Shown here piece after piece: positions 1-64,000 of a stretch of 64,000 bases of DNA (position 1 is its first letter; each line of letters opens with the position of its first letter). Below the pieces are notes generated by a model that was given only the letters and a program-made list of their open reading frames with translations, ran no database searches and was not told the DNA's origin. The stretch spans positions 19,583 to 83,582 of the forward strand of contig JAFXRC010000003.1 in the NCBI GenBank assembly GCA_017526585.1. The letters are read 5' to 3'. Made by a program: the position numbers and the translations under genes. This DNA comes from Fibrobacter sp. Lineage in GTDB: Bacteria > Fibrobacterota > Fibrobacteria > Fibrobacterales > Fibrobacteraceae.

Positions 1-885
1 ATCGTTAGCGCGGCATTGCGACTTGATTCTATCGGCAACCACGCGCAAAACCCTGTCACCCACGTTGATTGAGTAAGAGGTGTTGATGGCTCCAAAACGG
101 TTGATGTCCAGGAGAGCCACGGCAAACAGGTAGTCTGGGCGCTGCAAAGCCATATCCACATCGACTTTGAGCTTTTCCAGGAAGAACTTTCTATTATAGA
201 CACCCGTCAGGGCATCTTGGTAAGCATAATAGTAGCTCTGCTTTTCTTGGTCCTGCTTGTCGGAAGCATCGTTCAGGGCTCCGATAATACGGATGGGCCT
301 ACCATCGGCGTTCAACTGCACATGCCCCGAAACGACAAGCCGAACATCTTTCGAAGAACCGCCCTGCAGCGTAACCACGGTGCTGAACTTTTCGCCAGAA
401 GCAAGGGATGCCGCCAGCTCATCCTTGAAATTGAGCCAATCGCTTTCGACGATACGGGACTTAAGCAGCTCGAACGAATCAGGCGCATCATTCGAACTTG
501 CACGCAAGAGCTTAATAGCACGCTGCGACCAATAGACCTTTCCGGTCACCACATCGAAGGTCCAAAAACCGTTCGACGAAATATCGACCATCATCTGGAA
601 CAGCTCATCGCGTTCCATCAAATCCTTCTTGAAATCACGAATAGGCACCGCAGCCGTCGCAGGAGGAGCGATGTTTACATCTTCTCTCATGCGTTTTCTA
701 TTTCCGATGATCGGAAACCTATACAGGACCGCAACGACCACCAGGAAGAAATCTGCCAAAATGTAAGGAATAGACCAGAAGATATATTCTTTGTTGGAAA
801 GAATTTCTGGTATAAATAACGCAAAAAAGATACTTGCCATTACCAGCAAGAATCGTAGAACCACTTTTTCGTCAAATAATCTCAT
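1..885 (-). CDS. Membrane-anchored PAS-GGDEF diguanylate cyclase, C-terminus cut by window edge
   Basis: Reading the minus strand from an ATG at 885 gives 295 codons with no stop before the window edge, so the C-terminus is missing. The N-terminus has two hydrophobic segments (about residues 9-27 and 32-55), then a PAS-like region (about 75-200, containing NGFWTFDVVTGKVYWSQRA). The start of a GGDEF domain follows (about 212 onward) with DALTGVYNRKFF and FAVALLDINRFGAIN, the latter holding the metal-binding Asp and substrate-contacting Asn/Arg region. The GG(D/E)EF signature itself would lie beyond base 1, so catalytic competence cannot be judged. Known family role: synthesis of c-di-GMP from two GTP at the inner membrane. 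It is divergent from orn and shares an AT-rich 137-bp spacer with it. ORFs on the plus strand here are antisense shadows. Confidence 0.88.
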   Translation of the reverse strand, partial: MRLFDEKVVLRFLLVMASIFFALFIPEILSNKEYIFWSIPYILADFFLVVVAVLYRFPIIGNRKRMREDVNIAPPATAAVPIRDFKKDLMERDELFQMMVDISSNGFWTFDVVTGKVYWSQRAIKLLRASSNDAPDSFELLKSRIVESDWLNFKDELAASLASGEKFSTVVTLQGGSSKDVRLVVSGHVQLNADGRPIRIIGALNDASDKQDQEKQSYYYAYQDALTGVYNRKFFLEKLKVDVDMALQRPDYLFAVALLDINRFGAINTSYSINVGDRVLRVVADRIKSQCRAND

Positions 886-1022
886 TTACCCATCCGTATA
901 GGGGCAATATATATTTTTTTTTACGATAGGCGGTTCTGTTTTTTTTGTTTTTTTTAGATACAAAAGATATTTTTTGGGGCTTTTTCCGCGAAATTCTTCA
1001 AACTTTCTAAATTTTCCATGCT

Positions 1023-1568
1023 ATGGCTAGAATTAAAAGCGCACCGAACCTTGTCTGGATGGACCTCGAAATGTCGGGGCTAGAACCAGAAAGGGATGTT
1101 ATCTTGGAAATCGCGACCATTGTGACCGACCCAAACCTGAATATCCTTGCCGAAGGCCCCGTTTTGGCAATTCATCAGACCGAAAACGTTTTTGAAGGCA
1201 TGGATGACTGGAATAAGCGGCACCATACGCAAAGTGGACTTGTCGATCGATGCCGAAAGTCGACTCTTTCGATGGCCGATGCAGATAAAATGACACTCGA
1301 CTTCATCAAGCCCTTCACCACCGAACGCGGAAACGTGCTCTGCGGTAATTCCATTACGCAGGACAGGCGTTTTCTGTACAAGTACATGCCGCTTTTGACC
1401 GGCTGGCTGAACTACAGGAACATCGACGTGAGCTCCATCAAGGAACTGACCTTCCGCTGGTACCCCGACTTACCGGAATTCCAGAAGATGGAAAAGCACC
1501 AGGCCCTGGACGATATCCGCGAAAGCATTGCCGAACTACAGTACTACCGCAAGACGATTTTTAAGTAA
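1023..1568 (+). CDS. orn: Oligoribonuclease
   Basis: A 181-residue protein, the usual length for Orn. It is a DEDDh 3'-5' exonuclease that degrades 2-5 nt RNA oligomers to mononucleotides, including pGpG from c-di-GMP breakdown. The catalytic residues are all visible: D14 and E16 in WMDLEMSGL, D114 in NSITQDRRF, and H159 with D164 in HQALDDIRESI. It is the first gene of a tight plus-strand group: the penicillin-binding protein starts 14 bp downstream and lgt follows. It lies head-to-head with a diguanylate cyclase, a sensible neighbour because Orn completes c-di-GMP turnover, although that functional link is inference. The start is the first in-frame ATG before the conserved N-terminus; no strong Shine-Dalgarno is seen. 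Confidence 0.95.
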   Translation: MARIKSAPNLVWMDLEMSGLEPERDVILEIATIVTDPNLNILAEGPVLAIHQTENVFEGMDDWNKRHHTQSGLVDRCRKSTLSMADADKMTLDFIKPFTTERGNVLCGNSITQDRRFLYKYMPLLTGWLNYRNIDVSSIKELTFRWYPDLPEFQKMEKHQALDDIRESIAELQYYRKTIFK

Positions 1569-1582
1569 GTTATTCAGTTACG

Positions 1583-2953
1583 ATGGATTTTAACAACTAT
1601 CAACCGAGAAAAAGACTCCCCTACGCCGTTCGCATTCGCAACAGGATTATTGTTTTCGCCGTTCTTATGGGAATTTGCGCCCTGATGGGCACTTGCATCT
1701 TTGGCGAGAAGGAAGAGTCAAAACCGGCTAAAGATGCAGACGAATATGTAGAAGCAATCGATTCCGCAGCCGCAACCGACGCTACCCAACAAGCCGGACA
1801 ACTAAGCGAAGCGGGGGCGCCCAAAACAGAAATGTTCCCGAAGGCGGATTCCGAAGATATAGCGAACATGCAGGCAAGTGTTGCCGCCGCAGTAGCCCCC
1901 ACCGAGATGCCGCCCGAAGTCGAGGTCATCGACAGCACCCACATCAAGGCGCAGACCGACGTATTCCTTGCCGAAAAGATCGACAACCTGCTTCGTCGAT
2001 TCCGCCCCGAACACGCGGTCATACTGATGGTGGACCCGAAGAGCAACGAGATTATCGCCTGGGGTGAACGCCGCGACAACCGTGTGCAGGAAAAGCCCGA
2101 CTATTTCATCAAGAACACCTTCCCCGCCGCGTCGCTTGCGAAGACCATTACGATTGCCGCCGCGATGGAGTCCAACCGCTACTCACTCACGAGCGAAATT
2201 CCGATGATTGGCGCAAGCCACACCCTTTACAGGAACCAGCTGCGCGTGAAGGAAGGATTCAAGGGACCATTCATCCAGATGCAGGACGCCTACGCGAAGT
2301 CCGCAAACCCGCCGCTTGCTCTTATCGGCATAAATGTGGGGGCAGACCGCCTGAAGTCCGCCGCGAAAAAGCTCGGCTACAATATGAACTTCCCCGCCGG
2401 ACTCCCCGGACGCTCCGTATATGCTCCGCCTGACACCGGCTATGGGCTCGCCGAGGCTAGCTGCGGATTCACCGAAGCGACGACTCTTACGCCGCTTCTT
2501 GCCGCCGCGCAGGTACGCGCCATCCTCACCAAGAAACCTCTCGAAATTCCCTGGGCCTCGAACCTCGACGGCTACGCCCCCAAGTCCCGCATCGCCCTTG
2601 ATGTCGGCAAGTTCACCGACAATACCTACTACGGGCTCCGCGAAGCGATGATACGAAGCGTAACGAACGGAACCGCCCGCAAGAACATTTCAACCAAGCA
2701 CATGGCCCGCAAGAACTACGAAGCACTCGCTATCGGCGGAAAGACGGGCTCACTCGACGGACACGACCCGTATGGTCGCTACGAATGGTTCATGGGCTTT
2801 GCACAGTCCAAAGAAGACCCGAACAAGGCCGTGGTGCTTGTGATCATGCAGGTCCACGACCTGCAGGGCATGCGCTCGCAGCCTGCAACCCAGGTGGCAG
2901 GAATGCTATTCAACTACTGGGCACACCAGAATCTACCTAAAAAAGGAAAGTAA
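1583..2953 (+). CDS. Penicillin-binding transpeptidase-domain protein, single-pass membrane
   Basis: A 456-residue protein with a short cytoplasmic basic N-terminus, one membrane segment at about 20-40, and a low-complexity Ala/Glu linker to about 120. A penicillin-binding transpeptidase domain fills the rest. All three active-site motifs are present: SLAK (S184, K187), SAN (S240-N242) and KTG (387-389 in GGKTGSLDG). The domain would cross-link peptidoglycan in the periplasm and bind beta-lactams. It lacks the long N-terminal dimerisation module of PBP2/PBP3 and has no glycosyltransferase domain, so it is a small class B-like or atypical PBP rather than a clear FtsI or MrdA. It sits between orn and lgt with 14 bp and 1 bp spacing, which indicates one transcript. 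A carboxypeptidase or regulatory role cannot be excluded. Confidence 0.85.
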   Translation: MDFNNYQPRKRLPYAVRIRNRIIVFAVLMGICALMGTCIFGEKEESKPAKDADEYVEAIDSAAATDATQQAGQLSEAGAPKTEMFPKADSEDIANMQASVAAAVAPTEMPPEVEVIDSTHIKAQTDVFLAEKIDNLLRRFRPEHAVILMVDPKSNEIIAWGERRDNRVQEKPDYFIKNTFPAASLAKTITIAAAMESNRYSLTSEIPMIGASHTLYRNQLRVKEGFKGPFIQMQDAYAKSANPPLALIGINVGADRLKSAAKKLGYNMNFPAGLPGRSVYAPPDTGYGLAEASCGFTEATTLTPLLAAAQVRAILTKKPLEIPWASNLDGYAPKSRIALDVGKFTDNTYYGLREAMIRSVTNGTARKNISTKHMARKNYEALAIGGKTGSLDGHDPYGRYEWFMGFAQSKEDPNKAVVLVIMQVHDLQGMRSQPATQVAGMLFNYWAHQNLPKKGK

Positions 2954-2954
2954 A

Positions 2955-3830
2955 ATGGAACTCTCTTGGTGGAACCTGATTCCGACATACTTCGACGGTA
3001 CCGCATTTACGCTGGGCAGTTTCCCAGTACGCTGGTACGGCATCATGTACATTTTCGCCTTTGTCACCGGCTACCTGACGCTCATGCATGTGAACAAGAA
3101 GGAAAAGCTGGGCTATACTAAGGACCAGTTCGACAGCCTGTTCACCTGGATTATCGCAGGCATCATTATCGGTGCACGACTCGGCTATGTGTTCTTCTAC
3201 AAGCCGGGCTACTACCTGGCGAACCCGACCGAAATCATTTTCCCGATGACCCACGATGCACTCGGCTACCACTTTACGGGCATTTCGGGCATGAGCTACC
3301 ACGGTGGCATGATTCTCGGCACGATTTTCACCTACATCGGCCTGAAGCGCAACAAGATGAACGTGTGGGAAGGCCTGAACCTCTGCTTTATGCTGGCACC
3401 GCTCGCCTACACTTGGGGCCGCTGGGGTAACTTCATTAACGGTGAACTCTTTGGCGAAGTCACCACGAGTGCCATCGGCATGTACTTTCCTCTCGCACAC
3501 GACAGCCCCATCACAAACCCGATTCTGCACCACCCCAGCCAGCTTTACGAAATGCTGTTCGAAGGCGTTATACTGTTTGCGGTGCTGTACAACTTAAGAC
3601 GCATCCCGCTGCTGCGCGACAAGATGCCTTGCCTGTACCTGATGGGCTACGGGCTGTTTAGATTCTTCATCGAATTTTTCCGCAGACCCGATGCGCACCT
3701 CGGTCGCGTAGACTTGTTCGGCATGAGCCGCGGACAGACGCTCTGCAGCATCATGTTCCTGACCGGCTTAATTTGGCTGATCGTGCTGATTTACAGACAG
3801 AAAAAACAATTAGCAGCCAATAAACAATAG
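2955..3830 (+). CDS. lgt: Prolipoprotein diacylglyceryl transferase
   Basis: A 291-residue polytopic inner-membrane enzyme that moves the diacylglyceryl group from phosphatidylglycerol to the lipobox Cys of prolipoproteins. The family signature GRWGNFINGELFGE lies at about 155-168, and the conserved SYHGGMI segment at about 114-120. It starts one base after the PBP stop, and AAAGGAAAGT just upstream serves as ribosome binding site, so the two genes are almost certainly cotranscribed and probably coupled. It ends right at a strong bidirectional terminator. The window itself encodes at least six prolipoproteins that would be substrates. Confidence 0.97.
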   Translation: MELSWWNLIPTYFDGTAFTLGSFPVRWYGIMYIFAFVTGYLTLMHVNKKEKLGYTKDQFDSLFTWIIAGIIIGARLGYVFFYKPGYYLANPTEIIFPMTHDALGYHFTGISGMSYHGGMILGTIFTYIGLKRNKMNVWEGLNLCFMLAPLAYTWGRWGNFINGELFGEVTTSAIGMYFPLAHDSPITNPILHHPSQLYEMLFEGVILFAVLYNLRRIPLLRDKMPCLYLMGYGLFRFFIEFFRRPDAHLGRVDLFGMSRGQTLCSIMFLTGLIWLIVLIYRQKKQLAANKQ

Positions 3831-3873
3831 GCTGTTATAAAAAAGAGTCCCCGAAGGGGACTTTTTTAACAGC
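3831..3873. terminator. Bidirectional intrinsic terminator between lgt and pmbA
   Basis: GTCCCC-GAAG-GGGAC stem flanked by A6 and T6 runs, extended by an outer GCTGTTA/TAACAGC pairing. It overlaps the last codons of the convergent pmbA-like gene and begins right after the lgt stop, so it can end both transcripts. Confidence 0.9.
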
Positions 3874-5194
3874 TGACAGAAAGTTCGCTAATGGCGAGAG
3901 CAGGAACTTTCACGTGGGAGAACGGATTGTAGTATTCGTTGCCCACTCCGACCACATTCTGAATAATATCAAAGTAGTTGCCGGACAAAGTGACACCGTC
4001 GACGGGGTGTTGAATCACGCCGTTTTCGCACCAGAAGCCGTGGGCACCGATGCTGAGTTCGCCACTCACGGAGCTGCAACCGGAACCACCTTCAAGGCGC
4101 ACCACCAATAGACACTTGGGGAACAGCTTCAAGAGTTCCGCAGACGAGTACTCCCCTGCCGGAACGAGAAAGTTCCAGAATGCGGTAGACATCTTGGAGC
4201 CAAAATCGCGGGCTCCGTTACCCGTCGTAGCACGCCCCGCCTTGGAGGCAGTTTCCAAATTGTAAAGCGCTTCGTTAAAGACGCCATCCTTGATAACTTC
4301 GACGCGGCGAGTCAAGCTGCCTTCGGAATCAAAGAATATCCTATGGCAGAAATTTTCACCCAGCGGATCGCTCCACAGCGAAAGCTTCTCGGAAGCAATC
4401 TTCTGACCTTCCTTACCGGCAAGGCGCGAAGTTCCCTTCTGCATCGATTCGGCGATGTAGGGCGATGAGTACATACCCATGACTCTGCTCGAAATGCGTT
4501 CCGAGAACACGACCGGAATTTTGCCGCCTTCGATTTTCTTCGCTCCGAAAAGTTCGGTCGCATAAGTGGCAGCCTTGTCTGCAATTTCAGCGACCGTGAA
4601 TTCACTCCAGTCGCGACTAGTCTTGACAAAGTTGCCGAGCTTGCTCACACCATCGCGTACAGCGACGGCACCTGCTCCGACCGACACGGAATTGTCCTTT
4701 TCGGTATAGAAAAGTCCCTTGTGGTTTGCGACAATCGAAAAATCACTGTTCAGGTCAGCTCCCAAGTACGGAATGTTCTTGATATCGGCAGAACGAGCAA
4801 AGGTTTCTTTTTCAAGTTCGATGCAAAAGTCCTTGATTTCCGCTAGCGAAAGCTTTTCCAACGCCGGATTGTAATCGTGGCAGTCTTCCGGAAGCTTAGC
4901 CGGTGCCGGAAGTTCAAAGTCGACCTTCTCAGTCCATTGCGTATGACAAACCGCATCCTTGATGGTTTGCGCAATCGCTTCCTTGGTCAAGCGTTCAGTA
5001 TGGGCATAGCCCGGATGACCATCCTTAATGACGCGGATACCAAGCCCAACCGAGTCCGAAATTTCGGTATTCTGCACCTGTCCTTGGAACACGGACAATC
5101 CCTCGGAATGGGAATTCGAGGCAATCACGTCGAACTGTTCCGCCTCGCCCTTTGCGAGGTCGCACATACAATTTACAGCATCAACTATATTCAT
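3866..5194 (-). CDS. pmbA: TldD/PmbA (TldE)-family protein
   Basis: A 442-residue cytoplasmic protein of the modulator-of-DNA-gyrase family. Recognisable family segments are the N-terminal ...SHSEGLSVFQGQVQNTEI, the middle FDSEGSLTRRVEVIKDG and the C-terminal GELSIGAHGFWCENG. In characterised bacteria TldE pairs with the zinc protease TldD to unfold or degrade peptides such as CcdA and microcin precursors. TldE itself lacks the HExxxH motif, and none is seen here either, so this is the PmbA/TldE-type subunit. No tldD lies nearby. The ATG at 5194 shares one base with the stop of the upstream HTH gene (TAATG), so translation is likely coupled. It is the last gene of the AlgX-like/HTH/pmbA operon. 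Confidence 0.88.
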   Translation of the reverse strand: MNIVDAVNCMCDLAKGEAEQFDVIASNSHSEGLSVFQGQVQNTEISDSVGLGIRVIKDGHPGYAHTERLTKEAIAQTIKDAVCHTQWTEKVDFELPAPAKLPEDCHDYNPALEKLSLAEIKDFCIELEKETFARSADIKNIPYLGADLNSDFSIVANHKGLFYTEKDNSVSVGAGAVAVRDGVSKLGNFVKTSRDWSEFTVAEIADKAATYATELFGAKKIEGGKIPVVFSERISSRVMGMYSSPYIAESMQKGTSRLAGKEGQKIASEKLSLWSDPLGENFCHRIFFDSEGSLTRRVEVIKDGVFNEALYNLETASKAGRATTGNGARDFGSKMSTAFWNFLVPAGEYSSAELLKLFPKCLLVVRLEGGSGCSSVSGELSIGAHGFWCENGVIQHPVDGVTLSGNYFDIIQNVVGVGNEYYNPFSHVKVPALAISELSVSC

Positions 5195-5430
5195 TATACA
5201 TTCCTCTTTGCCTTGCTAGCGAGCATGCGCCAATAAGCGGCAGGGCTGCCTGTCACGGATTCAAGCGCTTCGGCGAGTTCGCGGGTGATTTCAACCGTTC
5301 CCGCAATCAGTCCTTCGAGCGTTTCCATCGGAACTCCGATGCGACGGGCAAATTCAGCCTTGTCCATCTTGAGCCATTCAATGCCGTCTAAAATCGCCTG
5401 CCCTGGAGTGGGAGTTCCATGCCTTGCCAT
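5194..5430 (-). CDS. HigA-type XRE helix-turn-helix protein without a toxin partner
   Basis: A 78-residue protein starting at ATG 5430, with AGGA about 8 bases upstream; a TTG two codons earlier is less likely. The helix-turn-helix is KAEFARRIGVPMETLEGLIAG, followed by the HigA/VapI-type tail TRELAEALESVTGSPAAYW, which matches antitoxins of the HigBA class in layout. No RelE/HigB-like toxin ORF lies before or after it. It sits between an AlgX/AlgJ-like gene (9-bp gap) and pmbA (TAATG overlap). As TldD/TldE proteins are known to act on antitoxins, its fusion into this operon is interesting but unproven. It could be a solitary regulator. Confidence 0.8.
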   Translation of the reverse strand: MARHGTPTPGQAILDGIEWLKMDKAEFARRIGVPMETLEGLIAGTVEITRELAEALESVTGSPAAYWRMLASKAKRNV

Positions 5431-5439
5431 AGTCAATTC

Positions 5440-7032
5440 CTAAAATTCAATCGTTTTCCAACCTTCAGCGCCAAAGCGAAGATCGCGTTCCACAAATTCC
5501 CAAATCAGGAGCTTCTTGCCCTTGAGCACGCCCGCCTTGCGAGCTAGCTTTTCACGCACCAGCGTAGAAGCACCGCCATCGCTCACGATAGACGACACCG
5601 GTCGGCTGATATTCTTTGCAAAATGAGCGATCCAGCCCGCATTCACGGGCGCATCGGTCTGATAAATGCGACTGAAGCTGTCTCCCAAAATCAAAATCTT
5701 CGACTTGCGGAAGTCATCCTTGAAAGGCGTTTTGGTCGTATCGCGCACCACTGTAGAATCCGAAAGCGAATCTGTCGGAGCTTCCGTGCGTTCCGAAATT
5801 TCCTGCTGTAAAACCACGTGGCCGGTCACCTGTTGTACCTTGAACACGTTGAACTTGTTGAGTCCACTCATTTCGCCAATGTCGCCCATACGACCCGCCA
5901 ATGAATCCGATGCCACATAATCCATGGACGGTTCCCCGATATCAATCAAGCCCGCATCCACCATCGAATTCACCTTCTTCGCGATTTCACCGGCAGCAAG
6001 TTCAGCGCCACGCGGAGTCCAGTGCGTATCATCATCCAAATAAAGCGCACCCTGGTTTGCATCATCCGCCTTTGCCGCAAGGAGTGGCGTATACAGGTCC
6101 ACCGTATTTAGCCCAAGAATCGCAAGCGAATCCAGAATCGCCTTGCCATGTCCGGCAAGCTTCAAGCCATCGACTCCAGTCAAGCGTTCCGGATAAATGC
6201 TCGGCTTACCAGGCACCACCACCACCAATAGTTCTACGCCTTTTGCCTTGAGCTGGTCGCGGAACTTAAGAATCGCCTGCACCGGATTGTCAAGTTTTGC
6301 ACTGCGCACATCCAGCGGCGACGGCTGCACCAAGAATTCCACATCTTGGCGGTAGAAAAGCCAACGGCCCGGACGACCTGCGCAACCCGACTCATCTTGA
6401 CAATTTGCGCCCAGCACCACTTTTTCACCGGGATCATTGAAAACATTCCATACCGCCAACTGGTACTTGGGGCGGAACGCAAGCACAAGGGCGTTTTCGT
6501 CTTCAACCTTGTTTTCGAACGCACGCAGGTAACGACTCGTCCACACGCCGTAATGCTTAATGCCACAAAGCGCACGCCAAACGGAGAAATGTCCAAATTC
6601 AGCCTCCACCGCCTTCAGCGTCGAATCCACCGACTTGAATGTTTCCGGTTCGTCTTCAAGTGCCGCAACCAAGGTGTCAGCAAGCTTCAGCAGCTTGTAA
6701 TCCGCCTCTGCCGTATCTAGTTCAGCATAGCTGTTCACCGAAAGCGCAACAGATTCCAAATCCGATAGCGCGCTGACCACGCCTTCCAGCGACTCGCCCA
6801 CCTCGGCTCCACCGGCAATCGATTCACGCGCAGCAAACCAGGCATCGTTCAACTTTGCCGCCGACTCCGCCATTTTGGATTCACGCTTAAACGGCGTATA
6901 AACGACATCTTTGAAAATATCTAAGCTAACAAAACGCTTTTCACCACGCAGGTCCGCCACCGTCTGCACTGTAAACGGCAGCAATAACAAGACCGCAAAA
7001 AAGACAATAAAGGCTATATAGAGTTTCTTCAC
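5440..7032 (-). CDS. AlgX/AlgJ-like SGNH-type acetyltransferase-associated protein
   Basis: A 530-residue protein with one N-terminal membrane anchor or signal segment (residues 3-24) and an extracytoplasmic body. The C-terminal half has the AlgX/AlgJ SGNH-like signature: LILGDSFSRIYQT, carrying the catalytic Ser block, and DDDTHWTPRGAELAAGEI, carrying the Asp-His pair. VVVPGKPSIYPERL is also typical. Members transfer or handle acetyl groups on exported polysaccharide, usually with an MBOAT membrane partner (AlgI type). No MBOAT gene is in this window, so the partner would be elsewhere. The gene starts an operon continuing into a HigA-like gene and pmbA. The N-terminal 200 residues, rich in Ala/Glu, look helical and are not recognised. 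Confidence 0.8.
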   Translation of the reverse strand: MKKLYIAFIVFFAVLLLLPFTVQTVADLRGEKRFVSLDIFKDVVYTPFKRESKMAESAAKLNDAWFAARESIAGGAEVGESLEGVVSALSDLESVALSVNSYAELDTAEADYKLLKLADTLVAALEDEPETFKSVDSTLKAVEAEFGHFSVWRALCGIKHYGVWTSRYLRAFENKVEDENALVLAFRPKYQLAVWNVFNDPGEKVVLGANCQDESGCAGRPGRWLFYRQDVEFLVQPSPLDVRSAKLDNPVQAILKFRDQLKAKGVELLVVVVPGKPSIYPERLTGVDGLKLAGHGKAILDSLAILGLNTVDLYTPLLAAKADDANQGALYLDDDTHWTPRGAELAAGEIAKKVNSMVDAGLIDIGEPSMDYVASDSLAGRMGDIGEMSGLNKFNVFKVQQVTGHVVLQQEISERTEAPTDSLSDSTVVRDTTKTPFKDDFRKSKILILGDSFSRIYQTDAPVNAGWIAHFAKNISRPVSSIVSDGGASTLVREKLARKAGVLKGKKLLIWEFVERDLRFGAEGWKTIEF

Positions 7033-7114
7033 ACTAGAAAAATAACAATAAACTTCGAATCAAAATTCCCATTTTTGACAATTCAAACACATATTGCTAT
7101 ATTACGCGCCACTC

Positions 7115-7187
7115 GCCTGGGTAATTTAACGGGATAAAATACGTCCCTCCTAAGGATGATATCCGCGTTCGAGTCGCGGCCCGGGTA
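7115..7187 (+). tRNA. tRNA-Arg, anticodon CCU
   Basis: Cloverleaf of 73 nt. The acceptor GCCTGGG (7115-7121) pairs with CCCGGGT (7180-7186), followed by discriminator A. Anticodon stem CGTCC/GGATG encloses the loop CTCCTAA with anticodon CCT (reads AGG). T-arm CCGCG/CGCGG encloses TTCGAGT. CCA is not encoded. A strong terminator follows directly. It marks the left border of an accessory region, a common integration position. Confidence 0.93.
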
Positions 7188-7191
7188 TAGT

Positions 7192-7225
7192 AAAGGTCTC
7201 CTGCTTTGCAGGGGACCTTTCTTTT
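7192..7225 (+). terminator. Intrinsic terminator of tRNA-Arg
   Basis: AAAGGTCTCCTGC pairs with GCAGGGGACCTTT across a TTT loop, followed by CTTTT. It ends four bases after the tRNA 3' end. Confidence 0.88.
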
Positions 7226-7406
7226 GGGAGTTCAGAGACTAGCCAAAATACGCAAAAATCATTCCATATTGGAATATCGTTTTACCTTTAATTTAGGGAT
7301 TTCTTCGTTTATTTCGAACAAAATTTCAACTTTTTGTAAAAAAATTACACCTTTTTGAAATTTTGGAGTTATCTTTAAAGCGAAATAGAGTTTTTGCTCT
7401 TGTTCT

Positions 7407-7600
7407 CTGTGTGAAATCTCGACCATTTCCTTAGACGAGAACGAGGCGAACGCTCACGCAGACATGCCGTTTTACGGCGTGTTTCAGTTTGCTATACCGA
7501 CACATTGTCGGTCTTTGGTCGTACGACCAAGGGCAACAGCCCTTTGGGGGCGTGGGTCGTTTGCGTTTATCGTCTAAAGGCTGTCGAGAGCCCCACACAG
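7407..7600 (+). ncRNA. Candidate structured leader RNA (riboswitch/attenuator-like), class unknown
   Basis: A ~194-nt region folding into a long interrupted stem capped by four hairpins. Rod pairings: CTGTGTG 7407-7413 with 7594-7600; TCTCGAC 7417-7423 with 7583-7589; CCTTAGACGA 7429-7438 with 7570-7580; ACG 7441-7443 with 7564-7566; CGAACG 7447-7452 with 7558-7563; CACGC 7455-7459 with 7550-7554. Crown hairpins: 7463-7481, 7496-7512, 7515-7530 (GTAC loop) and 7531-7542 (AACA loop). The 3' side of the rod also forms the left arm of the terminator at 7549-7627, so the two folds exclude each other. It lies in the 5' leader of the FISUMP lipoprotein. No match to tmRNA, RNase P, SRP or 6S hallmarks was recognised by eye. 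It could also be an independent small RNA ending at that terminator. Confidence 0.7.
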
Positions 7601-7627
7601 ATAAATGCAACGACTTACGCCTTTTTT
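7549..7627 (+). terminator. Long intrinsic terminator overlapping the leader RNA rod
   Basis: GGCGT (7549-7553) and GTCGTTTGCGTTTATC (7556-7571) pair with GATAAATGCAACGAC (7600-7614) and ACGCC (7617-7621), with one bulged T and one G-U pair. Six T residues follow at 7622-7627. The 28-nt loop holds a small GGCT/AGCC hairpin. Formation needs release of 7550-7571 from the upstream rod. Confidence 0.82.
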
Positions 7628-7701
7628 GTATTCACACAAAAATTCGGCTTAAATCTTTATCGGCAGGGGCGAACTCCGGATTTTTAAACACGGAGGCTGT
7701 C

Positions 7702-10347
7702 ATGGCTACAAATCATGCATCCAGGGTTATCGCGAGTGTCGCGATTGGGTTTATCTTCTTCCTCGCCGCTTGCGGTGACGAAGAAGCATCTGGGTATGTC
7801 ACAAATATCAACCAGACGGGTGTGGATGTGGTGGCATCTGTGGATGAACTCCCCAAGTGTCAAAAGGATAACGAGGGTTATCTGGTCTTTGTGAAGGGAG
7901 AAAACACTGCGCGAATTTGCGTAGACGGCAAGTGGTTTTCTATAAAGGACTCTTCGGACAACGGCGACATTAGCTGCTCCACCAAGGAACTAAAGGATGG
8001 TTCAGGGCTTAAAATTGTATGCAATGGCGACAGTATTGGCGTGGTGCTGAACGGCGCGGCAGGCAAGGATGGTACAGATGGTAAAAATGGAACCGATGGC
8101 AAGAACGGTGATGATGGAGCAAGTTGTGCCGTTACGGAACAGACTGATTCTTATGTCAACATCAAATGCGGTGACAAGAACTTGACTCTGAATCTGGGCG
8201 AGGGTGACGGTGTGGTGAGCGTTGATACGAGTGGACTTGATTCCGAAAAGATTGCTATTTCGCTCGACACCTTGTCCGGTGTTTCGCAGAAGGGGCCATT
8301 CCTGAAGGGCTCCATGGTTTACTTGTATGAACTTTCTGATGGTCGCACCCTTAAGCAGACGAATGGAAACTTTATGAGTGAAATTACGAGCGATGACGGT
8401 CGTTTTGGGTTTGCTGCTCGTAATTTGATGAGTCAGTACGCCCTAATCATGGTGGACGGCAAGTACCGTAACGAAGTGACTGGTGATCCGACGACTACGA
8501 CGATTCGCCTGCAAGCGTATACGGATGTGCTCAGTCGCAAGAAGGCGAATGTGAACTTGTTGACACACCTAGAGAAGAATCGTGTGTATTACCTAGTAAC
8601 GCAAGAAAAGAAACGCTTCAAGGTGGCGAAACACCAGGCTCAGATGGAGATTCTTGACGCATTCCATATCGATACGACGGGAATCAACAAGTCGTCGGAG
8701 GATTTGAATGTATTCGGCAGTTCCGATGCAGATGCGGCTCTTCTTGCTATCTCTATATTATTACAGCGGGATTCCAGTGAGACGGAACTTTCCGTGCTGC
8801 TGACCGACATGGCAAGCGACATGGAAAAGGACGGCAAATGGGATAACTCGGTGACAAAGGCAAGTGTTGCAGAATGGGCGGCAACAATGGATTCTTCCGT
8901 TTCTACATCAACAAGTAAACTAGCGGATTTCCGTAGCCATGTGAAAGACTGGAAACTCGGTGGCGATAATGTTCCCAACTTTGAGAAGTTTATCCGAAAG
9001 TTTTGGAGTAAGGAACTCGGCCTTGGCGTGTGTGGCGACAAGGATAATCCTGTCGGAACAATGAAGAATGTGTCAAACCCAAAGGCTTCCAGATACTACG
9101 CGTCGGGCTACACCGATGCGGGCAACAAGGTTCGCTTCATCTGTGATGACGCAAGCCTTTCCAGGTGGCGCGCTGCGACAGACATTGAGAAAGATACTAT
9201 GGGATGGGCTAGAGAATTCAAGAACGCCAAGGATGGTGATGTCCATAACGGCAAGGTGAACTCTAATGTGACTTATGTCTATGAAAACAAGAACTGGCGC
9301 TTGGGAACGGAAGTAGATAGTCTGTTGTTCAATGCCGGTGGCAAGGGGTGCATTAAAAATGGCGATACCTCAACCGTCAAATACAACGATGAGTATTATG
9401 TTTGTACAGCGCAGTCGAACGGCAGTATACCGCACAAGTGGGTAGTAGCTCCGCCTTTCTATAACGATACTTACGAGTCGCGAGACAGTTGTTCGAAGAA
9501 TGGCAAGTACAGTGATGGTACAATCCTTGTGGGCCGTGTGAATACGGGGAATAAGTATGTATGTGACAATGGAGAATTTAGGGTAGCAAAAAAACTTGAA
9601 ATCGATGGAGGCAAGGGGTGTACGAGTTATAATCCTAGAGAATTATATGTTCTAAAGCATCAATATTCTTACTACAAGTGTACAGAATCTGGCTGGGAGT
9701 TTACTCTAGAAAAACTGAACATAGATTCGATTTCCTATGGCGGTCAAACCTACAGGACAATTGGCATCAAGACTCAGAACTGGATGGCGGAAAACTTGAA
9801 TTATGAAGTCGCAAACAGCTATTGCTATGATGGTTTTGCCGACAGCTGTGCGAAGTATGGCCGCCTTTATACCTGGGCTGCGGCGGTAGGCAAGTCCGAA
9901 GAAGAATGCGGTTATGGTAAAGTTTGCGGCCTCTCCGGTGTGGTGCGTGGAATTTGTCCCGAAGGTTGGCATCTGCCTAGCAGCAGCGAATGGGAAACCC
10001 TGTATTCTGCCATAGGCGGCAGCCCATATGCGATGCAGGCGAAGAATGTAACCGAATGGCCTTATGCGACAGATGCCTATGGTTTTTCCGCCCTCCCAGC
10101 CGGAACCCGTGCTGGACAAGAATGCATATGGGATAATACCTGTAATTTCGAAGACATTTCTAATTTTTACTTCTATGGCATTGGCTCTTTATCTGTCTTC
10201 TTGGCTACAACAACTGATGACTATGATGTTCCCTTCTCGTGTAAATTGTATTCTACAAGAGCGAAACTCTCCTACTGGGAAGACGATGGCTGGGCTGTTC
10301 CCAAATCTTCCGGATTTTCTGTTCGTTGTCTCCAAGATGAACCATAA
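7702..10347 (+). CDS. FISUMP-domain lipoprotein with collagen-like segment
   Basis: Start at ATG 7702, with GGAGG 5-6 bases upstream and a lipoprotein signal directly after it (FFLAAC, Cys24). The upstream open frame to 7489 belongs to the leader RNA and is rejected. The 881-residue product has a collagen-like GKDGTDGKNGTDGKNGDDG run (about 121-139) and a middle region with a carboxypeptidase-regulatory-like opening (SGVSQKGPFLKGSMVYLYEL). Two or three short Cys modules follow (YYVCTAQSN, KYVCDNGEF, YYKCTESGW). The FISUMP domain runs from about 672 to the end (INIDSISYGGQTYRTI, NWMAENLNY, CPEGWHLPSSSEW, DAYGFSALPAG, SVRCLQDEP). This domain is multiplied in Fibrobacter genomes and thought to act at the cell surface; its biochemical role is unknown. 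It is preceded by an unusual structured leader with terminator. Confidence 0.9.
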   Translation: MATNHASRVIASVAIGFIFFLAACGDEEASGYVTNINQTGVDVVASVDELPKCQKDNEGYLVFVKGENTARICVDGKWFSIKDSSDNGDISCSTKELKDGSGLKIVCNGDSIGVVLNGAAGKDGTDGKNGTDGKNGDDGASCAVTEQTDSYVNIKCGDKNLTLNLGEGDGVVSVDTSGLDSEKIAISLDTLSGVSQKGPFLKGSMVYLYELSDGRTLKQTNGNFMSEITSDDGRFGFAARNLMSQYALIMVDGKYRNEVTGDPTTTTIRLQAYTDVLSRKKANVNLLTHLEKNRVYYLVTQEKKRFKVAKHQAQMEILDAFHIDTTGINKSSEDLNVFGSSDADAALLAISILLQRDSSETELSVLLTDMASDMEKDGKWDNSVTKASVAEWAATMDSSVSTSTSKLADFRSHVKDWKLGGDNVPNFEKFIRKFWSKELGLGVCGDKDNPVGTMKNVSNPKASRYYASGYTDAGNKVRFICDDASLSRWRAATDIEKDTMGWAREFKNAKDGDVHNGKVNSNVTYVYENKNWRLGTEVDSLLFNAGGKGCIKNGDTSTVKYNDEYYVCTAQSNGSIPHKWVVAPPFYNDTYESRDSCSKNGKYSDGTILVGRVNTGNKYVCDNGEFRVAKKLEIDGGKGCTSYNPRELYVLKHQYSYYKCTESGWEFTLEKLNIDSISYGGQTYRTIGIKTQNWMAENLNYEVANSYCYDGFADSCAKYGRLYTWAAAVGKSEEECGYGKVCGLSGVVRGICPEGWHLPSSSEWETLYSAIGGSPYAMQAKNVTEWPYATDAYGFSALPAGTRAGQECIWDNTCNFEDISNFYFYGIGSLSVFLATTTDDYDVPFSCKLYSTRAKLSYWEDDGWAVPKSSGFSVRCLQDEP

Positions 10348-10409
10348 GGCACTTGCGCATCACGAAAACTTATAACACACCCAACAACCCAAAAACAAAG
10401 GAGCTAAAA

Positions 10410-11330
10410 ATGTTTTTTTATTTTTTTCCTTTTTATCAGAATAAAGAAACAATTCCAAGCACCTTCTATAAGTTTGTCAAAGACGATGATGGACATAAGG
10501 CGTTAAAGAGCATTTGTGAAGGGTTCGTAAAATTTTCCCGAATTACGGATATGAATGATTCCTCTGAGGAATGTGCCTTTGCAAATTATGAAGAGTATTG
10601 TAAGACAGTAAGGAAAATTTTTAATGAAGGTTGTTCTCAAGACGATTTTCAAATGCTGAGCAAACATTATGACTTGATTGACAAGATTTTCCCTGAATTA
10701 AAAATGAAGGATAGAAAGAATTTCTTTATGCAATGGGCTAGGGTTTTGTGTGGAAAAGATCTGCCAAGCATAATTGGTGGTAGAATTGACACTCAATTGA
10801 TTCAAAATGCTGACTTTTTTGACAATTTGGAAAATCTTTTTAAACTTGTCCATAAAAACATCTTGAATAAGGTTGGTGCCTTTTGCGTCACATCCCTATT
10901 AGATAATTATCCGATGTGGACTCATTATGCTGATTATGCACAAGGCTTTGCTGTTGAATTTAAAAATCTACATCAACGCTTCAATGGCGATGGTACAGGT
11001 ATTTTGCATCAGTTGGATGCGGTCCATTATTTTGATGAAAGAAAGTCGACCCCTACAAAACCATCCGATTTATCGGAAATTTTCCGTACGAAATTGACAG
11101 ACTGGAAACATGAAAAAGAATACAGAATAGTCGAATGTCTTTCAGAGTGTGAAAAAGGCGACAAATCACAGTATTTTTATCCAGTTGGTCGCGAATATAT
11201 CAGTCGCATCATTGTTGGTTGGAAATGTTCAGATGTCCGTTTTAAGGAAATCAAAAGAATCACTGACGAAGCCGGCATTGAAGTTATTCGATTGAAAATC
11301 GATGAACACGGAAAAATTGTCCCAGCATAA
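10410..11330 (+). CDS. DUF2971 domain protein
   Basis: A 306-residue protein. ATG 10410 is chosen because AAAGGAGC lies 6-7 bases upstream; a frame open to 10353 has no ribosome site. Family landmarks: FSRITDMNDSSEECAF near the N-terminus, GAFCVTSLLDNYPMWTHYAD in the middle with AQGFAVEF after it, and KLTDWKHEKEYRIVE near the end. No signal peptide. The function of DUF2971 is not established; members are often found in variable, defence-rich loci. Codon use here is clearly more AT-rich than in metG or the dehydratase gene nearby, consistent with horizontal acquisition. It lies 62 bp after the FISUMP lipoprotein inside the tRNA-linked accessory segment. Confidence 0.85.
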   Translation: MFFYFFPFYQNKETIPSTFYKFVKDDDGHKALKSICEGFVKFSRITDMNDSSEECAFANYEEYCKTVRKIFNEGCSQDDFQMLSKHYDLIDKIFPELKMKDRKNFFMQWARVLCGKDLPSIIGGRIDTQLIQNADFFDNLENLFKLVHKNILNKVGAFCVTSLLDNYPMWTHYADYAQGFAVEFKNLHQRFNGDGTGILHQLDAVHYFDERKSTPTKPSDLSEIFRTKLTDWKHEKEYRIVECLSECEKGDKSQYFYPVGREYISRIIVGWKCSDVRFKEIKRITDEAGIEVIRLKIDEHGKIVPA

Positions 11331-11358
11331 AAAAGCGAGACAAAAATCTTGTCTCGCT
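11331..11358 (-). terminator. Intrinsic terminator for the minus-strand Rpn remnant
   Basis: AGCGAGACAA/TTGTCTCGCT stem (11334-11358). The A run at 11329-11334 gives a U tract on minus-strand RNA. It lies directly after the DUF2971 stop codon, so it may also stabilise that mRNA's 3' end. Confidence 0.75.
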
Positions 11359-11378
11359 ATAGGTCTGTAGAGATGTTA

Positions 11379-11404
11379 GGGAATCCCGCCTGCACGGGAA
11401 TGAC
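11379..11404. repeat. REP-like palindrome ending in GTCATTCCCG
   Basis: The minus strand reads GTCATTCCCGTGCAGGCGGG then ATTCCC. The CCCG...CGGG stem has a short loop. It resembles two other intergenic elements in this window that begin GTCAT and end near GGATCC or GATCC. Confidence 0.55.
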
Positions 11405-11418
11405 ATTAATTACTAAGA

Positions 11419-11935
11419 CTACTTTTTAAGAGCATCGAGCCTAGCCTTTGCCTCGGCAATCTTTTCCGGCGGAAGGCCCATGTCTTTCAACACGCTGATT
11501 GCATCAGCGTGACCTTCGTCTTTGCCTTCAAATTTTCCTTCATCACGAGCTTTTTCGGCTTTTTTCTCTGCTTCAGCAATCTGCTTACGGAAATAGTCTC
11601 CGGCACTTTCAAAGCCGTATTTTTGTCCAATGCTTACGAATGCCATGTCTAGCTCCTTGAAAATGTCCCTGCCGAGATACTCCATCAAATATATATTTAT
11701 TTTCTGCCAAAGGCAAGACGCCTCGTCGCGGGGCAATTTTCGCAATTTTTCGTTGAATTGCGGTAGAGTTTCAAGCAATTTGTCTTTGTTGTACGCGTAT
11801 TTCATTGCAATAATCCCCATACCGGTAGCGATATCTTCGCAAGCGAGACAATCGCTGTCGGGAATATCCGCCATGTTCACAAAGGCATGCATGAACGGCA
11901 GCATGGAAGGCTGGTAGTCTTCAATTCTGTTATGA
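11419..11935 (-). pseudogene. 3' remnant of an Rpn/PD-(D/E)XK nuclease family gene
   Basis: About 170 residues matching only the C-terminal half of Rpn-like putative transposases/nucleases: LPFMHAFVNMADIPDSDCL, then ...LWQKINIYLMEYLGRDIF, a Lys/Glu-rich coiled stretch and a terminal LPPEKIAEAKARLDAL. The catalytic PD-(D/E)XK half is absent. At about 11930-11945 the coding similarity stops and, on the opposite strand, the 3' end of a FISUMP gene begins, so the two fragments meet at a deletion or recombination breakpoint. The open frame can still start at 11958, but its first residues (MHHVGAVL) come from the other gene's complement and are unlikely to be native. The breakpoint coordinate is approximate. 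Confidence 0.72.
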
Positions 11936-12201
11936 AGAACAGCGCCAACATGATGCAAGCGATGGGCTTTGCTGGCGAGACCAGTGCGAAAGACGCTTAC
12001 GGATTTTCAGCGCTTCCTGCCGGTCGATTCGATGGTCAAATCGACATTGGTCTCTCCGCCCATTTCTGGAGTTCTTCTGAGTCTAGTATTCGTTTAGCCA
12101 ATGTCTGGAGCATGACTGCGAGCGCAGCGCTTCTCAGCGAAATCCAGAAACACTACGGGATATCAGTTCGATGCATAAAGGATAAACCCGAAGCCCCCTA
12201 G
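11936..12201 (+). pseudogene. 3' fragment of a FISUMP-domain gene
   Basis: The plus-strand frame ending at TAG 12201 encodes the last part of a FISUMP domain: MMQAMGF, then KDAYGFSALPAGRFDG, FWSSSES and GISVRCIKDKPEAP. This parallels the C-terminus of the intact lipoprotein ending at 10347 (DAYGFSALPAG, SVRCLQDEP) but has diverged, so it is not a recent copy of it. The signal peptide and the rest are missing. The 5' end abuts the truncated Rpn gene. Probably not expressed as a lipoprotein. Confidence 0.8.
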
Positions 12202-12243
12202 CCATCATTATACCAAAAGGCGGGCCTCCGTAGAACTTAACAT

Positions 12244-12278
12244 AAAAACTGGCCCCATAAGGACCAGTTTTTCTTTTT
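12244..12278. terminator. Bidirectional intrinsic terminator
   Basis: AAAACTGG and CCAGTTTT arms with an inner CCC/GGA pairing (12244-12272), followed by TCTTTTTT. It separates the FISUMP remnant and the convergent Rpn nuclease gene. Confidence 0.8.
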
Positions 12279-12293
12279 TGAATATCTGTAGGC

Positions 12294-13298
12294 TTATTTA
12301 ATTGCCCGCATTGCAGCAATCACGTCTTCCGGGATGTTCTGAGAACGGAGATAATCCTCCCTTCTTGAGTCACGAGCTGCAATCTCTGCTTCGCTCTTTT
12401 CGCGTTCTTGCTTAGCACCTTTTTCGATACCAACATTCACGAAGTGCTCGGCGAATGTCTCGTATCCCTTGTTCGCGACAATTTCAGGTCTGTCCATCTT
12501 GAGGTTCCCCCGCTTGTAAGGCCACTTCCACAGGAAATATGAAAGCGCCTGCTTGATGAAATCCCTTCCCTTGTCCGTATTCTGCCACTTGAGCAGACGC
12601 ATCGCAGCCTCGCGGAAGGTAGCCGAGAACTGCTCCGCATTCCAAATATACTTCATCGCAGTAAGTGCGACAAGAGTAAACGGCGAAAAATCCTTCAGTT
12701 CCTTGTCATCAATTGCATGCCCCACATCCAAGAATTCCACCTTGAAGGGGTATCCGATGTCGTGATAGAATTCGGGATATTCGGCATAGTGCGTCTCCGA
12801 AAGCGGATTCCAATCGTTTTCGCCGTTATAAACGATGAAGGCAACCACCGGCACATCTTTCTTGCGTTCCAGATACAAATGATGGTAGTATTCCGATATT
12901 TGCTTCATCACTTCGCTGTCCTCGCTGGACTTGTGTTCGGCAATAATACCCACATAGAGCGCCGCGGTACCACCGTCCTTGATTTGCGCTTCAAATACAA
13001 GGTCGGAGTAGCCCACATGCTTGTCACTGGAGAAGTTCTCGCTTGCGCCATGGAGCGTCGACAGATCGATGGTGTCGAGGAAAGCCTTGAGCGTCGGGTT
13101 ATGGCGCGAGAATAGAGTCAATAGTTCCGCCATGCGCTCCGGGTCCGCAAACGCAAAGCGCAAAAAACGGTCATGAGTGAAGTTGCTTTCGCCCTCGACA
13201 GAATCCAAAATGACCTGGAATTCGTGAGCAATATCGCGAATGACGGAATCCGGAGACTCCTGCGGGGTGTTGTTTTCAATACTTTCTTTTTCTGACAT
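12294..13298 (-). CDS. Rpn family recombination-promoting nuclease / putative transposase (PD-(D/E)XK)
   Basis: A 334-residue intact member of the Rpn/PDDEXK_2 family. N-terminal landmarks: HDRFLRFAFADPERMAELL, then DLSTLHGAS, and the nuclease core GYSDLVFEAQI (Asp) followed by YVGIIAEHKSSED (E-x-K). Further on are VVAFIVYNGENDWNPL and the C-terminal GIEKGAKQEREKSEAE coiled tail. E. coli RpnA relatives cut DNA and promote RecA-independent recombination; chromosomal copies are usually accessory and variable. Here it neighbours a decayed relative and palindromic repeats. It is transcribed away from metG and ends near a shared terminator. Single start chosen at ATG 13298; no strong Shine-Dalgarno. 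Confidence 0.87.
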   Translation of the reverse strand: MSEKESIENNTPQESPDSVIRDIAHEFQVILDSVEGESNFTHDRFLRFAFADPERMAELLTLFSRHNPTLKAFLDTIDLSTLHGASENFSSDKHVGYSDLVFEAQIKDGGTAALYVGIIAEHKSSEDSEVMKQISEYYHHLYLERKKDVPVVAFIVYNGENDWNPLSETHYAEYPEFYHDIGYPFKVEFLDVGHAIDDKELKDFSPFTLVALTAMKYIWNAEQFSATFREAAMRLLKWQNTDKGRDFIKQALSYFLWKWPYKRGNLKMDRPEIVANKGYETFAEHFVNVGIEKGAKQEREKSEAEIAARDSRREDYLRSQNIPEDVIAAMRAIK

Positions 13299-13402
13299 TA
13301 GCGTGTCCTTGTTTTAGAGAGGTTCTATATACCTTACACGCTTTTTTGGGGGTATTTGTTGCCATTTTTCGGAAATATTTTTTTCTTTTTACATTGCTTT
13401 TT

Positions 13403-13469
13403 GACGCCTCCGGCGTCCGTGACTGCGGCTCAAATATGCGAAACCAAGGTTTCGCGCATTGCTCGCCTT
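13403..13469 (-). repeat. Two-hairpin dispersed element, copy A1
   Basis: Read on the minus strand it begins AAGGCGAGC, has hairpin 1 (GCGAAACC/GGTTTCGC at 13438-13455), the conserved TTGAGCCGCA, and ends with hairpin 2 (GACGCC-GGA-GGCGTC). Same framework as copies at 13488, 55933, 56012 and 59036, with different but self-complementary stems. Confidence 0.75.
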
Positions 13470-13474
13470 GCACT

Positions 13475-13573
13475 CTTTTACTAAATTGGCGCTCCTTCAG
13501 AGCGCATTTAGTACGGCTCGGCCATGTCAAAGTAACAAGTTACTTTGCCGCGGCGCTCGCCTTTTACTAAATT
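13475..13573 (-). repeat. Two-hairpin dispersed element, copy A2, with flanking 13-bp direct repeats
   Basis: Minus-strand order: AAGGCGAGCGCCGCG, hairpin 1 CAAAGTAAC/GTTACTTTG (13528-13547), CATGGCCGAGCCG, hairpin 2 GCGCTC/GAGCGC (13489-13505). The element (13488-13560) is bounded by two perfect copies of CTTTTACTAAATT (13475-13487 and 13561-13573), resembling a target-site duplication. An inverted partial copy ATTTAGTA (13506-13513) lengthens hairpin 2. It ends 8 bp before metG. Confidence 0.75.
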
Positions 13574-13580
13574 TGTGGCC

Positions 13581-15650
13581 ATGAAAAATTTTTACGTTAC
13601 AACGCCGATTTATTACGTTAACGACGCCCCGCATATCGGGCACTCCTACACCACCGTCCTCGCGGACATCCTCACCCGTTTCCACAAGATCCTGGGCTAC
13701 CAGACGTTCTTCTTGACCGGTACCGACGAACACGGCCAGAAGGTGCAGCGCGCCGCCGAAAAGCGCGGCGTGACCCCGCAGGAACACGTGGATGAATACT
13801 ACCACCGTTTCGAAGACCTGTGGAAGAAGATGGGTATCGGTAACGACTTCTTTATCCGCACCACCATGCCCGAGCACAAGGCCTTTGTGCAGGAATGTCT
13901 GCAGAAACTCTGGGACAAGGGTGAAATTTACTCGAAGGAATATGAAGGCTGGTACTCCGTGGGCGAAGAACGCTTCTTCAGCGAAGACGAGCTCGACGAG
14001 AACAAGTGCGACCCCATCAGCCACCGCCCGGTGGAATGGCTCAAGGAAAAGAACTACTTCTTCAAGATGGGTTCTTACCAGCAGAAGCTGATTGACTTCC
14101 TCGAAAGCCACAAGGACTGGATTGTGCCGGACTACCGCTGGAACGAAATCCGCGGATTCCTGCGCCAGCCGCTGAACGACCTGTGCATCAGTCGCCCGAA
14201 GGCACGCCTCAGCTGGGGCATTCCGCTGCCGTTCGACACCGACTACGTGACCTACGTGTGGTTCGACGCCCTGCTCAACTACGTAAGCGCCTCCACCGCC
14301 TTCCACAAGACTTATGCCGACGGCACGCCGATCTGGCCTGCCACCTACCACCTCATCGGCAAGGACATCTTGACGACTCACAGCGTGTACTGGCCGACCA
14401 TGCTCATGGCCCTCGACATTCCGCTCCCGCAGCACATCCTCGCCCACGGCTGGTGGCTCGTGAACGGCGGCGAAAAGATGAGCAAGTCCGCTGGCAACGT
14501 CGTGAACCCGATGGACTACATGGAAAAGTACGGCATCGACGCGTTCCGCTACTTCCTCGCCCGCGAAATGGTGGTGGGCCAGGACGCAAACTTCACCCAC
14601 GACGCCTTCGTGCGCCGCATCAACAGCGACCTCGCCAACGACCTGGGCAACGTGCTGAATCGCGTGCACCGTCTGGTCATCACGAACTTTGAAGGCAAGC
14701 TCCCTGCCGCCACCTCCATCGGTGACGCCGAAAAGGAAGTCATCGACCTTGCGAACAAGGTGATTGCCGAAATCAAGGAAGGCCTGCCGCAGGCCCGCCT
14801 CTCCCAGTCCATCGAGACCATCATGCAGCTCGTGCGTAGCATCAACCGCTACCTTGAAGTCAAGGCCCCGTGGAAGCTCGCGAAGGACCCCGCCCTCAAG
14901 GACGAACTCGCGACCGTGCTCTATGTTTCTGCAGAAGCCGTACGTCTCTCGCTCTGCCTGCTATGGCCGGTAATTCCGGGCAAGGCGGAAGAAGGCCTCG
15001 CCATGATCGGTTCCAAGTTCCAGAGTGCCGACGACCTCGCCTGGGGAATCCTCAAGGGTGGAGAAGCATTCGGCGAAGGCAAACCGCTCTTCCCGCGTAT
15101 CGAAGAAGAAGTCAAGAAGCAGGAACCGCAGCAGAAGCCCAAGCAGAACAAGCCGCTGATGGCTGCCGACGTGCCTGCCGCCATGGATATGCGCGTGGCC
15201 CAGATTAAGGAAGTGGCCGACCATCCGGATGCCACGAGCCTCTACGTGCTCAAGGTGGACGCCGGCGAAGGCGAACTCCGCACCATCTGCAGCGGCCTCA
15301 AGAGCAGCTACAAGGCCGAAGAACTCCAGGATCGCAAGATCCTCCTGTTCGCAAACTTGAAGCCGAGCGCTCTCCGCGGCATCATGAGTCAGGGTATGCT
15401 CTTTGCGGGCGACCTCGATGCCGAAGCTCACACCTGCCGCCTCGTCTCTGTTCCTGAAGACGCCAAGCCCGGTGACCGAGCCCTCTTCAAGGGTGTGGCA
15501 CCCAGCGAACCGCGCGAACTCAAGGTGAAGGATTTCGAGAAGATCGCGCTCTCCGTGAAGGGTGGCGCCGTTTTCTGCGATGCCCTCGCTCTCGAAGTGA
15601 ACGGCAAGCCGGTGACCTGCGACGTCGCCGACGGCAACGGAGTACATTAA
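13581..15650 (+). CDS. metG: Methionyl-tRNA synthetase with C-terminal tRNA-binding domain
   Basis: A 689-residue class I aminoacyl-tRNA synthetase charging tRNA-Met. HIGH is at 18-21 (APHIGHSYT) and KMSKS at about 299-303 (GGEKMSKSAGN). The anticodon-binding helical domain follows, and from about 532 a Trbp111/EMAPII-type OB-fold (MDMRVAQIKEVADHPDA, LRTICSGLKSSY, LRGIMSQGML) that mediates dimerisation and tRNA binding. The start at ATG 13581 gives the canonical MKNFYVTTPIYYVNDAPHIG. An open frame 12 codons longer runs into the palindromic repeat and is rejected. No Shine-Dalgarno is visible because the repeat element lies directly upstream, so its promoter must lie within or before that repeat cluster. 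Convergent with the methyltransferase gene, 8 bp away. Confidence 0.96.
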   Translation: MKNFYVTTPIYYVNDAPHIGHSYTTVLADILTRFHKILGYQTFFLTGTDEHGQKVQRAAEKRGVTPQEHVDEYYHRFEDLWKKMGIGNDFFIRTTMPEHKAFVQECLQKLWDKGEIYSKEYEGWYSVGEERFFSEDELDENKCDPISHRPVEWLKEKNYFFKMGSYQQKLIDFLESHKDWIVPDYRWNEIRGFLRQPLNDLCISRPKARLSWGIPLPFDTDYVTYVWFDALLNYVSASTAFHKTYADGTPIWPATYHLIGKDILTTHSVYWPTMLMALDIPLPQHILAHGWWLVNGGEKMSKSAGNVVNPMDYMEKYGIDAFRYFLAREMVVGQDANFTHDAFVRRINSDLANDLGNVLNRVHRLVITNFEGKLPAATSIGDAEKEVIDLANKVIAEIKEGLPQARLSQSIETIMQLVRSINRYLEVKAPWKLAKDPALKDELATVLYVSAEAVRLSLCLLWPVIPGKAEEGLAMIGSKFQSADDLAWGILKGGEAFGEGKPLFPRIEEEVKKQEPQQKPKQNKPLMAADVPAAMDMRVAQIKEVADHPDATSLYVLKVDAGEGELRTICSGLKSSYKAEELQDRKILLFANLKPSALRGIMSQGMLFAGDLDAEAHTCRLVSVPEDAKPGDRALFKGVAPSEPRELKVKDFEKIALSVKGGAVFCDALALEVNGKPVTCDVADGNGVH

Positions 15651-15658
15651 GAGATTAA

Positions 15659-16423
15659 TTATTTTTCAGCGGCTTTAGCGGCCGCAGCTTTATCGGCAGC
15701 CTGCTCCAAGCGAGCGGGCTTTTTAGCAAGGTTTCGGATAAGTCCGAACAATGCCGAGAGTTCATTACGAGTCGGGTGCAGACGCTGCAAAAGCGTGTTC
15801 AAGAAATTGTCTCGCCACGACTGGTCGTGGTATTGTCCGGTCAGGTAGCGATCCAAGAACTTCTTGAAGCTGTCGATTTGTTCGATGGTCGCAGGAGCCG
15901 TTTCGCAAGCGCCCTTGCTCCCCCGCTTTGCACGACCTTCGCCGTTCGCAAGTGCACCGCTGCGGCAAAGTTCGTAAAGTCCCACCGTAACCGCCTGCGC
16001 AAGATTCAGGCTCATGAGACCCGGCACCGGGATTTCGCACTGGTAAGTGCAAGCGTTCACTTCTTCCGTTTCGAGCCCGCAAGATTCGCGACCGAACACG
16101 AGCGCTATCGTCCCCTCTTCGGGCAACAATTCAGAAAGCCCAGGCATCATCGTGTGCTTAATTGCAGAGCCGTAAATGCGACGGCTGAACGCAACGGCAC
16201 AGGCGCAATCGCCAATGGCGTCTTCGAACTTATGCACGATGGTCGCCTTATCCAGAACCTCGTGGCTATTCGGAGCCGTGTGGTATGAATTTTCGATAAC
16301 CTTATCGCGCCGTGGATAGACGATATAAAGTTCATCGAGCGCGTAGCAATGCATGGCGCGAGCCACAAAACCCACATTGTGCGGGTGTTCCGGTTCTACA
16401 AGTACAACTCTGAATTTGCGCAT
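15659..16423 (-). CDS. SpoU/TrmJ-family RNA 2'-O-methyltransferase
   Basis: A 254-residue SPOUT methyltransferase. The three family motifs are visible: PHNVGFVARAMHCYAL (motif 1), TIALVFGRESCGL (motif 2) and PGLMSLNLAQAVTVGLYEL (motif 3, knot loop binding SAM). Closest in layout to TrmJ, which methylates position 32 of tRNA anticodon loops; a LasT/YfiF-type relative is possible, so the symbol is withheld. The C-terminal ~90 residues form a helical extension ending in an Ala/Lys-rich tail, as in TrmJ dimers. It starts 3 bp after the stop of the upstream nucleotidyltransferase gene, so the pair is an operon on the minus strand. Confidence 0.88.
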   Translation of the reverse strand: MRKFRVVLVEPEHPHNVGFVARAMHCYALDELYIVYPRRDKVIENSYHTAPNSHEVLDKATIVHKFEDAIGDCACAVAFSRRIYGSAIKHTMMPGLSELLPEEGTIALVFGRESCGLETEEVNACTYQCEIPVPGLMSLNLAQAVTVGLYELCRSGALANGEGRAKRGSKGACETAPATIEQIDSFKKFLDRYLTGQYHDQSWRDNFLNTLLQRLHPTRNELSALFGLIRNLAKKPARLEQAADKAAAAKAAEK

Positions 16424-16426
16424 AAA

Positions 16427-17299
16427 CTAAACCTTCCAGGAGAAACCGCGACCGCGGATCTCATTTTCAATCACTTCGCCAGCCTTCATCTCGGCTCCGG
16501 CATAAATCACAGAATGTTTGATGGTTACACCAGCGGGAATTTCCACGCCCGGTTCGATGACGGATTCGTTCACATCGCGACCAAGCTCCTTCAAGCGGGC
16601 TTCCACCGCCGCCATCAAGCCTTCGGGCGACCCCATATCAATCCAGGTCGCATGCAGCTGCGTCATGTCCACGAACGGAGCACGATCCGCCGCAATTTCC
16701 TGCTTCCAAAATTCACGAATGTCAAATTCCCCGTCGCGAATACGCGAAAGAGCGTCATCGCTATACCACGATACGCCGGAGAATGTCGCGGGCGCCCCCA
16801 CTTCACTTCCAAAGCGACCAACCACGCCCGCCAAGCGTCCATCAGCACCCACACGGAACGTATTCACCTTCGGAAAATCGACGGCGAGCAGAGCCACCTG
16901 CGGACCGTTCGGCTGAGCCGCCAAAGCCTGCGCATTTCGTACAAACGCACCCAAATCGAAATTGCAGTAGGCATCCCCATTCATCACCAAGAGTCCACCG
17001 CGGTATCCTGCGGCAAAAATACGGCGCAAGGGTCCCGCCGTTCCAAGGATTTCAGGCAATTCCACCCAAACTTTTTCAAAGCCGAGAGTTTCACCCGCCG
17101 ATACCACCTGATCCGCCAGATAATGGGCATTTACGTGTAAACGAACTTTCCCGATTGAACGCACCTTCCGAGCCTGCAAATCCAAAATCGAGGCATCCAC
17201 CACAGGTACAAGCGGCTTCGGAACGTCATTTGTAAGCGGACGTAAACGAGTGCCAAGCCCAGCTGCCAAAATCAACACATTTAGGGAATCATTTTCCAT
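16427..17299 (-). CDS. Sugar-1-phosphate nucleotidyltransferase
   Basis: About 290 residues. The N-terminal signature LILAAGLGTRLRPLTNDVPK, immediately followed by PLVPV, is diagnostic of NTP-transferases such as mannose-1-phosphate guanylyltransferase and MurNAc-1-phosphate uridylyltransferase. LPEILGTAGPLRRIF and VMNGDAYCNFD, holding the metal-binding Asp, support this. A short left-handed beta-helix-like tail is suggested by PGVEIPAGVTIKHSVIYAGA. Which sugar and nucleotide are used cannot be read from sequence; MurU-like recycling or GDP-mannose supply are both plausible. ATG 17299 is preferred to a TTG three codons earlier (17308). Cotranscribed with the TrmJ-like gene and divergent from the DUF748 gene. 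Confidence 0.87.
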   Translation of the reverse strand: MENDSLNVLILAAGLGTRLRPLTNDVPKPLVPVVDASILDLQARKVRSIGKVRLHVNAHYLADQVVSAGETLGFEKVWVELPEILGTAGPLRRIFAAGYRGGLLVMNGDAYCNFDLGAFVRNAQALAAQPNGPQVALLAVDFPKVNTFRVGADGRLAGVVGRFGSEVGAPATFSGVSWYSDDALSRIRDGEFDIREFWKQEIAADRAPFVDMTQLHATWIDMGSPEGLMAAVEARLKELGRDVNESVIEPGVEIPAGVTIKHSVIYAGAEMKAGEVIENEIRGRGFSWKV

Positions 17300-17375
17300 T
17301 ATAAACAAAGATAGAAAAAGGCGTCCTAAAAAAATTTAACATACATCAGCAAAACAACAATTCTATTTTTAGGAC

Positions 17376-19718
17376 ATGAAGAAACGCTATATCGTCCTTA
17401 TCGTTCTCGCGGCTCTGATCGTCCTCGTCATCGCCGCCATCAACGCAGCACCGGGAATCGTCAAGAACTACATCGTCGACCACTCCGAAGAGCTCATCGG
17501 TCGAAAGATGAAAATCGAAAATGTGGAATTCAGCCCGCTTTCGTTCACAGTCTCCGTCGACGACTTCGCCATCTACGAAACCGACGGTACCACACCCTTC
17601 GTCGCCTTTGAAAAGTTCCGCATCAACATAAATCCGACGCACCTTATCCATAAAGAAATCAGCGTGAGCGAAATCTACTTGAAGGGACTCTACACCCGCG
17701 TCACGCAGAAGGGCGACCAATTCAACTTCAGCGACATCCTCGACAAGTTCAGCGCAGACTCCAGCGCAAGCGCCGACACCACAAAGAAATCTTCTGATAA
17801 GTCAGCCAAGGGCGCAAAGGCAAGCTCCGACACTGCCCAGGCACTGAACCTCGATCCGACCGAAGCCCTCTACGGATTCAGCGTCGCCATCGAAAACATC
17901 TCGCTCGAAAAAGGCAACATCATCTACGAAGACTTGAAGGTCGGCTCCAAGATTCACCTGCAGGACTTCTCGGTCGCCATCCCGGCTGTCTACTTCAGCA
18001 ATAAGAACACCGACATCGGCGTCAATCTCAAGTTCGCAAACGGCGGCGACTTGGGAGTCCATGTTCAGTTCAACATGAAGACGCAGGATTTCGGCGTGAA
18101 CGTGACACTCAACAAACTCGCCCTTGCCGTGGCAAAGCCGTACCTGAAGGACTTTATCAACTACAAGGACTTCGAAGGTCTGCTCGGCGCAAACCTCAAT
18201 GTCGCGGGCAACATCAACCACATCCTTTCGTCAAACATCAGCGGAACCGCCGCCATCGACAAAATCAAGCTCACCGAAACTAGCGGCAAGGCGATTGACA
18301 TTTCGCACATCGGCGTGGGCATCAACAAGGCGAACCTGGACGCCATGGATTTCCGCATCGACTCCGTCATCGTAGATGGTGTTTCCGCCAACATTGAACT
18401 CTTCAAGGACGGCAAGACGAACATCGACGTGCTGATTGAGCCGCTGATGAAGCCCGCCAAGGAAACCGCACAAAAAGAACCGGAACCGAAGAAAGAAGAA
18501 AAGTCCAAGCCGCTGAAGGCAATCGTCAACAAGCTGCAGGTGGCAAACACCACCGTGACCGCAACTGACCACACGCCCAAGCAGCCGTTCAACTACAAGG
18601 TAAGTTCCATCGCCGTCAATGGTGAAAACATCAACTTCAACAACCCCTGCACCATCAATGTTTCCGCCGCATTCCCCGAAGGCGGAACCATGAAGCTCAA
18701 GTACAAGGGTGCGCTCTCCGACATCGGCACCATGAACGCCTACATCAGCGTGAAGAACCTGGCACTCAAGCATTTCTCGCCGTACAGCCACCACTTCACC
18801 GGCTACCCCATCAGTTCCGGCACAATGGCATTCGCAAGCGAAAATGCAATGAGCAACTGGAACATCGAAAGCAAGAACACCATCGACATCTACAACATCA
18901 ATGTCGGCGACAAGGATGGCAGCACCGATCCGGAATACATCGTCCCGATGAAGGTCGGTCTCTACATTCTCAAGGACAAGGATGACAAAATCCAGTTCGA
19001 CGTTCCCGTGAAAGGTAATGTAAAGGACCCGGAATTTTCCTATGTGAAAATCGTATGGCAGACGGTCATGAACCTGCTGATCAAGGTCGCACTCTCCCCC
19101 CTCAAGGTTGTCGGCAATGTTGCTGCAACCGGTGCTGGCGCTGTAGGACTTGACCTTGGCAAGAACGACGAAATCCTCATCGACCCGCTTGCAACATCGT
19201 TCACCAGCGAACAGTATGCTAAGGCGCAAAAGATGGTCGAAGCTCTCGCCAAGGACAAGAAGCTCAAGATGAACTTCGTGCAGAACTTCAACATGAAAAA
19301 GACGGTCGATGCCTACAAGACACTCAAGTTGAAGACGGAATTCTACAAGGCCACGCAGAACAAGACGACGCTCAACGAACTCGACGAAAAAGCCATCCAA
19401 GCCATCGCCGACAAGGACAGCGCCTATGCCGCCTACGCAAGCGAACACGCCAAGGAACTCGACGAAAAAGCCATCCAAGCCATCGCCGACAAGGACAGCG
19501 CCTATGCCGCCTACGCAAGCGAACACGCCAAGGAACTCGACCGCAAGACGCTCGAAAAGGAAATCCTCGCCATGGCGGACACCCGCAACCAGGAACTGCT
19601 CAAAGTCCTGCAACAGCAGCCCGGTGTGACCAAGAAGAACGTGACCGTTACGACAGCCCCGCGCGGCTCCTTGACCCAGCGCAAGGCAATGTACAAGGTG
19701 CAAATCGACATTCAGTAA
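17376..19718 (+). CDS. DUF748 / AsmA-like envelope protein
   Basis: A 780-residue protein with an N-terminal membrane anchor (about 4-24) and a long periplasmic beta-rich body typical of DUF748 in the AsmA/TamB-like superfamily. Early landmarks are GRKMKIENVEFSPLSFTVSV and ALYGFSVAIENISLEKGNI. The later part has YVKIVWQTVMNLLIKVALSP and DPLATSFTSEQYAK, shared with DUF748 proteins. A Lys/Glu/Pro linker lies near 365-385. Related proteins are proposed to bridge the periplasm and move phospholipid or influence outer-membrane protein assembly; a role here is inference. Near the C-terminus a 26-residue helical segment (starting LDEKAIQAIADKDSAYAAYA) is duplicated in perfect tandem. Confidence 0.82.
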   Translation: MKKRYIVLIVLAALIVLVIAAINAAPGIVKNYIVDHSEELIGRKMKIENVEFSPLSFTVSVDDFAIYETDGTTPFVAFEKFRININPTHLIHKEISVSEIYLKGLYTRVTQKGDQFNFSDILDKFSADSSASADTTKKSSDKSAKGAKASSDTAQALNLDPTEALYGFSVAIENISLEKGNIIYEDLKVGSKIHLQDFSVAIPAVYFSNKNTDIGVNLKFANGGDLGVHVQFNMKTQDFGVNVTLNKLALAVAKPYLKDFINYKDFEGLLGANLNVAGNINHILSSNISGTAAIDKIKLTETSGKAIDISHIGVGINKANLDAMDFRIDSVIVDGVSANIELFKDGKTNIDVLIEPLMKPAKETAQKEPEPKKEEKSKPLKAIVNKLQVANTTVTATDHTPKQPFNYKVSSIAVNGENINFNNPCTINVSAAFPEGGTMKLKYKGALSDIGTMNAYISVKNLALKHFSPYSHHFTGYPISSGTMAFASENAMSNWNIESKNTIDIYNINVGDKDGSTDPEYIVPMKVGLYILKDKDDKIQFDVPVKGNVKDPEFSYVKIVWQTVMNLLIKVALSPLKVVGNVAATGAGAVGLDLGKNDEILIDPLATSFTSEQYAKAQKMVEALAKDKKLKMNFVQNFNMKKTVDAYKTLKLKTEFYKATQNKTTLNELDEKAIQAIADKDSAYAAYASEHAKELDEKAIQAIADKDSAYAAYASEHAKELDRKTLEKEILAMADTRNQELLKVLQQQPGVTKKNVTVTTAPRGSLTQRKAMYKVQIDIQ
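19380..19535 (+). repeat. Perfect 78-bp in-frame tandem duplication in the DUF748 gene
   Basis: Copies at 19380-19457 and 19458-19535 are identical at DNA level, including all wobble bases, and encode 26 residues each. Exact identity implies recent duplication or ongoing slippage/recombination. Confidence 0.92.
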
Positions 19719-19727
19719 TCGATAGAG

Positions 19728-19850
19728 TCGAACGATCTATTGTGAGTCACAAGCGGCTCATATCAATGAGCCGTGGTGACGAGAGTGAGGCGATATCACA
19801 TTTTGTAATCTACGATAGAGCCGAACGGTCTGTAAAGGGGGAAGAATCCC
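19728..19850. repeat. Imperfect tandem repeat with hairpins, possible diverged relative of the two-hairpin element
   Basis: The segment GATAGAGTCGAACGATCTAT recurs as GATAGAGCCGAACGGTCTGT about 85 bp on. Each is followed by a hairpin (CGGCTCAT...ATGAGCCG, then GGGGG...CCCCC). GAGGCGA precedes the second unit, as in the AAGGCGAG elements elsewhere. Assignment to that family is tentative. Confidence 0.5.
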
Positions 19851-19866
19851 CCTCACTACAAAAAAG

Positions 19867-19894
19867 GACGAGCGAAAAAGCTCGTCTTTTTTTT
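19867..19894 (+). terminator. Intrinsic terminator downstream of the DUF748 gene
   Basis: GACGAGC-GAAAAA-GCTCGTC followed by eight T. It lies 148 bp past the DUF748 stop, after the tandem hairpin repeats. Confidence 0.88.
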
Positions 19895-19935
19895 CGTTAC
19901 CCCTTCGCCTAGGGGCAAAGCCCCTAACACCCCGT

Positions 19936-20703
19936 TTAATCGCGGAGGAAACCCGTCAGCGGGTCCGAAGCGGAAGCGCCGCGAGTCAGCACGCGACCAA
20001 GCCCCGCCAGGTACGCCTTGCGGCCCGCTTCAATCGCAAGCTTAAAGCTCTGCGCCATGAGAGGCAAGTCGCCGGCAGTCGCAAGTGCAGTATTCGCCAT
20101 AATCGCAGCGGCCCCCATTTCCATCGCAGCACAAGCTTCAGACGGCTTGCCGATACCCGCATCCACGATAATCGGCAAATCAATTTCATCGATAAGAATC
20201 TGGATGAATTCGCGAGTAGAAAGCCCCTTATTGCTTCCAATCGGAGCTGCAAGCGGCATCACGGCTGCGGCACCCGCGTTCGCGAGGTCGCGCGCCACGT
20301 TCAAATCCGGGTACATGTAAGGCATCACCACGAAACCTTCCTTCGACAAAGTTTCAGTCGCCTTGATGGTTTCGTAGTTGTCGGGCAGAAGGTACTTCGT
20401 GTCGCGCATGATTTCGATTTTCACGAAATCACCGCAGCCGAGTTCGCGGGAAAGTCGCGCGATGCGGACCGCCTCTTCGGCGGTGCGGGCGCCGGACGTA
20501 TTCGGCAACAGCGTCACACCCTTCGGGATATAGTCCAAGATATTCTCGTGATCCTTGGTATTTGCACGGCGCACCGCAAGGGTCACAATCTGTGCCCCCG
20601 CATCGCGCACAGCAGCTTCAATCAACTTGAGAGAATACTTTCCAGAACCCAAAATAAAGCGGGAACTGAATTCGTGACCACCGATAACCAGTTTGTCTTC
20701 CAT
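19936..20703 (-). CDS. thiG: Thiazole synthase
   Basis: A 255-residue TIM-barrel enzyme that forms the thiazole phosphate moiety of thiamine from deoxyxylulose 5-phosphate, dehydroglycine and ThiS thiocarboxylate. Conserved segments: [11 protein letters not shown], the Schiff-base Lys region [41 protein letters not shown] and [14 protein letters not shown] 20703 gives the standard ThiG N-terminus ([16 protein letters not shown]) and has AAGAAGG upstream; a longer frame to 20793 extends into the thiF end and is rejected. Third gene of thiS-thiF-thiG. No thiH or thiO is in the window, so the dehydroglycine supplier is elsewhere. Confidence 0.96.
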
Positions 20704-20738
20704 AAAGCCTTCTTTTTTATACGAAGCCAAATATAGAA

Positions 20739-21401
20739 TTATTCCAATCCTAAAATCAGGCGAATAACAACCAATGCCTGGTGCGCGGCGCAAAGCATTA
20801 CACGCGGGGCAATCAATCCAATTCCATCGCCCACATCGCTTTGACCGTCACCGCAAACATAAAAACGCTTCGTCACCTTGCGGGTCGCAATCGAGTTCCC
20901 GCTATCGTAGCCAGCCATGCCGGAAGCCGCGACCAAAAACTTTTCGGGCATCGTTTCAAGCACCGTATTCACAAGCATCGCCTTCGCTTCGGCATTGTCG
21001 AACGCCTCGCAAATCACATCGGCATTCGCAAGCAGCGGAACCGCATTCTCTGCAGTCACCTTCTCGGAATGTGTTTCAAAATCCGTGTATGGGGCAATCT
21101 CTTTCAAGTTCGCAAGCAAAGCCTCAGGCTTTGGCAAGCCTACCTGGCACGCCTTGTACTGCTGACGATGCAGATTCGTGACATCGACACGGTCAAAATC
21201 AACCAGAATCAGCTTACCGACACCGGCACGCGCCAAGGATATCGCAATATTCGAGCCCAACCCGCCAAGACCGCAAACCGCAACAGTAGCCGCCTGCAAC
21301 TTGCGTACCGCATCTTCTCCCTGCCGCTTCTCAAGCGCAGCAAGCATCTCCTCGCGAGAGGGAACGCAGGAATCACGCATCTGCGAACAAGTGTCAGCCA
21401 T
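20739..21401 (-). CDS. thiF: ThiF-family sulfur-carrier adenylyltransferase
   Basis: About 220 residues, the short ThiF form. The nucleotide-binding motif [20 protein letters not shown] and [17 protein letters not shown] are typical of E1-like enzymes that adenylate the ThiS C-terminus. The substrate-gripping Arg/Gln/Asp residues are in place. No zinc-binding CxxC pairs are seen, as in the compact family 2 enzymes. The ATG at 21401 shares one base with the thiS stop (TGATG), so the two are translationally coupled; a GTG one codon earlier is possible. Gap to thiG is 35 bp. Confidence 0.92.
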
Positions 21402-21595
21402 CACCCGCCGCCTACAAAGTTTACAACCTCGACGACATCGCCGTCAGCAAGCACCGTCTCGGCATATTTCGCCTTCGGAACAATCATCTCGTTGCGTTCA
21501 ACGGCAATGCGCACCGTATTGTACCCTGCTTCTACAAGGTATTCGGCAACGGTCTTGCGTGCCGCATCGACGCTCTGTCCATTTATTGTCACCAT
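21401..21595 (-). CDS. thiS: Sulfur carrier protein ThiS
   Basis: A 64-residue ubiquitin-like protein beginning MVTINGQSVDAARKTVAEYL and ending VVEVVNFVGGG. The C-terminal glycines are adenylated by ThiF and converted to thiocarboxylate for thiazole formation. The canonical end is Gly-Gly; here three Gly precede the stop. ATG 21595 gives the normal ThiS length; the frame upstream lies antisense to fabF and is rejected. It is the first gene of the thi operon, divergent from fabF with 49 bp between starts. That is too short for a TPP riboswitch, and none is seen. Confidence 0.93.
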   Translation of the reverse strand: MVTINGQSVDAARKTVAEYLVEAGYNTVRIAVERNEMIVPKAKYAETVLADGDVVEVVNFVGGG

Positions 21596-21644
21596 ACCCC
21601 AAATATAAGAAAATCGGCACCCAAAAGTTGCTATATTTGGCACC

Positions 21645-22895
21645 ATGACTAAAAGACGCGTAGTAATCACTGGTATGGGAGCCGTGACTCCCGTTGGCAA
21701 GAACATCAACGATTTTTGGGCAGCCATTCGCGAAGGCAAGTGCGGTGTGGGTCCCATCACGCTTTTTGACGCAAGCAACTGCCCGGTAAAAATTGCGGCC
21801 GAAGTCAAGGACTTCAAGCCCGAAGAACACGATATCGACCCCAAGGAAGCCCGCCGCATGGCCCGCTTCACGCAATTCCTGCTCGCCGCCTCCAAAGAAG
21901 CGGTCAAAGACGCAAGCCTTACGCCCGAAGACCTGGCTGCTGACACCACAGGCATCGTGGCTGGTACGGGTCTCGGCGGCATGGACATTGTCGATTCCAC
22001 CTACACGCAGTACATGAACGGCGGCAAGCGCAAGGTTTCGCCCCTCGCCATGCCGCAGCTGATTCCGAACGAAGCGGGCGCAAATGTATCCATCGCCCTC
22101 GGCATTACGGGCCAGGCCCACACGGTCTGCACGGCATGCGCTTCGGGCACCGACGCCATCGGTGTCGCCCTCGACGCCATCCGCTCGGGTCGCCTGGATA
22201 TCTGCCTTGCAGGGGGCTCCGAAAGCGGCATTACCGATTACAGCATCAAGAGCTTTGCCGGCATGCACGCCCTTACAGACAAATTTAACGACTGCCCGGA
22301 AAAGGCAAGCCGCCCGTTCGACTTGAACCGCTCCGGATTCGTGATGGGTGAAGGCGGTGCCGTGCTCATTCTCGAAGAACTGGAACATGCCAAGGCACGC
22401 GGCGCAAAAATTTACGCCGAACTCGCTGGCTACGGAGCTTCTGCCGATGCCTACCACATCACCAGCCCGCGCCCAGGTGGAGAAACCTGCGCGAAGGCTC
22501 TCACCCGCGCCATCAAGGACGCTGGTATTGCCCCGACGGACATTGACTACTACAACGCACACGGAACCTCGACGCACCTGAACGATGCGACCGAAACAGC
22601 AATGCTCAAGGTTGCCCTCGGTGAACACGCCTACAAGATCAAGGTGTCGAGCACCAAGAGCATGACGGGCCACTGCGTAGGTGCCGCCGGCGTATGCGAA
22701 GCCATCGTCTCGACTCTTGCGATTCGCGACTCGTTCTACCCCGCCACAATCAACTACGAGACTCCGGATCCGGAATGCGACCTGGATTATGTCCCAAACA
22801 AGGGTGTCGAAGGCAACATCGACGTCGCCGCGTCCGCCTCACTCGGCTTCGGCGGTCACAATGGCGTCGTGATTATTAAGAAATATAGAGAGTAG
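21645..22895 (+). CDS. fabF: Beta-ketoacyl-ACP synthase II
   Basis: A 416-residue condensing enzyme of fatty acid elongation. The Cys-His-His triad is complete: C165 in VCTACASGTDA, H306 in NAHGTSTHLND and H343 in SMTGHCVGAAG. The start MTKRRVVITGMGAVTPVG is canonical. It uses malonyl-ACP to extend acyl-ACP in the cytoplasm. The second His motif reads GHCVGAAG rather than the common GHLLGAAG, a minor change. Stands alone rather than in a fab cluster. The stop codon lies inside the first copy of a 16-bp direct repeat. A FabB-type function is less likely given the sequence around the active site. Confidence 0.95.
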   Translation: MTKRRVVITGMGAVTPVGKNINDFWAAIREGKCGVGPITLFDASNCPVKIAAEVKDFKPEEHDIDPKEARRMARFTQFLLAASKEAVKDASLTPEDLAADTTGIVAGTGLGGMDIVDSTYTQYMNGGKRKVSPLAMPQLIPNEAGANVSIALGITGQAHTVCTACASGTDAIGVALDAIRSGRLDICLAGGSESGITDYSIKSFAGMHALTDKFNDCPEKASRPFDLNRSGFVMGEGGAVLILEELEHAKARGAKIYAELAGYGASADAYHITSPRPGGETCAKALTRAIKDAGIAPTDIDYYNAHGTSTHLNDATETAMLKVALGEHAYKIKVSSTKSMTGHCVGAAGVCEAIVSTLAIRDSFYPATINYETPDPECDLDYVPNKGVEGNIDVAASASLGFGGHNGVVIIKKYRE

Positions 22896-22927
22896 GAAGT
22901 AGACAGTAGGCAGTAGGAAGTAGACAG
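22891..22927. repeat. 16-bp direct repeat overlapping the fabF stop
   Basis: AGTAGGAAGTAGACAG occurs at 22891-22906 and 22912-22927, separated by TAGGC. The first copy contains the TAG stop codon of fabF. Confidence 0.8.
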
Positions 22928-22944
22928 GATTTGCTCTTCTTAAC

Positions 22945-22981
22945 GTCATCGCAAGGGGGCTTAAAGCCCCGAAGCGATCCA
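22945..22981. repeat. REP-like palindrome GTCATCGC...GCGATCC
   Basis: An ATCGC/GCGAT outer stem encloses GGGGGCTT/AAGCCCC. It lies between convergent fabF and ruvX, so it may also act as a factor-independent 3' boundary, although no T run follows. Confidence 0.6.
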
Positions 22982-22982
22982 T

Positions 22983-23396
22983 TTAAACTTGTTCATCCAA
23001 CCATCTTTGTAGAATTATGGCGGCAGCGAGTTGATCGATGACCGCCTTATTCTTTTGCTTTTTCTTCTTGCTAAAGTAAGAGGTTTTTTCCTGCGCCTGC
23101 ACGCTGGAATACGATTCATCCTGCGTGTACACAGGCATGCCCGAGAAACGCGTTTTCAAGTCTTCGATGAACTTTTCCACCACCACGTTCTTGCCGTCTT
23201 TACGGCCATCAGGGTGATACGGCATCCCCACCACAAAGGCGTCTACCTTATTGATTTTCACCAGCTCGTCGAGCCGTACAAACAGATTCGTCGTCTTCTG
23301 GTCAATCGTTTCTCGCGAAAATGCCATACGGAATTCAGAGTCGGCAAATGCGACCCCGACGCGGTGCTCACCATAGTCTAAAGCAAGGTAGTTCAT
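22983..23396 (-). CDS. ruvX: RuvX/YqgF family Holliday junction resolvase-like protein
   Basis: A 137-residue RNase H-fold protein. MNYLALDYGEHRVGVAFADS carries the first catalytic Asp, VDAFVVGMPYHPDG is the family motif, and DESYSSVQAQEK with IDQLAAAIILQRWLD complete the acidic site. The start at ATG 23396 matches the usual YqgF N-terminus; the longer frame to 23453 adds an unlikely hydrophobic leader. Homologues process pre-16S rRNA 5' ends or resolve junctions. Divergent from the dehydratase-activase gene. Confidence 0.92.
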   Translation of the reverse strand: MNYLALDYGEHRVGVAFADSEFRMAFSRETIDQKTTNLFVRLDELVKINKVDAFVVGMPYHPDGRKDGKNVVVEKFIEDLKTRFSGMPVYTQDESYSSVQAQEKTSYFSKKKKQKNKAVIDQLAAAIILQRWLDEQV

Positions 23397-23555
23397 AGAG
23401 CGAAATATAGCAATAAAGAATAGCGGTAGACTCGGCGAAAAAATGGTCGCCAAGCGCGGGAAAATTTTCCCTTTTTACATTTTCTTGATTTTCGGCAATT
23501 TCAGCCGATAAAAAGCAGTTTAAAAAGTTTACAATTTTCTATCTTTGAGCCCACT

Positions 23556-26500
23556 ATGAGCAATATGAAGAATGATTTATGGGTCGGTGTGGACGTCGGT
23601 TCCACCACCGTGAAGATTGCGGTTGTCGATCCAGAGACCAACAAGCTTTTGCATTATACCTACCAGCGCCACAACGCCATGCAGGCACAGAAGGTTTTCG
23701 AGGTGCTGCGTGAGGCCCACGGACTTTTCCCCGATAAGAATTTCAGGGTCGCTTTCTGCGGTAGCGGCGGTCAGCCGTTTGCCGAGGCTACCCATGCCTT
23801 CTTTGTGCAAGAAGTGGTGGCAAACGCCCTTGCGGTGCGTGCAACTTATCCGGAATCCAGGGTCGCCATTGAACTCGGCGGACAAGATGCAAAGGTGGTG
23901 TTCTTCGAAAAAGACAAGACCACCGGCAAGCTCATTGCCTCTGACATGCGTATGAACGGCGTGTGCGCCGGCGGTACGGGTGCATTTATCGACCAGGTGG
24001 CCGAACTTTTGCGCATCAAGACCGAAGCCTTCGAAGGCTTTGCCAAGCGTGGCCAAAAGGTCTACGAAATTTCGGGCCGTTGCGGCGTGTTCGCCAAGAC
24101 CGACATCCAGCCGATGCTGAACAACGGCATCGCCAAGGAAGACATCGCCCTTTCCAGCTTCCATGCCATCGCGAAACAGACCATTGGTGGCCTTGCCCAG
24201 GGTATGGAAATCAAACCGCCCGTGATCTTCGAAGGTGGCCCGCTCACGTTCAACCCGACGCTTGTCCGCGCCTTCAAGGAACGTCTGGGCATTAACGACG
24301 AACAGGCCATTGTGCCGGAACACTCCGAAGTGCTCGTAGCCATGGGTGCAGCCCTGTCTCTCGGCTCCATGTTCGCCGACCAGGAATGCTTCTACCGCAA
24401 GGAAGGCTCCCTGGACGCGCTCATCCACTTTAACGAAACCCGCCAGGCCGAAAACAAGGCCAAGGCTGCAGCCGACCTGTTCTTCAAGAACGAAGCCGAA
24501 TACAAGATGTTCCTCGAAGAACACAAGATGGCCGGCAACCACTACCCGCAGCCCGTATCGGGCACCACGCTCAACGTGTATCTGGGTATCGACGCGGGCT
24601 CTACCACCACGAAGTTCGTGCTCATGGACGAGCAGGAAAATATCGTGGACGGTTTCTATGCCAGCAACAACGGCGAACCACTGCAGGTGCTCAAGAACGC
24701 CCTCAACGAACTCAGCGACCGTTACGAAGAATACGGCTGCAAGCTCAACATTCTCGGTGTCGGTACCACCGGTTACGGCGAACAGCTCTTTGCGAAGGCC
24801 GTGCATGCCGACTTCCACACAGTGGAAACGGTCGCACACGCCAACGCCGCCCAGAAGATTTGCCCTGACGTAAGCTTCATCCTCGACATCGGTGGCCAGG
24901 ACATGAAGGCCATCTCCGTGCAAGACGGCGTGGTCACGGGTATCATTCTGAACGAAGCATGCTCTTCCGGTTGCGGTTCGTTCATCGAAACCTACGCTCG
25001 CAGCCTCGGCATTCCGATGGAAAAGATTGCGGAACTTGCGTTCAACGCGAAGAGTCCCTCTCAGCTGGGTTCCCGCTGCACCGTGTTCATGAATAGCTCC
25101 ATCATCACGGAACAGCGCGACGGCAAGCAGCCTGAAGACATTATCGCAGGTATCTGCCGCTCCATTATCAACAACGTGTTTACGAAGGTGATTCGTATCC
25201 GTAACCTGAACACGCTCGGCAAGAAGGTCGTGGTGCAGGGCGGTACGTTCAAGAACAATGCCGTTCTCCGCGCCTTCGAACAGTACACCGGCCTCAAGCC
25301 CATCCGTCCGGAACGTCCGGGCGAAATGGGTGCTATCGGTATAGCTCTCCTGACCAAGAAGTTCATGGAAGAAAAGCGCAAGACCGAACCGGAACTCAAG
25401 AGCCGATTTATCGGGCTTGACGCCATGAAGACCTTCAGCTGGCACAACCAGCCGGGTCAGCTCTGCCAGTACTGCACCAACCATTGCTCCCGCACCATCG
25501 TGACCTTTAGCGACGGCCAGAGCTTCGTGACGGGTAACCGCTGCGAACGCGGCGAAGTCACCGCAGACCCGAACGATCCGAAGACCAAGGCACTCATCGC
25601 CGAAATCAACAAGAAGATGCAGGCCGTGCCCGACATGATCAAGCGCACGAACCAGCTCTTGGTGAAGGACTACGCTCCGGCGAAGCTCGTCGAAAACAAC
25701 GGCAAGACCATCGGTATTCCGCGCGTGCTGGAATTCTGGGCCTCGCTCCCGTTCTGGAAGGCCTTCTTTACAAGCCTCGGCTACACCGTCGTGGTAAGCC
25801 GCCAGAGCGACTACAAGATGTTCGAAGCGGGTCTCCACAGCGTGCCCTCCGACACCGTGTGCTTCCCGGCAAAGCTTGTGCACGGCCACGTGCTCAGCCT
25901 CATTGAAAAGAAGGTCGACCGCATCTTCTTCCCGATGATGGTTGCAATCCCGAGTGACCACACCAAGTTCACGGCAACGTCCGTTTGCCCCGTGGTGCAG
26001 GCCTACCCGAACGTGTGCAAGAACACCGACGAGCCCGAAAAGAATTACGGCGTTCCCATGGACCAGCCGATTTTCCACTGGTTCAACGCCAAGCTCCGCA
26101 GAAGCCAGACCATCGACTGGTTCCACGAAAACTGGAAACTCGACAAGAAGCTTTTGGACAAGGCTGTTACCGAAGGCGAAAAGGCGCTCAACAACTACCG
26201 CACCACGCTTTTGGAAGAAGGCCAGAAGATCCTCGACGACGTACGCGCGAAGAACTCCTTTGCCGTGGTGATTGCAGGCCGCCCCTACCATGCGGACACG
26301 CTCATCAACCACAACATCGCAAGCCACTTTACCGCCATGGGCATTCCGGTGCTCACCACCGAATCGCTCCCCGGCGTGTACGACCAGGATGTGCCGAGCC
26401 ACACCCGTATCGAAATCAAGAACACCTTCCACTTGCGCATGATTGGTGCCACCATGATTGCCGCGAAGGATCCGAACATCGAACTTGCACAGATCGTAAG

Positions 26501-27989
26501 CTTCGGTTGCGGACACGACTCGATTTTGACCGACGAAATGATGCGCATGCTGCACCTTGATTCCAACAAGGAAATGCTCATGCTCAAGCTCGACGAAGGC
26601 GATGCCCGCGGCCCCGTGGGAATCCGCGTCAAGAGCTTTATCGAAACGGTGAAGGCCCGCCGTGCAGCAAACCTGCCCGACAAGCCCGAAAGCAACGAAC
26701 CGCTGTTCCATACGCCGTTTGTGGCCGAAGACAAGAAGCGCCGTCGCATTCTGACGCCGAACCTCTCCCCCGCCTTCTCCGTGCTCGCCAGCGAATACAT
26801 GAAGCGCGAAGGATTCATCGCCGAATACCTGCCCGTGGCAGACAAAAAGGCCATCGAACTCGGCAAGAAGTACGTGCACAACGACATCTGCTTCCCCTGC
26901 CAGGTGAACATCGGCGAAGCGCTCCACTGGCTCGTAGACCACCCCGAAGTTCCGCAGAACCAGGTTTCCATGTGCCTTGCCAAGAACTGCGAAAACTGCC
27001 GCGCCGTGCAGTACGCCGTACTCGCCCGTAAGGCTTTGGACGAAGCCGGTTTCAAGGACGTGACCATCATTACGACCGGTGTCGACTACAAGGGAATGCA
27101 CCCGGGCTTCCAGCTGGGTTTGGACTTCCGCCTTCACATGCTGTGGGGCCTTGTGACCATGGACGCTATCGAAACCATGTACCGTGCCGTTCGCCCGTAC
27201 GAAGTGAACGCCGGCGACACCCAGAAGGTTTACGACGAATGGATGCCGAAGGTGATTGGCGTTGCAGGCCACCTCTCCACCATGCAACTCGTGCGCCCCT
27301 CCAAGCTGATCGAAGTCTTTGAACAGTGCATCGAAGCATTCAACGGTATCGAAATCACCGAAGAACGCAAGAAGGGCATCCGCAAGCCGCGCGTTGCCGT
27401 GCTTGGCGAAATCTTGATGAACTACCACCCGAGTGCAAACGGATTTGTGGAAAACTACCTGATGAACAACGGCATGGAAGTCTACCTGCCGGGTATGACA
27501 GACTTCTTCCGTGTGGACGAAGTGGTGCGCGAAGAAAAGCTGAAGCGCGGATTCTCTGCAAACCCGGTGATGGACCGTCTGGAAGGCGGCGTGACCTCCA
27601 AGGTCTACACGCACGCTGTTGAAACCGCCCGCAAGTCCATGCACAAGTTCAAGCTGTACGAACATCACGCCGACTGCGTGGAACTCAAGGACTACGTCTC
27701 CGATATCATCGACCCCACCTACAACACGGGTGAAGGTTGGATGATTCCGGGCGAAATCCTGTACAACTCGAAGCACGGAATCAACAGCTACATCATTCTG
27801 CAGCCGTTCGCATGCCTTGCCAACCACATCTCTGGCCGCGGCCTCACCAAGGCTGTGAAGGAACGTTGCCCGCACATCCAGGTGCTGAGCCTCGACTACG
27901 ACCCGGATACGAGCTTCGCGAACATCGAAAACCGCCTGCAGATGCTGATTATCAACGCACGTGAACTAGAAAAAGCAAATCAAGCCTAA
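23556..27989 (+). CDS. Fused acyl-CoA dehydratase activase / 2-hydroxyacyl-CoA dehydratase-like protein
   Basis: A 1477-residue protein. Residues about 7-290 and 340-620 are two BadF/BcrA/HgdC-type ASKHA ATPase domains. Each has a DxGSTTxK phosphate motif (VGVDVGSTTVKIAV; LGIDAGSTTTKFVL) and the Cys pair for a bridging [4Fe-4S] cluster (VCAGGTG with RCGVFAK; SSGCGSF with SRCTVFM). Then come a Cys-rich CQYCTNHCSRTIV with NRCERGE, a DUF2229 region (VLEFWASLPFWKAFF, SDTVCFPAKLVHGH) and a dehydratase-like part (FPCQVNIGEAL, CLAKNCENCRAVQYA). Such activators drive ATP-dependent electron transfer to radical 2-hydroxyacyl-CoA dehydratases in anaerobes. The long fusions occur in many anaerobes, but their substrate is unknown. 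Fe-S chemistry implies an oxygen-sensitive cytoplasmic protein. A 17-bp gap to the ABC-F gene suggests cotranscription. Confidence 0.9.
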   Translation: MSNMKNDLWVGVDVGSTTVKIAVVDPETNKLLHYTYQRHNAMQAQKVFEVLREAHGLFPDKNFRVAFCGSGGQPFAEATHAFFVQEVVANALAVRATYPESRVAIELGGQDAKVVFFEKDKTTGKLIASDMRMNGVCAGGTGAFIDQVAELLRIKTEAFEGFAKRGQKVYEISGRCGVFAKTDIQPMLNNGIAKEDIALSSFHAIAKQTIGGLAQGMEIKPPVIFEGGPLTFNPTLVRAFKERLGINDEQAIVPEHSEVLVAMGAALSLGSMFADQECFYRKEGSLDALIHFNETRQAENKAKAAADLFFKNEAEYKMFLEEHKMAGNHYPQPVSGTTLNVYLGIDAGSTTTKFVLMDEQENIVDGFYASNNGEPLQVLKNALNELSDRYEEYGCKLNILGVGTTGYGEQLFAKAVHADFHTVETVAHANAAQKICPDVSFILDIGGQDMKAISVQDGVVTGIILNEACSSGCGSFIETYARSLGIPMEKIAELAFNAKSPSQLGSRCTVFMNSSIITEQRDGKQPEDIIAGICRSIINNVFTKVIRIRNLNTLGKKVVVQGGTFKNNAVLRAFEQYTGLKPIRPERPGEMGAIGIALLTKKFMEEKRKTEPELKSRFIGLDAMKTFSWHNQPGQLCQYCTNHCSRTIVTFSDGQSFVTGNRCERGEVTADPNDPKTKALIAEINKKMQAVPDMIKRTNQLLVKDYAPAKLVENNGKTIGIPRVLEFWASLPFWKAFFTSLGYTVVVSRQSDYKMFEAGLHSVPSDTVCFPAKLVHGHVLSLIEKKVDRIFFPMMVAIPSDHTKFTATSVCPVVQAYPNVCKNTDEPEKNYGVPMDQPIFHWFNAKLRRSQTIDWFHENWKLDKKLLDKAVTEGEKALNNYRTTLLEEGQKILDDVRAKNSFAVVIAGRPYHADTLINHNIASHFTAMGIPVLTTESLPGVYDQDVPSHTRIEIKNTFHLRMIGATMIAAKDPNIELAQIVSFGCGHDSILTDEMMRMLHLDSNKEMLMLKLDEGDARGPVGIRVKSFIETVKARRAANLPDKPESNEPLFHTPFVAEDKKRRRILTPNLSPAFSVLASEYMKREGFIAEYLPVADKKAIELGKKYVHNDICFPCQVNIGEALHWLVDHPEVPQNQVSMCLAKNCENCRAVQYAVLARKALDEAGFKDVTIITTGVDYKGMHPGFQLGLDFRLHMLWGLVTMDAIETMYRAVRPYEVNAGDTQKVYDEWMPKVIGVAGHLSTMQLVRPSKLIEVFEQCIEAFNGIEITEERKKGIRKPRVAVLGEILMNYHPSANGFVENYLMNNGMEVYLPGMTDFFRVDEVVREEKLKRGFSANPVMDRLEGGVTSKVYTHAVETARKSMHKFKLYEHHADCVELKDYVSDIIDPTYNTGEGWMIPGEILYNSKHGINSYIILQPFACLANHISGRGLTKAVKERCPHIQVLSLDYDPDTSFANIENRLQMLIINARELEKANQA

Positions 27990-28006
27990 CCCCAATTAAG
28001 TAATAC

Positions 28007-29599
28007 ATGCTCAACGTTTCCAATGTCAGTCTTCAATACGGTAGCCGCGTCCTCTTCAAAGAAGTGAACCTTTCGTTCAAGCGCGGCAACTGCTACGGAG
28101 TCATCGGTGCTAACGGCGCCGGAAAGTCCACCTTCCTGAAAATCCTTTCGGGCGAACTCGAACCCAACACCGGTGAAGTCACCAAGGACCCGGGCGAACG
28201 CATCGCCGTCCTCAAGCAGGACCACTTCGCCTACGAACAGAACACCGTTCTCGAAACGGTGATGATGGGTTTCCCCGAACTCTACGAGCTGGGCAAGAAA
28301 CGCGACGAACTCTATGCGCTCCCCGAAATGACGGAAGAACAGGGCATGCAGGCCATGGAAATCGAGACCCGCTTCGGTGAAATCGGTGGTTACGAAGCCG
28401 ACTCCAACGCGGCCGTGCTTCTGAAGGGCCTCGGCATTCCCGAAGAATTCCACTACAGCCTCATGGCCGACTTGGACGCGGGCCTCAAGGTACGCGTGCT
28501 CCTCGCCCAGGCACTGTTCGGCAACCCCGACATTCTGTTGCTCGACGAACCGACGAACCACTTGGACTTGGAAACCGTCGGCTGGCTCGAAGATTACCTG
28601 GAACGCTTCGAAAACATCGTGATCGTGGTGAGCCACGACCGTCACTTCCTCAATGCGGTCTGCACCCACACTTGCGATATCGACTACGGCAAGATCAACA
28701 TTTACGGTGGTAACTACGAATTCTGGTATGCAGCTAGCCAGCTCGCCCAGAAGCAGCGCAAGGACCAGAACCGCCGCGCCGAAGAAAAGATCGAAGAACT
28801 CAAGGCGTTCATCCGCCGTTTCGCCTCTAACGCCGCCAAGGCCAAGCAGGCCACCAGCCGTAAGAAACTCCTCGACAAGATGACCGTCGAAGAAATGCCG
28901 GCCTCTAGCCGTAAGTTCCCGTGGGTCAACTTCAAGATGGACCGCGAACCGGGCAAAATCGTGCTCGAAGTCAAGAATGCCACTATCGATGGCGGCGACG
29001 GCATCATTTGCAAGGGTCTCGACTTTAGCCTGAACAGCGGCGACAAGGTCGCCCTGGTCGGTGAATACGACACGCTCAAGACAGCCTTCTTCCAGCTCAT
29101 TGCCGAAGAAACCAAGTGCCCCGAAGGCGTGCTCAAGTGGGGCAACACCATCAGCTACAGCTACTTCCCGAAGAATAACGACGCCTACTTTGGTACGGAC
29201 CTCTCCCTCGTGGATTGGCTCCGCCAGTACAGCAAGGAACAGGACGAAACATTCATCCGCGGATTCCTCGGCCGTATGCTCTTTACCGGCGAAGAAGCCC
29301 TCAAGAGCGCAAACGTGCTTAGCGGTGGTGAAAAAGTGCGCTGCATGCTCAGCCGCATGATGCTCAGCAACGCGAACTGCCTCTTGCTCGACGAACCCAC
29401 CGCCCACCTCGACTTGGAGGCCATCACGGCCCTCAACAACGGCCTTACCGCTTTCCAGGGCCCGATCATCTTCTGTTCGCAGGACCACGAATTCGTGCAG
29501 ACTGTTGCAAACCGCGTGCTCGAACTGACCCCGAACGGCGTCATCGACCGCAGCATCACCTTCGACGAATGGCTCGAAAGCAAGAAGAAAAAGAAGTAA
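28007..29599 (+). CDS. ABC-F family ATPase, YbiT-type
   Basis: A 530-residue soluble protein with two ABC ATPase domains and no membrane domain, the length of E. coli YbiT. Domain 1 has an intact Walker A (GANGAGKST, about 36-44) and Walker B (LLLDEPTNHLDLE). Its signature is replaced by DAGLKVR, also seen in YbiT-like proteins. The inter-domain linker is rich in Arg/Lys (about 245-300). Domain 2 keeps LSGGEKVR and LLLDEPTAHLDLE but its Walker A is degenerate (GEYDTLKT). ABC-F proteins act on ribosomes to regulate translation or relieve stalling. It lies 17 bp after the dehydratase-activase gene and ends before a strong terminator. Confidence 0.9.
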   Translation: MLNVSNVSLQYGSRVLFKEVNLSFKRGNCYGVIGANGAGKSTFLKILSGELEPNTGEVTKDPGERIAVLKQDHFAYEQNTVLETVMMGFPELYELGKKRDELYALPEMTEEQGMQAMEIETRFGEIGGYEADSNAAVLLKGLGIPEEFHYSLMADLDAGLKVRVLLAQALFGNPDILLLDEPTNHLDLETVGWLEDYLERFENIVIVVSHDRHFLNAVCTHTCDIDYGKINIYGGNYEFWYAASQLAQKQRKDQNRRAEEKIEELKAFIRRFASNAAKAKQATSRKKLLDKMTVEEMPASSRKFPWVNFKMDREPGKIVLEVKNATIDGGDGIICKGLDFSLNSGDKVALVGEYDTLKTAFFQLIAEETKCPEGVLKWGNTISYSYFPKNNDAYFGTDLSLVDWLRQYSKEQDETFIRGFLGRMLFTGEEALKSANVLSGGEKVRCMLSRMMLSNANCLLLDEPTAHLDLEAITALNNGLTAFQGPIIFCSQDHEFVQTVANRVLELTPNGVIDRSITFDEWLESKKKKK

Positions 29600-29642
29600 T
29601 ATAAAAGGGGGAAGTCTCCCCCTCGCTTCATAAAAAAGACTT

Positions 29643-29676
29643 AAAAAGACGAAAGAACTGTTCTTTCGTCTTTTTT
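29643..29676 (+). terminator. Intrinsic terminator after the ABC-F gene
   Basis: AAGACGAAAGAAC-TG-TTCTTTCGTCTT with A-rich left and six-T right flanks. Confidence 0.92.
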
Positions 29677-29738
29677 ATTACGCGACCCTCTCAAGCGGGG
29701 GGGGGACCCCGCAACGCCCCCTATTTAAACGAGGAATT

Positions 29739-32612
29739 TTACTTTGTCACAATCACGCGATTTGCAAACAGCACCTTCTTGCCATTATCGACGCGGACAA
29801 AGTAACTTCCCTTCGCCTTCACAAGTTCCTTGAGCGAAACCGATGTAGAGCTGCTGTAATAGCGGCTAGAAATCTTCTTGCCCTTCATGTCGAACACGCT
29901 AACTCGGGCAACGGTTGCATTCAAGTGCAGTTCCAGGTTTCCGTTCGCATAGGTTACCGAGGCCGAAGCTATCGCCTTTGCAGACGGAGCAACCTTTGTC
30001 GTGCCATCGGAATTGGATGTCCCCATTTCCCAATTGCTCGGCACGCGGGCAGCAATGCCGCGGCCCGCCGTACTCATGTACACAACGCCATAGGTGTTCA
30101 TATCGCCCATCACGAATTCGCCGTTTGCAAGGCCGCCGTATTCGTGACCGTCGTCATTCACGCGAGTCCAGGTTTTACCCTTGTCATCGGAGCCGAACAC
30201 GCCCGTTACCTTACCGACCGTTGCAAAGACATAAATTGCCGGATAGCCGCCCTTTTCCTTGGGGGCACCGTAGCCCACCGCTTCGCAGTAGCCGACTCCT
30301 TCAACCGTAGCCCAAGTGGCACCGCCATCGGTCGAATGCAAGAGCTTTCCACTAGCGGGCGTACCATTCGACGGATCCTGAATCGCCACCGGAAGCCACA
30401 AGTCACCTTCGTAACCCGGAATGGCACGGAACTTCTTGAACGCGCTTTCGCCCGGCGTACTGACAGCCTTGAAGCTTGCGCCCGCATCGGAACTCTTGTA
30501 GAACTTGCCGTCCGCCTTGGTGTAGGCGTAGAACACGTCGTCGTTTTCAGGGTCGCCCACCACGTAGGCCGTGTTGTCGATACCCGTTACCTTTTCCCAG
30601 GTCGTGCCGTTGTAATTGCGGTAGACATCGGTCGTTCCTTCCATCGGAACCCAGATGGTATAAGTACCTTTTGCCGAAAGAGCCACCGTACCCTTGGCAG
30701 CGTTCTTGTCAGGTCCTGTATAAGTTTCGACCGTCCATGTCTTACCCGAATCAAGAGAATACTGTACCGGAGCGATGGGAATGTCATTGTACTGGCCCTC
30801 GTAGGCGCGCTTGTCAGCCACCTTTGCAAGCTTACCGCTCTTGGGAGCGTAAGCGAGGCCCTGCGTCGTGCCCAGCGATACATTAGAGCCGCCCACATTC
30901 GTCTGATGCCTAAAGGCGGGGAATTTCGCGATGTCGTCGTGACGGAATCCGTCGTAGTCACCGATAATCGAAATCATCGGGCCGCCCGGAATGCTCACTA
31001 CTTCAAAGGGAACCGTTTCTTCGACACCCTGCGCCGAGAAATGCCACACCTGGTTCATGGTGAGCTGCGGTTCTTCCCAGGAGTTTTCCGCTTCCTTGTA
31101 CACATAGTCGCTCAAGTTATCGCAGCGGAATATACCGTTACCCGAAGTCACAAAGACGCGGTTGTTGTCGAATGGATCCATGGCAACGCTACCGGACCAG
31201 TGAATAGAACCGTTATGCATCCAGCCTACGCCATTGGCATCCATCTGCTGGGTAGTCGGATACACGCCGCCTTCCATCCAGTAATACTTGAAGCTTGCAA
31301 TCCAGGTTTTTCCGCCGTCGGTCGTGTGGTAAATGTTGCTCCCCCACTGGTCGCTCCACTTGCCGCTGGTGTCGCTTGTCGCCGTGTACCAGAACTGCGG
31401 GCCACGATAGCCTTCGGTCGTCACCACCATTTCGTTTGCATTTTTCGGATTGATGGCTATGCCACCATAAGGGGCAATGTAGGGGTAATATTCTTCGCAA
31501 GTCTTGCCGGTGCCGCCTGCGGCTTCGCAGTCGACCATACCTTTCACGTCCACTTTGTCGTACTTGGCGTCACCGCCTTCGTCCAGGAAGTTTTCCGGAG
31601 AAACGTCGGACCAAGTCGCCGACGCCACATCAAGCTGCAGCACCGCACCGCGACCAAAACCGTCGTAGATCATGCCCCAGCCTTCGTCCCACATCATGGA
31701 ATGCGGGCCTGCGCCGTCGGCAAAGGTCACCGTCATCGTCTTCCCGTCGCCCGAAATCACCGCACGCTGCGGCATCAGGCGCACAATGCTCCCGCCGGCC
31801 GTGCTGCGCAATTTGTCAGGAATCGGGAGCGCCTTCCAGCTTGCACCGCCGTCGGTCGAAGTGAACACGTTTTCAAACGTGCCCTTGGCCGTCGTCCCTT
31901 CGCGCAAGAATCCGGCGTACATCACCTTCGAGCTTCCCGGAGCATACTGCACAAAGCTGAACCCTGAACCATTCCAAGTCGTATCGCTCCCAGCGGCCTT
32001 GGTCCATGCATCCACATGGCTCCAGTTCGAGCCATTGTCCGTCGATTTCCAGAGGCCCTTATTCTTGGAGCCATAGAACATAATCTTCGAATCGTTCGGG
32101 TCGACCGCCAAGGCCTCACCGTTTCCGCGGCCCATGCCGTTGCCATGCGCACCGAAACGCGCCACCTTCGTCCCCTTGGTTCCGTCTTCGTCCCAGGTGT
32201 AAAGCACCGTCCAAGACTCACCCTTGTCGCTACTGCGGAGGAATGCCGTGCGGCCGTTGTTCCAGTAGCTGGTTCCTGCCATCATGTAAACTACGCCCGA
32301 TTCCTGCGGGTCAACGGCAATGGCTTCAATTCCCAAAAGACCGCGCTCGGAAACATCGACCCAGTCCATCATCGATTCCCAGCGCTCCGTCGATTCGTTC
32401 CAGCGGTACGCGCCGCCCACGTCGGTGCGGGCGTAGAACAATCCCTTGTCTATAGGAGATGCAATCACAGCGGAGACGAATCCGCCCCCGCCCATGCTCA
32501 CGTTGCTCCAGCTGAAATCAGCCGCCTTTTCGGCAGCATAAACGGCTGTCGCCTGTATGCCGACAAAAGCGGCCAGGCTAAGTCCAAAGGCACCAAACAA
32601 TCCTTTTTTCAT
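29739..32612 (-). CDS. Secreted GH74 xyloglucanase with type IX-like C-terminal tail
   Basis: A 957-residue precursor. A signal peptide spans about 1-27, ending at TAVYAAEKA. The body has the two beta-propellers of GH74 endo-xyloglucanases. The likely catalytic Asp residues are in LFYARTDVGGAYRW near the N-terminus and HWSGSVAMDPFDNNRVFVTS in the middle, matching the two conserved family positions. Asp-box-like BNR motifs recur (SSDKGESWTV, STDNGSNWS, SDDKGKTWTRV). The last ~75 residues (VARVSVFDMKGKKISSRYYS, then YFVRVDNGKKVLFANRVI) resemble a Por-type sorting domain used by type IX secretion, so the enzyme is probably exported to the surface or medium. ATG 32612 with AGGGATG upstream is chosen over an upstream in-frame start at 32633. 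Confidence 0.9.
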   Translation of the reverse strand: MKKGLFGAFGLSLAAFVGIQATAVYAAEKAADFSWSNVSMGGGGFVSAVIASPIDKGLFYARTDVGGAYRWNESTERWESMMDWVDVSERGLLGIEAIAVDPQESGVVYMMAGTSYWNNGRTAFLRSSDKGESWTVLYTWDEDGTKGTKVARFGAHGNGMGRGNGEALAVDPNDSKIMFYGSKNKGLWKSTDNGSNWSHVDAWTKAAGSDTTWNGSGFSFVQYAPGSSKVMYAGFLREGTTAKGTFENVFTSTDGGASWKALPIPDKLRSTAGGSIVRLMPQRAVISGDGKTMTVTFADGAGPHSMMWDEGWGMIYDGFGRGAVLQLDVASATWSDVSPENFLDEGGDAKYDKVDVKGMVDCEAAGGTGKTCEEYYPYIAPYGGIAINPKNANEMVVTTEGYRGPQFWYTATSDTSGKWSDQWGSNIYHTTDGGKTWIASFKYYWMEGGVYPTTQQMDANGVGWMHNGSIHWSGSVAMDPFDNNRVFVTSGNGIFRCDNLSDYVYKEAENSWEEPQLTMNQVWHFSAQGVEETVPFEVVSIPGGPMISIIGDYDGFRHDDIAKFPAFRHQTNVGGSNVSLGTTQGLAYAPKSGKLAKVADKRAYEGQYNDIPIAPVQYSLDSGKTWTVETYTGPDKNAAKGTVALSAKGTYTIWVPMEGTTDVYRNYNGTTWEKVTGIDNTAYVVGDPENDDVFYAYTKADGKFYKSSDAGASFKAVSTPGESAFKKFRAIPGYEGDLWLPVAIQDPSNGTPASGKLLHSTDGGATWATVEGVGYCEAVGYGAPKEKGGYPAIYVFATVGKVTGVFGSDDKGKTWTRVNDDGHEYGGLANGEFVMGDMNTYGVVYMSTAGRGIAARVPSNWEMGTSNSDGTTKVAPSAKAIASASVTYANGNLELHLNATVARVSVFDMKGKKISSRYYSSSTSVSLKELVKAKGSYFVRVDNGKKVLFANRVIVTK

Positions 32613-32775
32613 AAATTCATCCCTATACAACAACGAGCAACAGGCCCTTGTTTCCTACTCAAAAATATAATTCAGGGGCAAAAAAAAAGCAAAAAAAAGG
32701 CATCCGCTGAATTTTTCCGTTTTGAACATTTCAACACCCAACAACCATTTTGGGAGCAAAAATCCCATAAAAACC

Positions 32776-32806
32776 AAAAAGTCCCGCTCATCGAGCGGGA
32801 CTTTTT
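32776..32806. terminator. Intrinsic terminator for the giant repeat protein gene
   Basis: AAAAAGTCCCGCTC-AT-CGAGCGGGACTTTTT is symmetric and works on both strands. It lies 56 bp past the minus-strand stop at 32862. Confidence 0.9.
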
Positions 32807-32861
32807 ATTTAAACGCTAATTCAAAATTCGAAGAATAAGCGAGCAAGAGCTCGGCCACTTA

Positions 32862-35800
32862 TTAGCGGCGCTTGCCCTTCTTGCGCTTACCCTTCGCCGG
32901 GGCCTTTTCTTCTTCCTTCGGCTCTTCCTTCTTCGGTTCAGCCTTCTTTTCACCGCCGCGGAGGTCCTTCATCTTGAAGGAGACGTTGATTTCGGCAGTC
33001 GTCACCTGAGAAGAGAGTCCACCCGGATCCTTCACCTTGAAGCTGAACTCATCGAGGCCGCTGAAGCCCTTGTTCGGCATGTAGGTGAAGGAACCATCGC
33101 GTTCATTCAGGTTGATCTTACCGTTGCGCGGCTTCTGGACGAGCTGCACAGACACCGGCTTTTCGCCATCGGCATCCGTCACGCCGGACATCAAGCCTTC
33201 GGAAGCGCTAACCTTAAGTTCTTCGCCTTCCTGGGTCATGTAAGTCTGGGCGCTTGCAACCGGCGGGTCATTCACAGCAATCACCGTGAACAGAGCCGTC
33301 TTGGAAGCCTTTGCACCTTCAGGGTCGGTCACCGTGAACGTAATGCGTTCCGGCTTGCCAGCCCAGTTCGGGTGCGGCTGGGCAACCGTGGCGGTCTTCT
33401 TGTTCTTGTCGTACTTCACGGTCAGGAACTTGTTTCCGGTGAAGCTCCACTTGAGTTCATCGAAACGGTGGTCCTTATCGCGGGCAAACTGGTCAAGCTT
33501 GATGACTGCAACGACACCATTGTTATCGTCTTCCTTAATCGTGTAGTCCTGAATGTCGCGCATAATCGGAGCAGCGTTCACATGCTTCACAGTGAACTTC
33601 ACCATGGCCTTGTCAGAAGCACCAGCCGGGTCCTTAGCGGTAAAGATCAAGGTTTCTTCACCAAACCAGTCAGCCTTCTTCGGCTTCACGATAGCTTCGC
33701 GGCTTCCATTAATCTGCACAGCAAGATTCTTGGCACCGGCAGCAGCCCATCTAATTTCGGCATTCTTGTGATCCGGGTCAGAAACATACTGGTCGAGCTT
33801 GATCGGCTTGAAGGTAGAGCCCTGCAGGGTTTCCTGGTCAGGAATCTTCTTCACGACCGGCGGGTCGTTCACGGGCTTCACTGTGAACTTCACAGGAACA
33901 GAAGCCTTTTCGCCAGCCGGGTCGAACACATTCACCGTCACGGTTTCGGTACCGTTCCAGTACGGGTTCGGAGTTTCGGCCTGGAGCAAGCCCTTTTCGT
34001 TAATCATGAAGTTAATTTCATGCTTCACAGCCGGACCAGAAGCGTTCTTACCCTTCTTGCCCTTCACATTCGGAACTTCGTTGTCGAGAGTCCAGGTGAG
34101 TTCTTCGAGCTTGTTATCCGGGTCATTCACCATCTTGCTGAAGTCAACCGGAGCAAAAGCCTTCTTTTCGTCGATGACGAACGGCTGCACCGGCTTGAGG
34201 GTCGGCGGGTCATTCACCGGAGTGACTTCGAAGGTCGCCTTAGCGGAGGCAGAAGCACCAGCGATATCCTTCACGGTGAAGGTCAGGGTTTCCTTACCGA
34301 ACCAGTTCGGATTCGGAGTCAGAATCTGAGCACGAGAACCCTTGATATCAACCTTGAGGTCCTTGTTACCTGTAACAGTCCAGTGGAGTTCATTGGGCTT
34401 GTTATCCGGGTCTTCTGCAGCCTTGGAGAGGTCGACAATTTCGAACTTTTCCTTTTCCTTGATCTTCTGACCAGCAATATGCTTGATGACCGGAGGATCG
34501 TTCACTGGAACCACTTCGTAGGTAATCTGCTGAGTAGCACGGGCGCCTTCCGGGTCGTACACGTCAATCTTGATCTTTTCAGTACCACTCCAGAACTTAT
34601 CCGGAGTAGAAACGATGAGTTCCTTCTTGGCATTGACCGACGCCTTGAGGGCACGCGGCTGAGCCACTTCAATCTTCAGAGAGTTGAACGAATGATCCGG
34701 ATCAGAGATGAACTGAGACAGATCAAGCGGCTTGAAATGTTCCTTTTCCTGGATGCTCTGGATAGCAATCGGCTTGATTTCCGGAGCGTCGTTCACGGAT
34801 TCCACCTTGAAGTTCACCGTCTTGGAGTCGCTAGCGCCTTCGGGGTCCTTCACGGTGAAGGTCACGTTGCGTTCGCCATTCCAGTACTTATTAGCAATCT
34901 TCACGCGGGCAATGTTCTTGCTGTCGATTTCCACCTGGAATTCGTCAACCGGAGCCGGAGCAGGCTCTTCAGCCACTTCTTCCTTGGCACCCTTCTTGCC
35001 CTTCTTACCAGCCTTCTTAGCCGGCTTCTTGGCAGCCTTTGCCGGAGCAGCACCGACCTTGTCCACCTTCACGGTCCAGACAAGTTCAGAAAGCTTGTGG
35101 TCGGGGTCGTGCACAAACTTATTCAGGTCAATTTCCTTGAACGTGCCCTTTTCCTTGATCTTCTGGTCAGGAATGTTCTTGAGCACCGGAGCGTCGTTCA
35201 CGGAGGTGATTTCGAAGGTCACCGTCTGAGAGTTTTCGGCACCATCCGGGTCCTTCACGATGAGGACCATCGTTTCAGGAGCACACCAGAAATTCTTGTC
35301 CGGGGCGGTCACAGTAAGCACGCGGCTCGGAGAAATTTCAGCCTTGAGCTGCTTGTTGCCGGTCACCTTCCAAGTAAGTTCGCTCGGCTTGTTATCCGGG
35401 TCCTTCACATATTCGTCAAGCTTAATCTGCTTGAAGAGTTCCTTTTCCTTAATCTTCTGGTCAGGAACCTTCTTGGCAATGACCGGAGCGTCGTTCACGC
35501 GGGTCACTTCGAAGAGCATCTTGTGATGTGCAGAAGCGCCTTCCGGGTCGGTCACCGTGAAGGTCACGGTTTCCTTGCCGTTCCACTGCGGATCCGGAAC
35601 AGCCACCTGGACGGTGTTGTCCTTACGCATATTCACCTTCAGGAACTTGTTACCAGACACGCTCCACTTGAGCTGAGCAGCCTTGTGGTCGGGGTCTGTA
35701 GCAAGGTTAGAAAGATCGATGGTCCTGAACACGCCGTTTTCGCGGATGGTCTCGCCCTTCGGAGCGTTCGAAGAAATAACCGGCGGGTCATTGATAGAAC

Positions 35801-38800
35801 GCACTTCGTAATGAGCAGTCTTGGATGCCTTGGCACCTTCAGGGTCGGTCACCGTGAAGGTAATGTCGGCAGCACCATTCCAGTACTTGTTCGGAATCAC
35901 AATCGTAGCAACGTGGTTGTTGTCCACCTTAACGCTCAGGCCATCCTTAGAAGACGGAGCCGGTTCGGCAGAGCCCTTCTTGCCCTTAGCAGGAGCAGCG
36001 GCAGACTTAGCCTTCACGTCGAAGCTCCACTTGAGTTCGCTATTCTTGTGATCCGGGTCCTTAACGAGGTCATCGAGCTTAATCTGCTGGAACTGCTTCT
36101 TTTCGTCGATGGACTGATCCTTGAGTTCGCGCACGAACTGCGGAGCGTCGTTCACCGATTCCACCGTGAAGGTCACGGAACGGCTATCGGAAGCGCCTTC
36201 CGGGTCGGTCACCGTGAACTTGATAGTTTCGGCACCGTGCCAGTTCGGGTTCGGAGTCATCACGGAAACATTGTGGCTAGCATCCATGGCGACCTTGAGT
36301 TCCTTGGCGCCTTCGATCTTCCACTTGAGCTTGTTCTTCGGATGGTCGAGGTCTTCGACAAAGTTGTCGAGAGCGATCGACTTGAAGCTACCCTTTTCCT
36401 TGATGGTCTGGCTAGCAATATCCTTCATGACCGGAGGATCGTTGATGGACTGCACTGCGAATGCGGCCGTAGCCTTAGCAGAAGCGCCTTCCGGGTCCGT
36501 CACCGTGAAGGTGATCTTCTCGTTGCCGTTCCAGAGAGGGTTCGGAGCCTTGATGGACACTTCGCCGTCCTTGCCAATATTCACCTTCAGGTCCTTGTTG
36601 CCACTCACTTCAATCTTGAGCTTTTCGTAGGCATGGTCAGGATCCTTGATGAGCTGCTTCAGGTTGAAGGACTTGAATTCTTCCTTTTCCTTGACAGTCT
36701 GGTCATTGATCTTGCCAATCGTCGGGGCATCGTTCACGGACTGCACCGTGAAGGTTGCCGTGCAAGAAGCCTTGCCGCCATCCGGGTCTTCCACCTTGAA
36801 GGTGATTTCTTCGGAGCCGTTCCAGAACTTGTCCGGAATCACGACCTTGGCCATGCGCTGACCGTCGACAGTCACCTTGAGCTGCGGAGTGTAACCCTTC
36901 GGGGCACCCTTCGCCGGCTTCACATCAAAGCTCCAGGAGAGCTGTTCAGGCTTGTGGTCGGCATCCTTTACGATGTCGTTCAGGTTGATGATTGCAAATT
37001 CACGCTTTTCGGGGATGCTCTGATCCTTGATCGGCTTCACGAATTCCGGCAGGTCGTTCACGGATTCTACCGTAAACTTCACCGTACGCTTATCAGAAGC
37101 GCCTTCCGGGTCCGTCACCGTAAAGGTGATGTCTTCAGAACCGTTCCAGTACTTGTTCGGAGCCGTAACCGTAGCCACATGCTTCGGGTCAATCACGACC
37201 TTGAGCTGCTTGTTACCGGAAACGGTCCACTTGAGCTTAGACTGTTCGTGGTCTTCGTCGCTTGCATACTTGTCAAGTTCGATAGGCTTGAATTCGGACT
37301 TTTCCTTGATAGTCTGGTTAGCAATGTCCTTCATGACCGGAGGATCGTTGATGGACTTCACCGTGAACACGGCATCGGACTTTGCCGAAGCGCCTTCCGG
37401 ATCGGTCACCGTGAAGGTCACCTTTTCAGAACCATTCCAATTCTTTGCCGGCATCTTGATGGTTGCAATACCATCCTTCGAAATATCAATCTTCAGCTGC
37501 TTGTTGCCAGAAACAGTCCACTTCAAATCCTTAAAGGCGTGGTCGGGATCAGAGGCAAATTCAGTGAGGTTAATCTGGGCAAATTCATGCTTTTCTTCAA
37601 TCATCTGATCCGGAATCTTCTTGAGCACCGGCACATCGTTCACAGACTGCACCGTGAAGAGAGCCTTAGAAGAAGCCTTAGCACCTTCGGGGTCCGTAAC
37701 CGTGAAGGTAATTTCGGCAGCACCGTTCCAGAACTTATTCGGGATCTTGATGTTCGCCACATGCTGGGCATCGATTTCTACAGAGAGTTCACCATCCTTG
37801 CTACCCTTAGTCGTCGGCTTAACATCAACCGTGAACTGGAGATCAGAAAGCTTGTTGTCGAGGTCGCGAACCATTTCGCCAAGCTTAATCGGATTAAACT
37901 GAGCCTTTTCCTTGATGGTCTGCGGAGCAACCTGCTTCGTGAATTCCGGCACGTCGTTCACGGATTCGACCGTGTAAGCGACAGAGCGTTCGTCAGTTGC
38001 GCCTTCCGGGTCGGTCACCTTGATGGTGAGCGTTTCAGAACCGTTCCACTGCGGAGAAGGCGGAGTCACCTTCATCACGCGGTTGCCGTCAACAGTGACC
38101 TTGAGTTCGCGGTTGCCCGTCACGGTCCACTTCAGTTTACCCTTTTCGTGGTCCAAATCTTCCACATACTTGTCAAGTTCAACAGGCTTGAATTCGCCCT
38201 TTTCCTTGATGTTCTGTTCGGGGATGTCCTTCATGGTCGGAGGGTCGTTAATGGACTTGATAGAAAGCTTCATTTGGGTAGAAGCCTTACCACCTTCGGG
38301 GTCTGTAGCCGTAAAGGTAAGGGTTTCAGAACCGTTCCAGAGTTCGCTCGGTGTCTTGAAAGTAACTTCGCGGGTCTTGTTATTCAGGTTGACCTTGATG
38401 TCCTTGTTACCCGTGATGTCGATCTTCAACTGGGAGAGATCGTGGTCGGCATCAGAGAGGTAATCGTCGAGCATCACAGATGCAAATTCGTTCTTTTCTT
38501 CGATAGCCTGGTCCGGAATCTTCTTGAACACAGGCAGGTCGTTGATGGACTTCACCGTGAAGGTCACCGGCTGCTTCACCGAGGCGCCTTCCGGGTCAGA
38601 CACCGTGAAGGTCACGACAGCAGAGCCGTTCCAGCTCGGGTCCGGAATTTCGATAGAAGCAACATGGTCATCACCGATGTTTACAGACAAAGTACCGGAC
38701 TGCGGTTCCTTGCCCTGGTGCTTCACGTCGGCTTCCCAGGAGAGTTCAGAATTCTTGTGGTCAGCATCCTTCACATATTCGTCGAGCTTGATCTTAGCGA

Positions 38801-40133
38801 AGGTCTTCTTTTCGTCGATAGTCTGGTTCGGAATCTGCTTCACGAGCTGCGGAACGTCGTTCACGGAGTTCACCGTGAAGCTGTTCTCGGATTCGGCGCA
38901 AGCACCGGCCGGGTCGCAGACCTTGAACTTGATGGATTCAGAGCCGTTCCACATCTTGGACGGAATCTTGATGGTGGCGGTCTTGCCGGCAATGTTTACA
39001 GCAAGATCCTTGTTGCCAGAAACAGTCCACTTAAGTTGTTCGAAAGGATGGTCGGGATCCTTGACCAGCTTGTCCAGTTCGATAGGCTTGAATTCCTGCT
39101 TTTCATCGATGGTCTGGTCTTGGACTTCCTGAACGAACTCAGGAGCGTCGTTGATGGACTTCACCGTGAACTTGGCGGTCGTCTTGGCGGACGCACCGGC
39201 AGGGTCGGTCACCGTGAAGGTCACGGTTTCAGAGCCATTCCAGAATTCGTTCGGGATCTTGATATTTGCAGAACCATACTTGTCGATGTCGAACTTCAGG
39301 TCCTTGTTGCCCGAAATGCTCCACTTGAGCTTCATGACATCGTCATCCACGTCGGCAACGAAATCAGTGAGGCTAATGGATTCAAATTCGTTCTTTTCTT
39401 CGATGGTCTGGTCAGGAATCTTCTGCAGCACCGGAGCATCGTTGATCGGCTTCACAACAAAGTTTGCCGTCTTGGAATCAGAGGCGTATTCACCGTCGGT
39501 CGCCGTAAACTTGATCTTTGCAGCGCCATACCAGTTCTGGTCAGGAATAATCACCGTCGCCACGCGGTTCGGGTCGATTTCCACATTCAGGTCGCCTTCA
39601 GCCTGGTCCTTGCCCACCGGAGAGATATCAAATTCCCACAGAATCTGGTTCTTCGGATGGTCCGGGTCGGTCACATAATCATCGAGCTTGATTTTTGCGA
39701 AAGTCTTACCTTCATCAACGGTCTGGTCCGGAATCTGCTTCACTTCGGGAGGATTGTTCACAGATTCCACATTGAAGTTCACCGTTTCAGAACCCGAAGC
39801 CCCCTTGGAGTCCGTCGCGATAAAGGTGATGTCTTCGGCACCGTTCCAATACGGCCCCGGAATTTCAATCGTCGCTACGCGATCCGGAGAAATAGAAACC
39901 TTGAGCTGCTTGTTGCCGGATACGGACCACTTGATTTTCTCGGGTTTGTCCAAATCATCGGTAACATACTTGTCCAACTTAATCGGAGCGAATTTTTTGC
40001 CTTCATCAATGGATTCACCAGGAATACCCATCACGGACGGCGGAGTATTTTCAGCCTCCTGAGCAACACCCATAGATGCAAGCAATCCAGCAGACGCCAT
40101 TAGGGCTGCTACAGACCAATTTTTTCGTTTCAT
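32862..40133 (-). CDS. Giant secreted protein of about 22 tandem cadherin/Ig-like modules
   Basis: A 2423-residue protein. A signal peptide (about 1-24, LASMGVAQEAE) precedes about 22 repeats of roughly 95-110 residues. Each repeat opens with a PPVMKDI/PDQTIxEKxxF block, then LDxYVxDPDH, LKWxVSGNKxLKV, a WNGSExITFTVTDPEGAS block and an xVxSVND junction. A 23rd, different module follows (about 2290-2385, DADGEKPVSVQLV, YMPNKGFSGLDEFSFKV), then a Lys/Glu/Pro tail ending GKRKKGKRR. Such tandem-95/cadherin-like architecture is typical of large adhesins, with the Asp-rich DPDH and DPEGA turns suitable for calcium binding. No catalytic domain is evident. The strongly basic C-terminus is unusual and may contact anionic envelope polymers. 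Long monocistronic transcript with an AT-rich ~420-bp leader/promoter region. Confidence 0.88.
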   Translation of the reverse strand: MKRKNWSVAALMASAGLLASMGVAQEAENTPPSVMGIPGESIDEGKKFAPIKLDKYVTDDLDKPEKIKWSVSGNKQLKVSISPDRVATIEIPGPYWNGAEDITFIATDSKGASGSETVNFNVESVNNPPEVKQIPDQTVDEGKTFAKIKLDDYVTDPDHPKNQILWEFDISPVGKDQAEGDLNVEIDPNRVATVIIPDQNWYGAAKIKFTATDGEYASDSKTANFVVKPINDAPVLQKIPDQTIEEKNEFESISLTDFVADVDDDVMKLKWSISGNKDLKFDIDKYGSANIKIPNEFWNGSETVTFTVTDPAGASAKTTAKFTVKSINDAPEFVQEVQDQTIDEKQEFKPIELDKLVKDPDHPFEQLKWTVSGNKDLAVNIAGKTATIKIPSKMWNGSESIKFKVCDPAGACAESENSFTVNSVNDVPQLVKQIPNQTIDEKKTFAKIKLDEYVKDADHKNSELSWEADVKHQGKEPQSGTLSVNIGDDHVASIEIPDPSWNGSAVVTFTVSDPEGASVKQPVTFTVKSINDLPVFKKIPDQAIEEKNEFASVMLDDYLSDADHDLSQLKIDITGNKDIKVNLNNKTREVTFKTPSELWNGSETLTFTATDPEGGKASTQMKLSIKSINDPPTMKDIPEQNIKEKGEFKPVELDKYVEDLDHEKGKLKWTVTGNRELKVTVDGNRVMKVTPPSPQWNGSETLTIKVTDPEGATDERSVAYTVESVNDVPEFTKQVAPQTIKEKAQFNPIKLGEMVRDLDNKLSDLQFTVDVKPTTKGSKDGELSVEIDAQHVANIKIPNKFWNGAAEITFTVTDPEGAKASSKALFTVQSVNDVPVLKKIPDQMIEEKHEFAQINLTEFASDPDHAFKDLKWTVSGNKQLKIDISKDGIATIKMPAKNWNGSEKVTFTVTDPEGASAKSDAVFTVKSINDPPVMKDIANQTIKEKSEFKPIELDKYASDEDHEQSKLKWTVSGNKQLKVVIDPKHVATVTAPNKYWNGSEDITFTVTDPEGASDKRTVKFTVESVNDLPEFVKPIKDQSIPEKREFAIINLNDIVKDADHKPEQLSWSFDVKPAKGAPKGYTPQLKVTVDGQRMAKVVIPDKFWNGSEEITFKVEDPDGGKASCTATFTVQSVNDAPTIGKINDQTVKEKEEFKSFNLKQLIKDPDHAYEKLKIEVSGNKDLKVNIGKDGEVSIKAPNPLWNGNEKITFTVTDPEGASAKATAAFAVQSINDPPVMKDIASQTIKEKGSFKSIALDNFVEDLDHPKNKLKWKIEGAKELKVAMDASHNVSVMTPNPNWHGAETIKFTVTDPEGASDSRSVTFTVESVNDAPQFVRELKDQSIDEKKQFQQIKLDDLVKDPDHKNSELKWSFDVKAKSAAAPAKGKKGSAEPAPSSKDGLSVKVDNNHVATIVIPNKYWNGAADITFTVTDPEGAKASKTAHYEVRSINDPPVISSNAPKGETIRENGVFRTIDLSNLATDPDHKAAQLKWSVSGNKFLKVNMRKDNTVQVAVPDPQWNGKETVTFTVTDPEGASAHHKMLFEVTRVNDAPVIAKKVPDQKIKEKELFKQIKLDEYVKDPDNKPSELTWKVTGNKQLKAEISPSRVLTVTAPDKNFWCAPETMVLIVKDPDGAENSQTVTFEITSVNDAPVLKNIPDQKIKEKGTFKEIDLNKFVHDPDHKLSELVWTVKVDKVGAAPAKAAKKPAKKAGKKGKKGAKEEVAEEPAPAPVDEFQVEIDSKNIARVKIANKYWNGERNVTFTVKDPEGASDSKTVNFKVESVNDAPEIKPIAIQSIQEKEHFKPLDLSQFISDPDHSFNSLKIEVAQPRALKASVNAKKELIVSTPDKFWSGTEKIKIDVYDPEGARATQQITYEVVPVNDPPVIKHIAGQKIKEKEKFEIVDLSKAAEDPDNKPNELHWTVTGNKDLKVDIKGSRAQILTPNPNWFGKETLTFTVKDIAGASASAKATFEVTPVNDPPTLKPVQPFVIDEKKAFAPVDFSKMVNDPDNKLEELTWTLDNEVPNVKGKKGKNASGPAVKHEINFMINEKGLLQAETPNPYWNGTETVTVNVFDPAGEKASVPVKFTVKPVNDPPVVKKIPDQETLQGSTFKPIKLDQYVSDPDHKNAEIRWAAAGAKNLAVQINGSREAIVKPKKADWFGEETLIFTAKDPAGASDKAMVKFTVKHVNAAPIMRDIQDYTIKEDDNNGVVAVIKLDQFARDKDHRFDELKWSFTGNKFLTVKYDKNKKTATVAQPHPNWAGKPERITFTVTDPEGAKASKTALFTVIAVNDPPVASAQTYMTQEGEELKVSASEGLMSGVTDADGEKPVSVQLVQKPRNGKINLNERDGSFTYMPNKGFSGLDEFSFKVKDPGGLSSQVTTAEINVSFKMKDLRGGEKKAEPKKEEPKEEEKAPAKGKRKKGKRR

Positions 40134-40557
40134 TTATGATCTCCCATAAAATCTTCTTCCAATTACACCTTTTGCTTTCACAAAAATTAGAACCGCACCC
40201 GGCAGTCCGAGCACAATTTTACGAGGTCAAATATAATGTTTTTAGGACCAAAATTCCGTTATTTTGCAAAAAAAAGCCAAAAAAAGCCTTTTACAAAAAA
40301 ATGATTTATTCCGTTGTTTTTCGCTAACTTATTGATAGACAACGAGTTAGATTAAGAATGCAGAAAAAGGTTGAAAAACGGCGATTTTAAAGTTTTTCAG
40401 GCGTTTTTTAGGAAACTTCAAGATTTTACAAAAAATTTACATAAAAGCGGAACAAAAAGTTCCGATTTTTCACTTTTAGGAGTGTCAGAAAAATGACAGG
40501 GCATTGACAAAAAACTATTTTTAACCTAAACCACCAAAACAAAAAGCTAGGTAAAAT
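40134..40557. other. AT-rich divergent intergenic region
   Basis: 424 bp between the giant repeat gene (-) and the 136-residue gene (+). It is rich in A and T tracts and should hold both promoters. One small hairpin, CGGAAC-AAAAA-GTTCCG-ATTTTT (40448-40470), has terminator form on the plus strand but no plus-strand gene upstream, so it may be a leader attenuator of the 40558 gene. No credible ORF. Confidence 0.55.
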
Positions 40558-40968
40558 ATGAAATTCGTATTCCTCTGCGACGCCAACTATCTCAAGGGCG
40601 ACATGGCAAACTTCGTGAACAACTTCCCCAGAAACCATGAACTGGTAACCATGAGCTCCGATGAACTGCTCCAGACGAAGTCCATTTTCGAAGGCACCTT
40701 CGCCGTGCTCGCCGAACGCACCACCTGGCAGAAGAACTTCAGCCTGTTCCGCTACTTCGGTCTGCTCCCGCTGTTGGAAGTGCTCCCCCTCGGTATCGTT
40801 AGCCGTTCTCGCCGCAGCGAACCCCTCAAGGGCCGCACCCAGAACAGGAACCAGGAAATCTACTTCAACCCTGCCGCTACTGCAGAAGAACTCTACATGC
40901 AGATCGACAAGTTTGTCGCAGCTCCCCCCGCAGGTTTCACCTATCCTCGCGGCTCCCAGAAGGCATAA
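40558..40968 (+). CDS. Hypothetical protein, 136 residues
   Basis: Not recognised. The product begins MKFVFLCDANYLKGDMANFV and has no signal peptide. There is one moderately hydrophobic stretch (LFRYFGLLPLLEVLPLGIVS, about 62-82), followed by an Arg-rich segment and a helical C-terminus ending YPRGSQKA. Codon use matches the neighbouring housekeeping genes, which supports it being a real gene. AGGTAAAAT precedes the ATG as a weak ribosome site. The next gene, an M23-domain protein, begins 9 bp after the stop, so they probably form one transcript, but nothing in the sequence ties this protein to peptidoglycan. Confidence 0.75.
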   Translation: MKFVFLCDANYLKGDMANFVNNFPRNHELVTMSSDELLQTKSIFEGTFAVLAERTTWQKNFSLFRYFGLLPLLEVLPLGIVSRSRRSEPLKGRTQNRNQEIYFNPAATAEELYMQIDKFVAAPPAGFTYPRGSQKA

Positions 40969-40977
40969 CTTCAACTT

Positions 40978-42510
40978 ATGCAGCGGAAGGTCCTAAACGA
41001 CCTGTATAAGCAAGGTGGGGTGACCTGCTTTGCTTTCCCTGGGGAAAGCGAGATTCCTCTTGCGCCCCTGCAAAATCTTGCGCTGGCACTCAACGCCGGC
41101 GCTCGTTTTTTGCTGATAGACTTTTCCGGGAAAAATACCTTTAAGGGGAACGCCCCTATCGAGGCGAAGGACCTTATCGAAAGTCCTCTTTCTCCGGCAT
41201 CTCTTGAAAAGCTAAAAAACGATACCGAAAGCTGGACGGTTACGGGAATCCGGAGTTTTCCAAAGGATGACAACCAGTTCCGTAATCTGTACCACAATTT
41301 GCAACAGATCAAGGGCGTCATTCCGCAAATCATCGCGGTTATTCCTCTGGATATAAGTGACCAGGAAGCCTACTACGCGAAGCTGATTTCCAGGCTCGTT
41401 GTCATAGATGGGGAAAGCGTCGAGGAAGCCTCTGCGTTCCTAGAAGATCTCCCCCACTTCAACAAGTCGGACATGCTTTGGCTTTTACCGCAGAAGCCAA
41501 ACAAAAAACGTTTCTACCACGCCTACAGGGCCGTGTGCAAGAGCAATTCCTTTTTCAAGGAAATTCGAAACTCCGACTGGAAAAAGAATCCGGAATCTTT
41601 CGCAACGGTTATCGAGAATCTGCACAAGATCGTCATCGTCCAGAAGAATCCCCTCGACGGAAGCTCCAAAGCATTCAGAACCTTTTTCCCGATTCTGCTT
41701 TTATTCGCTTTAGCTCTCCCCTTCTTTTTCTCTACGCAGACAGAACCTGTTATTTCGAATATTCGCAACCGCATTCACGAGCGCGACAAGCTTTCTGTCG
41801 CTCCGTCGTTCGAATACACCTTCGACGGCAAGGAGCCTCTGCAGCGCATCGCAAGGTACGCCATCGGACGATTCAGCGCCATCATCACCAACGACCAGAT
41901 GATACGCAAGTACGTGAACGTGACGCTCGAAGAAAACGGCTACAAGAAGAATTCCTGGGAAAAGAACAACCTGAATTTCCCGCCAGAGGGAACGACCATC
42001 AAGTTCTCTCGTCCCGACTATATCGGAACCACAGCCACCGACTCCATCGGAGCTGCATGGAAGTACTGGACATCTATCGTATCTGACAGCGTCGCCTACA
42101 TCACTGAATTCTACCACGCGCAGGCAACCGCCAACTACAGGCAACATAACGGCATCGACGTTGCTAGCCGCCAAGGCGCCCGTATTCTCGCCCCGTTCGC
42201 CGCAAAGGCTTGGACAACCCGCGACGAGCGTGGCGGCATTGTGATAGGACTTGTCCGCAAAAAAGATGTCGTTCTCTTTATGCATTGCGACCAGTTACTT
42301 TATCTGGACGGACAAGAAGTCATGGCAGGTGACCCCATTGCAACCGTCGGACTTACTGGACACACAACGGGTCCGCATGCCCACGTAGTTACGGGGCTCA
42401 TCGACAAAAACGGACCCAAGTATATCGGCAACGTTCGGTACAAAGTAATTGACCCGATAAAGTGGTTCTACATGTTCAAACCGACGGCAGATGCAGTAAG
42501 AAGCAGATAA
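40978..42510 (+). CDS. Membrane-anchored M23 (LytM-type) peptidase-domain protein
   Basis: A 510-residue protein with a soluble N-terminal ~230 residues of unknown type, presumably cytoplasmic. A single membrane segment follows (FFPILLLFALALPFFFS, about 231-248), then an extracytoplasmic part with a C-terminal LytM/M23 domain. The zinc site is complete: HNGIDVA (His and Asp, about 391-395) and PHAHV (HxH, about 465). M23 enzymes cut glycine or cross-bridge peptides in peptidoglycan. The large N-terminal region before the membrane segment is unusual for M23 proteins and could couple a cytoplasmic signal to wall hydrolysis; that is inference. Second gene after the 136-residue hypothetical, 9 bp apart. 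Confidence 0.83.
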   Translation: MQRKVLNDLYKQGGVTCFAFPGESEIPLAPLQNLALALNAGARFLLIDFSGKNTFKGNAPIEAKDLIESPLSPASLEKLKNDTESWTVTGIRSFPKDDNQFRNLYHNLQQIKGVIPQIIAVIPLDISDQEAYYAKLISRLVVIDGESVEEASAFLEDLPHFNKSDMLWLLPQKPNKKRFYHAYRAVCKSNSFFKEIRNSDWKKNPESFATVIENLHKIVIVQKNPLDGSSKAFRTFFPILLLFALALPFFFSTQTEPVISNIRNRIHERDKLSVAPSFEYTFDGKEPLQRIARYAIGRFSAIITNDQMIRKYVNVTLEENGYKKNSWEKNNLNFPPEGTTIKFSRPDYIGTTATDSIGAAWKYWTSIVSDSVAYITEFYHAQATANYRQHNGIDVASRQGARILAPFAAKAWTTRDERGGIVIGLVRKKDVVLFMHCDQLLYLDGQEVMAGDPIATVGLTGHTTGPHAHVVTGLIDKNGPKYIGNVRYKVIDPIKWFYMFKPTADAVRSR

Positions 42511-42714
42511 CCGAACGTGTTGTAAAAACAGCAACGCACCTTGTAAAGTGAGCCATATCACAAAGCACTTTAAAAAGTGTTCTCAAAGCGTTTTTTTAGG
42601 GCTGTTGTAAGCTATTTGTTACATCTTGACCCTCGCCAAAGTGAGCACATTTAAATAATTTTGTTCATGGAATTAGGGATTTGGCATCAACAAAGAAAAA
42701 AGGATAAAAAGCAG

Positions 42715-43164
42715 ATGAAGTTTAGAGTTTTGACTCTTGCAACCATTACCGCCGCCCTTCTTACCGGATGCTCCGGTGTCGTCACTCCCAAAGCAGAATT
42801 AGCAAGCCACGATTCAGACCACAACATTCCCGCCATCGATGAAATGATCATCGCCTACAAGACGGATTACATCAACAAGTGCTACATGCCGATCGCCAAG
42901 AGGCATCCGCCTGAGAACGCTTGCCAGTCAGAACTCTTCCAGATGCTCGAACGCCGCTATCACTTGGATTACAACCAGAACCATGTGGCAATGGCATCTA
43001 ACACGTTGCTATTCAAGGACATAGACGCAAAGATCATCGAAATGTCCCGCAACGATCCTGAAGTCCGCAACGCCATTCGTGCAGGCGCGTTCACAAGCAC
43101 CAGCGAAATGCTCGCCTACTACCACGAAAAATACCAGTTCGACACTCAGGTGGAACAGTTCTAA
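42715..43164 (+). CDS. Small putative lipoprotein
   Basis: A 149-residue product. ATG 42715 is chosen because a lipoprotein signal follows (MKFRVLTLATITAALLTGC, Cys19) with AAAGGAT upstream; a frame open to 42661 would hide the signal. The mature part is helical and charged, with KCYMPIAKRHPPENACQSEL containing two Cys that may form a disulfide, and contains EMSRNDPEVRNAIRAGAFTS. No family recognised. The 204-bp upstream region has AAAGTGAGC twice (near 42546 and 42639) and short hairpins. A strong terminator follows. Confidence 0.8.
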   Translation: MKFRVLTLATITAALLTGCSGVVTPKAELASHDSDHNIPAIDEMIIAYKTDYINKCYMPIAKRHPPENACQSELFQMLERRYHLDYNQNHVAMASNTLLFKDIDAKIIEMSRNDPEVRNAIRAGAFTSTSEMLAYYHEKYQFDTQVEQF

Positions 43165-43189
43165 GCATAAACCGATTTTATGAGAGAGA

Positions 43190-43225
43190 AAGCCCGTAGC
43201 GCTAAGCGCTACGGGCTTAATTTTT
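43190..43225 (+). terminator. Intrinsic terminator after the 149-residue lipoprotein gene
   Basis: AAGCCCGTAGCGCT pairs with AGCGCTACGGGCTT, followed by AATTTTT. Confidence 0.9.
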
Positions 43226-43294
43226 ACTATATTTACGCCGCAATTAATCAGCCTTGGAGAATAATTCAAAAAGGCATAAAAAAGAGACAAAATC

Positions 43295-44704
43295 ATGGGA
43301 AAATCACTCTATCAGAAGATTTTTGAAAGCCACACGGTAGCTAAGCTCCCGAGCGGCCAGTGCCAGCTCTTTATCGGGCTCCACCTCTGCCACGAAGTCA
43401 CGAGCCCGCAGGCTTTTGCGCAGCTCCGCGAAGAAGGCCAGAAGGTGCTGTTCCCGGAACGCACGTTCGCCACGGTGGACCACATCATTCCGACCACGTT
43501 CCCGGAACGTAACCGCCCGCTCCAGGACGGCATTTCCGAAGAGATGTTCTCCCATATCGAAAACAACACCAAGAACAACGGCATCAAGTTCTTTGGCCCC
43601 GCTACCGCCGAACAGGGCGTGATCCACATCGTGGGCCCCGAAGAAGGCGTGACCCAGCCGGGCATGACCATTGCCTGCGGTGACTCCCACACGGCAACGC
43701 ACGGTGCATTCGGTGCTATCGCGTTCGGTATCGGCACGAGCCAGGTGGCAGACGTTCTCGCCACCCAGACGCTCGCCATGAGCCCGCTCAAGACCCGCCG
43801 CATCAAGTTCACCGGCAAGCTGAAGCCGGGTGTGACCGCCAAGGACGTGGCACTTGCCTACATCGCTAAGCTCGGCGTGAACGGTGGCGTTGGCTACGCT
43901 TACGAATTTGCCGGCCCCGTCATCGAAGAAATGGGCATGGAAGGCCGTATGACGGTCTGCAACATGGCTATCGAAGGCGGCGCCCGCGTCGGTTACTGTA
44001 ACCCCGACGAAAAGACGTTCGAATACCTCAAGGGCCGTCCGTACGCCCCGAAGGCCGACAAGTGGGACGAAGCCGTCGCTTACTGGAAGTCCGTGGCTAC
44101 CGACGCCGACGCCCAGTTTGATGACGAAGTCGAAATCAACTGCGACAACCTCGAACCGATGGTTACCTGGGGCATTACGCCTGCCCAGGCCATCCCGCTG
44201 AACGGCAACATGCCGAAGATCGACGAATTTACCGGCAGCGAAAAGAAGGTCATCTCCGAAGCTTACGAATACATGGGCTGGGAAGAAGGTTCCAAGATGA
44301 TTGGCCGCCCCATCGACATCGCCTTCGTGGGTAGCTGCACCAACGGCCGCTTGAGCGACTTGCAGGCCGCCGCCGAAATCATCAAGGGCCACAAGGTCGC
44401 CCCGACCGTCAAGATGTGGGTCGTTCCGGGCTCCATGAAGATCAAGGTGGAAGCCGAAGCCCTCGGTCTCGACAAGATCTTTAAGGAAGCCGGTGCCGAA
44501 TGGCGCGAAGCAGGCTGCTCGCTCTGCCTCGCCATGAACCCGGATAAGCTCAAGGGCCGCCAGGTGAGCGCAAGCTCCAGTAACCGTAACTTCAAGGGCC
44601 GTCAGGGCAGCCCGACGGGCCGCACCATCCTCATGAGCCCCGCCATGGTGGCCGCCGCCGCCATCGAAGGCTGTGTCACCGACGTCCGCAAGTACATCAA
44701 GTAA
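43295..44704 (+). CDS. leuC: 3-isopropylmalate dehydratase large subunit
   Basis: A 469-residue aconitase-family subunit that, with LeuD, isomerises 2-isopropylmalate to 3-isopropylmalate in leucine synthesis. The [4Fe-4S] ligands are visible as the Cys in [10 protein letters not shown] and the Cys pair in GCSLCLAMN. Substrate and core motifs: [32 protein letters not shown] and [17 protein letters not shown]. The start [15 protein letters not shown] is typical. leuD follows 19 bp downstream with its own good ribosome site. No leader peptide with Leu codons was found in the 70 bp upstream. Confidence 0.96.
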
Positions 44705-44723
44705 CGCTAAGGAGATTTAAAAA

Positions 44724-45326
44724 ATGAATTCTATCGACATTGTTAAAGGTTCCGGCGTTCCTGTACGCGGTAACGACATCGACACTGACCGTATCATCCC
44801 GGCACGCTTCCTCAAGTGCGTGACTTTTGAAGGCCTCGGCGACAACGCCTTTGCCGACGATATCGCAGGCCTCGCCGCTCAGGGCAAGGTTCACCCGTTC
44901 CGCGATCCGGCCTACAAGAACGGCTCCATCCTCGTCTCGAACCAGAACTTCGGTTGCGGTTCCAGCCGTGAACACGCTCCGCAAGCCCTCAAGCGCTGGG
45001 GCATCCGCGCCATCATCGCCGAAAGCTACTCCGAAATCTTCTTCGGTAACTGTGTGGCCATTGGCGTGCCTTGCTACAAGGTAAGCCACGAAGTTGCAGA
45101 CAAGATCCTCTCCTGGATCGAAGCACACCCGAGCGAAGAACTCGTGACCAGCACCGAAAGCCGCACGCTCAAGATGGGTGACGAAACCATCGAGCTCACG
45201 CTTGCCGACGGCCCCCGCGGTCAGTTCCTCGACGGTTCCTGGCACGCACGCTCCGCCCTTATGGCCAACGCCGACAAGGTGCAGGAACTTGCAAGCAAGC
45301 TGCCGTACATGCAGTTCCTCAAGTAA
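44724..45326 (+). CDS. leuD: 3-isopropylmalate dehydratase small subunit
   Basis: A 200-residue swivel-domain subunit completing the LeuC active site. Landmarks: VPVRGNDIDTDRIIPARFL, NQNFGCGSSREHAPQALK and FFGNCVAIGVP. AAGGAGATTTAAAA precedes the ATG. Cotranscribed with leuC; a palindromic repeat and an intrinsic terminator follow. Confidence 0.96.
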   Translation: MNSIDIVKGSGVPVRGNDIDTDRIIPARFLKCVTFEGLGDNAFADDIAGLAAQGKVHPFRDPAYKNGSILVSNQNFGCGSSREHAPQALKRWGIRAIIAESYSEIFFGNCVAIGVPCYKVSHEVADKILSWIEAHPSEELVTSTESRTLKMGDETIELTLADGPRGQFLDGSWHARSALMANADKVQELASKLPYMQFLK

Positions 45327-45334
45327 TTCGGATT

Positions 45335-45370
45335 GTCATCCTGGAGCCGCCTAGCGGCGATAGGATCCAG
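45335..45370. repeat. REP-like palindrome GTCATCCTGGAGC...GGATCCAG
   Basis: GCCGC-CTA-GCGGC stem inside an outer CTGGA/ATCCAG pairing, directly between the leuD stop and its terminator. Related in layout to the elements at 22945 and 11379. Confidence 0.65.
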
Positions 45371-45380
45371 TCACATTTCA

Positions 45381-45414
45381 AAAACGTCCAGGTTAAAAGC
45401 CTGGGCGTTTTTTT
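45381..45414 (+). terminator. Intrinsic terminator of leuCD
   Basis: AACGTCCAGG-TTAAAAG-CCTGGGCGTT followed by a run of T. Confidence 0.92.
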
Positions 45415-45434
45415 ATTTATGGCAAACCCAAACG

Positions 45435-45487
45435 CTTGCGAACCCGTATAAATAAAGGTATATTAAGGTTGTAAGTCTTATAAAAGG
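45435..45487 (+). promoter_or_regulatory. Promoter segment shared with the 48270 lipoprotein gene
   Basis: CTTGCGAACC and ATAAATAAAGGTATATT (45448-45464) recur at 48182-48211 with the same 3-bp spacing, followed in both by a partly similar stretch with TCTTATA. AAAAGGATC is the ribosome site for the ATG at 45496. Confidence 0.65.
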
Positions 45488-45495
45488 ATCTTTAT

Positions 45496-46770
45496 ATGAA
45501 GACTGTTTCGGGTAAAACATTTATTATTTCTTGTATCGTGCTGTTGTCCGCAATCTTTATCTCAGCATGCGGAGACGATAACAGTTCCAGCGTCCCAGAT
45601 TCGTCACTAGAATCTTCTAGCAGCGTAGAAGAAATTGAAAGCAGTTCCGATGCAATCTCCAGCGAAGCATCGACACAATCTAGCGCTACCGAACCCTATT
45701 CTAGCGCAAAAGAATCCTCCTCCAGTGTCGCAGCATCTTCTTCCAGCGTCGTTGAGTCTTCCTCCAATGCCGACGCATCCTCTTCCAGTACTGGCACATC
45801 CTCTTCTGCAACAACTGCATCCTCTTCAAGCATCGAAAGCAGTTCAAACGCAATCGTAAGCGTCAAAGACTACTGCTCCACTAACTTTAGATACAAATAC
45901 AGCCATGACGAATCAAAATTCACCATATTTGAAAATCATTCCTACAACGAATGCCAACACCTAAATGGCAACTATACATTTGCCCATATAGACGAAGTTC
46001 TACAACATAAACGGAGTTTCATATTTGTCGGAGACACTCTAGTTATAATTCAGAACAATGAAGGCGATCCCGATACTATGGCCACCGTTTTGGTGGGCGG
46101 CTCCACGAACAACCTCCTCGGAGACTGGTCGTTCACTACATGCAACTACGAAGTAGGTTCCATTTCTTGCAACAATAAACCAAAATCATACACGATCCAT
46201 TATGTTTTTGAAGCAGATTCTCAGTTCGTATATTACACGTTAGCAGACGGAAGTTGTATTCCACCAGAATCTTTAATGCCAAGTGACGGGACCTTGGACA
46301 AAGACGAAAGCTACACCGATACCTACGCCATGCTATGGCTATACAACTCCATTATAAACATCAAAAAAGGTGACACTAAAAACATAAGCATTTATCCTTA
46401 CGATTTCTTCCTTCAATCGGGCGGAATTACCATTCCATCCGAAGTGGCTATTTCAAGTCAAAGCAAGTACGCCGTCACCTTCACTATCGGCGGTCAGGAT
46501 TTTTCGGCCACCATTGGTGAAAACACTCACCGTATCCAGTATTATTCCGATTCCCAGTCTGAAGTTGATTTGGACCTCGCCTCCGGCAGCAAAGTTTGCC
46601 ATCTGCATTACTTTAGAGATGCTAAGCTCACCAGTGAAACATGCAAGGCCGAAAATGCGCCCAACTTTGAATTGGATACGCATGAAGAAACCGGCGTCGA
46701 ATATGTTGACTCGTACAATGTTGAAAACATCGACGAGTTTAAGGCATGCCTGATTACGCTGGCACAATAA
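45496..46770 (+). CDS. Ser-rich-linker lipoprotein, Fibrobacter type
   Basis: A 424-residue lipoprotein. A signal peptide with lipobox (LLSAIFISAC, Cys about 25) is followed by a ~90-residue Ser/Glu/Ala linker of SSS blocks (SSVEEIESSSDAISSEAS) and a globular C-terminal domain with several Cys. The linker style recurs in the lipoprotein at 62395-63354 and is common in Fibrobacter surface lipoproteins; its rigid, possibly glycosylated form would hold the domain away from the membrane. The C-terminal domain (about 125-424) is not recognised; it is beta-rich by eye (SKYAVTFTIGGQDFSATIGE). The promoter segment is duplicated upstream of the small lipoprotein at 48270. Confidence 0.85.
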   Translation: MKTVSGKTFIISCIVLLSAIFISACGDDNSSSVPDSSLESSSSVEEIESSSDAISSEASTQSSATEPYSSAKESSSSVAASSSSVVESSSNADASSSSTGTSSSATTASSSSIESSSNAIVSVKDYCSTNFRYKYSHDESKFTIFENHSYNECQHLNGNYTFAHIDEVLQHKRSFIFVGDTLVIIQNNEGDPDTMATVLVGGSTNNLLGDWSFTTCNYEVGSISCNNKPKSYTIHYVFEADSQFVYYTLADGSCIPPESLMPSDGTLDKDESYTDTYAMLWLYNSIINIKKGDTKNISIYPYDFFLQSGGITIPSEVAISSQSKYAVTFTIGGQDFSATIGENTHRIQYYSDSQSEVDLDLASGSKVCHLHYFRDAKLTSETCKAENAPNFELDTHEETGVEYVDSYNVENIDEFKACLITLAQ

Positions 46771-47031
46771 TCGCCTTATAGCAGCTCTTTATGAGTAGAT
46801 GCTTTTAGCGCGTGCCCTACCCTACACCATCTCGGCCTTAAGCCTTGCGGCAAGTTCTTAAAATCAAGCCCCAAAATCCACACACGTGCTCAAATATTGG
46901 CGAATTCCTCTTAGATTCTATCAAAAGCACCGATATATTAGCAGTTTTCATCCTAGACTTCAAATTTTTTTTGGGAATTTTCGCAGCCATTTTTCAATTT
47001 ACAATAAAAAAGTTATATTTTATTGAAATTC
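46771..47031. other. Intergenic spacer with no supported gene
   Basis: Base composition shifts from mixed to strongly AT-rich toward the mobile mystery protein pair. A 63-codon open frame (46845-47036) has no ribosome site and an uninformative composition. No terminator of clear form was seen after the lipoprotein stop. Confidence 0.5.
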
Positions 47032-47067
47032 TATAATATTTTTATTATATTATCTAAGAATATTATA
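47032..47067 (+). promoter_or_regulatory. Candidate operator/promoter of the HTH-Fic pair
   Basis: Inverted repeat TATAATATT (47032-47040) and AATATTATA (47059-47067) flanking an AT-rich centre, ending 16 bp before the first ATG. The position and symmetry suit autorepression by the HTH protein encoded directly downstream. Inference only. Confidence 0.5.
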
Positions 47068-47083
47068 ATAAGTAGGTTATTTT

Positions 47084-47527
47084 ATGAACCAAAGGTTGAT
47101 TTTGCTCAGGGCTCTTACCCATAAGACGGGAAACCTCGCCCAGCTTCGCGACGCCCAACCTCCCAAGCAGGGGTGGATTTCCGCCGTTCGTCGGGCTCTC
47201 GGAATGACCGCAAAGCAACTCGCGGAACGCGTCGGGCTTTCTCAGCCGCGCATCGCCAAGATGGAACTCAACGAAAACAACCTCAAGATTTCGACCATGA
47301 AAAAAATCGCGGAAGGCCTTGACTGCGATTTCGTTTACGGTTTTATCCCCAAGAGCAGCCTGCAGGAGACGATTAAACGACAGGCCCACAAAAAAGCCGA
47401 AGCAATCCTATCGAGCGTCAACACGAACATGGCATTGGAAAATCAACTTGCCGATGATCCGCATATCCTGACGGACATGGCCGATGAGATGATAGCCAAG
47501 AACATAAGGCGCATTTGGGATAAGTAA
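47084..47527 (+). CDS. Mobile mystery protein A (XRE-type HTH)
   Basis: A 147-residue HTH protein. The core GWISAVRRALGMTAKQLAER with VGLSQPRIAKMELNE matches the mobile mystery protein A family, which is nearly always followed by mobile mystery protein B (Fic domain), as here with a 60-bp gap. By analogy with HTH/Fic toxin-antitoxin pairs it is probably the repressor or antitoxin; its C-terminal half is helical and charged. An AT-rich inverted repeat lies just upstream. The family owes its name to scattered occurrence and mobility among genomes, which fits the accessory setting between two lipoproteins with shared promoter sequence. Confidence 0.87.
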   Translation: MNQRLILLRALTHKTGNLAQLRDAQPPKQGWISAVRRALGMTAKQLAERVGLSQPRIAKMELNENNLKISTMKKIAEGLDCDFVYGFIPKSSLQETIKRQAHKKAEAILSSVNTNMALENQLADDPHILTDMADEMIAKNIRRIWDK

Positions 47528-47587
47528 AAATTTTCCCCATTCGTCATTTTGTCATTTTATGACATGCCTATAATTTATATTTTGGGT

Positions 47588-48175
47588 ATGGCCGATATAT
47601 TTACATCAGACGACAATTCTACGCCCCTTACGCCAGAAGAACGCGAAGGGTTAAAGCCCAAGTGGATAACACTTAGGCGCGAACTCAACGAGTTCGAAAC
47701 GCGCAATATTTTGGATGCTGAAATGTGGCTCGCAACTCACAAGCAACGAGATGTTCTGAACGATACTTTCCTTATGAAATTGCACAAACGGATGTTCGGT
47801 CAAGTGTGGAAATGGGCCGGTGAATACCGAACGACGGAAAGAAACATTGGGGTCGCGCCATACCAAATTCCCGTCAAATTGAAGACGTTGTTCGATGATG
47901 TAAAATTCTGGATGGAGAACCATACATTCCCCAACTTGGAAATAGCCGTCCGGCTTCACCACAGGCTTGTTTTAATCCACCCGTTCCCTAACGGCAATGG
48001 TAGAATTTCGCGACTGATGGCGGACCTGCTTATGCAGCAACTTGGCGAGCCGCGGCTCTACTGGGGTGATGCCAGCTTGAACGACATTACGGATTTACGG
48101 AAGAAGTATATTGACGCGCTTCATGCCGCCGATTCCGGGGATTATACAGAACTGATTAAGTTCGTGACAACATAA
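47588..48175 (+). CDS. Mobile mystery protein B, Fic domain
   Basis: A 195-residue Fic-fold protein. The active-site loop reads HPFPNGNGRISRLMADLLM; the catalytic His is present, but the acidic residue of canonical HPFx(D/E)GNGR is Asn here. The N-terminal part (TPLTPEEREGLKPKWITLRR, RNILDAEMWLATHKQR) and FLMKLHKRMFGQVWKWAGEY are typical of mobile mystery protein B. Fic enzymes usually transfer AMP to target proteins; whether this variant does so is open. ATG 47588 gives the usual N-terminus, though its ribosome site is weak; an in-frame start at 47549 would add 13 hydrophobic residues. Partner of the HTH gene upstream. Confidence 0.87.
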   Translation: MADIFTSDDNSTPLTPEEREGLKPKWITLRRELNEFETRNILDAEMWLATHKQRDVLNDTFLMKLHKRMFGQVWKWAGEYRTTERNIGVAPYQIPVKLKTLFDDVKFWMENHTFPNLEIAVRLHHRLVLIHPFPNGNGRISRLMADLLMQQLGEPRLYWGDASLNDITDLRKKYIDALHAADSGDYTELIKFVTT

Positions 48176-48181
48176 AAGCTA

Positions 48182-48211
48182 CTTGCGAACCAACATAAAT
48201 AAAGGTATATT
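48182..48211 (+). promoter_or_regulatory. Second copy of the shared lipoprotein promoter segment
   Basis: CTTGCGAACC (48182-48191) and ATAAATAAAGGTATATT (48195-48211) are identical to 45435-45444 and 45448-45464. It lies about 60 bp before the small lipoprotein ATG at 48270. Confidence 0.65.
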
Positions 48212-48269
48212 CAGAAGGAAAATCTTATAGGGCCTTTTGAAACTATATTAATAATAAAGGAACACCACT

Positions 48270-48524
48270 ATGTCGAAGATACACTTAATAGTTGCCTTTA
48301 CAGCAATCGCTCTCACTGGGTGCGGCGAGTCCGTAACCAGCGGGGACACAATATGCGGAACAACGGAAAAAACTCTTGACGCAAGCGACGTGTTTGGAAC
48401 TGGTCGATATAGAGACCGTATGGAAGAATTCAAGAAAAAAACAGGATGTACTAACGCATTAAGCTGCACCGAGACGATGACGATCCGCGAGGAAATCTGC
48501 ATAGACGACATTGAGGTCAAGTAG
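48270..48524 (+). CDS. Small lipoprotein, 84 residues
   Basis: Begins MSKIHLIVAFTAIALTGCGE, a compact lipoprotein signal with Cys18, preceded by AAAGGA at a good distance. The mature 67 residues contain Cys in ICGTT, GCTNAL, SCTET and ICIDD, suggesting two disulfides. No family recognised. It shares an upstream promoter segment with the larger lipoprotein at 45496, so they may be coregulated. Probably anchored in an envelope membrane. Confidence 0.75.
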   Translation: MSKIHLIVAFTAIALTGCGESVTSGDTICGTTEKTLDASDVFGTGRYRDRMEEFKKKTGCTNALSCTETMTIREEICIDDIEVK

Positions 48525-48583
48525 ACGCACAGATAAAGCCTTTTTCGGGGCTTTAATTCTTCAAAAAAGGATCTCCCAAACCC

Positions 48584-49024
48584 ATGCACACCTCACCCAT
48601 CGACAACATTCTCGTAGAAAAGGCGAAGCGCCAAATGCACCTGCGCAACGGCGAGAGTGTTGTCAAGACGTACAGAATTTCTTTGGGCAAGAATCCGGTC
48701 GGAGCAAAGGTCAAATCCGGCGACAACAAGACGCCTGAGGGCAATTACACCATCGAAAGACACAATCCCAAGAGCATTTTCCATTTATCGCTAAAGATTT
48801 CGTACCCGAACGCGGAGCAAATCAATGCTGCAAAAGAAGGCAACTACGAGCCCGGCGGCGACATCATGATTCACGGCTATCCGAATAAAGTTCCCGCTTT
48901 CCTCTTTAAATTCTGGCACAAGTGGAAAGACTGGACCGCCGGCTGCATCGCGGTCACCAACGACGAAATCGAAGAAATCTACGCCGCCGTTAAGGACGGA
49001 ACCCCGATAACCATCAAGCCTTAA
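48584..49024 (+). CDS. L,D-transpeptidase (YkuD/YafK-like) catalytic domain protein without signal peptide
   Basis: A 146-residue protein that is nearly all catalytic domain. The YkuD motif is visible as IMIHGYPNK followed by DWTAGCIAVTNDEI, with catalytic Cys in TAGC and His in IHGYP. Substrate-side NKTPEGNYTIERHN also fits the YafK/ErfK branch. These enzymes cleave or form peptidoglycan 3-3 links or attach proteins to the wall, and normally act in the periplasm. No signal peptide or membrane segment is visible, with AAAAAAGGATC as ribosome site, so export is unexplained. A terminator follows. Confidence 0.83.
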   Translation: MHTSPIDNILVEKAKRQMHLRNGESVVKTYRISLGKNPVGAKVKSGDNKTPEGNYTIERHNPKSIFHLSLKISYPNAEQINAAKEGNYEPGGDIMIHGYPNKVPAFLFKFWHKWKDWTAGCIAVTNDEIEEIYAAVKDGTPITIKP

Positions 49025-49074
49025 AACAATGCTTCATCGACCGTTCCTTGCAGCGTCGATTTCGGCATTGATTT

Positions 49075-49106
49075 CGTCCAAAGATTTTAGCCTGGGCGTT
49101 TTTTTT
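49075..49106 (+). terminator. Intrinsic terminator after the L,D-transpeptidase gene
   Basis: CGTCCA and TGGGCG arms around a 12-nt loop, followed by eight T. Confidence 0.75.
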
Positions 49107-49213
49107 GCATTTTTCGCCATTTTTTTGCAATTATTCCAAGTTGGAACATAATATATGCAAAAAAAATGACCTCATGTGGCTCATTAATATATTATAGATA
49201 AAGAGATGTGTTC

Positions 49214-51481
49214 ATGAGAGATGTTTTTGCAGTTGTCTATGTATTACTCATAGTCCTACTAGGGCTTTTTGGAGTAATATCCAAACGCTCCACCAAGTCG
49301 ATTGGTTTGGCGGTTTCATATTTGTTATTCACTTTCATCGTCCCTATCACAGGAAACCTAATCCTGGTCCTTTCCGAAAATGAACTTCTCTCGACCATTG
49401 GTAGCTACACCTACTTTATAGGCATGGACCTCATGGCGTTCAGCCTGTTCGACTTCACCCTCGCCTATTGCAACATTTCCTGGAAAAAACACAAGAACAT
49501 CTACATCATCTACGCACTCCTCACCATAGACATTATCCAATATTTCTTCAATCCGTTCTTCGGTCATGCCTTCGGCATGGAAGCGATCACGGTAGACAAC
49601 GCCCCCTACTACAGACTCGTTCCCTATGCAGGTCAGGAATTCCACCGTATCGCGGTCTACTTCACCTTCGCTACGTCGCTCGGTGTTTTCATCTACAAAA
49701 CGATTCGCGTTCCGCGCATTTACGCCGAAAAATACTATGTCATCCTCTTCACCATGGTATTGGCAGGCATCTGGCAGAGCTACTACATTTTCACAAGAAC
49801 CCCAGTCGATCGATCCATGATGGGACTTGCCGTCTGCGGCATCCTGATTTTCTACTTCTCGCTCTACTTTAGACCGTTCAGACTTCTGGACCGTATGCTC
49901 GCCAATATCGCCTCCAAAATGTCAGAAGCAATCTACTTCTTTGACGCAAGCAAGCGCTGCATTTGGGCTAACAGCATCGGGTGCACACTTTTAGATATCG
50001 ATCCCGACAACTTGGAAAACGTAAAACAAAGGCTTTCCGCAATGTTCGATGATCTTGGAGATGAGCAGGCCAACTGGACTTCTAGACAACAAATCAGTTC
50101 CGGAAAAGACACCCGTTACTTTTCACTCGAGAAGCACCTCGTAACTGACGCCAAAAACAAAAAAATCGGTTATTTCCTAAGCATACAAGATAATACCAAA
50201 GATGTCCTTAGGCACCAGCGCGAAATCTACAACGCCACCCACGACAACCTCACGGGACTTTTTACCAAGGAGTACTTGTTCAACCTGATTAAGGAAAAAG
50301 TGACCAAAAATTCGGCCACCAACTACTCCATCGCTTACTTCGACATTAGAAATTTCAAGATGGTCAACGACATCTTCGGAAACGACATGGGAGACAAAGT
50401 CCTAATAAGAGTTGCAGAATGGATTAAAGAGAATGCGACCGACGAATGGGTATACGGAAGGCTTGCGGGAGACTCCTTTGGCGTTTGCTTCCCAACAGGG
50501 TCTATAAAACTCGGCCCCATAGAACGCAGGCTTTCTAGATTTATTATTTCAAACGATTCCTTCGACCAAAACATTTTGATGCATGTAGGTATATACCGTG
50601 TAACCGACCCAAGCATTGATGTGTCGATTATGTTCGACCGCGCACACCTGGCGCAAACAACCATCAAGAACGAATACAACAAGCATATCGCCGTCTACAA
50701 CGAACAAATGCGAGATCAGGTACTTTGGGACCAGAAAATATCTGCAGACCTTGAAAAAGCTCTGGAAGAACGGCAGATTGTTCCCTACCTGCAGCCCATC
50801 GTGAACAACAAGGGATCCATTATCGGAGCAGAAGCACTCGTGCGCTGGATACACCCCGAAGAAGGATTCCTGGCACCTTTCAAGTTCATCCCGGTATTCG
50901 AAAAGAACGGCATGATTGTCGAAGTAGACAAGTACATCTGGCGCTGCGCCTGCGAAACGCTTGCTTCTTGGACAGACAAACGAGCAGATATGTTCATCTC
51001 CGTGAATATTTCGCCCAAGGACTTCTACTTCATAGACGTTTACGCAGAAATCAAGGACCTCGTCGAAGAATTCAAGATAGAGCCGTCAAGACTGCGCATC
51101 GAAATCACCGAAACCGTGATGATGACTGATGCAGAAAAGCGTATGGCGATTTTAAAGAAGTTCCGCGAATCAGGTTTCATTGTCGAAATGGACGACTTTG
51201 GAAGTGGCTATTCGTCACTCAATCAGCTCAAGGACATGCCGATTGACGTGCTAAAGATCGACATGAAGTTCCTGAGCAAGGCAGAAGACAACAAGCGTGC
51301 AGAAACCATTTTACGCAACATCCTCAGGCTTTCGAGCGACCTTGAACTATGTTCGCTTACTGAAGGCGTGGAAACCGAAGATCAATACAAGATGCTTAAC
51401 GAAATGGGCTGTAACCTGTTCCAAGGCTACTACTTCGCCAAACCGATATCCGTTGCAGATTTCGAAAAGCTCACGGCATAA
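49214..51481 (+). CDS. 7TM-PAS-GGDEF-EAL c-di-GMP signalling protein
   Basis: A 755-residue protein. The N-terminal ~225 residues form about seven membrane segments in the style of 7TM sensor domains. A PAS-like domain (about 230-335, YFFDASKRCIWANSIGCTLL) follows. The GGDEF domain (about 350-500) has a degenerate active loop, LAGDSFGV in place of GGDEF, so cyclase activity is doubtful. The EAL domain (about 520-755) looks intact: IGAEALVRWIHPEEG, EITETVMM, DDFGSGYSSLNQL, VLKIDMKFL and EGVETEDQY. It is therefore most likely a c-di-GMP phosphodiesterase gated by a membrane signal. ATG 49214 is chosen over a GTG two codons earlier; AAAGAGATG is upstream. Confidence 0.9.
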   Translation: MRDVFAVVYVLLIVLLGLFGVISKRSTKSIGLAVSYLLFTFIVPITGNLILVLSENELLSTIGSYTYFIGMDLMAFSLFDFTLAYCNISWKKHKNIYIIYALLTIDIIQYFFNPFFGHAFGMEAITVDNAPYYRLVPYAGQEFHRIAVYFTFATSLGVFIYKTIRVPRIYAEKYYVILFTMVLAGIWQSYYIFTRTPVDRSMMGLAVCGILIFYFSLYFRPFRLLDRMLANIASKMSEAIYFFDASKRCIWANSIGCTLLDIDPDNLENVKQRLSAMFDDLGDEQANWTSRQQISSGKDTRYFSLEKHLVTDAKNKKIGYFLSIQDNTKDVLRHQREIYNATHDNLTGLFTKEYLFNLIKEKVTKNSATNYSIAYFDIRNFKMVNDIFGNDMGDKVLIRVAEWIKENATDEWVYGRLAGDSFGVCFPTGSIKLGPIERRLSRFIISNDSFDQNILMHVGIYRVTDPSIDVSIMFDRAHLAQTTIKNEYNKHIAVYNEQMRDQVLWDQKISADLEKALEERQIVPYLQPIVNNKGSIIGAEALVRWIHPEEGFLAPFKFIPVFEKNGMIVEVDKYIWRCACETLASWTDKRADMFISVNISPKDFYFIDVYAEIKDLVEEFKIEPSRLRIEITETVMMTDAEKRMAILKKFRESGFIVEMDDFGSGYSSLNQLKDMPIDVLKIDMKFLSKAEDNKRAETILRNILRLSSDLELCSLTEGVETEDQYKMLNEMGCNLFQGYYFAKPISVADFEKLTA

Positions 51482-51502
51482 TACACAAATTCCTTATACG
51501 CA

Positions 51503-51529
51503 AAAAGCCTCTCCCAAGGAGAGGCTTTT
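51503..51529. terminator. Bidirectional intrinsic terminator between EAL gene and sod
   Basis: AAAAGCCTCTCC-CAA-GGAGAGGCTTTT, centred between two convergent stop codons. The minus strand has the longer T run. Confidence 0.85.
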
Positions 51530-51545
51530 CGATTAGTTTCTAAGT

Positions 51546-52145
51546 CTAGGCGAGACGGTTATTGACCACGTTCCAATCCACAATCTGCCAGAGACCCTTG
51601 AGGTAATCCGGACGACGGTTGCGGTAGTCGATGTAGTAGGCGTGTTCCCACACATCGAAGGTCAGAAGAGGCTTTAATCCCTTGGTCAGCGGATTCTGGG
51701 CGTTGCCTTCCTGCGTGATGACGAGCTTGCCCGAAGCGTCGGCAGAGAGCCAAACCCAGCCGGAACCGAAGAGGCCTGCACCCTTCGCCTGGAATTCCTC
51801 CTGGAACTTTTCGAAGGAGCCGAAATCGCGCGCAATGGCATCGGCAATTTTACCCGTCGGAATGTTGCCGGCAGAGGGAGCCTTGAACTGCATGAAATAC
51901 ATGTAGTGGTTCAGGAACTGACCTGCGTTATTGAACACGCCGCCTTCGGCGTTTTTCACGATTTCGTCGATGGACTTACCTTCGAAAGCACTTCCCGGAA
52001 GGGCTGCATTCAAGTTGTTAAGGTACGTCTGCAGATGCTTGCCATAGTGGAACTCGATGGTTTCCTGGCTGAGAACCGGAGCCAAGTCCCCCGCTGCGTA
52101 CGGGAGCGCCGGCATTTCAAATTTACCATTGATAGGTTGAATCAT
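51546..52145 (-). CDS. Fe/Mn superoxide dismutase
   Basis: A 199-residue enzyme converting superoxide to peroxide and oxygen in the cytoplasm. Metal ligands are in [28 protein letters not shown] and [20 protein letters not shown]. The Gln in [14 protein letters not shown] context versus the more N-terminal NNAGQFLNH favours neither metal unambiguously. In an anaerobe this is a protective enzyme against oxygen exposure. Minus strand, starting 30 bp after the NamZ-type gene stop, so the pair may be cotranscribed. Confidence 0.94.
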
Positions 52146-52175
52146 TTTATTCTCCTTGGTTGCGCGGCTCCGCCG

Positions 52176-53273
52176 CTAGATTGAACTTTCGATGAATTCC
52201 TTACGGAAGGTGCCGTTGCCGAGCAGGATGTCGATGGGCAACTTCTTGAATTCGTATTCGTAAGGCGGCTGTTTCCAGGCGAAATCCTTGGGGTATTCGT
52301 TAAAAATGTACTGCAACAGCTTTACCGCCATGTCGAAACTGCGGAACTTGTCGCGGTCAAGCACATGAATCTGCGCACCGCCACAAATTTGACCAGCACC
52401 CTTGTGGAAGGTGGGCTGGAAATAATTTTCGCGGAAATACACGCCCGGAAGCTTGAGGTCGTTCATGTACTTGCAAAGCTTGACTGCGTCGATAAACGGG
52501 GCACCGAAAATCTCGAAGGGGCGTGTAGTTCCACGGCCTTCGCTCACGTTGGTGGCCTCGAACAGGCACATGCCCGGGTAGACTATGGCTGTATCGAGAG
52601 TCGGCATATTCGGGCTCGGCAAAATCCACGGTAGACCCGTCTGGTCATACCACATCTTTTTATCGTAACCTTCCATGCCGAGCACATAGAGTTCACACTT
52701 CGGGAAGCGTTCTTCCTTGAACTGAACGGCAAGTTCGCCAATGGTCTTTGCATGGCGAGTACGAATGCTGTGCAGCCCAACGAAACTCGTGTAGTTCAAA
52801 TCCAGCACCGGACCTTCTTCGTCCACGCAGTTAATCGGGTTCGGACGATCCACCACAATCACGGGAATTCCGGCCTTTTCGCAGGATTTCATACAAAGGA
52901 ACAGCGTCCAGATAAACGTGTAGTAACGGGCACCGACGTCCTGCAAGTCCACAAGCATCATGTCCACGTGACTGAGCATTTCGGCGGTGGGTTCGCGGTG
53001 CTCGCCGTAAAGGCTATAAACGGGAATGCCCAGTTCGGGGTCGGTATAACCTTCCCATTCGATCATGTTATCCTGGGTGTGTCCCTTAATACCGTGCTGT
53101 GGGCCAAAAAGGGCAGAAAGTTTAAACAGCTTGCCGTCGTATTCTTTGAGTAAATCGAGGGTATAGTGCAAATCCGGGAGAACCGATGCCGGGTGCAGGA
53201 CCGCGCCGAGGCGCTTGCCCTTGAGATTTGCGGGGAAAACTTTTTCAAAACGAGAAAGAGCTAGAGAAACCAT
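52176..53273 (-). CDS. DUF1343 / NamZ-type exo-beta-N-acetylmuramidase
   Basis: A 365-residue protein of the DUF1343 family, whose characterised members (NamZ) remove terminal MurNAc from peptidoglycan fragments. Family landmarks: LFGPQHGIKGHTQDNMIEW, VYSLYGEHREPTAEML, MLVDLQDVGARYYTFIWTL, VDRPNPINC and LFEATNVSEGRGTTRPFE, with RENYFQPTFHKGAG near the end. No signal peptide is seen, suggesting a cytoplasmic recycling enzyme. It could work with the sugar nucleotidyltransferase at 16427 if that is MurU-like, but nothing here proves this. Upstream lies a 200-bp AT-rich divergent region shared with ssb. Confidence 0.9.
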   Translation of the reverse strand: MVSLALSRFEKVFPANLKGKRLGAVLHPASVLPDLHYTLDLLKEYDGKLFKLSALFGPQHGIKGHTQDNMIEWEGYTDPELGIPVYSLYGEHREPTAEMLSHVDMMLVDLQDVGARYYTFIWTLFLCMKSCEKAGIPVIVVDRPNPINCVDEEGPVLDLNYTSFVGLHSIRTRHAKTIGELAVQFKEERFPKCELYVLGMEGYDKKMWYDQTGLPWILPSPNMPTLDTAIVYPGMCLFEATNVSEGRGTTRPFEIFGAPFIDAVKLCKYMNDLKLPGVYFRENYFQPTFHKGAGQICGGAQIHVLDRDKFRSFDMAVKLLQYIFNEYPKDFAWKQPPYEYEFKKLPIDILLGNGTFRKEFIESSI

Positions 53274-53477
53274 AATATGAAATGAGTATAATTGTGAGAT
53301 TTCTTGTTACAATGCAAAATATAAATGAATTACGGAGCAAAAGCAAAGAAAAGTGTATTTTTCCTAAAAAAATGTCAAACATTGTTGCAAAATGAGAATT
53401 TTTAGGGAAATGGCACAAAATGACATTCGAAATTTTTTATTTTTAGCATAGACAAAAAAAGAAAAATAGGATTAATT

Positions 53478-53933
53478 ATGGCTTATCTGAACAAAGTGAT
53501 GCTTATCGGCAATATCGGCAAGGACCCCGTCATCAGCGCAAGCGCAACTGGACGCAAGCGTGTGTCTTTTTCCCTTGCCACCAGCCGTCGCTATCGTGAC
53601 AACAATGGTGAACAAAAGGAACAGACAGACTGGCACAACATCGTCGGCTGGGGAAAAATTGCCGACACGATGGAATCTCTCGGTGTCCACAAGGGCATGA
53701 CGCTCTATGTCGAAGGTTCCCTCACCAACCGTAGCTGGACCGACCAGAACGGTCAGAAGCGCTACAGCACCGAAGTCAACCTGGATACCTTCCAGCTTTT
53801 GACCCCGCGTGGTCAGGGTGGCAACTTCCAGGGTGGCAACTCCTACAACCAGTCCAACAACTATAACCAGGCAAGCGCTCCCGCCTACGACGCTCCGGCA
53901 GCACCGGAAGTCGAAGACGACCTGCCCTTCTAA
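53478..53933 (+). CDS. ssb: Single-stranded DNA-binding protein
   Basis: A 151-residue OB-fold protein beginning MAYLNKVMLIGNIGKDPVIS. It has the conserved TDWHNIVGWGKIADTM, an Asn/Gln/Gly-rich flexible tail and the acidic DDLPF tip that docks partner repair and replication proteins. The ribosome site is weak (AGGATTA). Only 2 bp separate it from the following membrane protein gene, so they are probably cotranscribed. Confidence 0.96.
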   Translation: MAYLNKVMLIGNIGKDPVISASATGRKRVSFSLATSRRYRDNNGEQKEQTDWHNIVGWGKIADTMESLGVHKGMTLYVEGSLTNRSWTDQNGQKRYSTEVNLDTFQLLTPRGQGGNFQGGNSYNQSNNYNQASAPAYDAPAAPEVEDDLPF

Positions 53934-53935
53934 AG

Positions 53936-54886
53936 ATGAATCAACAAATTGCTGATATCGCCCTGATGATGGTGCTTCCACTTGGAATCACCTTTACGGC
54001 GATTCTTATGTCGGCCGCAGCCGAGACACGCACGCAGAAAATGGCGGGCGTTTTTTTGTCGTTCCTCATCGTAGTCATGGACTGCATCTTCTACTTCGCG
54101 AAGAACTCGTTCATCGCCTACAACTGTGACGGCGGGCTTTTGCTCACATTTGCAAGCCTGTTCTTCTTTGCGATTATCTGCACGGTTCGCAGCGAAGACA
54201 CCGCAACAAAGGTCGGAAACATCTTCCTCGCCTTCTTCATGCTGTCAGGCTTCATGGGAATTGCCTATTGGGACCGTCCGACGTTCATTCCGACTTCGGA
54301 CTACTCCGCTGCCGAAATTGCCGCGATGAACGCCCAGTACCAGGACTACATCGCATCGTTCTCCGGAGTCGATGCAGGAACCACACACGGTAACACCAAA
54401 GTCATGAGACAGGCTAGCGCTTCTGCCAGTGCCGGTCAAAAGGCTAAGGACGACGGTTCCCTGAGCAGGCTCGAAAGCTACCTGGTCGATGCAGAAACAG
54501 CAATCAAGCGCATGACTGACATAACCAATTCCATCGACGACTTTGATCCGCTGCCCTCGAATGTCTCGGAATCGGAACGCGAGAAGCGCAGTAGTCAGGC
54601 GCTCGCCATCAACAACAACGCGGTGGCCCTCAACAAGAAGGTTCTCGGACTCTTCCATCCGCATGAATCAAGCGAAGCTCATACAGACTTGATTCAGGCA
54701 AGTGAATGCGTCCGCCTCGCCGCTTATGCACTTTACAACTACACGCTCCAGGAAAACCCGGAGCAGCAGCTGATTCTTTTCCGCCAGTCGCGAGACCAGA
54801 TTGGACAAATGAAAATCTATCTCAAGCGCTTCTGGAACGGCATCGATGTTTTACAATCAAACAATCAACTACAAAACGAAAAATAA
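53936..54886 (+). CDS. Hypothetical membrane protein with helical C-terminal domain
   Basis: Not recognised. A 316-residue product with about four membrane helices in the first 112 residues (MMVLPLGITFTAILMSAAA, FLSFLIVVMDCIFYF, LTFASLFFFAIICTV, IFLAFFMLSGFMGIAYW). A ~200-residue soluble helical domain follows, with SLSRLESYLVDAETAIKRMT and ALYNYTLQENPEQQLILF. The start is 2 bp after the ssb stop with no separate ribosome site, so translation is probably coupled to ssb. The soluble part has the look of a coiled bundle. Ends 9 bp before asd, making ssb/membrane protein/asd a likely operon. Confidence 0.75.
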   Translation: MNQQIADIALMMVLPLGITFTAILMSAAAETRTQKMAGVFLSFLIVVMDCIFYFAKNSFIAYNCDGGLLLTFASLFFFAIICTVRSEDTATKVGNIFLAFFMLSGFMGIAYWDRPTFIPTSDYSAAEIAAMNAQYQDYIASFSGVDAGTTHGNTKVMRQASASASAGQKAKDDGSLSRLESYLVDAETAIKRMTDITNSIDDFDPLPSNVSESEREKRSSQALAINNNAVALNKKVLGLFHPHESSEAHTDLIQASECVRLAAYALYNYTLQENPEQQLILFRQSRDQIGQMKIYLKRFWNGIDVLQSNNQLQNEK

Positions 54887-54895
54887 AGGTTAACC

Positions 54896-55915
54896 ATGAT
54901 TCGCAACGTAGCCATTATGGGCGCAACTGGCGCCGTAGGCCAAGAAATTCTCTCCATCCTCGAAGAGCGCAATTTCCCGCTGCAGAGCCTGAAGCTCCTC
55001 GCCTCCGAACGTAGCGCCGGCAAGGAATTCAAGTTCAAGGGCGAAACCCTCAAGTGCGAAGTCCTGAACAAGGATTCCTTCAAGGGTATCGACCTGGTGC
55101 TCAGCTCCGCCGGTGCAGCAATTTCCCAGGAATTCGCCCCCATCGCCGTGGAAAACGGTGCCGTGGTGGTGGACAACACCAGCTTCTTCCGCATGGACCC
55201 GAAGGTCCCGCTGGTCGTGCCCGAAGTGAACCCCGAAGACATCAAGCTCTACAAGGCTGAAAACGGCGGCAAGGGCATTATCGCGAACCCGAACTGCACG
55301 ACCATCATGATGGTCGTGGTGCTGAACCCCATCGAAAAGATTTCCCACATCAAGAAGATTCACATTTCCTCTTACCAGAGCGCTAGCGGTGCAGGTGCCG
55401 TGGCCATGGAAGAACTGAAGCAGCAGTACAAGGACATCCTCGAAACCGGTACGACTACGCACATCAACAAGTTCCCCTTCCAGCTCGCGTACAACGTGAT
55501 TCCGCAGATCGACAAGATGACGGAAAACGACTACACGAAGGAAGAAATGAAGATGTTCAACGAAACGCGCAAGATCATGCACTCCGACGTTCGTACGAGC
55601 GCCACCTGCGTGCGCGTGAGCTCGCTGCGTTCTCACTCCGAATCCGTGTGGTTCGAAACAGAACGTCCGGTTTCTGTTGAAGAAATTCGCAACGCCCTCA
55701 AGAACGCTCCGGGCGTGACCCTCAAGGACGATCCGCAGAACTATGTGTACCCGATGCCGCTTGAAAGCGCTGGCAAGGACAACATCTTCGTGGGCCGCAT
55801 CCGTAAGGACCTCGCCGATGAAAACAGCAACACGCTGTGGCTCACCGGTGACCAGATCCGTAAGGGCGCCGCTCTCAACGCCGTCCAAATCGGAGAAATT
55901 CTTCTCAAGATGTAA
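54896..55915 (+). CDS. asd: Aspartate-semialdehyde dehydrogenase
   Basis: A 339-residue enzyme reducing aspartyl phosphate to aspartate semialdehyde, the branch point to lysine/diaminopimelate, methionine and threonine. The NADP site MGATGAVGQEIL is at 8-19, the catalytic Cys134 in NPNCTTIMM, and SSYQSASGAGAVAMEEL and SATCVRVSSLRSHSESV line the active site. AAAGGTTAACC precedes the ATG. Its final codons (GEILLKM) are echoed twice in frame further downstream within palindromic elements. Confidence 0.95.
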   Translation: MIRNVAIMGATGAVGQEILSILEERNFPLQSLKLLASERSAGKEFKFKGETLKCEVLNKDSFKGIDLVLSSAGAAISQEFAPIAVENGAVVVDNTSFFRMDPKVPLVVPEVNPEDIKLYKAENGGKGIIANPNCTTIMMVVVLNPIEKISHIKKIHISSYQSASGAGAVAMEELKQQYKDILETGTTTHINKFPFQLAYNVIPQIDKMTENDYTKEEMKMFNETRKIMHSDVRTSATCVRVSSLRSHSESVWFETERPVSVEEIRNALKNAPGVTLKDDPQNYVYPMPLESAGKDNIFVGRIRKDLADENSNTLWLTGDQIRKGAALNAVQIGEILLKM

Positions 55916-55932
55916 ATCGGTGAAATGCTCCT

Positions 55933-56001
55933 AAGGCGAGTGTCGCAGGCAAGCTCGCTTGCCTATGACCGAGCCGAAAGCATCGGGCGCCGTAGGCGAC
56001 C
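55933..56001 (+). repeat. Two-hairpin dispersed element, copy B1
   Basis: AAGGCGAGTGTCGCA, hairpin 1 GGCAAGC-TC-GCTTGCC (55948-55963), ATGACCGAGCCGAAAGC, then a hairpin around GGCGCC/GGCGACC. Flanked by AAATGCTCCT at 55923-55932 and 56002-56011. Confidence 0.78.
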
Positions 56002-56011
56002 AAATGCTCCT

Positions 56012-56081
56012 AAGGCGAGCGCAGCGGGAATGCTTGCATTCCCATTGCCGAGCCGCAGAGCATTGTACTCCGAAGGAGTAC
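56012..56081 (+). repeat. Two-hairpin dispersed element, copy B2
   Basis: AAGGCGAGCGCAGCG, hairpin 1 GGGAATG-CTTG-CATTCCC region (56026-56043), ATTGCCGAGCCGCAGAGC, hairpin 2 GTACTCC-GAA-GGAGTAC (56065-56081). Flanked by AAATGCTCCT on the left and AAATTCTCCT (56082-56091) on the right, the latter like the asd 3' end AAATTCTTCT. Confidence 0.8.
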
Positions 56082-56121
56082 AAATTCTCCTTAAGATGTA
56101 ATTTGTATCATCAATACATAG

Positions 56122-56148
56122 AAAACGCCTCCGCAAGGAGGCGTTTTT
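56122..56148. terminator. Intrinsic terminator downstream of asd
   Basis: AAAACGCCTCC-GCAA-GGAGGCGTTTTT. It lies after the two palindromic elements and 55 bp from the convergent aminopeptidase stop. Confidence 0.88.
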
Positions 56149-56202
56149 CATTTATAAAGCCCTCAGCTCAAAGGGGCAAAGCCCCGAGCTCAAAGCTCAC
56201 TA

Positions 56203-57321
56203 CTATTTACCCAGCTGATCCGGGTTCAGGCACTTGAGTTCGTCGATAACGAAGATGCCGTCCTTACGGATGAGCTTATCGTCGAACCAGATTTCGCCGC
56301 CACCGTATTCCGGACGCATGATGAGCACCAAGTCCCAGTGGATGGCACTGATATTGCCGTTCGGGGCTTCTTCGTAGCAGCGGCCCGGCGTAAAGTGGAT
56401 AGAGCCAGCAATTTTTTCGTCGAACAGAATGTCGCACATAGGTGCATTCACGAACGGGTTGAAGCCGATAGCGAACTCGCCCACATAGCGGCCACCTTCG
56501 TCAGTATCGAAGAGGGCGTTCAGAGCCACATTATCGCCAGATTCGCAAGTGGCGTTCACAATTTTTCCGTCCTTGAATTCGAGGCGGATATTGCTGAAGT
56601 ACTTGCCATCGTAAAGCGTCGGCGTATTGTAATGAATCACGCCGTTCACGCTATTGCGCACCGGTGCAGTATAGACTTCGCCATCGGGGATATTCATGTT
56701 GCCGCAGCACGGAATCGCCGGAATGTCCTTGATGCTGAAGGTCAAATCAGTTCCGTTTGCCACAAGGCGCACCTTGTCGGTACGGTTCATGAGATCCACG
56801 AGGTTCTGCGCGGCCTTGGCCATCTTCGGATAGTCGGCAAGGCAAGCTTCGAAGTAGAAGTCTTCAAACGCCTCGGAGCTCATCTTGGCGCCCTGCGCCA
56901 TAGAGGGGTTCGGCCAGCGAAGCACGCACCAGCGCGTCTTATCGACTCGATAATTCAGCACGGGTTCCGTAATCTTGCGATAATTCATCATCTGGCGGCC
57001 ATCGATATCGCAGTTTTCAAGTGCGTTTTCGGCGCCACGAATAGCGATGTAGGCCTGCATTTTCTGCATTTCGGCCATCGCGAGGTCAGCCTGCAGCTGC
57101 ATCTGTTCGATGGATGCCGACTTGATCATTTCACGACGAACGCGGCCGCGGTAATTATGCACAAAGGCGTTACCACCCACTTTGGCTACAGCCTTCACAA
57201 GTTCTGTCGTAACTTCGTCGGGAGTGTCGGTCGTTTCGATAAGAATGTTCTCGCCAGCCTTGAGGGCGATGGCGTTGTTAATCAGATTTTCTGCAAGTTT
57301 CGTAATACGAGGATCAGTCAT
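56203..57321 (-). CDS. M29 family aminopeptidase
   Basis: A 372-residue cytoplasmic metallo-aminopeptidase of the AmpS/PepS/T type. The conserved C-terminal metal region is seen in ELAIGFNP-like GEFAIGFNPFVNAPMCDILF, then DEKIAGSIHFTPGRCYEE, SAIHWDLVLIMRP and GGGEIWFDDKLIRKDG. GNMNIPDGEVYTAPVRNSVN is the central motif with a likely metal Glu. Such enzymes remove N-terminal residues from peptides. Single gene divergent from putP; ribosome site AAAGGAGA just upstream of the ATG. Confidence 0.92.
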   Translation of the reverse strand: MTDPRITKLAENLINNAIALKAGENILIETTDTPDEVTTELVKAVAKVGGNAFVHNYRGRVRREMIKSASIEQMQLQADLAMAEMQKMQAYIAIRGAENALENCDIDGRQMMNYRKITEPVLNYRVDKTRWCVLRWPNPSMAQGAKMSSEAFEDFYFEACLADYPKMAKAAQNLVDLMNRTDKVRLVANGTDLTFSIKDIPAIPCCGNMNIPDGEVYTAPVRNSVNGVIHYNTPTLYDGKYFSNIRLEFKDGKIVNATCESGDNVALNALFDTDEGGRYVGEFAIGFNPFVNAPMCDILFDEKIAGSIHFTPGRCYEEAPNGNISAIHWDLVLIMRPEYGGGEIWFDDKLIRKDGIFVIDELKCLNPDQLGK

Positions 57322-57428
57322 TACAAATCTCCTTTTGACATTTATAAAATAGCAAATTAATGAACAGACGGCTTTTTTTGTTAAATTTTAGAATAAGAAG
57401 TAAAGACGACCTAAAAAAAGGAGTAAAA

Positions 57429-58970
57429 ATGGTTCTAGCCGTCTTCGTTTTATACCTGCTGATGATGCTTGGCATCGGGTTCTACTTTTCCAAGAAGGCG
57501 AACAGCCTGAATGCCTACTACCTGGGCAACCGCGGCATGAACAAATGGGTCGTGGCCATGTCCGCACAGGCCTCCGACATGAGCGGCTGGCTTTTGATGG
57601 GCCTCCCGGGCGCAATCTTCGTGAGCGGGTTTTCCGAAGCGTGGATCGGTATCGGTCTCGTGATCGGCACGTACCTCAACTGGAAAATCGTGGGCCGCAG
57701 GCTCCGCAAGTACAGCCACTTCTGCGGCGACTCCATCACGCTCCCCGACTTCTTTGCGAACCGTTTCCGCGACAACAAGGGAATCATCCGCGTCATCGCC
57801 TCCATCTTCATTCTCACGTTCTTCCTGTTCTACACGGTTTCGGGCTTTGTGGCTAGCGCGAAGCTCTTCGGCACCATCTTCGGCATGGACTACACCACGG
57901 GCCTTATCATCGGTGCGGTCGTCGTGGTGAGCTACACCTTCATGGGCGGATTTTTCGCCGTTTGCTGGACAGACTTTATCCAGGCGACCATGATGCTTAT
58001 CGCCGTCATCGCCATCCCCTCGATTATCATGGCGGGTTCGGGCGGTTTTGCTGCGACCATGGACGCCGTGAACGCGCAGAACCCCTACCTGTTGAGCCTG
58101 TTCACCAACGCCACCACCGGCAAGTCCATCGGTCTTATCGCCTTGATTTCTAGCCTCGCGTGGGGTCTCGGCTATTTTGGCATGCCGCACATCCTGGTGC
58201 GTTTCATGAGCATCAAGAACGCCGAAGACATCAAGTTCTCGCGCCGCGTCGCCATGACCTGGGTGACCATCTGCCTCGGTGCCGCCATCATGATCGCCAT
58301 CCTCGGTCGCTACTACGTAGAAGCGAACGGCATTACCGTTGCCGACCCGGAACGCATCTTCATGATTCTCTGCCAGGCGCTCTGCCATCCGGCCATTGCC
58401 GCCATCCTCATGGCAGCCATTCTCGCCGCCATCATGAGTACGGCCGACTCGCAGCTGCTGGTTTCGGCTTCCGCTTTCAGTAACGACCTCTACAAGCACC
58501 TGTTCCGCAAGAATGCGAGCAACAAGGAAGTCATGTGGGTCAGCCGCGGCGTCGTGGTGCTCATTACGGTTATTGCGGTCATCGTCGCCATGCAGGGGGC
58601 GCCCAGCGCCGACGGCGCTAAACAGGGCAAGAGCTTCCTGGATGTCGTGATGAGCCTCGTGAGCTTTGCCTGGGGCGGTTTCGGCGCCACCTTCGGCCCG
58701 ATTATGCTCCTTGCCCTGTTCTGGAAGCGTACCACGCTTCCGGGCGCCATCGCGGGCATGCTCGTGGGCGGCATCACCACCTTCGTGTGGAAGTTCTACC
58801 TCTCCGGATTCTCCGCCGAAATCTTCCAGATTTACGAGCTCGTGCCCGGCTTCGTGCTCAGCTTCGCGACCATCGTGATCGTGAGCCTTTGCACCAAGGC
58901 CCCGAGCAAGGAAATCATCGATGAATTTGAACAAGTCGATCACACGCGACTCTCCGACATGAAACTGTAA
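57429..58970 (+). CDS. putP: Sodium/proline symporter
   Basis: A 513-residue sodium:solute symporter with about 13 membrane helices. The N-terminal SNAYYLGNRG-type motif appears as SLNAYYLGNRGMNKWV, followed by SAQASDMSGWLLMGLPGAIF, SHFCGDSITLPDFFANRF and the sodium-site helix SLAWGLGYFGMPHILVRFM. These closely match PutP proteins, which import proline with Na+. ATG 57429 is chosen for the strong AAAAAGGAG site; upstream codons to 57360 lack one. Solute specificity is inferred from family. A palindromic element and terminator follow. Confidence 0.93.
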   Translation: MVLAVFVLYLLMMLGIGFYFSKKANSLNAYYLGNRGMNKWVVAMSAQASDMSGWLLMGLPGAIFVSGFSEAWIGIGLVIGTYLNWKIVGRRLRKYSHFCGDSITLPDFFANRFRDNKGIIRVIASIFILTFFLFYTVSGFVASAKLFGTIFGMDYTTGLIIGAVVVVSYTFMGGFFAVCWTDFIQATMMLIAVIAIPSIIMAGSGGFAATMDAVNAQNPYLLSLFTNATTGKSIGLIALISSLAWGLGYFGMPHILVRFMSIKNAEDIKFSRRVAMTWVTICLGAAIMIAILGRYYVEANGITVADPERIFMILCQALCHPAIAAILMAAILAAIMSTADSQLLVSASAFSNDLYKHLFRKNASNKEVMWVSRGVVVLITVIAVIVAMQGAPSADGAKQGKSFLDVVMSLVSFAWGGFGATFGPIMLLALFWKRTTLPGAIAGMLVGGITTFVWKFYLSGFSAEIFQIYELVPGFVLSFATIVIVSLCTKAPSKEIIDEFEQVDHTRLSDMKL

Positions 58971-59035
58971 TCAAGCATGTCCTCCTGGATTCTCCCCATT
59001 CGGGGACCATGCGCACTAAGGCAACAAAAGCATAT

Positions 59036-59107
59036 AAGGCGAACGCCGCGACAGAATGTTTACATTCTGGCATGGTTGAGCCGAAATTGCGGACGCCAAA
59101 GGCGTCC
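59036..59107 (+). repeat. Two-hairpin dispersed element, copy C
   Basis: AAGGCGAACGCCGCG, hairpin 1 CAGAATG-TTTA-CATTCTG (59052-59069), CATGGTTGAGCCGAAATTGC, hairpin 2 GGACGCC-AAA-GGCGTCC (59091-59107). Same order as copies A and B. The surrounding 58971-59177 spacer has no credible gene. Confidence 0.8.
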
Positions 59108-59177
59108 ACTTGCCAAGTGCTGTCCGCCCTCCCTTTGGTCGAGAATGACCTGGGAAACAAAAGACTAAAGACAATAC

Positions 59178-59203
59178 GCCTGCTTTTTCAAGCAGGCTTT
59201 TTT
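59178..59203 (+). terminator. Intrinsic terminator downstream of putP
   Basis: GCCTGCTT-TTTC-AAGCAGGC followed by six T, about 210 bp past the putP stop and after element C. Confidence 0.9.
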
Positions 59204-59281
59204 AATATTCCTCCACTTCAAATTATATTTCGATAATTTTACATATTGACGATTGTATACTTTTTTCTTACATTTCGTCCC

Positions 59282-60037
59282 ATGAAAGCGTTTATTATAT
59301 CTCTTCTGTGTTGCATTTGCATAACACTGGCTGCCGAGACGCCCGACAACAACGAGAAAAAAGGTGGTCTCCTGGAATCCCTCTACCCCGTTCACCCGGA
59401 CGAACCTATTGCAGAAGGTCGAATTCTAACGGGAGTAACCGTATCACTCCTCCAGGCTACCACGCAAGACGAAGCCTTGAATATTATCATCGGTGACATC
59501 TACGAAGCGGATGGCTACAAGTTTTCAGCCGAATTGACCGGAGGCTATTTCTATAAAGACGCCCGCGCCATCGGTATGCATCTAGGGTATACCCGCACGT
59601 GGGTGGATATCGATTTTGCGATATTGAAAGACATTGCCGACGTGGCCCAACACCGCAAATACATGAGCAACGGATTTTTCGTGCAGCCATTCATGAAACA
59701 TTACCTGAAAATTCTGGATTCAAGGATTTTATACCTCTTTAACGAAACCTCGCTCAAGGTTGGATATTCTTACGGTATTTCGCAGAGCGATGACGGAAAG
59801 GACATGACCAAGACCCAAAGCCATACCTGGACATTCGCAGCAGGCCTCAATCCCGGTGTTTGCATTATGGTCATGAATCGATTCGCTTTTGAAGTTTCAG
59901 TAGGTCTGCTTGGTGTAAGCTCCAACATCATTGATATGGAAGAAAACGACGAGAAACACAGCAAACTTACTTACAACGTTATCGATTATTCCATCAATCT
60001 GTTAGCATTAGACTTGTCCCTGGTCTATTTCTTCTAA
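59282..60037 (+). CDS. Putative outer-membrane beta-barrel protein
   Basis: A 251-residue precursor with signal peptide MKAFIISLLCCICITLAAET. The mature protein alternates short amphipathic strands and turns (GYKFSAELTGGYFYKDARAI, AIGMHLGYTRTWVDIDF, TSLKVGYSYGISQSD, HTWTFAAGLNPGV) and ends with aromatic Phe after LDLSLVYF, as outer-membrane barrels do. The number of strands suggests an 8-10 stranded barrel. No specific family recognised. It precedes the PCMD lipoprotein by 21 bp, so the two are almost certainly cotranscribed and may form an envelope complex. Confidence 0.72.
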   Translation: MKAFIISLLCCICITLAAETPDNNEKKGGLLESLYPVHPDEPIAEGRILTGVTVSLLQATTQDEALNIIIGDIYEADGYKFSAELTGGYFYKDARAIGMHLGYTRTWVDIDFAILKDIADVAQHRKYMSNGFFVQPFMKHYLKILDSRILYLFNETSLKVGYSYGISQSDDGKDMTKTQSHTWTFAAGLNPGVCIMVMNRFAFEVSVGLLGVSSNIIDMEENDEKHSKLTYNVIDYSINLLALDLSLVYFF

Positions 60038-60058
60038 TAAAGCACCTTGGAGAAGAAT

Positions 60059-62398
60059 ATGAATTTTATGAAGAAAAGATTCACTCCTTTCACCTCCACC
60101 TGGATGATAGTGTGGGCACTCCTCTTGACACTTATATTCGGCTGCACCGCCGATTTCGACGAATTCGGAACTTCGCCGTACAAGGAGCTCAAGCTTATTG
60201 CGTTTGAGGAGCAACAAGAAGACGCCGTCGTTTACAATAGCGAACACCGCATGGAAATAAAGCTACAGGCTCCCCCGAAGAATCAGGAAACTTGGGATTC
60301 CGTGACCGTGACAAGCTTCAGTCTGAGCAACATGGCCTCTATTCATGTGGTGAATAGCAAGATCAAGGAATTCTTTACTGATTCTCTCAAAGCGGACTCC
60401 TTGTCCCAAGCCGTTTCTTATGACAAGAATAAAGTAACGCAGGACTCCAAAATTGCACTTCCCAAAAACGGCATCGTCTATCTAGTCGCAGTTGCAGAAA
60501 ACGGGGACCGTATCCTCTGGCAACTAAAGTTTACAACCCCACAAAAGAATTCCGATAAAAAAGAAGACGAACAGACTAAATCCTCCGACAACGGGCTCTC
60601 CTTGACATTTGACAAGGCCGTTGACAGTAAGATATCTGGAGATTCTCTGATTATCACGTTCCCGCAGGGATTCAATATCAAGAATGCCACCTTGAAGAGC
60701 GTCTCCACACATGAGAAAGCAATGATTTCTCCAGATCCAAAATCCATAAAGAGCTGGTCCAAGCCGCAAAAAATCAAGGTAACAGCGGAAGACGGCAGCG
60801 AAAAAGTCTGGACGGTCTACCTTACTACGATCAAGAACAACGCCACCGACTTACAGCTTAAGTTTGACAACCAGCTCAAGGTCCGGCGATCCCAGGACAC
60901 CATCTACATCGATCTGAAAAACGGTTCTTCCCTGAAAAAGGCCGCACTGACTTCGTGGAGCATCTCCGAAGGAGCAACAGTTACCCCCAAGCCCGATGGA
61001 GTCAAATCCTGGAAGAATTTCCAGTCTTTCAAGGTGACCGCCGAAGACGGAACCACTAAAACATGGGTGCTCGCCCTATCTATCGCCGCGGCCGACGAAG
61101 TCGCTTCTAGCGAAAAGGAACTCCTGTCCATTTCTGCAACAGGCGAAGAATCCGCGGCATCCATCGACAAGTCCAAGAAAACCGTCGAATTGCACTTAAC
61201 CGCAGGCTCCAATATCGAAGCGGTCGAAGTGACTCTGAAGGTTTCTGAAACGGCATCGCACAATTTGCCCGAGACAGTCGATTTGAGAACCCCTGTCACA
61301 TTCACGATTACCGCCGAAGACGCAAGCACAGAAACATGGACTCTGACAGCCACTGTTCCCGAGGTAATTGAACCACCAAGTGTCCAGTCCTTGAAAATTG
61401 AAGGAATGGAAGCAATCATCGATAACGAGAACAAATCGATTCATCTCGATACGCTCCCCTTCCTTACCGACCTGAGCTCCCTGAAATTAACGGAATTGAA
61501 ATTGTCCAAAAAAGCATCTGCAAGTGGACTTGAGGAAGGCAAGACCTACAATTTCGGAGCTGGACAAGAATTGACCGTCGAAAATCCCGCTGGAGAAACC
61601 ATCACCTATAAAGTCAAGGCGGGTTATCAGTTGCCAGGAAGCGACTTCAACATTTGGGACGAAGACAATAATATAAAGCCTGATTCTATTTGGGGCAACG
61701 CCAATATGGCCAATATTGGCCTGTATATAACAACGAAAAAATCCGAAGGATCCATGATTGCCGCCGAAATAGAGACAAGAGATTTGTTTATTAAAAAGGC
61801 AAGCGGTAGCCTTTATACCGCCGTCTTTGACCCCAATGATGTCGGAATCATGGGAATGATGAAAACAGAAGACTGGCCCGATGGAAACGAACTTCTGGAC
61901 TTCGGAAAGAAATTCAATGCAAGGCCAGAATACGTGGAATTCAAGTTCGCCTACTCAGGAAAGGGAGACAGCTGCGATCTCTATGTTTTACTCGAAAACA
62001 GAACCGGCGATAAGAACGCTAATCGCAAATCAGATGACGTGAACAAGCTCGTTGCCAGTGCCTGGTACCGTTCCACGACCGACGATAATGGAGGCAGACC
62101 AAATCCAGACCTGGTAAGCATCTCCGAAGAAAAGAACGAAGACGGGATGAGAACGGTTCGGCTGAAGTTTAAATACGGCGAGCCCCTTGAAGATTCCCCC
62201 ATCTGGAACTCTTCAACCTTTGACACCACCGTAAAATCTGCAAACGAAAAGGCGATCAACAACGGACTGATTCAGGGCACTGGCGACGAACCCGTTACCC
62301 ATATCCGAGTCGTATTCGCCTCCAGTGCCGACGGCAACCATTACCAAGGCACCAACGAAGCCACGCTGGTTATCGACGAGATGCGACTGATCTACTAA
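60059..62398 (+). CDS. PCMD-domain lipoprotein
   Basis: A 779-residue lipoprotein. The signal segment ends in LTLIFGC (Cys near 32). Three to four Ig-like repeats of ~85 residues follow, sharing endings such as VTAEDGSEKVWTVYLTTI, VTAEDGTTKTWVLALSIA and ITAEDASTETWTLTATV. The C-terminal ~250 residues (PGSDFNIWDEDN onward, GLYITTKKSEGSMIAAEIET, LVIDEMRLIY) match the putative carbohydrate metabolism (PCMD) domain, a beta-sandwich found in gut Bacteroidota lipoproteins. A glycan-binding role is plausible but unproven. ATG 60059 is preferred for GGAGAAGA upstream; TTG 60047 and ATG 60068 are alternatives. Its stop overlaps by 4 bp the stop of the convergent lipoprotein gene. Confidence 0.85.
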   Translation: MNFMKKRFTPFTSTWMIVWALLLTLIFGCTADFDEFGTSPYKELKLIAFEEQQEDAVVYNSEHRMEIKLQAPPKNQETWDSVTVTSFSLSNMASIHVVNSKIKEFFTDSLKADSLSQAVSYDKNKVTQDSKIALPKNGIVYLVAVAENGDRILWQLKFTTPQKNSDKKEDEQTKSSDNGLSLTFDKAVDSKISGDSLIITFPQGFNIKNATLKSVSTHEKAMISPDPKSIKSWSKPQKIKVTAEDGSEKVWTVYLTTIKNNATDLQLKFDNQLKVRRSQDTIYIDLKNGSSLKKAALTSWSISEGATVTPKPDGVKSWKNFQSFKVTAEDGTTKTWVLALSIAAADEVASSEKELLSISATGEESAASIDKSKKTVELHLTAGSNIEAVEVTLKVSETASHNLPETVDLRTPVTFTITAEDASTETWTLTATVPEVIEPPSVQSLKIEGMEAIIDNENKSIHLDTLPFLTDLSSLKLTELKLSKKASASGLEEGKTYNFGAGQELTVENPAGETITYKVKAGYQLPGSDFNIWDEDNNIKPDSIWGNANMANIGLYITTKKSEGSMIAAEIETRDLFIKKASGSLYTAVFDPNDVGIMGMMKTEDWPDGNELLDFGKKFNARPEYVEFKFAYSGKGDSCDLYVLLENRTGDKNANRKSDDVNKLVASAWYRSTTDDNGGRPNPDLVSISEEKNEDGMRTVRLKFKYGEPLEDSPIWNSSTFDTTVKSANEKAINNGLIQGTGDEPVTHIRVVFASSADGNHYQGTNEATLVIDEMRLIY

Positions 62399-63354
62399 AG
62401 ATCATCGTCATTTTCGGCGTCATCAACCGTGCAGTTCATGACCTCGCCATTGTCAGCCGTAATGGTATTGTCTTCGCCCACAGAATAAATGTACAATGAA
62501 CGCGATGTTTCGGCGTCGCGTAACGGGCGCATCAATAGAGAGCTCCGCTGGATATCGTAGTGGCCCGCATGCCAGTCCACCACATTGTTGTCGACTGAAA
62601 CTTCATAGGTATACGAGCTTTCGAGGAATTTGAAGGTTTTCGTAGAATCACCATCGGCACAAGCATAGATCTTATTCTGAATCACCTCAGCCTTGGAGAC
62701 CTTGCCCTTCTGTACGGCGACACTCGCCTTTACAGCGTCGGTGTATCCATCCCAGTCATTCAGGGAGTACAGGATTCTTCCATCACTTTCTTCAATCGCG
62801 AACGAAATTTTGATGCCTTCGTTCATCATTTCAACAATCGTTTTGGCGGCATCAGTTTCGCTATACAGCAAGCCGACATCGTCCATTTTAAAGGTCACCG
62901 AACCATTTGCAAAATCCGTATAGGTCACCGCCCACAATTCATCCGGAATGCGAAGAGTCATGAGGCCCTTTTTGCTTCCAGTCGACAGGTAGACCGTTAT
63001 GTCGGACAGCTTGAGTTCCATATTTTTCTCCAACTCCTCCAGTTCCGCGACACGGGTTCCTATCGGAGTTTCTACGGAAGAGGACGAGGTTTCCGGCGCT
63101 TCACTGGACGAAGACTTCGTAGACACGCTCGAAGAGGACGTGGAACCGTCCTTAGTAGAAGACGAGGAATTGTCAGACGCCTTTTCGCTAGACGAAGAAA
63201 CCTTGTCGCCATCCTCGGACGACGAAGACTTGGCGTCCTTTTCGGAAGAAGAGGATTCTTCGGTAGAGGAGTCCGTAGAAGCGGAAGTGGAATCGCCACA
63301 TGCGGCAAACAGGAATGCCGAAGAAATCAAAAAAGCAAGGAGTTTATTTTTCAT
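62395..63354 (-). CDS. Ser-rich-linker lipoprotein
   Basis: A 319-residue lipoprotein. MKNKLLAFLISSAFLFAACG gives Cys19 as the lipid anchor, followed by a ~75-residue linker of Ser blocks separated by Asp/Glu/Lys (SSSEKDAKSSSSEDGDKVSS). A globular domain of about 220 residues (from about 98, GTRVAELEELEKNMELKLSD) follows and is not recognised. It contains WAVTYTDFANGSVTFKMDD and RILYSLNDWDGYTDAV. The gene is convergent with the PCMD lipoprotein, with overlapping stop codons, and lies downstream of gapA beyond a terminator. Its linker style matches the lipoprotein at 45496. Confidence 0.85.
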   Translation of the reverse strand: MKNKLLAFLISSAFLFAACGDSTSASTDSSTEESSSSEKDAKSSSSEDGDKVSSSSEKASDNSSSSTKDGSTSSSSVSTKSSSSEAPETSSSSVETPIGTRVAELEELEKNMELKLSDITVYLSTGSKKGLMTLRIPDELWAVTYTDFANGSVTFKMDDVGLLYSETDAAKTIVEMMNEGIKISFAIEESDGRILYSLNDWDGYTDAVKASVAVQKGKVSKAEVIQNKIYACADGDSTKTFKFLESSYTYEVSVDNNVVDWHAGHYDIQRSSLLMRPLRDAETSRSLYIYSVGEDNTITADNGEVMNCTVDDAENDDDL

Positions 63355-63391
63355 GGCGCCAAATATAGTTTATTCTAAATGGTGTTTCAAT

Positions 63392-63426
63392 AAAAAAGAA
63401 CCCCGTCGGGGTTACCGACAGGGGTC
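63392..63426 (-). terminator. Intrinsic terminator of gapA
   Basis: On the minus strand GACCCCTGTCGG pairs with CCGACGGGGTT, with one bulge, and TCTTTTTT follows. It lies 73 bp past the gapA stop, before the Ser-rich lipoprotein start. Confidence 0.82.
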
Positions 63427-63498
63427 TTTGAAAGGTTTCTAGCGGAGATGCAGGAATCTAGTTTATTGCGCCCACACCACGAACGCTAATCAGAAATC

Positions 63499-64000
<502 letters not shown>

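Follow-up and report, generated by a model that had tools for sequence, protein, structure and literature searches.

What is the function of the large, strongly folded RNA that is encoded upstream of an accessory lipoprotein gene in Fibrobacter sp., and how far does it extend beyond that gene? The structure occupies positions 7381-7627 (+ strand) of the window, the 64,000-nucleotide stretch of DNA analysed here. A first-pass annotation, made from the letters alone, had proposed a leader with two mutually exclusive folds, a multi-hairpin rod or a terminator. Following it up computationally, we consider it probable that the locus is one copy of a multicopy Fibrobacteraceae leader that works as a bistable transcription attenuator, likely relaying its state to translation, before exchangeable genes such as those for DNA methyltransferases and surface lipoproteins.

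The segment 7390-7640 had a folding energy of -103.9 kcal/mol (z -6.9), as good as which none of 200 shuffles was, and both proposed folds were present where they had been placed. The minus strand of the same segment also folded well (z -5.9), which counts against the attenuator reading. For RNA beginning at 7381, the rod was the free minimum at six tried 3' ends (7581 to 7615) and also at 3' end 7621 (-105.1), and the terminator was the free minimum at 3' end 7627 (-106.8 vs -103.2 for the same RNA with the antiterminator imposed). The intrinsic terminator, with a 22-bp stem and a U run, lies 5' of the start codon. The six-pairing rod exists, but its exclusion of the terminator is limited to the inner rod (7446-7459/7550-7564). 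The outer helices K1 (7408-7412/7595-7599), K2 (7418-7423/7583-7588) and K3 (7431-7436/7572-7577) share no base with the terminator stem and could persist beside it as loop-loop contacts. Two pairings lay beyond the span described earlier, namely that of 7388-7404 (5' strand) with 7662-7676 and a hairpin covering the Shine-Dalgarno site (7692-7696). The annotation had recognised no known class, and indeed the Rfam 15 covariance models, T-box included, gave no match in 7200-7800 at E<=5, and the sole match in the whole window at gathering scores was a tRNA (7115-7187); a known Rfam class was thus rejected.

Copies of the leader, numbering in the hundreds, are found across Fibrobacter-family bacteria ahead of exchangeable genes. 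The genome of the window itself had seven matches at six places, and a plain DNA search detected a match in 37 of 60 genomes (this one included), all of the same genus. A 14-base core pattern was present in 78 of the 80 genomes of the genus, against 12 matches in 9 of the 80 for the reversed control pattern. Of 167 genomes in the phylum, 93 were matched by a covariance model of the leader's 3' half (R1); they comprise 79 of the genus's 80, 11 from four further genera of the family and 3, weakly matched, from two other families. Counts per genome went up to 21 within the genus and to 27 in a related genome; some of these matches are the antisense of the same near-palindromic stem. All core-matching loci in named genomes (L037-L147) came from Fibrobacter, Fibrobacteraceae or Fibrobacterales, except for three records, Treponema (L061) and Bacteroidales (L077, L086), on contigs of 3.7-5.2 kb, which we read as mis-binned; the L061 product was similar by eye to that of L133. 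Searches of phage and plasmid collections (E<=1e-5) gave no leader match and the exact core pattern was missing from viral contigs, so a phage or plasmid origin was rejected. The leader was not described in the open-licence papers searched for Fibrobacter leader RNAs or riboswitches, FISUMP, and restriction-modification or anti-phage attenuation; in PMC2864571, the sole mention of riboswitches is in the reference list.

For the comparison of copies, 130 anchors were found, of which 116 had the 5' motif, 112 were complete and 97 remained under 92% identity. Alignment A2 was made from 72 of these 97, selected by length, and reduced to 41 copies under 84% identity. A structure-free covariation scan over the column pairs of the aligned 5' and 3' blocks (255 columns x 97 copies) placed its eleven strongest pairs all in K1, K2 and K3, which connect the loops of two hairpins, H1 and the terminator (7549-7571/7600-7621). 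At 7410/7597, for example, the pair was AU in 35 copies, UA in 24, GC in 17, CG in 15, UG in 3, GU in 2 and other in 1, being canonical in 96 of 97. Non-helix pairs appeared lower in the ranking because the copies are related. When all helices were scored as one pseudoknotted structure in the 41 diverse copies, 93.9% of cells were paired (36-46% in slid controls) and the covariation score was 0.370 (0.04-0.08 slid; 0 of 500 shuffles), and the 'further pair types' measure was not distinct from shuffles (68 of 500). Within this fold, almost all bases of 7398-7446 and 7549-7621 can each be paired once. Judging from the pair list, H1, K1, T and K3 would form one four-way junction, and K1, h5, K3 and h3 a second one.

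From the 5' end, the leader is preceded by a -10-like element, TATCTT (7370-7375, + strand). TATNTT occurs in the 43 bases upstream of the leader in 88 of the 97 copies, compared with 35 of 97 in mononucleotide shuffles, and the RNA is predicted to start near 7381. The promoter-like element thus stands upstream of the whole structure, in line with the annotation's reading of a leader. Strand a (7388-7406, + strand, as are all the parts that follow) pairs either with a' (7438-7446), as hairpin H1, or with strand x (7662-7676). H1 (7398-7406/7438-7446) had 9 pairs with 98.9% of cells paired in the 41 copies, and 6 of the 9 varied on one side only, mostly from U-A to U-G and from G-C to G-U, the variation lying in a' and a being near-invariant. 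Within the H1 loop lie the 5' strands of the hypervariable helices K1 (7408-7412), K2 (7418-7423) and K3 (7431-7436). In the same 41 copies, 99.5%, 95.5% and 95.4% of cells were paired in K1, K2 and K3, and both sides had changed in 5 of 5, 5 of 6 and 6 of 6 pairs, respectively. The K2 strand sits in the loop of a mini-hairpin, h5 (7413-7429; GAAAU 7413-7417 with AUUUC 7425-7429), and its partner sits likewise in the loop of a second one, h3 (7579-7582/7589-7592). In the best register, a way of counting that leans towards pairing, h5 could form 5 pairs in 89 of the 97 copies, 4 in 7 and 3 in 1, and h3 could form all 4 of its pairs in 67 copies and 3 in the other 30. On the MAFFT alignment, h5 was 74.1% paired, with some rows one base out of register, and h3 74.8%.

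Strand c (7446-7459), the antiterminator strand, pairs with 7550-7564 and thereby excludes the terminator. This helix, c/T5, had 14 pairs with 99.5% of cells paired and covariation in only 3 cells (41 copies). Compensatory change, which the annotation had proposed to look for in both folds, was seen in K1-K3 and almost not at all in c/T5. The latter counts against the attenuator reading; the antiterminator rests on near-perfect conservation. The apical region that follows (7460-7548) carries the four hairpins described by the annotation, but elsewhere it is variable or almost missing: the distance from the 5' strand to the anchor ranged from 70 to 244 among the 97 copies, and the short ones keep just a few apical bases, from which it follows that the hairpins are dispensable. 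An aptamer within them was rejected on the same observation, and a leader peptide as the driver was rejected on judgement, there being little room for one in short copies. In L032, L033, L329 and L340, the long apical regions seem to contain a REP-like element, GTCATTGCG...GAAGCAATC and variants, which appears as if inserted into a tolerant rod tip.

The 3' half begins with T5 (7549-7571), the 5' strand of the terminator and also the partner of the antiterminator. It continues with the terminator loop (7572-7599), which shows the covariation of K3' (7572-7577), K2' (7583-7588) and K1' (7595-7599) and includes h3, and ends with T3 (7600-7621) and the U run (7622-7627). The terminator stem, counted over the 41 copies, had 23 pairs with 97.4% of cells paired; 17 pairs varied one-sidedly and 2 on both sides. 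Position 7554 was G in 97 of 97 copies and its partner 7616 was C in 36 and U in 61. More generally, T3 moves between G-C and G-U or between U-A and U-G as T5 stays fixed, which indicates that the + strand is the working RNA and hints at another partner for T5. Mean column entropies were 1.34 bits for K1 and for K3, 1.10 for x, 0.51 for T3, 0.26 for a, 0.14 for T5 and 0.11 for h5. Probably, K1-K3 are free to vary because each strand has one partner, and a and T5, with two partners, are near invariant. Two strands are exceptions to this argument: h5, with one partner, has 0.11 bits, and x, expected to have two, has 1.10. Both h5 and c are near invariant and conserved beyond pairing, and h5 may be read by its sequence.

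Both the terminator and the exclusive rod were available in 97 of 97 distinct copies, with at least 14 terminator pairs in each and, in the rod fold, at least 8 pairs of T5 with upstream sequence in each. The stems invoked by the annotation are in this way kept in the homologues. The computed energy of the terminator minus that of the rod had a median of -3.0 kcal/mol (IQR -5.4 to -1.1; 97 copies), ranging from -19.6 to +7.7 kcal/mol in single copies. Since the computed energies of the folds differ so little, a modest input could decide between them; the pseudoknot, left out of these energies, would shift the balance towards termination with K1-K3 still paired, and the folds may be less evenly matched than computed.

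Each terminated leader would be an RNA of ~245 nt, which keeps in view the reading that a stand-alone small RNA of this length, with the double four-way-junction fold, is the main product and that the gene is reached by leak. The presence of at least 14 terminator pairs in all 97 copies and the nearly full pairing of 7398-7446 and 7549-7621 in one pseudoknotted fold would suit such an RNA. It would not need the near-fixed distance to the start codon found in 77 of the 97 copies, where the chosen codon lies 130-170 nt past the anchor, nor a placement only upstream and on the same strand at methyltransferase genes (see below), and we regard it as unlikely.

A link from the leader to translation would run through strand x and the Shine-Dalgarno region, which were compared in the 77 copies with that start-codon distance and, for the Shine-Dalgarno arms, in 72. 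The a/x duplex averaged -17.6 kcal/mol, against -11.1 with x shuffled, the own x being lower in 77 of 77 copies. A copy's own x barely outdid that of other copies (-17.6 vs -17.2; own better in 45 of 77), so the support for a/x is conserved complementarity and not covariation. Strand x can alternatively pair in part with the Shine-Dalgarno region: here and in several copies, a hairpin joins CUCCG (7674-7678) to CGGAG (7691-7695). This hairpin was weak across the family (mean z -1.1, 77 copies), and its arms gave -10.5 for the own combination and -9.3 when crossed, the own being better in 43 of the 72.

The hypervariable helices carry a match that is specific to each copy. Exchanging the 5' half for that of one random other copy cost the rod a mean of 12.8 kcal/mol, and the own half was better in 95 of 97 cases. 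Within genomes, pairs of leaders of different lineage with the same K1 numbered 1 against 5.5 expected from shuffled genome labels (P=0.017; 120 copies, 14 genomes). The 120 copies were those parsed from 144 anchors; some of the other 24 look like chance matches inside genes and others like divergent copies. A smaller, overlapping set gave 1 such pair in 233 against 7.5 expected, and one genome (G033) carries one leader lineage twice. It is suggestive only, as relatedness between genomes raises the expectation, that leaders act like a private code seldom repeated in one genome.

A tandem subtype extends this matching to three strands. In 26 copies, a second 5' half stands behind the first terminator and the gene comes after it. 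Among 31 copies with a distinct 3' half, each of the two 5' halves paired more stably with its own 3' half than with those of other copies on average, in 31 of 31 (own -31.9 and -30.2 kcal/mol, others -18.0 and -18.1). That a 3' half has two matched partners, of which one occurs only past the terminator, speaks for a switch and would also permit action in trans. By eye, 6 of 8 tandem copies inspected, but not L224 or L230, showed a second terminator-like hairpin followed by a U run. This second hairpin has a complementary upstream strand (ACTCGCC with GGCGAG), resembling a second antiterminator, in L035, L036, L193, L202 and L225, ~170-340 nt past the anchor (to ~430 in L193); these copies were too similar for a covariation test. 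Twenty-four of the 26 tandem copies had a reading frame, and 9 of the 10 scanned with Pfam encoded restriction-modification proteins (C5 methylase in 4, EcoRI-type methylase in 2, Tsp45I endonuclease in 2 and N6/N4 methylase in 1). Somewhat speculatively, the terminated leader RNA might act in trans on the readthrough transcript of its own gene, each leader being a private RNA address: its 3' half would bind the second 5' half, downstream of the first terminator, and thereby decide the fate of the second terminator. We hold this to be doubtful. If it were true, many defence and surface genes per cell would be under separate self-feedback, and the leader of an incoming cassette would be adopted or silenced depending on whether the cell already has its code.

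We then considered the genes behind the leader. In the window, these are a gene for an 881-aa lipoprotein-like protein with a C-terminal FISUMP domain (7702-10347, + strand; Pfam PF09603, E 7e-18) and a DUF2971 gene (10353-11330, + strand; PF11185, E 3.5e-07). A YhgA-like Transposase_31 gene on the minus strand (12294-13298) adjoins this cargo. The annotation had supposed a leader class of the FISUMP family, which proved too narrow: of the 114 downstream frames kept from the 130 anchors (at least 35 aa, first 25 residues distinct), 22 encoded proteins matching FISUMP (TIGR02145), and restriction-modification and other accessory genes were common, so a FISUMP-only leader was rejected. The same 114 proteins included 6 anti-phage ProA, 4 matches to a collagen-like adhesin model and 3 CBS-domain anti-phage proteins; the DISARM DrmD, DpdE, restriction-modification and UvrD/Gabija-type models matched one protein each, some perhaps the same protein. 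Short copies numbered 69, of which 65 had a frame; in 40 N-terminally distinct proteins picked by eye and run against PADLOC, 18 had a match at E<=1e-20 and 16 of these were restriction-modification. A DNA methyltransferase was found behind 6 of 10 leaders in a single-contig genome of another genus and behind 4 of 7 in a third genus. Sense matches had been retrieved for 10 of 10 in G158 and 7 of 8 in G166, the gene being taken as the longest frame starting up to ~620 nt from the match, which is perhaps not the first gene (frames start at +496 in L336 and +577 in L334). A bacterial EndoU nuclease gene (L327:849-1496; Pfam PF14436) lies behind a leader in a related genus, in a genome assembled as a single contig.

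Seen from the methyltransferases, 25 of 60 matches in nine genomes were preceded by a same-strand leader at a distance of up to 1.5 kb, against 0.15 expected (14 of 29 C5 and 11 of 31 N6 matches), and 35 were not. At these 60 matches there was no leader upstream on the opposite strand and none downstream on the same strand. Antisense matches to these stems, 14 in all (2 of 20 and 12 of 96 rows), were excluded from the count, and split methyltransferase hits were merged (32 rows to 29).

Two further readings are affected by this range of genes, which share no evident pathway. The annotation had pictured a riboswitch or attenuator with a hairpin-capped receptor; its terminator/antiterminator leader stands, and the capped receptor for a ligand finds no support, the hairpins being variable or missing. 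A small-molecule riboswitch, with the rod or its hairpins as aptamer, would agree with the overlap of rod and terminator, which is the layout of transcriptional riboswitches, and with the near invariance of h5 and c. The lack of an evident common pathway, the variable or missing apical hairpins and the fact that most conserved positions pair make it very unlikely. Processive antitermination systems place one conserved leader ahead of many unrelated operons, and a leader of this kind, bound by a NusG-like protein, would account for the variety of operons as well as for the near-invariant h5 and c. The strongest constraint that we measured is nevertheless on pairing, and we judge this reading distinctly improbable.

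The leader is also a place of exchange. Same-code copies in different genomes in some cases shared ~1.35 kb upstream and nothing downstream (L040/L044, 95%), in others the downstream and not the upstream sequence (L125/L002, 97%), and in further pairs neither flank. For L040/L044, homology ended 116 nt past the anchor, gave way to unrelated cargo of 3.4 kb and 1.4 kb, and resumed at 92-97%. In seven pairs the break points lay 86 to 172 nt past the anchor, and several pairs had homology in both flanks. Because homology breaks at the leader, it behaves as the left edge of slots with exchanged cargo; the window's own slot would extend from tRNA-Arg (7115-7187) to methionyl-tRNA synthetase (13545-15647). 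The right-hand ends of exchanged blocks bear a second repeat, GCGTTAGGGATAG...AATATAGCCCGACCC, with a variable centre (L040:5671, L044:4044, L043:6872 and L097:3417, loci turned so that the leader is on the + strand), and these loci gave no Rfam match at gathering scores. In L071 (2066-2230 and 5175-5348) and L104 (2198-2373 and 5807-5968), an inverted repeat of ~165 bp flanks the leader plus cargo.

Such a location could mean that the element is an attC-like DNA site for site-specific recombination that inserts cargo, the RNA fold being a by-product. Homology between genomes does break at the leader, on either side, and other palindromic repeats mark the right-hand ends of exchanged blocks. 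We give this reading very little credence, since the G-U wobble drift is specific to the + strand, the element comes with a U run as well as promoter-like and ribosome sites, the break points vary between pairs, and homology of both flanks in several pairs is what ordinary homologous recombination gives.

Returning to the bistable attenuator that we prefer, its course would be as follows. During synthesis, strand c would pair with T5, and the copy-specific K1-K3 would zip both halves into the rod, which would keep the terminator open. T3, made last, could then displace c, giving the 22-bp terminator and an RNA that ends near 7627. Candidate inputs for the decision are polymerase speed, a bound protein or another RNA. 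In the rod state, a would be free to pair with x, and the ribosome site would open; once H1 is formed, x could fold over the site. The folds, their covariation, the copy numbers and the cargo with its exchange are computed results, from which we infer the transcription start, termination and readthrough in the cell, the switch and its translational step. For rumen cellulose degraders, the leader would add a family-wide layer of RNA control over their exchangeable arsenal, including type I, II, IIG and III restriction-modification genes along with further defence genes. It would also open to experiment the question of how a restriction-modification system that has just entered a host can be expressed there safely. 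With their hypervariable yet matched helices, in the tandem subtype among three strands, these leaders would offer a striking example of orthogonal RNA pairing in nature.

Finally, we compared the leader with known systems. Like attenuators and transcriptional riboswitches, it has a terminator and an antiterminator fold that exclude each other and precede a coding region, and all 97 copies offer both. Unlike those, it serves genes with no evident pathway in common, has hypervariable matched helices and an apical part that is variable or missing, and reaches 21 or 27 model matches per genome, some antisense. In T-box leaders (RF00230), antiterminator and terminator share a strand, as they do here, but the leader has no Rfam match (7200-7800, E<=5) and the genes seen behind it are not aminoacyl-tRNA related. 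Restriction-modification genes are known to be controlled by controller proteins. Antisense RNAs and reverse promoters have also been described as controlling them (PMC3874152), and the main text of that review lacks the term 'riboswitch' and has 'attenuat', 'leader' and 'terminator' once each. The leader would control the same genes, but it is a sense RNA with a terminator. Integron attC sites are structured, length-variable elements bordering exchangeable genes at the 3' end of the cassette; the leader is likewise structured, variable in length and next to exchangeable genes, but it lies 5' of the exchanged cargo and has promoter-like and ribosome sites.
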